NCBI GenBank assembly: GCA_946480525.1
Contig: CAMLLA010000063.1
Location: 1 to 13,906 of the forward strand
Reading direction: 5' to 3'
Length of the DNA stretch: 13,906 bases
From: an uncultured Asticcacaulis sp.
GTDB taxonomy: Bacteria > Pseudomonadota > Alphaproteobacteria > Caulobacterales > Caulobacteraceae
Position numbers and translations under genes: made by a program. Shown piece after piece: positions 1 to 13,906 of the stretch (positions are counted from its first letter, which is position 1; each line of letters opens with the position of its first letter). The notes beneath the pieces are model-generated. The model ran no database searches, had not been told where the DNA came from, and saw only the letters and a program-made list of their open reading frames with translations.

Positions 1-407
1 AGATAGGCCAGGGGGCGCCAGTCGATTTCGATGCGTGGCGAACGGGCGAAGACGCCCCGGCCGTCGCGCAGTTCGACATTGCGCAGGGTCATGTCGCCAT
101 AGATGGAACCGTCTATGGCCCCGATGCGGACGCCAAGCCCGCTTTCCAGGCTGAATGTATTGACGAAGCCGAGCAAGAGGCGCTTGCCTGCGCCCGTATT
201 GATGCTAAGCCCCAGCGCTATGACCAGAAGCAATGCGCTGGCGACAACCGCGACACAGTAAAGCCCGACCTTTTCCCAGCGGAGATCCCGCCAGCGCATG
301 CGCCGGTTGAATTCCGCCGCCCTGCCGCGCAGACGCGCCTTCACGCGTTCCCGTTTTCCGGGCGTGCCGCCTTCCGGCGCCTGTGGGGGCTTGCGCTTCG
401 TATCCAT
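1..407 (-). CDS. tamB: TamB (translocation and assembly module), N-terminal part only
   Basis: The first 135 codons of a gene that runs off the left edge. The product starts MDTKRKPPQAPEGG, has a basic cytoplasmic segment rich in Arg/Lys (residues 18-46), then one hydrophobic membrane anchor at about 48-69, followed by a periplasmic stretch with the pattern GVRIGAIDGSIYGDMTLRNV. That is how TamB/AsmA-like proteins begin: an inner-membrane signal anchor followed by a long beta-helical lipid-conducting periplasmic domain. The ATG (405-407) overlaps the tamA stop by one base (TGATG), so the two are almost certainly one operon with coupled translation. In the family, TamB spans the periplasm and works with TamA in outer-membrane biogenesis. 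The identification rests on the N-terminus plus the tamA neighbour; most of the protein is not visible. Confidence 0.85.
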   Translation of the reverse strand, partial: MDTKRKPPQAPEGGTPGKRERVKARLRGRAAEFNRRMRWRDLRWEKVGLYCVAVVASALLLVIALGLSINTGAGKRLLLGFVNTFSLESGLGVRIGAIDGSIYGDMTLRNVELRDGRGVFARSPRIEIDWRPLAY

Positions 408-2653
408 CAGAAGGCCTGGCCGATACCGACATAGAGCGCGAATTGCGGTTCGTCTGTGCGGCGGTCGAGAGGCGTGGCGACATCGATCCGTATGGGACCG
501 AAATTGCTGTAGAGGCGGGCGCCGACGCCTATGCCGACCCGCATGTCCGAGAAGTCGGGAAACTGCGCGTCATAAACCTGGCCGACATCGATGAACGGCA
601 CGACGCCCCAGTCACCCCAGCGGTAACGGACCTCGGCCGAAGCTTCGAACAGGCTGCGTCCGCCGGTCGGGTCGCCGGTGGCGTCCAGCGGCCCCAGTCC
701 CTGATAGGCAAAGCCGCGCACCGAACCGCCGCCGCCGGCATAGAGCCTGCGCGACGGCGCGATATTGGCGGTCGTGCCGCCGGTCAGCGAGCCGACGCGC
801 GCCCGCGTGGCCAGGACGACCTTTGCGCCGAAGGCCTTGTAATAGCTTGCGTCGAGTACCGTGCGGAAGGTCGAGGACGCCGTGCCCGAAAGCGAGAATT
901 GCGGACCGCCCTGAAGCGCCAGCCGGTACCCCTTGGTCGGATTGAGCAGGTCATCGCTCTGGTCGAAGCCGAGCCGCGCCGGGATATTGGCGAGATAATA
1001 GGTTTCGAACGCCGACAGCGTGGTGTTGGCGATGGTCGCCTTTTCACGTGACGCCAGAAGCTCTAGGCCCAGCGACCACGTCCATTCCTTTTGCCATATC
1101 GGCGTGGAGACGCGCGCCAGCGAGCCGATAAAGCCGGCCGTATAGGCCTGGTAGGCGTCGTAGATCTGGTGGTCGGCGCTGACCGCCAACGCCAGGGTCA
1201 GGTCGCGGCGCTTGAAATTGGAACGGCGATAGGTGAGGTCGAGGCCTTGTTCCTGCGTGCCGATGACACCATGCGCGATCAGCGCGCCTTCAGGCGGGAA
1301 GAAGTTGCGGTGCGTCCAGGTGCCTTCGGCCGTCGCGCCCTGGCCGGTGGCGAACCCCACTTCGGCCGACAGGGTGCGGGCCGGCCCGGCGTTCTGATGC
1401 ACGACCAGATCGACGGTCTCCACGCCTTCGCCGTCAATGAGGCCGGTGGGCGTGCTTTCGACCGAGACCGTGCGGAACAGGCTGGTGGAGACCAGGGCCT
1501 CACGCAGGTCATCGACCATACGGCTGTCATAAAGGTCGCCCTGATCGAAGCGGGTCAGGACGGCGATGTGGTCGGCATCGAAGGCCTTGTCGCCGTCCGT
1601 CGTCACCTTGCCGAAACGCGAACGATTGCCGGTATCGACCTTGAGCGTGTAGTCGCCGATGTGGGTTTGCGGATCGAGCACGATGTCGCGCGCGCCGACC
1701 TTGGCGAACGGATAACCGTTGCGCGGCAGGACGACGCCGACATTGGCCTCTGCCGCCAGCACGGAATTGGCCGAGATGACGTCGCCGGCGCGTAACGGCA
1801 AGGCGTCGCGGATCAGGGTTTCCGGCACGGTCGGCTGCGCGTCGATCCGGATATCGCCGAGCTTGTAGGGCGTGCCCGGAAGCGCCATCAGGGTCGCCGC
1901 GACCGGCTGGCCCTCGATGGCGGGCGCGGTGATCGTCGTAGTGACCTTGCCGTCGTAATAGCCGGCCGACTTCATCAGCCGGACCGCCAGGGCCTGGTCT
2001 TCGTTGGCGCGGGCCCGGACCATGGCGGCGTTGGCTGCCTTGCCATCCCCGTTTTCGAGCGCGCTCAGGTCCTTGAACCGGCCATCCTGGCCTATGGGCT
2101 TCAGGCCGGTGACCCGGGTACTGTACGAAATGCTGGGCGGGGTCTCGGGGGCGGTGGCGGTCTGGACCGGCTGGACGTCGTACCCCTCAAGCGGCGCCAG
2201 GCTCTCCGCCAGTTCGGCGTCTTCCGGCGTCCCGATGGGCTCCAGTTCCTGGGCGGCCGTCCCTTCGGCCTGGACCGTGCCTTCGGGGAGACCTTCGCCG
2301 CCATCGAGCGCCGGCAGGGCCGCTTCGAACTCGCTGTCCGGGACGATGGGGGTGTCGAGTGAAGCCGGCGGCGGAATTGGCTGCTCGGTCTCGGGCGGGG
2401 AGGGCAAGGTGACCGTGGGTGTTCCGGGTGGCGGCGGCGCTGGCGGGGTTTCCGGCGCCGGTTCGGTCTTGTCGTCCTTCTTTTTATCTTCGTCTTCCTT
2501 GCCTATAACGGGGGTATGGGGCTGGGGGACCTTGACGGCCGGCGGTTCGGCGGGCGGGGCAGTTACCCGGGGGGCGGGCTGGGTGCTTGGGGGGACATCC
2601 TGATCCGTGGCGGCGATTGCCGAGGCGGAGTACATGGCCACGGGCGCGATCAA
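407..2653 (-). CDS. tamA: TamA, BamA/Omp85-family outer-membrane protein with a Pro-rich N-terminal region
   Basis: A 748-residue product from a TTG at 2651-2653. Residues about 20-175 are low-complexity, rich in Pro, Glu and Thr. POTRA-like segments follow at about 215-420 (for example the pattern GKVTTDGDKAFDADHI). A 16-strand-type barrel occupies about 425-748, with the Omp85 lid-loop signature GGGGSVRGF around 641-648 and a C-terminal Phe (VGIGQAF) typical of outer-membrane barrels. E. coli TamA is about 577 residues; the Pro-rich region accounts for most of the excess. TamA pairs with TamB in outer-membrane protein and lipid assembly, and tamB follows with a one-base overlap. The start is doubtful. 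The TTG has no Shine-Dalgarno, and it truncates what reads in frame upstream as a good signal peptide with Arg/Lys followed by LAWCLIAPVAMYSASAIA. An ATT at 2711-2713, eight bases after AGAGGG, would restore it. Confidence 0.9.
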   Translation of the reverse strand: MIAPVAMYSASAIAATDQDVPPSTQPAPRVTAPPAEPPAVKVPQPHTPVIGKEDEDKKKDDKTEPAPETPPAPPPPGTPTVTLPSPPETEQPIPPPASLDTPIVPDSEFEAALPALDGGEGLPEGTVQAEGTAAQELEPIGTPEDAELAESLAPLEGYDVQPVQTATAPETPPSISYSTRVTGLKPIGQDGRFKDLSALENGDGKAANAAMVRARANEDQALAVRLMKSAGYYDGKVTTTITAPAIEGQPVAATLMALPGTPYKLGDIRIDAQPTVPETLIRDALPLRAGDVISANSVLAAEANVGVVLPRNGYPFAKVGARDIVLDPQTHIGDYTLKVDTGNRSRFGKVTTDGDKAFDADHIAVLTRFDQGDLYDSRMVDDLREALVSTSLFRTVSVESTPTGLIDGEGVETVDLVVHQNAGPARTLSAEVGFATGQGATAEGTWTHRNFFPPEGALIAHGVIGTQEQGLDLTYRRSNFKRRDLTLALAVSADHQIYDAYQAYTAGFIGSLARVSTPIWQKEWTWSLGLELLASREKATIANTTLSAFETYYLANIPARLGFDQSDDLLNPTKGYRLALQGGPQFSLSGTASSTFRTVLDASYYKAFGAKVVLATRARVGSLTGGTTANIAPSRRLYAGGGGSVRGFAYQGLGPLDATGDPTGGRSLFEASAEVRYRWGDWGVVPFIDVGQVYDAQFPDFSDMRVGIGVGARLYSNFGPIRIDVATPLDRRTDEPQFALYVGIGQAF

Positions 2654-2780
2654 GCACCAGGCCAGTTTTCCGGACCCGGCACACAGGCGCGATCTGACCC
2701 CTGGCTTAAAAATCTGTATCGCCCTCTCACTGGCGTTCGCAATGAACGCATAGGCTTAAGGAGGTTAAGAGACTGCAAAA

Positions 2781-2794
2781 AATCCATATGGATT
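2781..2794. promoter_or_regulatory. 14-bp perfect palindrome in the tamA/ada divergent region
   Basis: AATCCATATGGATT is perfectly self-complementary. It lies in the non-coding gap between the divergent tamA and ada genes. A partly overlapping imperfect inverted repeat (GGATTGGG at 2790-2797 against CCCATCC at 2803-2809) reuses the same GGAT/ATCC half-site. This fits a dimeric repressor or activator operator, but no known regulator is recognised from the site, so the function is inference. Confidence 0.4.
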
Positions 2795-2822
2795 GGGCAT
2801 TTCCCATCCTGCCGACATTTCG

Positions 2823-2835
2823 AATTCGACCGCAA
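2823..2835 (+). promoter_or_regulatory. Candidate Ada box upstream of ada
   Basis: AATTCGACCGCAA fits the Ada operator as described for E. coli: an A box AAT and a B box GCAA separated by six bases (E. coli ada has AATTAAAGCGCAA). It ends 76 bases before the preferred ada start. A TAGATT at 2867-2872 could act as a -10 element at a compatible distance, although no convincing -35 is visible, as is usual for activator-dependent promoters. If real, methylated Ada would switch on the three-gene operon. The match is short and made by eye. Confidence 0.5.
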
Positions 2836-2897
2836 GGAGCGGAGCGCATGGGGCGCAGCCAAGGCATAGATTGTGACCCTGTGAGGGATGTCAGATC

Positions 2898-2904
2898 AAG
2901 GAGA
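2898..2904 (+). promoter_or_regulatory. Shine-Dalgarno that decides the ada start
   Basis: AAGGAGA sits seven bases before the ATG at 2912. The upstream in-frame ATG at 2888 has a GAGGG immediately abutting it, too close to function well. Starting at 2912 also places the Zn/methyl-acceptor cysteines one residue from their E. coli Ada positions. Confidence 0.8.
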
Positions 2905-2911
2905 CTATACT

Positions 2912-3970
2912 ATGTTAGATGCCATGACCGCCGTTTCAACCGACACGCGTATGCAGTCCGTCCGTGATCGCGATGCCCGCGAGGACGGCCGGTTCGTCTA
3001 TGCCGTTGTTACAACTGGGGTTTTCTGCCGTCCGTCGTGTGGCGCGCGCACGCCGAAGCCCGAAAATATCCGCTTTTATGCCGGGCCGGACGACGCGCGG
3101 GCGGCCGGGTTCCGCGCCTGCCTGCGCTGCAGGCCGGAGCAGCCGTTGGGCGCGGCCCAGGCGACGATGATCGCCGAGATCTGCCGCCATATCGAAACCG
3201 CCGACAGCGAGCCGACGCTCGAACAACTGGCGAGGCGGGCGGGGCTGAGCCCGTTTCACTTCCACCGCGTCTTCAAGGCCGCGACGGGCCTGACGCCGAA
3301 GGCCTATGCCAGGGGCCACCGCGCCCGCCGCGTCCGGGAGGAACTGGCCGGCGACGGCCGGGTGACCGACGCGCTTTATGACGCCGGGTTCAATTCCAGC
3401 GGCCGGTTCTACGAAAGCACAAACGCGATTCTCGGCATGACGCCGACGCGGTTCAGGAACGGCGGCGACGGGACGGATGTCCGCTTTGCCGTCGCGGAGA
3501 CGAGCCTGGGCGCCATGCTGGTTGCCGAAAGCGACAAGGGGATCTGCGCCGTAGCGTTGGGAGACGATCCGGACACATTGGTGCGCGACCTTCAGGACCG
3601 GTTTCCAAAGGCGCGTCTGATCGGCGACGACGAGGCCTTTCAGCGCCGCGTGGCCGAGGTGGTGGGGCTGGTGGAGCATCCCGGCAGGGGTGTCGAACTG
3701 CCCCTCGATATCCGCGGAACGGCCTTTCAGCAAAAGGTTTGGGCGGCGCTGCGGCGCATTCCTGCCGGGCAAACGCTGAGCTATGCCGAACTCGCCGAAC
3801 GCATTGGCGATCCGAAGGCGGTAAGAGCGGTCGCCGGCGCGTGCGCCGCCAACAGCCTGGCGCTCCTTGTACCGTGCCACCGTATCGTACGGACTGACGG
3901 CGCCTTGAGCGGCTATCGCTGGGGCACCGAACGCAAGCGCGTCCTTTTGCAGCGCGAGGCTGGCCGATGA
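2912..3970 (+). CDS. ada: Ada: bifunctional methyl-phosphotriester / O6-methylguanine-DNA methyltransferase and transcriptional activator
   Basis: A 352-residue protein with the full E. coli-type Ada architecture. The N-terminal Zn domain has four cysteines at C39, C43, C70 and C73 (FCRPSC and ACLRC; E. coli C38, C42, C69, C72). An AraC-type helix-turn-helix spans about 100-185 (LEQLARRAGLSPFHFHRVFK). The C-terminal O6-alkylguanine methyltransferase domain carries LVPCHRIVRTDG with acceptor C322 (E. coli C321). Transfer of a methyl group from a DNA phosphotriester to the N-terminal Cys turns Ada into an activator of its own operon; the C-terminal Cys irreversibly repairs O6-methylguanine. The stop overlaps the next gene's start (ATGA, 3967-3970), and alkB follows. 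A candidate Ada box lies upstream. All key residues are present, so both activities are expected. Confidence 0.97.
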   Translation: MLDAMTAVSTDTRMQSVRDRDAREDGRFVYAVVTTGVFCRPSCGARTPKPENIRFYAGPDDARAAGFRACLRCRPEQPLGAAQATMIAEICRHIETADSEPTLEQLARRAGLSPFHFHRVFKAATGLTPKAYARGHRARRVREELAGDGRVTDALYDAGFNSSGRFYESTNAILGMTPTRFRNGGDGTDVRFAVAETSLGAMLVAESDKGICAVALGDDPDTLVRDLQDRFPKARLIGDDEAFQRRVAEVVGLVEHPGRGVELPLDIRGTAFQQKVWAALRRIPAGQTLSYAELAERIGDPKAVRAVAGACAANSLALLVPCHRIVRTDGALSGYRWGTERKRVLLQREAGR

Positions 3971-4659
3971 GTCCGGAAGACTATGATTGGAAAGCGGTGG
4001 AGGCGGAGCTCAATGACCATGGCTGCGCCGTTCTGCCGGGACTGCTGGACGCTGAACAGTGCCACGACATAGGCAGCATCTATGTCACCGGCGCGTTTCG
4101 CAGCCATATCCATATGGCCAGGCATGGCTTTGGGCGGGGGGACTATAAGTATTTTGCCTATCCGTTGCCGTCCCTGGTGACGGACCTGCGGACCGGACTT
4201 TATCCGCCCCTTGCGGCGATTGCCGGACACTGGAACCGGCGTATGGGAATCGATGTCCGTTATCCGGCAACGCACGCCGATTACCTGGCGCAATGTCATG
4301 CCGCCGGACAGGTGCGGCCGACGCCGTTGCTGCTGAACTATGGGCCGGGCGATTACAACTGCCTGCATCAGGATCTTTACGGCGACCTCGTCTTTCCGTT
4401 GCAGGTCGCCGTCCTTTTGTCGCAGCCCGAGGAGGATTTCACGGGCGGCCAGTTCGTACTCACCGAACAGAGGCCGCGCATGCAGTCCCGTGCCGAGGTC
4501 GTGCCGCTGCAACAGGGCGACGCCGTCATATTCGCCGTCCATCACCGGCCGGTGCGCGGCGCGCACGGTGATTATCGCGTGACCATGCGCCACGGCGTCA
4601 GCCGCGTCCGGTCGGGACGACGCCGGACGCTCGGGATCATTTTCCACGATGCCGCCTGA
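3967..4659 (+). CDS. Uncharacterised 2OG-Fe(II) oxygenase-type protein in the ada-alkB operon
   Basis: A 230-residue protein. The central motif NCLHQDLYGDLVFPLQVAVL contains an HxD Fe(II) pair (H134, D136) leading into a beta strand, as in 2OG-Fe(II) dioxygenases. It is followed by GGQFVL at 160-165, a common double-stranded beta-helix turn, and a conserved-looking end (MRHGVSRVRSG, then TLGIIFHDA). Candidates for the distal iron ligand are H193 (HHRPVRG) or H209, with an Arg downstream for 2-oxoglutarate. It resembles the family annotated in genomes only as '2OG-Fe dioxygenase / prolyl 4-hydroxylase-like' (I recall COG3826/DUF2086). The start overlaps the ada stop by four bases and the end overlaps alkB by eleven, so it is made together with two alkylation-repair enzymes. 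A role in alkylation damage is therefore inferred from context; the substrate is unknown. Confidence 0.85.
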   Translation: MSPEDYDWKAVEAELNDHGCAVLPGLLDAEQCHDIGSIYVTGAFRSHIHMARHGFGRGDYKYFAYPLPSLVTDLRTGLYPPLAAIAGHWNRRMGIDVRYPATHADYLAQCHAAGQVRPTPLLLNYGPGDYNCLHQDLYGDLVFPLQVAVLLSQPEEDFTGGQFVLTEQRPRMQSRAEVVPLQQGDAVIFAVHHRPVRGAHGDYRVTMRHGVSRVRSGRRRTLGIIFHDAA

Positions 4660-5284
4660 GCAACCGGACCTGTTCGCCGCGCCGCCGCCGGAAGGCGTGA
4701 CCGTCCTGCGCGGCCTTGCCCTGCCGTACGCGGCGGCCATTCTGGCGGAAATCGAACGCATTGCCGTGGTCGCGCCCTTTCGCGCCATGCAGGTGCCGGG
4801 CGGCGGCACCATGTCGGTCGCCATGACGAACTGCGGGGAAGCCGGCTGGGTAACCGATCTGACGGGCTATCGCTACGCCCCGGTCGATCCGGGGACGGGG
4901 CGGCCGTGGCCTGAGATGCCCGCGCCCGTCCGCGATCTTGCCGTGCGGGCCGCGGAGATCGCGGGGTTTGGCGGCTTTCGGCCTGACGCGTGCCTGATCA
5001 ACCGCTATGAACCGGGCGCGCGCATGGGGTTGCACCAGGACCGCGATGAGCTGGATCGCGCGGCGCCGATCGTTTCGCTGTCGCTGGGGCTGCCCGCGAC
5101 CTTTTTGTTCGGCGGCTTAAGGCGAAACGACCCGCAGATCCGGATCAGCCTTTTCCACGGGGATGTCGTGGTCTGGGGCGGACCGGCGCGCATGGCCTAT
5201 CATGGTATTTCGCCGTTAAAGGACGGCATTCATCCGGATATTGGCCGGCAGCGTCTCAACCTGACGATTCGCAAGGCGCTTTAG
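4649..5284 (+). CDS. alkB: AlkB, alpha-ketoglutarate-dependent DNA dealkylase
   Basis: A 211-residue protein, against 216 in E. coli. It has the iron ligands H129-x-D131 (GLHQDRDE) and H185 (YHGISPL). Arginines R202 and R208 in RQRLNLTIRKA bind 2-oxoglutarate. All are exactly two residues offset from E. coli AlkB H131, D133, H187, R204 and R210. The nucleotide-lid region near the N-terminus (MQVPGGGTMSVAMTNCG) is also recognisable. AlkB oxidatively removes methyl groups from 1-methyladenine and 3-methylcytosine in DNA or RNA, releasing formaldehyde. The ATG lies inside the end of the preceding dioxygenase gene (eleven-base overlap), and the stop runs into the base of a strong terminator hairpin, so it is the last gene of the ada operon. 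Confidence 0.97.
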   Translation: MPPEQPDLFAAPPPEGVTVLRGLALPYAAAILAEIERIAVVAPFRAMQVPGGGTMSVAMTNCGEAGWVTDLTGYRYAPVDPGTGRPWPEMPAPVRDLAVRAAEIAGFGGFRPDACLINRYEPGARMGLHQDRDELDRAAPIVSLSLGLPATFLFGGLRRNDPQIRISLFHGDVVVWGGPARMAYHGISPLKDGIHPDIGRQRLNLTIRKAL

Positions 5285-5329
5285 ATCGGAATGGGTTTAG
5301 GTGGAAACACCATTTCGATCTAAGTTTTT
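5281..5329 (+). terminator. Rho-independent terminator of the ada-alkB operon
   Basis: A 14-bp stem pairs 5281-5294 (TTAGATCGGAATGG) with 5310-5323 (CCATTTCGATCTAA), with only one G-T wobble (5289/5315). The loop folds further, GTTT (5295-5298) against AAAC (5305-5308), leaving A5309 bulged. A T-rich tail follows (GTTTTTGTTTTG from 5324). The alkB stop codon is part of the stem. The hairpin is also one copy of a palindromic repeat found a second time just downstream. Confidence 0.8.
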
Positions 5330-5382
5330 GTTTTGTAGCGATATTTAAGGTGAAAACCACCTACACTTTTTGCCATATCGCT
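5281..5382. repeat. Pair of related palindromic intergenic repeats in opposite orientation
   Basis: Copy A (5281-5323, plus) and copy B (5337-5388, reading on minus) share a pattern. Both have TTAGA(T/G)CG(G/A)(A/T)ATGG at one end and GT(T/G)TAGGTGG then three or four A/T then CACC in the middle. Copy B has an outer stem pairing AGCGATAT (5337-5344) with ATATCGCT (5375-5382). It also has an inner stem AGGTG (5348-5352) / CACCT (5358-5362). They lie tail-to-tail between the convergent alkB and response regulator genes. This resembles the dispersed REP-like palindromes common in alphaproteobacterial intergenic DNA. Copy B lacks a T-tract on the minus strand, so it is not an obvious terminator for the response regulator. 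Confidence 0.6.
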
Positions 5383-5853
5383 CTAATTTAGAGAGGGCGA
5401 CCTGCCGTCGGGCGGCAGCTGCATAAGGCCGAACCAGTACTGTTCTATCTTGTTGACGATCTCGTCATAGGTGTCGCTGGTTAGCGGCTTGGTGATATAG
5501 CCGTTGGCGTGACGATCGTAGCAGGTACTCACGTCCGAATCCGCGCTGGAACTCGACAGGATGATAACCGGTATCTGGCGCAGTTCCGGATCGGACTTGA
5601 CCTCTTTCAGGAAATCCTGACCGTGCATGTGCGGCAGATTGAGGTCGAGCAGGATGATGTCCGGCCGCGAGGTTTCGCCGTCTTCGCCTTTGCCGCGAAG
5701 GATATTCAGGCCGTCCTCGCCGGTTTCGGCAATCGTGATTTCGTTGAGCACGGTCGCGCGTTTGAAGGCCCGCCGCGTCAGGACGGCGTCGCCACGATTG
5801 TCTTCGATCAATAAAACCCTGGCCGCTCGCGATCGCTCTATGACCTTCGTCAT
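5383..5853 (-). CDS. Single-domain response regulator, Rcp type (divergent from the kinase)
   Basis: A 156-residue receiver-only protein. It has the acidic pair in LLIEDNRGD (E17, D18), phospho-acceptor D70 in LLDLNLP, S100 in VIILSS, and the conserved K122 in YITKPL. The NRGDAVLTRRAF pattern after the acidic pair and the C-terminal IEQYWFGLMQLP helix are typical of Rcp1-like regulators that partner phytochrome-type kinases. No DNA-binding or enzymatic output domain is present. It clearly resembles the receiver downstream of the kinase. I chose the ATG at 5851-5853 (MTKVIERSRAARVLL), preceded by GGGG about five bases upstream; extensions further upstream have no ribosome site and are not receiver-like. 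The gene is transcribed away from the kinase and converges on alkB. It may compete for or relay phosphate from the kinase, which is inference. Confidence 0.92.
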   Translation of the reverse strand: MTKVIERSRAARVLLIEDNRGDAVLTRRAFKRATVLNEITIAETGEDGLNILRGKGEDGETSRPDIILLDLNLPHMHGQDFLKEVKSDPELRQIPVIILSSSSADSDVSTCYDRHANGYITKPLTSDTYDEIVNKIEQYWFGLMQLPPDGRSPSLN

Positions 5854-6108
5854 CAATACCCCGTTTTCGAGCCGGCCCGCCATATCGGGAGTTCTATAGT
5901 GCTCAGCAGCATTTTTTCCTGATTTTGTCTTGCGCCGCAAGCACTTTCGTCGACGAATTCGCCTTAGGATCACATGAAATTCATTCATTACGCGGTGACG
6001 AAGGCGTTGCCCTCTGATACCTCTGATTTGCCGGTGCGGGGCCGGTGACAATGGCGAGCGGGTTTTCATGAGAGTTGCGCCAGTTTTTTCGACTTGCGGG
6101 CAAGACAT
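5854..6108. promoter_or_regulatory. Divergent promoter region between response regulator and sensor kinase
   Basis: This 255-bp non-coding gap must carry start sites for both divergent genes. I see a 13-bp perfect inverted repeat, CTTGCGCCGCAAG (5929-5941). There are also two tandem direct repeats: CTCTGAT at 6012 and 6021 (9-base spacing) and GCCGGTG at 6030 and 6041 (11-base spacing). No consensus -35/-10 pair or GGAAC-type ECF promoter is evident. The ribosome site of the kinase is weak. Any regulator binding here is unknown. Confidence 0.45.
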
Positions 6109-7668
6109 ATGACGGCCGCACACGACCTGGCGCACCACACCAGCTTCATGCCGCACGGCTACTGCTTCCTGTGGCAGCCGGACATTCTGTGGCTGCACGT
6201 CATTTCCGACTCACTCATTGCGCTGGCCTATTTTTGCATCCCCGTTGCCCTGCTCTATTTCGTGCGCAAACGGCCCGACCTGCCTTTTCCGCTGGTTTTC
6301 CTGTTGTTCGGGGCCTTTATCCTGCTGTGCGGGACGACGCACATCATCAGCATTTGGACCCTGTGGCATCCGTCCTATTACACCGAAGGTGTCGTCAAGG
6401 CTCTGACGGCCGCCGCGTCGCTGGGGACGCTGGCCATGACCATCCGGCTTTTGCCGACGATCGTGGCCATCCCGGGGCCCGACCAGTTGCGTGAGACCAA
6501 TACCCGGTTGCAGGCGGCCAATGCCGAGCTCGAAAAACTGTATGCAGAGAGCCAGGAACGTGGCCGCGTCCGGCTGCAGGCCATTGTCGATAACGTGCTC
6601 GACGGCATCATCACCATCAATGAGCGCGGCGAAGTCGAAAGCTATAATCGGGCCTGTGAAACCATCTTCGGCTATTCGGCGGAAGAGGTGATGGGGCAGA
6701 ACATCAAGATGCTGATGCCTGAGCCCTATTATAGCGGACACGACGGATATCTGGCGCACTACATGAAGACCGGTGAAGCCCACATCATCGGGACGGCGGG
6801 CCGGGAGGCGCAGGGACGGCGCAAGGATGGATCGGTATTTCCGCTCGATCTTTCGGTCAGCGCCTTCACGATCGACGGCGTCCGGCACTTCTCGGGCATC
6901 GTCCGGGATATTACCACGGCCAAGCAGGCCGAAGAAGCGCGTGAACGCCTTCTGGCGCGCCTGACGGAATCGAACACCGAACTCGAGCGCTTTGCCTATG
7001 TCGCGTCGCACGACATGCAGGAGCCGCTCCGCATGGTGCTGAATTTCAGCCAGATCATCGCCAAGGACTATGAGGACTCGCTTGACGAAGAGGGTAAGGA
7101 GTATCTTAAGATCGTCGGCGACAGCGCGCTGCGCATGCGCGAAATGGTCCACGACCTGCTGGAATACGCCCGTCTGGGGCGCGAGGGTGCGACTATAGTC
7201 GATGTCGACATGGCGGCCGAACTGGAACACGTCAAGACCAACCTCGGCCAGCTTGTCGCCGATACTGGTGCTGTTGTAAGTTCCGATCCCTTGCCCTTTG
7301 TTCAGGGCAACGCCGTCCAGATCATGCGCCTGCTGCAGAACCTCATAGGAAACGCCATAAAGTATCAGGCGCCCGGCAATACGCCGGTCGTCCATGTCGG
7401 CGTCATCGCCGAGCCTGGCCGGTGGCATTTCGTCATCCGCGATAACGGCCTTGGCATTGAGCCGGCCTTTATCGAACAGGTCTTTGAGCCATTTCGCCGC
7501 CTGCATACCTGGGAAGCGATCAAGGGGACGGGGCTGGGACTGGCGGTCTGCAAGAAAATCGTCGAAACCCATGGCGGCCGCATATGGGCCACATCGGTCA
7601 AGAGCGGCGGCAGCGAATTTCATTTTACCCTTCCGCGTCAGGCCAGTCCTGCCGCGACAGACTCATAA
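6109..7668 (+). CDS. Ethylene-receptor-like sensor histidine kinase with FixL-like PAS domain
   Basis: A 519-residue membrane kinase. Residues 24-118 form three hydrophobic helices matching the plant ETR1 / cyanobacterial SynEtr1 ethylene-binding domain: D34, Y41, I44-P45, I71, C74 and H78 correspond, at a constant offset of nine, to ETR1 D25, Y32, I35-P36, I62 and the copper ligands C65 and H69. A linker coil spans about 124-152. A PAS domain follows at 153-270, close to FixL (GQNIKMLMPEPYYSGHDGYL, then AHIIG, then GRRKDGSVFPLDLSVS), with H211 aligned to the FixL haem ligand. The HisKA domain has FAYVASHDMQEPLR with phospho-acceptor H301. The ATPase has an N box (NLIGNAIKY), DNGLGI, FEPFRRLH and GTGLGLAV. 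I chose ATG 6109 over the upstream TTG. It is divergent from one receiver gene and upstream of another. A ligand, ethylene or oxygen, is inference. Confidence 0.93.
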   Translation: MTAAHDLAHHTSFMPHGYCFLWQPDILWLHVISDSLIALAYFCIPVALLYFVRKRPDLPFPLVFLLFGAFILLCGTTHIISIWTLWHPSYYTEGVVKALTAAASLGTLAMTIRLLPTIVAIPGPDQLRETNTRLQAANAELEKLYAESQERGRVRLQAIVDNVLDGIITINERGEVESYNRACETIFGYSAEEVMGQNIKMLMPEPYYSGHDGYLAHYMKTGEAHIIGTAGREAQGRRKDGSVFPLDLSVSAFTIDGVRHFSGIVRDITTAKQAEEARERLLARLTESNTELERFAYVASHDMQEPLRMVLNFSQIIAKDYEDSLDEEGKEYLKIVGDSALRMREMVHDLLEYARLGREGATIVDVDMAAELEHVKTNLGQLVADTGAVVSSDPLPFVQGNAVQIMRLLQNLIGNAIKYQAPGNTPVVHVGVIAEPGRWHFVIRDNGLGIEPAFIEQVFEPFRRLHTWEAIKGTGLGLAVCKKIVETHGGRIWATSVKSGGSEFHFTLPRQASPAATDS

Positions 7669-7679
7669 GGAGAGGCATC

Positions 7680-8132
7680 ATGTCCAGTCTGCTGATGCGC
7701 CGGAACCGCCCGGCCGAAATCCTGCTGATCGAGGATAACCGCGGAGATGTGCTTTTGACCCGCAAAGCTTTTCAGTCGGCTCTGATCGAGAATCAGGTGT
7801 CGGTGGCGGGAAGCGGAGAAGAGGCACTGGAAAGGCTGCGCAAGGAAGACGTCACCCTGCCGGACCTTATTCTGCTCGATCTCAACCTGCCGCGCATGAG
7901 CGGCCGCGACGTGCTCAGCGAAATAAAGGCCGACGAGCGCCTGCGCCATATACCGGTGATCGTCCTGTCGAGTTCCGCTGCCGAACAGGACATCGCGAAG
8001 AGCTACGCCTTGCACGCCAGCGCCTATGTGGTGAAGCCGATTGACCTGGACAGCTTCCGCGCGGCCGTGTCCACCATAGAACAGTTCTTCTTCTTCCTGG
8101 TGGAATTGCCCGAGGCCCTGCCTGCGGCCTGA
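7680..8132 (+). CDS. Single-domain response regulator, Rcp type (co-operonic with the kinase)
   Basis: A 150-residue receiver with no output domain. Acidic pair E18-D19 in LLIEDNRGD, phospho-acceptor D67 in LLDLNLP, S97 in VIVLSSS, K119 in VVKPID, and a C-terminal IEQFFFFLVELP helix. It starts at ATG 7680 behind an excellent AAGGAG (7667-7672, seven-base spacing) that overlaps the kinase stop codon, so the two genes are one transcript. It is the presumed direct partner of the kinase and a paralogue of the divergent receiver at 5383-5853, which has the same length class, the same LLIEDNRGD and LLDLNLP blocks and the same terminal helix. Output must go through protein-protein contacts or phosphotransfer; no target is visible in the window. 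Confidence 0.94.
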   Translation: MSSLLMRRNRPAEILLIEDNRGDVLLTRKAFQSALIENQVSVAGSGEEALERLRKEDVTLPDLILLDLNLPRMSGRDVLSEIKADERLRHIPVIVLSSSAAEQDIAKSYALHASAYVVKPIDLDSFRAAVSTIEQFFFFLVELPEALPAA

Positions 8133-8146
8133 CGGCCCGTCATTTT
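8130..8146 (+). terminator. Possible weak terminator after the kinase/receiver operon
   Basis: TGACG (8130-8134) and CGTCA (8138-8142) form a five-bp stem with a GCC loop, followed by TTTT at 8143-8146. The stop codon of the receiver gene is the first arm. The stem is short and the T-run is only four, so termination may be partial. Confidence 0.35.
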
Positions 8147-8212
8147 ATCGGTGCCCGATTGCCGCAGCACTGTCTTTTTCCATGTTGCATTATTGTCTTG
8201 ATGGCGAAGAGG

Positions 8213-8248
8213 GGCAGGCATAGATTCACCGAATCTAAGGAGCCTGCC
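8213..8248 (+). promoter_or_regulatory. Two-stem leader hairpin enclosing the SRPBCC Shine-Dalgarno, with two GANTC sites
   Basis: The outer stem pairs GGCAGGC (8213-8219) with GCCTGCC (8242-8248). The inner stem pairs TAGATTC (8221-8227) with GAATCTA (8231-8237) around an ACC loop. Both stems are perfect, 14 bp in all. The ribosome site AAGGAG (8237-8242) falls exactly in the four-base bulge between the stems, with its first and last bases paired. The inner arms also contain GATTC and GAATC, both GANTC, the CcrM methylation site. This could be an RNA switch or thermometer hiding the ribosome site, or a methylation-sensitive DNA operator. The structure is seen in the sequence; the role is inference. 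Confidence 0.55.
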
Positions 8249-8251
8249 CGG

Positions 8252-8701
8252 ATGCCCATTGTCGTCGAACACGGCATAGATCTACCTCAGCCACCGCATG
8301 AGGTCTTCGCCTTTCTGGACGATTTCAAACGTGTGCCCACCTGGCTCAAGCGTTGCGAAGGCGTGGCCAAGCTGGGGCAGGGACCGAACAAAGCCGGCGA
8401 CAAGCTGCGCTACGCCTATTTCGAAGGCGGCAAGCATCGGATCATGGATGGCGTCATCTCGACCTACGAGCCCGACCGGCAACTGAGCTATCGTTATTAC
8501 GACAAGATGATGCAGGCCTTCATCGACTTCCATCTCGAGCCGCGAGGGGAGGGAACGCACCTGACCCACCGCGTCGAACTGGTCCCCAACTCCCTGCTGT
8601 GCAAACTGCTGCTGCCCCTGTTCAAGGCCAAGCTGCCGAAACAGACCGCTGAGGCGATGGCGGATCTGAAAGCGATTCTGGGGCAGGAAACCTTGGCATA
8701 A
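8252..8701 (+). CDS. SRPBCC-family (START-like) ligand-binding protein, function unknown
   Basis: A 149-residue soluble protein without a signal peptide or membrane segment. The opening MPIVVEHGIDLPQPPHEVFA, then FLDDFKRVPTWLKRC, is the standard first strand and two short helices of SRPBCC/polyketide-cyclase folds. It is followed by antiparallel strands (KLRYAYFEGG, RIMDGVISTYEP, QLSYRYYD, THLTHRVEL) and a long C-terminal helix (KLPKQTAEAMADLKAIL) that closes the hydrophobic pocket. Such proteins bind small hydrophobic ligands; no ligand can be named. The start is ATG 8252, nine bases after AAGGAG; upstream starts would translate through the leader hairpin. Its stop codon sits in the palindrome GGCATAACTTATGCC (8695-8709), immediately before the repeat-flanked DUF559 unit. 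It appears to be transcribed alone. Confidence 0.8.
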   Translation: MPIVVEHGIDLPQPPHEVFAFLDDFKRVPTWLKRCEGVAKLGQGPNKAGDKLRYAYFEGGKHRIMDGVISTYEPDRQLSYRYYDKMMQAFIDFHLEPRGEGTHLTHRVELVPNSLLCKLLLPLFKAKLPKQTAEAMADLKAILGQETLA

Positions 8702-8710
8702 CTTATGCCT

Positions 8711-8764
8711 GCCCACGAGAGTGGGGAGGGGGACCGCGCCGTGAAACGGCGTGGTGGTGGGGGC
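8711..8764 (+). repeat. Left inverted copy of the repeat flanking the DUF559 gene
   Basis: Two blocks are identical to the reverse complement of the right copy: GTGGGGAGGGGGACC (8721-8735) and GTGGTGGTGGGGGC (8751-8764). The 15 bases between them differ from the right copy. They nevertheless form a 10-bp hairpin with the flanking bases: 8733-8742 pairs with 8746-8755 around a GAA loop, with one G-T wobble. A second small hairpin is CCCAC (8712-8716) with GTGGG (8721-8725). The repeat ends six bases before the DUF559 ATG. Confidence 0.8.
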
Positions 8765-8769
8765 ACCTC

Positions 8770-9186
8770 ATGCGACGTAAATACGAACAGGCGCGTAAAT
8801 TGCGCAAAGCTATGACGGACGCGGAAAAGCTTCTCTGGTATCGTATTCGCGAGCGAGGTGATGGGGCGCCGATTTTCCGTCGGCAGTATGCGATTGGAAC
8901 CTACATCCTGGACTTTTACTGTATCAAGGCAAAGCTAGCAGTCGAAGTCGATGGTTATTTTCATGGCACTGACGAAGGGTATGCGCGCGATGCGGTCCGA
9001 GATGCCTGGCTGGAGACGCAAGGTATTGAAGTTTATCGCATTCCAGCGGCGGATATTTTTGCCAATGCAGACGCCGCTGCGGATGGCGTGATACTAAAAG
9101 CATCCGCGCTTCTGGCGACTTCCGCGCCCCCACCACCACTCGCTCCGCTCATGGTCCCCCTCCCCACACGTGGGGAGGATAACTAA
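8770..9186 (+). CDS. DUF559 domain endonuclease-like protein (Vsr / PD-(D/E)xK type)
   Basis: A 138-residue protein. The N-terminal helix (QARKLRKAMTDAEKLLWYRI) and core (FRRQYAIGTYILDFYC, then KLAVEVDGYFHG) are the DUF559 signature. D48, E59, D61 and H65 are candidate metal-binding or catalytic residues of a PD-(D/E)xK / very-short-patch-repair-like nuclease fold. The pattern GIEVYRIPAADIFAN near 85-99 is the usual last strand. Residues 119-138, rich in Pro (APPPPLAPLMVPLPTRGEDN), lie outside the domain and are encoded by the right inverted repeat. There is no good Shine-Dalgarno; only GGGGG from the left repeat lies about six bases upstream. Base composition is lower in GC than the flanking genes, suggesting transfer. 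Nuclease activity and substrate are not shown; the family is poorly characterised. Confidence 0.85.
   Translation: MRRKYEQARKLRKAMTDAEKLLWYRIRERGDGAPIFRRQYAIGTYILDFYCIKAKLAVEVDGYFHGTDEGYARDAVRDAWLETQGIEVYRIPAADIFANADAAADGVILKASALLATSAPPPPLAPLMVPLPTRGEDN
9126..9178 (-). repeat. Right inverted copy of the repeat flanking the DUF559 gene
   Basis: On the minus strand this reads GTGGGGAGGGGGACC (9153-9167) then GTGGTGGTGGGGGC (9126-9139), identical to the left copy, with a different 13-base spacer (9140-9152). At its outer end CCTCCCCAC (9159-9167) and GTGGGGAGG (9170-9178) form a perfect 9-bp hairpin. The copy is entirely inside the DUF559 reading frame and supplies its last 20 residues. Confidence 0.8.
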
Positions 9187-9286
9187 GTGCGATTAAAAAC
9201 CGAAATCTTTTTGTGCCAGCGCCTCGACAACACCAAGAAAGGCGGCTTTAACAGTCGCACTGGTAACTAATTTTCGCAGGCCGCGC
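9187..9286. other. Leader region of the S9 peptidase gene with an interrupted inverted repeat
   Basis: A 100-bp gap. AGTGCGATTAAA (9186-9197) is partly mirrored by TTTAA (9247-9251) and TCGCACT (9255-9261), giving 7+5 bp of pairing with a three-base bulge and a 49-base loop. TAACTAA occurs at both ends (9180-9186 and 9264-9270). The stretch is more AT-rich than its surroundings. I find no consensus promoter. Confidence 0.35.
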
Positions 9287-11368
9287 ATGTTCTCCCGAAA
9301 CCTGAAATCCGTCCTCGCCGCCACGCTCGTGGGTTCGGCCTCGCTCCTGGCCCTGTCCGCGTCCGCGCAGGACACCAAGCAGCCGTTTACCTATCAGGAC
9401 CTGGTATCGCTTGACCGGATAAGCGGGCTGAACGTCAATGCGTCCGGCAGACATGCCCTGTTCCAGGTCCGCACCACCGATCTCGACAAGAACAAGGGCG
9501 TCAATGCGATCTGGCTGAAAGACCTGTCGAAACCCACATCGCCCGAAATCAAACTTGCGGTTTCCGAGGGTGGCGCGACCTCGCCCAAGTTCAGCGCCGA
9601 CGGCAAGACCATCTACTTCCTGTCGTCGCGTTCCGGCTCGACGCAGGTGTGGAAGACCGATCTGACCGGCGCGACCGCCACCCAGGTCACGAAGCTGCCG
9701 CTTGATGTCGTTTCTTACCTGGTGTCCCCGGACGGCAAAGGCGTCGTCGTGTCCCTGGCTGTTTTTCCAGAATGCAAGGGCAACGAGATCGATTGTACCG
9801 TCAGGACGAGTGCGGACAGGAAGGCTCAGAAGTCGACCGGCGTCATCTATGACAAGCTGTTTGTGCGTCACTGGGATGAATGGGCCGACGGCACGCGCAA
9901 CCATCTCTTCTACGTCGGCTTCGATGGCGCCGCTCCGCTGTCGCTGACCGACGGCTACGACGGCGATGTGCCGTCCAAGCCGTTCGGCGACGAGGCGGAA
10001 TACACGATCTCAGCCGATGCCAGGACTGTCTACTTCGGTGCGCGTGAGGCCGGGAAGACCGAACCGTGGTCGACGAACTTCGACGTCTACTCGGTGCCGC
10101 TGACCGGCGGCGCCCTGACCAACCTGACCGACGGCAACGAAGCGTGGGACGCCAGTCCGCGCCTGTCGCCGGACGGCAAGACCCTGGCCTACAAGGCGAT
10201 GCGCCGCCCCGCCAACGAAGCCGACCGCTTCGATATCTTCCTGCGCGACATCAAAACCGGCGCCGTAACGCCGCTGGCTGCCGGCTGGGACCGCAGTGCC
10301 GATGAGATCGCCTGGTCGAAGGACGGCAAGTCGCTTCTCGTCAGCGCCGATGAGACCGGCTCGCACAAGCTGTTCCGGATCGACGTCAAGACCGGCAAGG
10401 TGGTGACGTTGTCGAAGGACGGCCATATCGACGCCTTCGCCGAGACGGCGCAAGGCGTCGTCTTCCTGAAGAGCGGTCTGTCCGGGCCGTCGCAGCTATA
10501 TGCGGCCAATTCGAAAGCCATGTTCATCGACATGGGCGCGCGCAGCCTGACCGGCATCAATCCCGTGCTGAAGGACCGCGCCTTCGGTCAGTACGAGCAG
10601 TTCACCTTCAAAGGTTGGAACAACGAGACCGTCCACGGCTATGTCATGAAGCCGGCCAATTACGAGGAGGGCAAGACCTATCCGGTCGCCTTCATCGTCC
10701 ACGGCGGCCCTCAGGTGTCTTTCGGTGACGCCTGGTCCTATCGCTGGAATCCGAATGTCTTCGCAGGCGAGGGATACGCGGTGGTCTTCATCGACTTCCA
10801 CGGCTCGCCCGGCTACGGCCAGGCCTTTACCGACTCGATCTCCCAACACTGGGGCGACCGCCCGCTCGAAGACCTGCAAAAAGGCTGGGCTCACGCGCTT
10901 TCCAGCTACACGTTCCTCGACGGCGACCGGGCCTGCGCGCTGGGTGCATCCTATGGCGGCTTCATGGTCAACTGGATCGCCGGCAACTGGAAAGACCCGT
11001 GGAAATGCCTGGTCAATCACGACGGCATCTTCGACACCCGAACCATGGCCGAAGAGACCGAGGAGCTGTGGTTCTCGGAAACCGAAAACGGCGGCATGCC
11101 CTACGGCAATATGGCGAAGATGGACACCTTCAATCCCGCGCTTCATGCCCACAACTGGTCGAAGCCGATGCTGGTCATCCATTCCGACAAGGACTATCGT
11201 GTCGTACCGGGACAGGGCATCGCGACCTTCACAGCCCTGCAGCGCCAAGGCATCGAATCGAAGTTCCTGCGCTTCCCGGACGAGAACCACTGGGTGCTCA
11301 AGCCGCAGAATTCATTGAAGTGGCACGCCACGGTATTTGACTGGTTGAAGACACATACGGAGAAGTAG
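9287..11368 (+). CDS. Secreted S9-family prolyl-oligopeptidase-like serine peptidase (DPP5 / acylaminoacyl-peptidase type)
   Basis: A 693-residue protein with a Sec signal peptide (residues 1-27, cleavage after ASA) and a beta-propeller of repeated SPDGK/SADGK blades (about 40-430). An alpha/beta-hydrolase domain covers about 435-690. The catalytic serine is S555 in LGASYGGFMVNW, the Asp is probably D636 in IHSDKDYRVV, and the His is H668 in DENHW. The oxyanion segment HGGP is at 472-475. These features place it with S9C peptidases that cleave dipeptides or short peptides in the periplasm. Length and layout are normal for the family. The class A beta-lactamase gene begins three bases after its stop, so they are co-transcribed. 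The ATG at 9287 has only a weak ribosome site; it was chosen because it gives a complete signal peptide. Confidence 0.95.
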   Translation: MFSRNLKSVLAATLVGSASLLALSASAQDTKQPFTYQDLVSLDRISGLNVNASGRHALFQVRTTDLDKNKGVNAIWLKDLSKPTSPEIKLAVSEGGATSPKFSADGKTIYFLSSRSGSTQVWKTDLTGATATQVTKLPLDVVSYLVSPDGKGVVVSLAVFPECKGNEIDCTVRTSADRKAQKSTGVIYDKLFVRHWDEWADGTRNHLFYVGFDGAAPLSLTDGYDGDVPSKPFGDEAEYTISADARTVYFGAREAGKTEPWSTNFDVYSVPLTGGALTNLTDGNEAWDASPRLSPDGKTLAYKAMRRPANEADRFDIFLRDIKTGAVTPLAAGWDRSADEIAWSKDGKSLLVSADETGSHKLFRIDVKTGKVVTLSKDGHIDAFAETAQGVVFLKSGLSGPSQLYAANSKAMFIDMGARSLTGINPVLKDRAFGQYEQFTFKGWNNETVHGYVMKPANYEEGKTYPVAFIVHGGPQVSFGDAWSYRWNPNVFAGEGYAVVFIDFHGSPGYGQAFTDSISQHWGDRPLEDLQKGWAHALSSYTFLDGDRACALGASYGGFMVNWIAGNWKDPWKCLVNHDGIFDTRTMAEETEELWFSETENGGMPYGNMAKMDTFNPALHAHNWSKPMLVIHSDKDYRVVPGQGIATFTALQRQGIESKFLRFPDENHWVLKPQNSLKWHATVFDWLKTHTEK

Positions 11369-11371
11369 GAC

Positions 11372-12307
11372 ATGCTGTCGCGCAGGGGGATGATGCTGGG
11401 GCTGACCGGGGTAGGCTTGGCGGGAGCTGGATTGGCTGGCTGTTCGAAGGAGTTCAGTCATGTCGTCGGTATCGGCCAGGAAGTCGCCGAAATCGTCCGG
11501 CGCCACGGCGGGCGCGTGGGTGTCAGTCTGACGTCGGGCTCTGGCGAAGAGAATGGCAATTTCAACATCCAGTCCGAAGAGCGTTTCGCCATGTGCTCGG
11601 TCTTCAAATGGGTGCTGGCAGCGGCCATTCTCCAGGCGGTCGACCAGGGCAAGCTGAAGGTCGCGCAGGAAATCTCCTACACCAAGGCCGATCTGCTGGA
11701 ATATGCACCAGTAACTGAAATGCACGTCTCCAAAGGCAAGATGACTGTCGGGGACCTGTGTTCGGCTGCTGTGTCGGTCAGCGACAATACCGCTGCCAAT
11801 CTGTTGCTGCCGCTCATCGGCGGTCCTGCGGGACTGACGGCCTTTGTCCGCGCACTGGGTGACACCATCACGCGCTTCGATCGCAATGAACCGACGCTCA
11901 ACGATGTGACGGACAAGGATGAGCGCGACACGACGACGCCCGCCGCCATGACGCAGTTGCTGAAGACCGTATTCACCGGAACGGTGTTGAAACCGGCCAG
12001 CCTATCCCTGCTCAAGGACTGGATGGTGGCGACGACGACCGGGAAGAACCGCATCCCCGCCGGTGTCCCGGCCGGTTATGTCGTTGGCCACAAGACCGGA
12101 ACGGCGCATACGCACGCCAACGACGTGGCGGTCATCTGGCCCGGCGCGGACAAGCCGCCGATGTTCCTGTCCATCTTCACGACGGGCGGCACGCTCGACG
12201 ACGCCGGTCGGGACAAGGTCATCGCCGACCTGACACGGGTGATTTTCGAGACCCTGGCCTTCGTGGATGGCCTGGATAAACACGAGGCGTCGTCATCGTC
12301 GTCGTGA
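11372..12307 (+). CDS. bla: Class A beta-lactamase, predicted Tat-exported lipoprotein
   Basis: A 311-residue serine beta-lactamase with every class A motif: S76-x-x-K79 (CSVFK), S137-D138-N139, E173 in EPTLN (omega-loop Glu166 equivalent) and K241-T-G243. Spacings match TEM numbering within a residue. The N-terminus is unusual: SRRGMMLGL resembles a twin-arginine motif and LAGC (cysteine 24) is a lipobox, so the mature enzyme is probably lipid-anchored after Tat export. A short serine run (SSSSS) ends the protein. It hydrolyses beta-lactam rings in the periplasm; substrate range cannot be read from the sequence. C75 precedes the active serine, but the position after KTGT is Ala, so the Cys69-Cys238 disulphide of class A carbapenemases such as KPC is absent. 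It starts three bases after the S9 gene behind a GGAG/AGGA region; glsA follows after 38 bases. Confidence 0.95.
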   Translation: MLSRRGMMLGLTGVGLAGAGLAGCSKEFSHVVGIGQEVAEIVRRHGGRVGVSLTSGSGEENGNFNIQSEERFAMCSVFKWVLAAAILQAVDQGKLKVAQEISYTKADLLEYAPVTEMHVSKGKMTVGDLCSAAVSVSDNTAANLLLPLIGGPAGLTAFVRALGDTITRFDRNEPTLNDVTDKDERDTTTPAAMTQLLKTVFTGTVLKPASLSLLKDWMVATTTGKNRIPAGVPAGYVVGHKTGTAHTHANDVAVIWPGADKPPMFLSIFTTGGTLDDAGRDKVIADLTRVIFETLAFVDGLDKHEASSSSS

Positions 12308-12322
12308 TGCCTTGACAGACTC

Positions 12323-12338
12323 GAAACCAGTCGGTTTC
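12323..12338 (+). promoter_or_regulatory. Hairpin immediately upstream of the glsA start
   Basis: GAAACC (12323-12328) pairs perfectly with GGTTTC (12333-12338) around an AGTC loop. The only ribosome-site-like sequence, AAGG (12341-12344), is squeezed between this hairpin and the ATG at 12346, one base away, which is closer than optimal. The hairpin could modulate translation or separate beta-lactamase from glutaminase expression; this is inference. Confidence 0.4.
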
Positions 12339-12345
12339 TGAAGGT

Positions 12346-13269
12346 ATGAAGCAGGGCGTATCCATTTCCGACGTGCTGGCCGAAGTCGCCATCATGGTTC
12401 AGCCGCATTTCGGCAAGGGACGTACGGCGCAGTATATTCCGCAACTGGCTGAGGTCGATCCGCGCAAGTTCGGCATGGCGGTCTGCACCGTCAAGGGAGA
12501 AGAATGCGTAATCGGCGATGCCGACGAGGCCTTCTCCGCCCAGTCGATCACCAAGCTGTTTTCGCTGGGCCTGGCGCTCAATCGCTTCGGTGACGAGGTC
12601 TGGACGCGCGTCGGCAAGGAGCCGTCGGGCACGCCGTTCAACTACCTGTCTCAGCTTGAGCACGAGGAGGGCGTGCCGCGTAACCCCTTCATCAATCCAG
12701 GCGCCCTGGCGGTGACTGACTGCCTGATGGATATTGTGCCCCAGTCGCAGTTCCTGGTGCGCGACTTCATGGGCTTGTTATCGGGCGCGCAACTCGAAAT
12801 CGACGAAGCCGTTGCCGAGGGCGAAATCGCCACGGCGCACAAGAACCGCGCCATCGCCAACCTGATGCGCGGCTTCGGCACCGTCACCCACGATGTCGAA
12901 GCGTTGATTTCCGCCTATTGCCATCAGTGCGCCATTGCCGTCACGTGCCGGCAGCTGGCGCGTGCCGCCCTGCCACTGGCAGCCGGCGGGTTTTCACCGA
13001 TTGTCGAGGAAACCATCTTTCCACCGCGCCTGGCACGGCGGCTGAATGCCTTGCTTCTGACCTGCGGCACCTATGATTCGGTCGGGTCGTTCGCCTATCG
13101 CGTCGGGCTGCCGGCGAAGAGCGGCGTCGGCGGGGGAATCGTCGCCATCGTGCCTGAGACGGCGGCGATCGCCGTCTGGTCGCCGGAACTCGATCGGTTC
13201 GGCACCAGCGTGGTCGGCGGCTATGCGCTGGAATATTTCAGCCAATTGACGAACTGTTCGGTGCTCTAA
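12346..13269 (+). CDS. glsA: Glutaminase, GlsA/GLS family
   Basis: A 307-residue cytosolic enzyme of the bacterial/animal-type glutaminase family (E. coli GlsA is about 310). Characteristic segments are GRTAQYIPQLAEVDP (25-39), the active-site AFSAQSITK with nucleophile S67 and K70, the NPFINPGALAV block around 113-123, and LPAKSGVGGGI near the C-terminus, which contributes substrate binding and fold closure. It hydrolyses L-glutamine to L-glutamate and ammonia. The fold and SxxK dyad are related to serine beta-lactamases, so the preceding bla is a distant structural relative. The gene follows bla after 38 bases in the same direction and is probably co-transcribed. Its stop codon overlaps that of the convergent downstream gene by four bases, with no terminator between them. 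There is no signal peptide. Confidence 0.95.
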   Translation: MKQGVSISDVLAEVAIMVQPHFGKGRTAQYIPQLAEVDPRKFGMAVCTVKGEECVIGDADEAFSAQSITKLFSLGLALNRFGDEVWTRVGKEPSGTPFNYLSQLEHEEGVPRNPFINPGALAVTDCLMDIVPQSQFLVRDFMGLLSGAQLEIDEAVAEGEIATAHKNRAIANLMRGFGTVTHDVEALISAYCHQCAIAVTCRQLARAALPLAAGGFSPIVEETIFPPRLARRLNALLLTCGTYDSVGSFAYRVGLPAKSGVGGGIVAIVPETAAIAVWSPELDRFGTSVVGGYALEYFSQLTNCSVL

Positions 13270-13906
13270 CCTTTGCAAAACTTGCTGTTGCCGCCGTTGG
13301 CGCGCAGCATGTCGACATAGTATTCCGCCATGCTGGCGGTGCGCGGATCGTCGGCAGGTTCCGGGCCGCGCAATGAGGCGATGGCCTTTGTCCAGTTCGC
13401 TGCGCACAGTGCTTTTTCCAGGTTTGAATGGGCGCAGTCGACGAAGGCGTTGAACGCTGTCCGATAGGTGGCGAACTGGTCGCGGTTCATGACTGCGCCA
13501 TGGCCGGGGATAGCGATCGTGAACGGCATCGCCCAAATGGCGTCGAGTCCGTCCTGCCAGCCCTTGACGCAGGCCGTATCGAGGAAGGGCGCGGGCAGGG
13601 TAATCAGGTCGCCTGCCGCGACCACGCGGGTTTGCGGGTCGAATAGCCAGACATCGCCTTCGGTGGCGGCATACGGCGCCAGGCCGAAGTAGAAATCCCT
13701 GCCGGCAATTCGCTGCTTGCCGGAAGCGCTCACCACAATGTCCGGCCTGAGCCTGGCGGGCGTGTCGATCGTTGCCAGGTCGTTGCGGATGTCCTCGGCC
13801 AGTTCGGACGGCGCCTGGCCGGTTGCAAGATAGTCGCGGCCCTGTTTTGCACTGTCGGGAAAGAAGTCGCGGAACGCCCCGTCGACCGCCAGCGAGCCCC
13901 AGACCT
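13266..13906 (-). CDS. Metallo-beta-lactamase-fold hydrolase, C-terminal part only
   Basis: The last 212 residues of a gene entering from the right edge; the N-terminal HxHxDH metal motif would lie outside the window. Visible are the fold's later metal motifs. VVAAGDLITLPAP carries the bridging Asp. IAIPGHGAVM carries the last metal-ligand His, followed by a helix. DVWLFDPQTRVV before the GD motif is the typical strand pair. A C-terminal extension of about 80 residues with three Cys (ending KFCKG) follows the fold. The sequence reads as an MBL-fold protein of unknown substrate, not specifically as a lactamase. It is convergent with glsA and shares four bases with it at the stops. There is no evidence of a break. 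Confidence 0.8.
   Translation of the reverse strand, partial: VWGSLAVDGAFRDFFPDSAKQGRDYLATGQAPSELAEDIRNDLATIDTPARLRPDIVVSASGKQRIAGRDFYFGLAPYAATEGDVWLFDPQTRVVAAGDLITLPAPFLDTACVKGWQDGLDAIWAMPFTIAIPGHGAVMNRDQFATYRTAFNAFVDCAHSNLEKALCAANWTKAIASLRGPEPADDPRTASMAEYYVDMLRANGGNSKFCKG

Follow-up and report, generated by a model that had tools for sequence, protein, structure and literature searches.

A DUF559 nuclease gene between inverted two-hairpin repeats is probably a minimal mobile element of a widespread family

The unit at positions 8703-9186 of the window, as we call the whole stretch of 13,906 nucleotides from an uncultured Asticcacaulis sp. that was analyzed, is probably a minimal mobile element of a widespread family whose members have a DUF559 nuclease as their sole protein and gene-less derivatives that resemble MITEs and REPINs. 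The mobility of the element is well supported, and the association of the nuclease gene with paired repeats, the specificity of the repeat subtypes, the presence or absence of units between sister genomes and one precise empty site were all observed directly. An initial annotation of this DNA, which had proposed a minimal selfish element, was confirmed in its observation and supported in its interpretation.

Results

Organization of the window locus

The features of the locus are the following.

8246-8701, + strand: left neighbor, polyketide cyclase/SRPBCC family, one side of the site found empty in relatives
8703-8768 (approximate ends), + strand: left terminal repeat, type A, with the same layout at other DUF559 loci; outer hairpin at about 8708-8729, inner hairpin at about 8733-8755, G-rich inner end GGTGGTGGGGGC
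8721-8735, + strand: 15-nt block, exact inverted copy at 9153-9167
8751-8764, + strand: 14-nt block, exact inverted copy at 9126-9139
8770-9186, + strand: DUF559/EDxHD (Vsr-like) nuclease gene, 138 amino acids, PF04480 E value 3.3e-26
9126-9186, - strand: right terminal repeat, inverted; inner hairpin at about 9135-9155, outer hairpin at about 9159-9178
9287-11368, + strand: right neighbor, S9 prolyl oligopeptidase family, other side of the same site

The two blocks are perfect, inverted and in mirrored order, with a single ORF (8770-9186, + strand) between them, as the initial annotation had noted in describing perfect inverted blocks around one small nuclease-like gene of lower GC content than its neighbors. 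The nuclease assignment held as well (PF04480, DUF559), and the GC content of the gene outside the repeat (8770-9125) was 53.1%, against 59.2% and 61.6% in the neighbors and 62.2% in the window. The blocks are parts of units of about 60 nt on the left and on the right, in which, from the outside towards the gene, an outer hairpin of the CCTCCCC type is joined by the link GGGGACC to an inner hairpin that is followed by the inner end GGTGGTGGGGGC; the right unit encodes the C-terminal end of the nuclease, the last 20 or so codons of the ORF lying within it. The motif GGGGAGGGGGACC-N(6-30)-GGTGGNGGGG has two copies in the window, one on each side, a number reached in none of 200 shuffles. When positions 8600-9300 were Markov-resampled 2000 times, perfect inverted pairs of at least 15 nt arose in 30 cases and of at least 14 nt in 118; a single pair of this kind is thus unremarkable in a G-rich stretch, and the weight of the observation lies in its recurrence at other loci. 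As single-stranded DNA the left unit folded better than 200 of 200 shuffles (z -5.9), and the right unit was unexceptional (z -1.1), 26 of 200 shuffles folding at least as well.

No Rfam family reached the gathering score in the window or in four repeat-bearing loci, and a search of window positions 8600-9300 returned nothing even at E values up to 1. PADLOC yielded weak partial matches only (best E value 1.6e-4), no DNA match was found in phages, and the 35 plasmid records with DUF559 matches were all below 60% identity. The nearest other homologue of the window nuclease is an Asticcacaulis protein (82% identical), and the S9 protein has an 89% identical counterpart in genome G026 of the genus sample. 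Compared with locus L111, its nearest relative, the left inner hairpin (8733-8755) differs in its tip, the tip of L111 resembling that of the right hairpin of the window while the rest is collinear; an exchange between arms is possible.

Elsewhere in the window, positions 2888-5284 hold an Ada-like ORF followed by two ORFs that by eye resemble a 2OG-Fe oxygenase and AlkB, which looks like an alkylation-repair operon, and a serine beta-lactamase family gene (PF13354; 11372-12307) adjoins a glutaminase gene.

The DUF559 enzyme

The only Pfam matches of the window protein were DUF559 and REase_MTES_1575. Residues E19, D48, E59, D61 and D74 were invariant in 53 of 53 aligned homologues, and H65 was present in at least 90%. 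Profile searches, in which matches at E values of about 0.3 and above were taken as chance, pointed to PDB entries 3hrl (an endonuclease-like protein) and 3r3p (a mobile-intron nuclease, E value 2e-4) and to PvuRts1I. Foldseek searches with a structure model (pLDDT 89.5) returned 3hrl, I-Bth0305I (E value 8e-5) and, weakly, Vsr. The protein has an EDxHD, Vsr-like catalytic domain, its residues being assigned by their spacing in Caulobacter VsrA. DUF559 proteins are named "endonuclease domain-containing" or "very-short-patch-repair endonuclease" in databases. According to the available parts of PMC12907096, VsrA (CCNA_02930) contains a DUF559 domain, is proposed as a VSP repair enzyme and is required for a response to DNA damage when the cells have no cytosine methylase. 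This requirement suggests that proteins of this kind can act on the chromosome of their own host.

Matching flanks around DUF559 genes

A scan of genome contigs with the window protein alone found no relative, and a narrower alignment profile gave 80 DUF559 loci, the best 80 of 507 relatives, most of which, judging from record titles, come from Caulobacteraceae and Sphingomonadales, the rest including betaproteobacteria. When the left flank was compared with the reverse complement of the right flank, 43 of the 80 loci scored at or above the 95th percentile of 957 swapped pairs, and the mean score was 29.1 versus 13.1 for swapped pairs (80 loci, one of 81 having been dropped for a short flank).

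A complete count took in all PF04480 matches of 20 carrier genomes (84) together with 8 of the sister genomes G038 and G021, 92 in all. With the same flank score and a threshold of at least 16, matching flanks were found around 71 of the 92 genes, in 3 of 4000 random windows drawn from G003, G021 and G038, and in 48 of 404 cross pairs, in which the left and right flanks belong to different DUF559 genes of one genome; because the 20 genomes were picked as carriers of such loci, these figures are not population frequencies. In 66 of 89 cases, where 19 would be expected, no cross pair within the genome scored as high as the own flank pair. The 21 genes below the threshold include three of the seven in G038, at which inspection by eye still shows repeats, shorter or diverged. 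One of the 92 genes, L300, has a right flank of only 43 nt. DUF559 genes usually lacking flanking repeats would have spoken against the initial annotation; they usually have them.

After removal of 24 duplicates from 173 loci, 149 unique genes were assigned to three coarse repeat subtypes by regular expressions, which left 65 left and 87 right flanks untyped. The G-rich end faced the gene only inward in 63 left flanks and was only reversed in 5; the corresponding numbers for right flanks were 46 and 9, the rest being untyped or showing both. The DUF559 gene of G021 (L192, G021:C9:67837-68136) has repeats on its right only and is a decayed or rearranged unit.

Repeat subtypes and the nuclease tree

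Where both sides could be typed, the subtype was the same in 39 of 43 genes, compared with a mean of 23.4 and a maximum of 32 in 1000 shuffles. On a nuclease tree of 85 genes and 116 columns, 46 of the genes being typed on one side only, subtype required 12 changes versus 24.8 after shuffling, and with two-sided labels only (39 genes) 6 versus 11.3, none of 200 shuffles being as low in either case; near relatives contribute to this clustering. The type-D units of Asticcacaulis (L191 and L100) group with betaproteobacterial type-D nucleases in a starred branch of the tree (eight rows, one type-A row among them), indicating that repeat type tends to track the nuclease and not the host. The window unit, which is of type A amid type-B nuclease relatives, indicates that subtype switches also occur, and in G038 several different repeat variants are spread over its seven DUF559 genes. 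As in REPIN-RAYT systems, the repeat subtype is cognate to the enzyme.

Gene-less copies and hairpin structure

The repeats are not confined to the window locus, the type-A pattern being present in 18 of the 20 genomes at 0-145 copies per genome, and a reversed control pattern occurred at most once per strand in any of the 20. The initial annotation had proposed counting solo against gene-associated copies, and in a 386-kb sample of A. aquaticus (G003), composed of one whole contig and stretches chosen from the listing of the type-A pattern, we counted one gene-bearing pair, 13 short +/- doublets whose two matches are separated by 41-49 nt, and 13 matches standing alone. Of these single matches at least one, L146, seems fortuitous. 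The doublets of this sample are elements of about 200 nt whose inner ends, TTCTTGCTT and TATCTTGC, are similar to those of L287, the gene-bearing DUF559 unit in G003, and one of them folded with a z of -11.1. The palindromic repeats of the G003 sample are therefore dispersed as inverted doublets, as in REPINs, and terminal inverted repeats are common to autonomous and gene-less copies, as in IS/MITE systems. With gene-less copies arranged as inverted doublets and a repeat type that goes with the nuclease lineage, the REP-like geometry recognized in the initial annotation is borne out.

The stems of the inner hairpins covary: the third pair was kept in 21 of 21 distinct 11-nt tips, 10.7 being expected from column make-up, and 15-nt tips were looser (13 of 17 at two of six pairs). 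Among 1,104 kb of G003, G021 and G038 (56 loci), eight inverted pairs had a gap of 250-1500 nt; three were by eye of the hairpin type and every one held DUF559, and the other five were without DUF559, two of them, orthologous to each other, bracketing an acetyltransferase-like ORF with a different repeat. This repeat, TATCCACAGATAAGCCAGATAAG, brackets the ORF (identified by eye) in both sister genomes (L245:8639-9210 and L255:14729-15306), and L117 has a comparable CCACAGATTACACAGAT doublet at the place where the element of the window is absent. The TATCCACAGATAAGCCAGATAAG and CCACAGATTACACAGAT repeats are perhaps a second repeat family carrying cargo. At two further DUF559 genes in the 56 loci, G038:C1:3291067 and G021:C9:67837, no inverted pair exceeded the threshold of the 1,104-kb search.

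Distribution over genomes

Among 199 Caulobacteraceae genomes, DUF559 was found in 163 and the outer-hairpin pattern in 189, and the counts of repeats and of DUF559 genes gave a Spearman coefficient of 0.645, in which kinship and assembly quality are ignored. The median number of hairpins was 4 in the 36 genomes without DUF559 and 59 in the 163 with it, and 47 of the 48 genomes with more than 100 hairpins carried DUF559. At the other end, DUF559 was present in 15 of the 36 genomes with five hairpins or fewer, with a strong match in 10, and 12 of the 36 DUF559-less genomes had more than 20 hairpins. The 20 carrier genomes hold 1-10 DUF559 genes each.

Presence, absence and empty sites

The window site is empty in four relatives (L117-L120), which keep the cyclase-S9 pair (S9 proteins 67-70% identical) and have neither the DUF559 gene nor a CCTCCCC-type hairpin; the unit is therefore not present at the same site in all relatives and, among those compared, is common only to the closest one, G026. 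Divergence at this site is too high for an exact junction. In other Asticcacaulis (L005, L132 and L133) a DUF559-like match lies near the same S9 peptidase on the opposite side, a position that suggests independent insertions.

The sister genomes G038 and G021, whose S9 loci share 95.6% identity over 5 kb, have seven and one DUF559 matches, respectively. The empty-site comparison covered three of the seven genes of G038 (L193, L197 and L198) and left out L191, L194, L195 and L196. All three were missing at the corresponding place in G021. At L198 the empty site is precise: G021 has a single copy of ACCGCGATACGCTA (17 nt, one mismatch), whereas in G038 a copy flanks the unit at either end, giving a flanking duplication of 14-17 nt with a few extra bases on the left. 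The matched blocks around L198 are 64 nt apart in G027 and 29 nt apart in G039, versus 565 and 544 nt in G038, and in G032 about 1.2 kb of other sequence occupies the place. L193 is absent from G021, G032, G039 and G027, and no duplication was seen there. At the place of L197, G021 has a single outer hairpin and none was seen in G039, G032 and G027. In the reverse direction, about 1.6 kb of unrelated sequence stands in G038 at the place of the DUF559 gene of G021. This presence and absence between sister genomes supports the term selfish element of the initial annotation.

Gene-less doublets differ between the sisters as well, one that is present in G021 being wholly absent from G038, and two others (sister comparison A 54107 and B 185259) correspond to a solo outer hairpin in the other genome. 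At L197 and at these two doublets, where the other allele consists of one outer hairpin, the difference could reflect loss rather than gain. Solo outer hairpins are sometimes the alternative allele of a unit or doublet (L256, L323-L327), and they may be target sites or excision remnants.

Two of the 87 unique elements whose ends are defined have exact outer direct repeats of 12 nt or more, compared with 1 of 1284 swapped pairs. The two are L198 (14 nt) and L292 (20 nt), the latter not a clean insertion, since relatives have non-orthologous sequence to its right. The duplications observed are thus none at L193, 14-17 nt at L198 and 20 nt at L292 with its non-orthologous flank.

Discussion

Alternative explanations

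A different enzyme, such as a RAYT/Y1 transposase, might spread the repeats and leave DUF559 as a passenger between two copies, which we consider improbable. Cargo between inverted repeats can occur, as the acetyltransferase-like ORF bracketed by another repeat family illustrates, some hairpin-rich genomes have no DUF559 match, and Y1_Tnp (PF01797) was over the cut-off in 5 of the 20 carrier genomes. However, this transposase family, the one searched genome-wide, had no match in the other 15 carriers, which have DUF559 and 13-145 type-A copies each; the hairpin-type long-gap pairs in 1,104 kb hold DUF559 in three of three cases, and neither the left-right match of subtypes within genomes nor the concordance of subtype and nuclease would be expected of a passenger.

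The solo hairpins bear on two further explanations. DUF559 could be a homing-type gene aimed at pre-existing terminator-like palindromes, the repeats being mainly targets duplicated on insertion and not transposon ends. At the L292 place a solo outer hairpin stands directly after the same gene in five of five relatives looked at, and the solo hairpin of G021 at the L197 site, those at the two doublets and the kinship to the homing endonuclease I-Bth0305I likewise speak for this idea; nevertheless, it appears unlikely, because no such hairpin stands at the vacant sites of L198 and L193 or at that of the window element and because the inner hairpin and inner end are common to the gene-less doublets and matched per locus, for which target duplication alone is insufficient. 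Solo hairpins behind genes also have a terminator-like look, and VsrA, a DUF559 protein of Caulobacter, is a proposed VSP repair enzyme (PMC12907096, available parts), as would suit a stationary Vsr-type mismatch-repair gene between ordinary bidirectional terminators. This explanation is highly improbable in view of the 1-10 copies per genome, the genes present in one sister and absent from the other, the precise empty site with its duplication of 14-17 nt, and the bipartite repeat whose subtypes match.

Proposed mechanism and implications

In the mobile-element reading, one DUF559 (EDxHD, Vsr/homing-type PD-(D/E)XK) nuclease gene lies between inverted structured ends, each combining an outer hairpin of the CCTCCCC..GGGGAGG type with an inner one whose inner end is G-rich, and the gene-less doublets of about 200 nt, with the same ends in the same order, would be non-autonomous derivatives moved in trans. 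We infer that the nuclease cuts the repeat or the target and that the element is copied by repair: the enzyme would recognize, nick or cut its cognate folded hairpin end, the target or both, and host repair across staggered nicks would copy the element in, which would account for the direct duplication and the filler bases at L198. The broader proposal, that a lone EDxHD nuclease is the only mobility protein, recognizing folded two-hairpin ends and inserting by host repair, often beside palindromes, and that it is the source of many GC-rich palindromic repeats in alphaproteobacterial and some betaproteobacterial and planctomycete genomes, has in our view about an even chance of being correct.

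DUF559 is a common domain of largely unknown function. If the proposal is true, many such genes would be mobility enzymes, a transposon class without a classical transposase would exist, and the many bacterial palindromic repeats that lack an explanation would gain an origin parallel to, and independent of, REP/RAYT. The element reading also offers an alternative view of the DNA-damage phenotype of Caulobacter VsrA.

Comparison with known systems

Like an IS with its MITEs, the DUF559 element comprises an autonomous unit with inverted ends and many gene-less derivatives, and for one unit a precise empty site goes with a duplication of 14-17 nt. It differs in that the encoded protein matches nuclease families only, with no known transposase domain, in that the duplications seen are variable or absent, and in that the ends are hairpins and not plain terminal repeats. 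To our knowledge, the element belongs to no known IS family.

The EDxHD homing endonuclease I-Bth0305I (PDB 3r3p) is similar in profile kinship, in fold and in being a small nuclease gene between conserved genes, but it is named as a mobile intron protein, whereas DUF559 units, with their structured inverted ends, occupy numerous non-allelic sites. VsrA (CCNA_02930) shares a weak Vsr fold match and the spacing of its proposed active residues E73, D102, D115 and H119 with E19, D48, D61 and H65 of the window protein; in the available parts of PMC12907096, however, it is read as a mismatch repair protein and has no described repeat context. The Caulobacter CIR repeats (Chen and Shapiro 2003), compared through their description in a review, are also intergenic and alphaproteobacterial. 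No link between DUF559 and flanking repeats was found in the literature searched, which included the available parts of PMC12907096, PMC3733652, PMC10969869, PMC8049555, PMC6083498 and PMC3116915 and few subscription papers, and judged against that literature the element appears undescribed.

REP/REPIN-RAYT systems, as described in the available parts of PMC3116915 and PMC8049555, are alike in their short palindromic repeats with a conserved tail, their inverted doublets and their enzyme-tied subtypes. In contrast, the RAYT enzyme (TnpA-REP) is a Y1 HUH transposase, whereas the enzyme here is a DUF559 EDxHD nuclease, and the repeats of the DUF559 element have two hairpins. RAYT genes do not copy themselves (PMC8049555, available parts), whereas DUF559 genes, at 1-10 per genome and with three presence/absence sites between the sisters, seem to be self-moving. 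The element acts like a REPIN-RAYT system yet stands outside that group, having a nuclease in place of a Y1 enzyme and a gene that itself moves.
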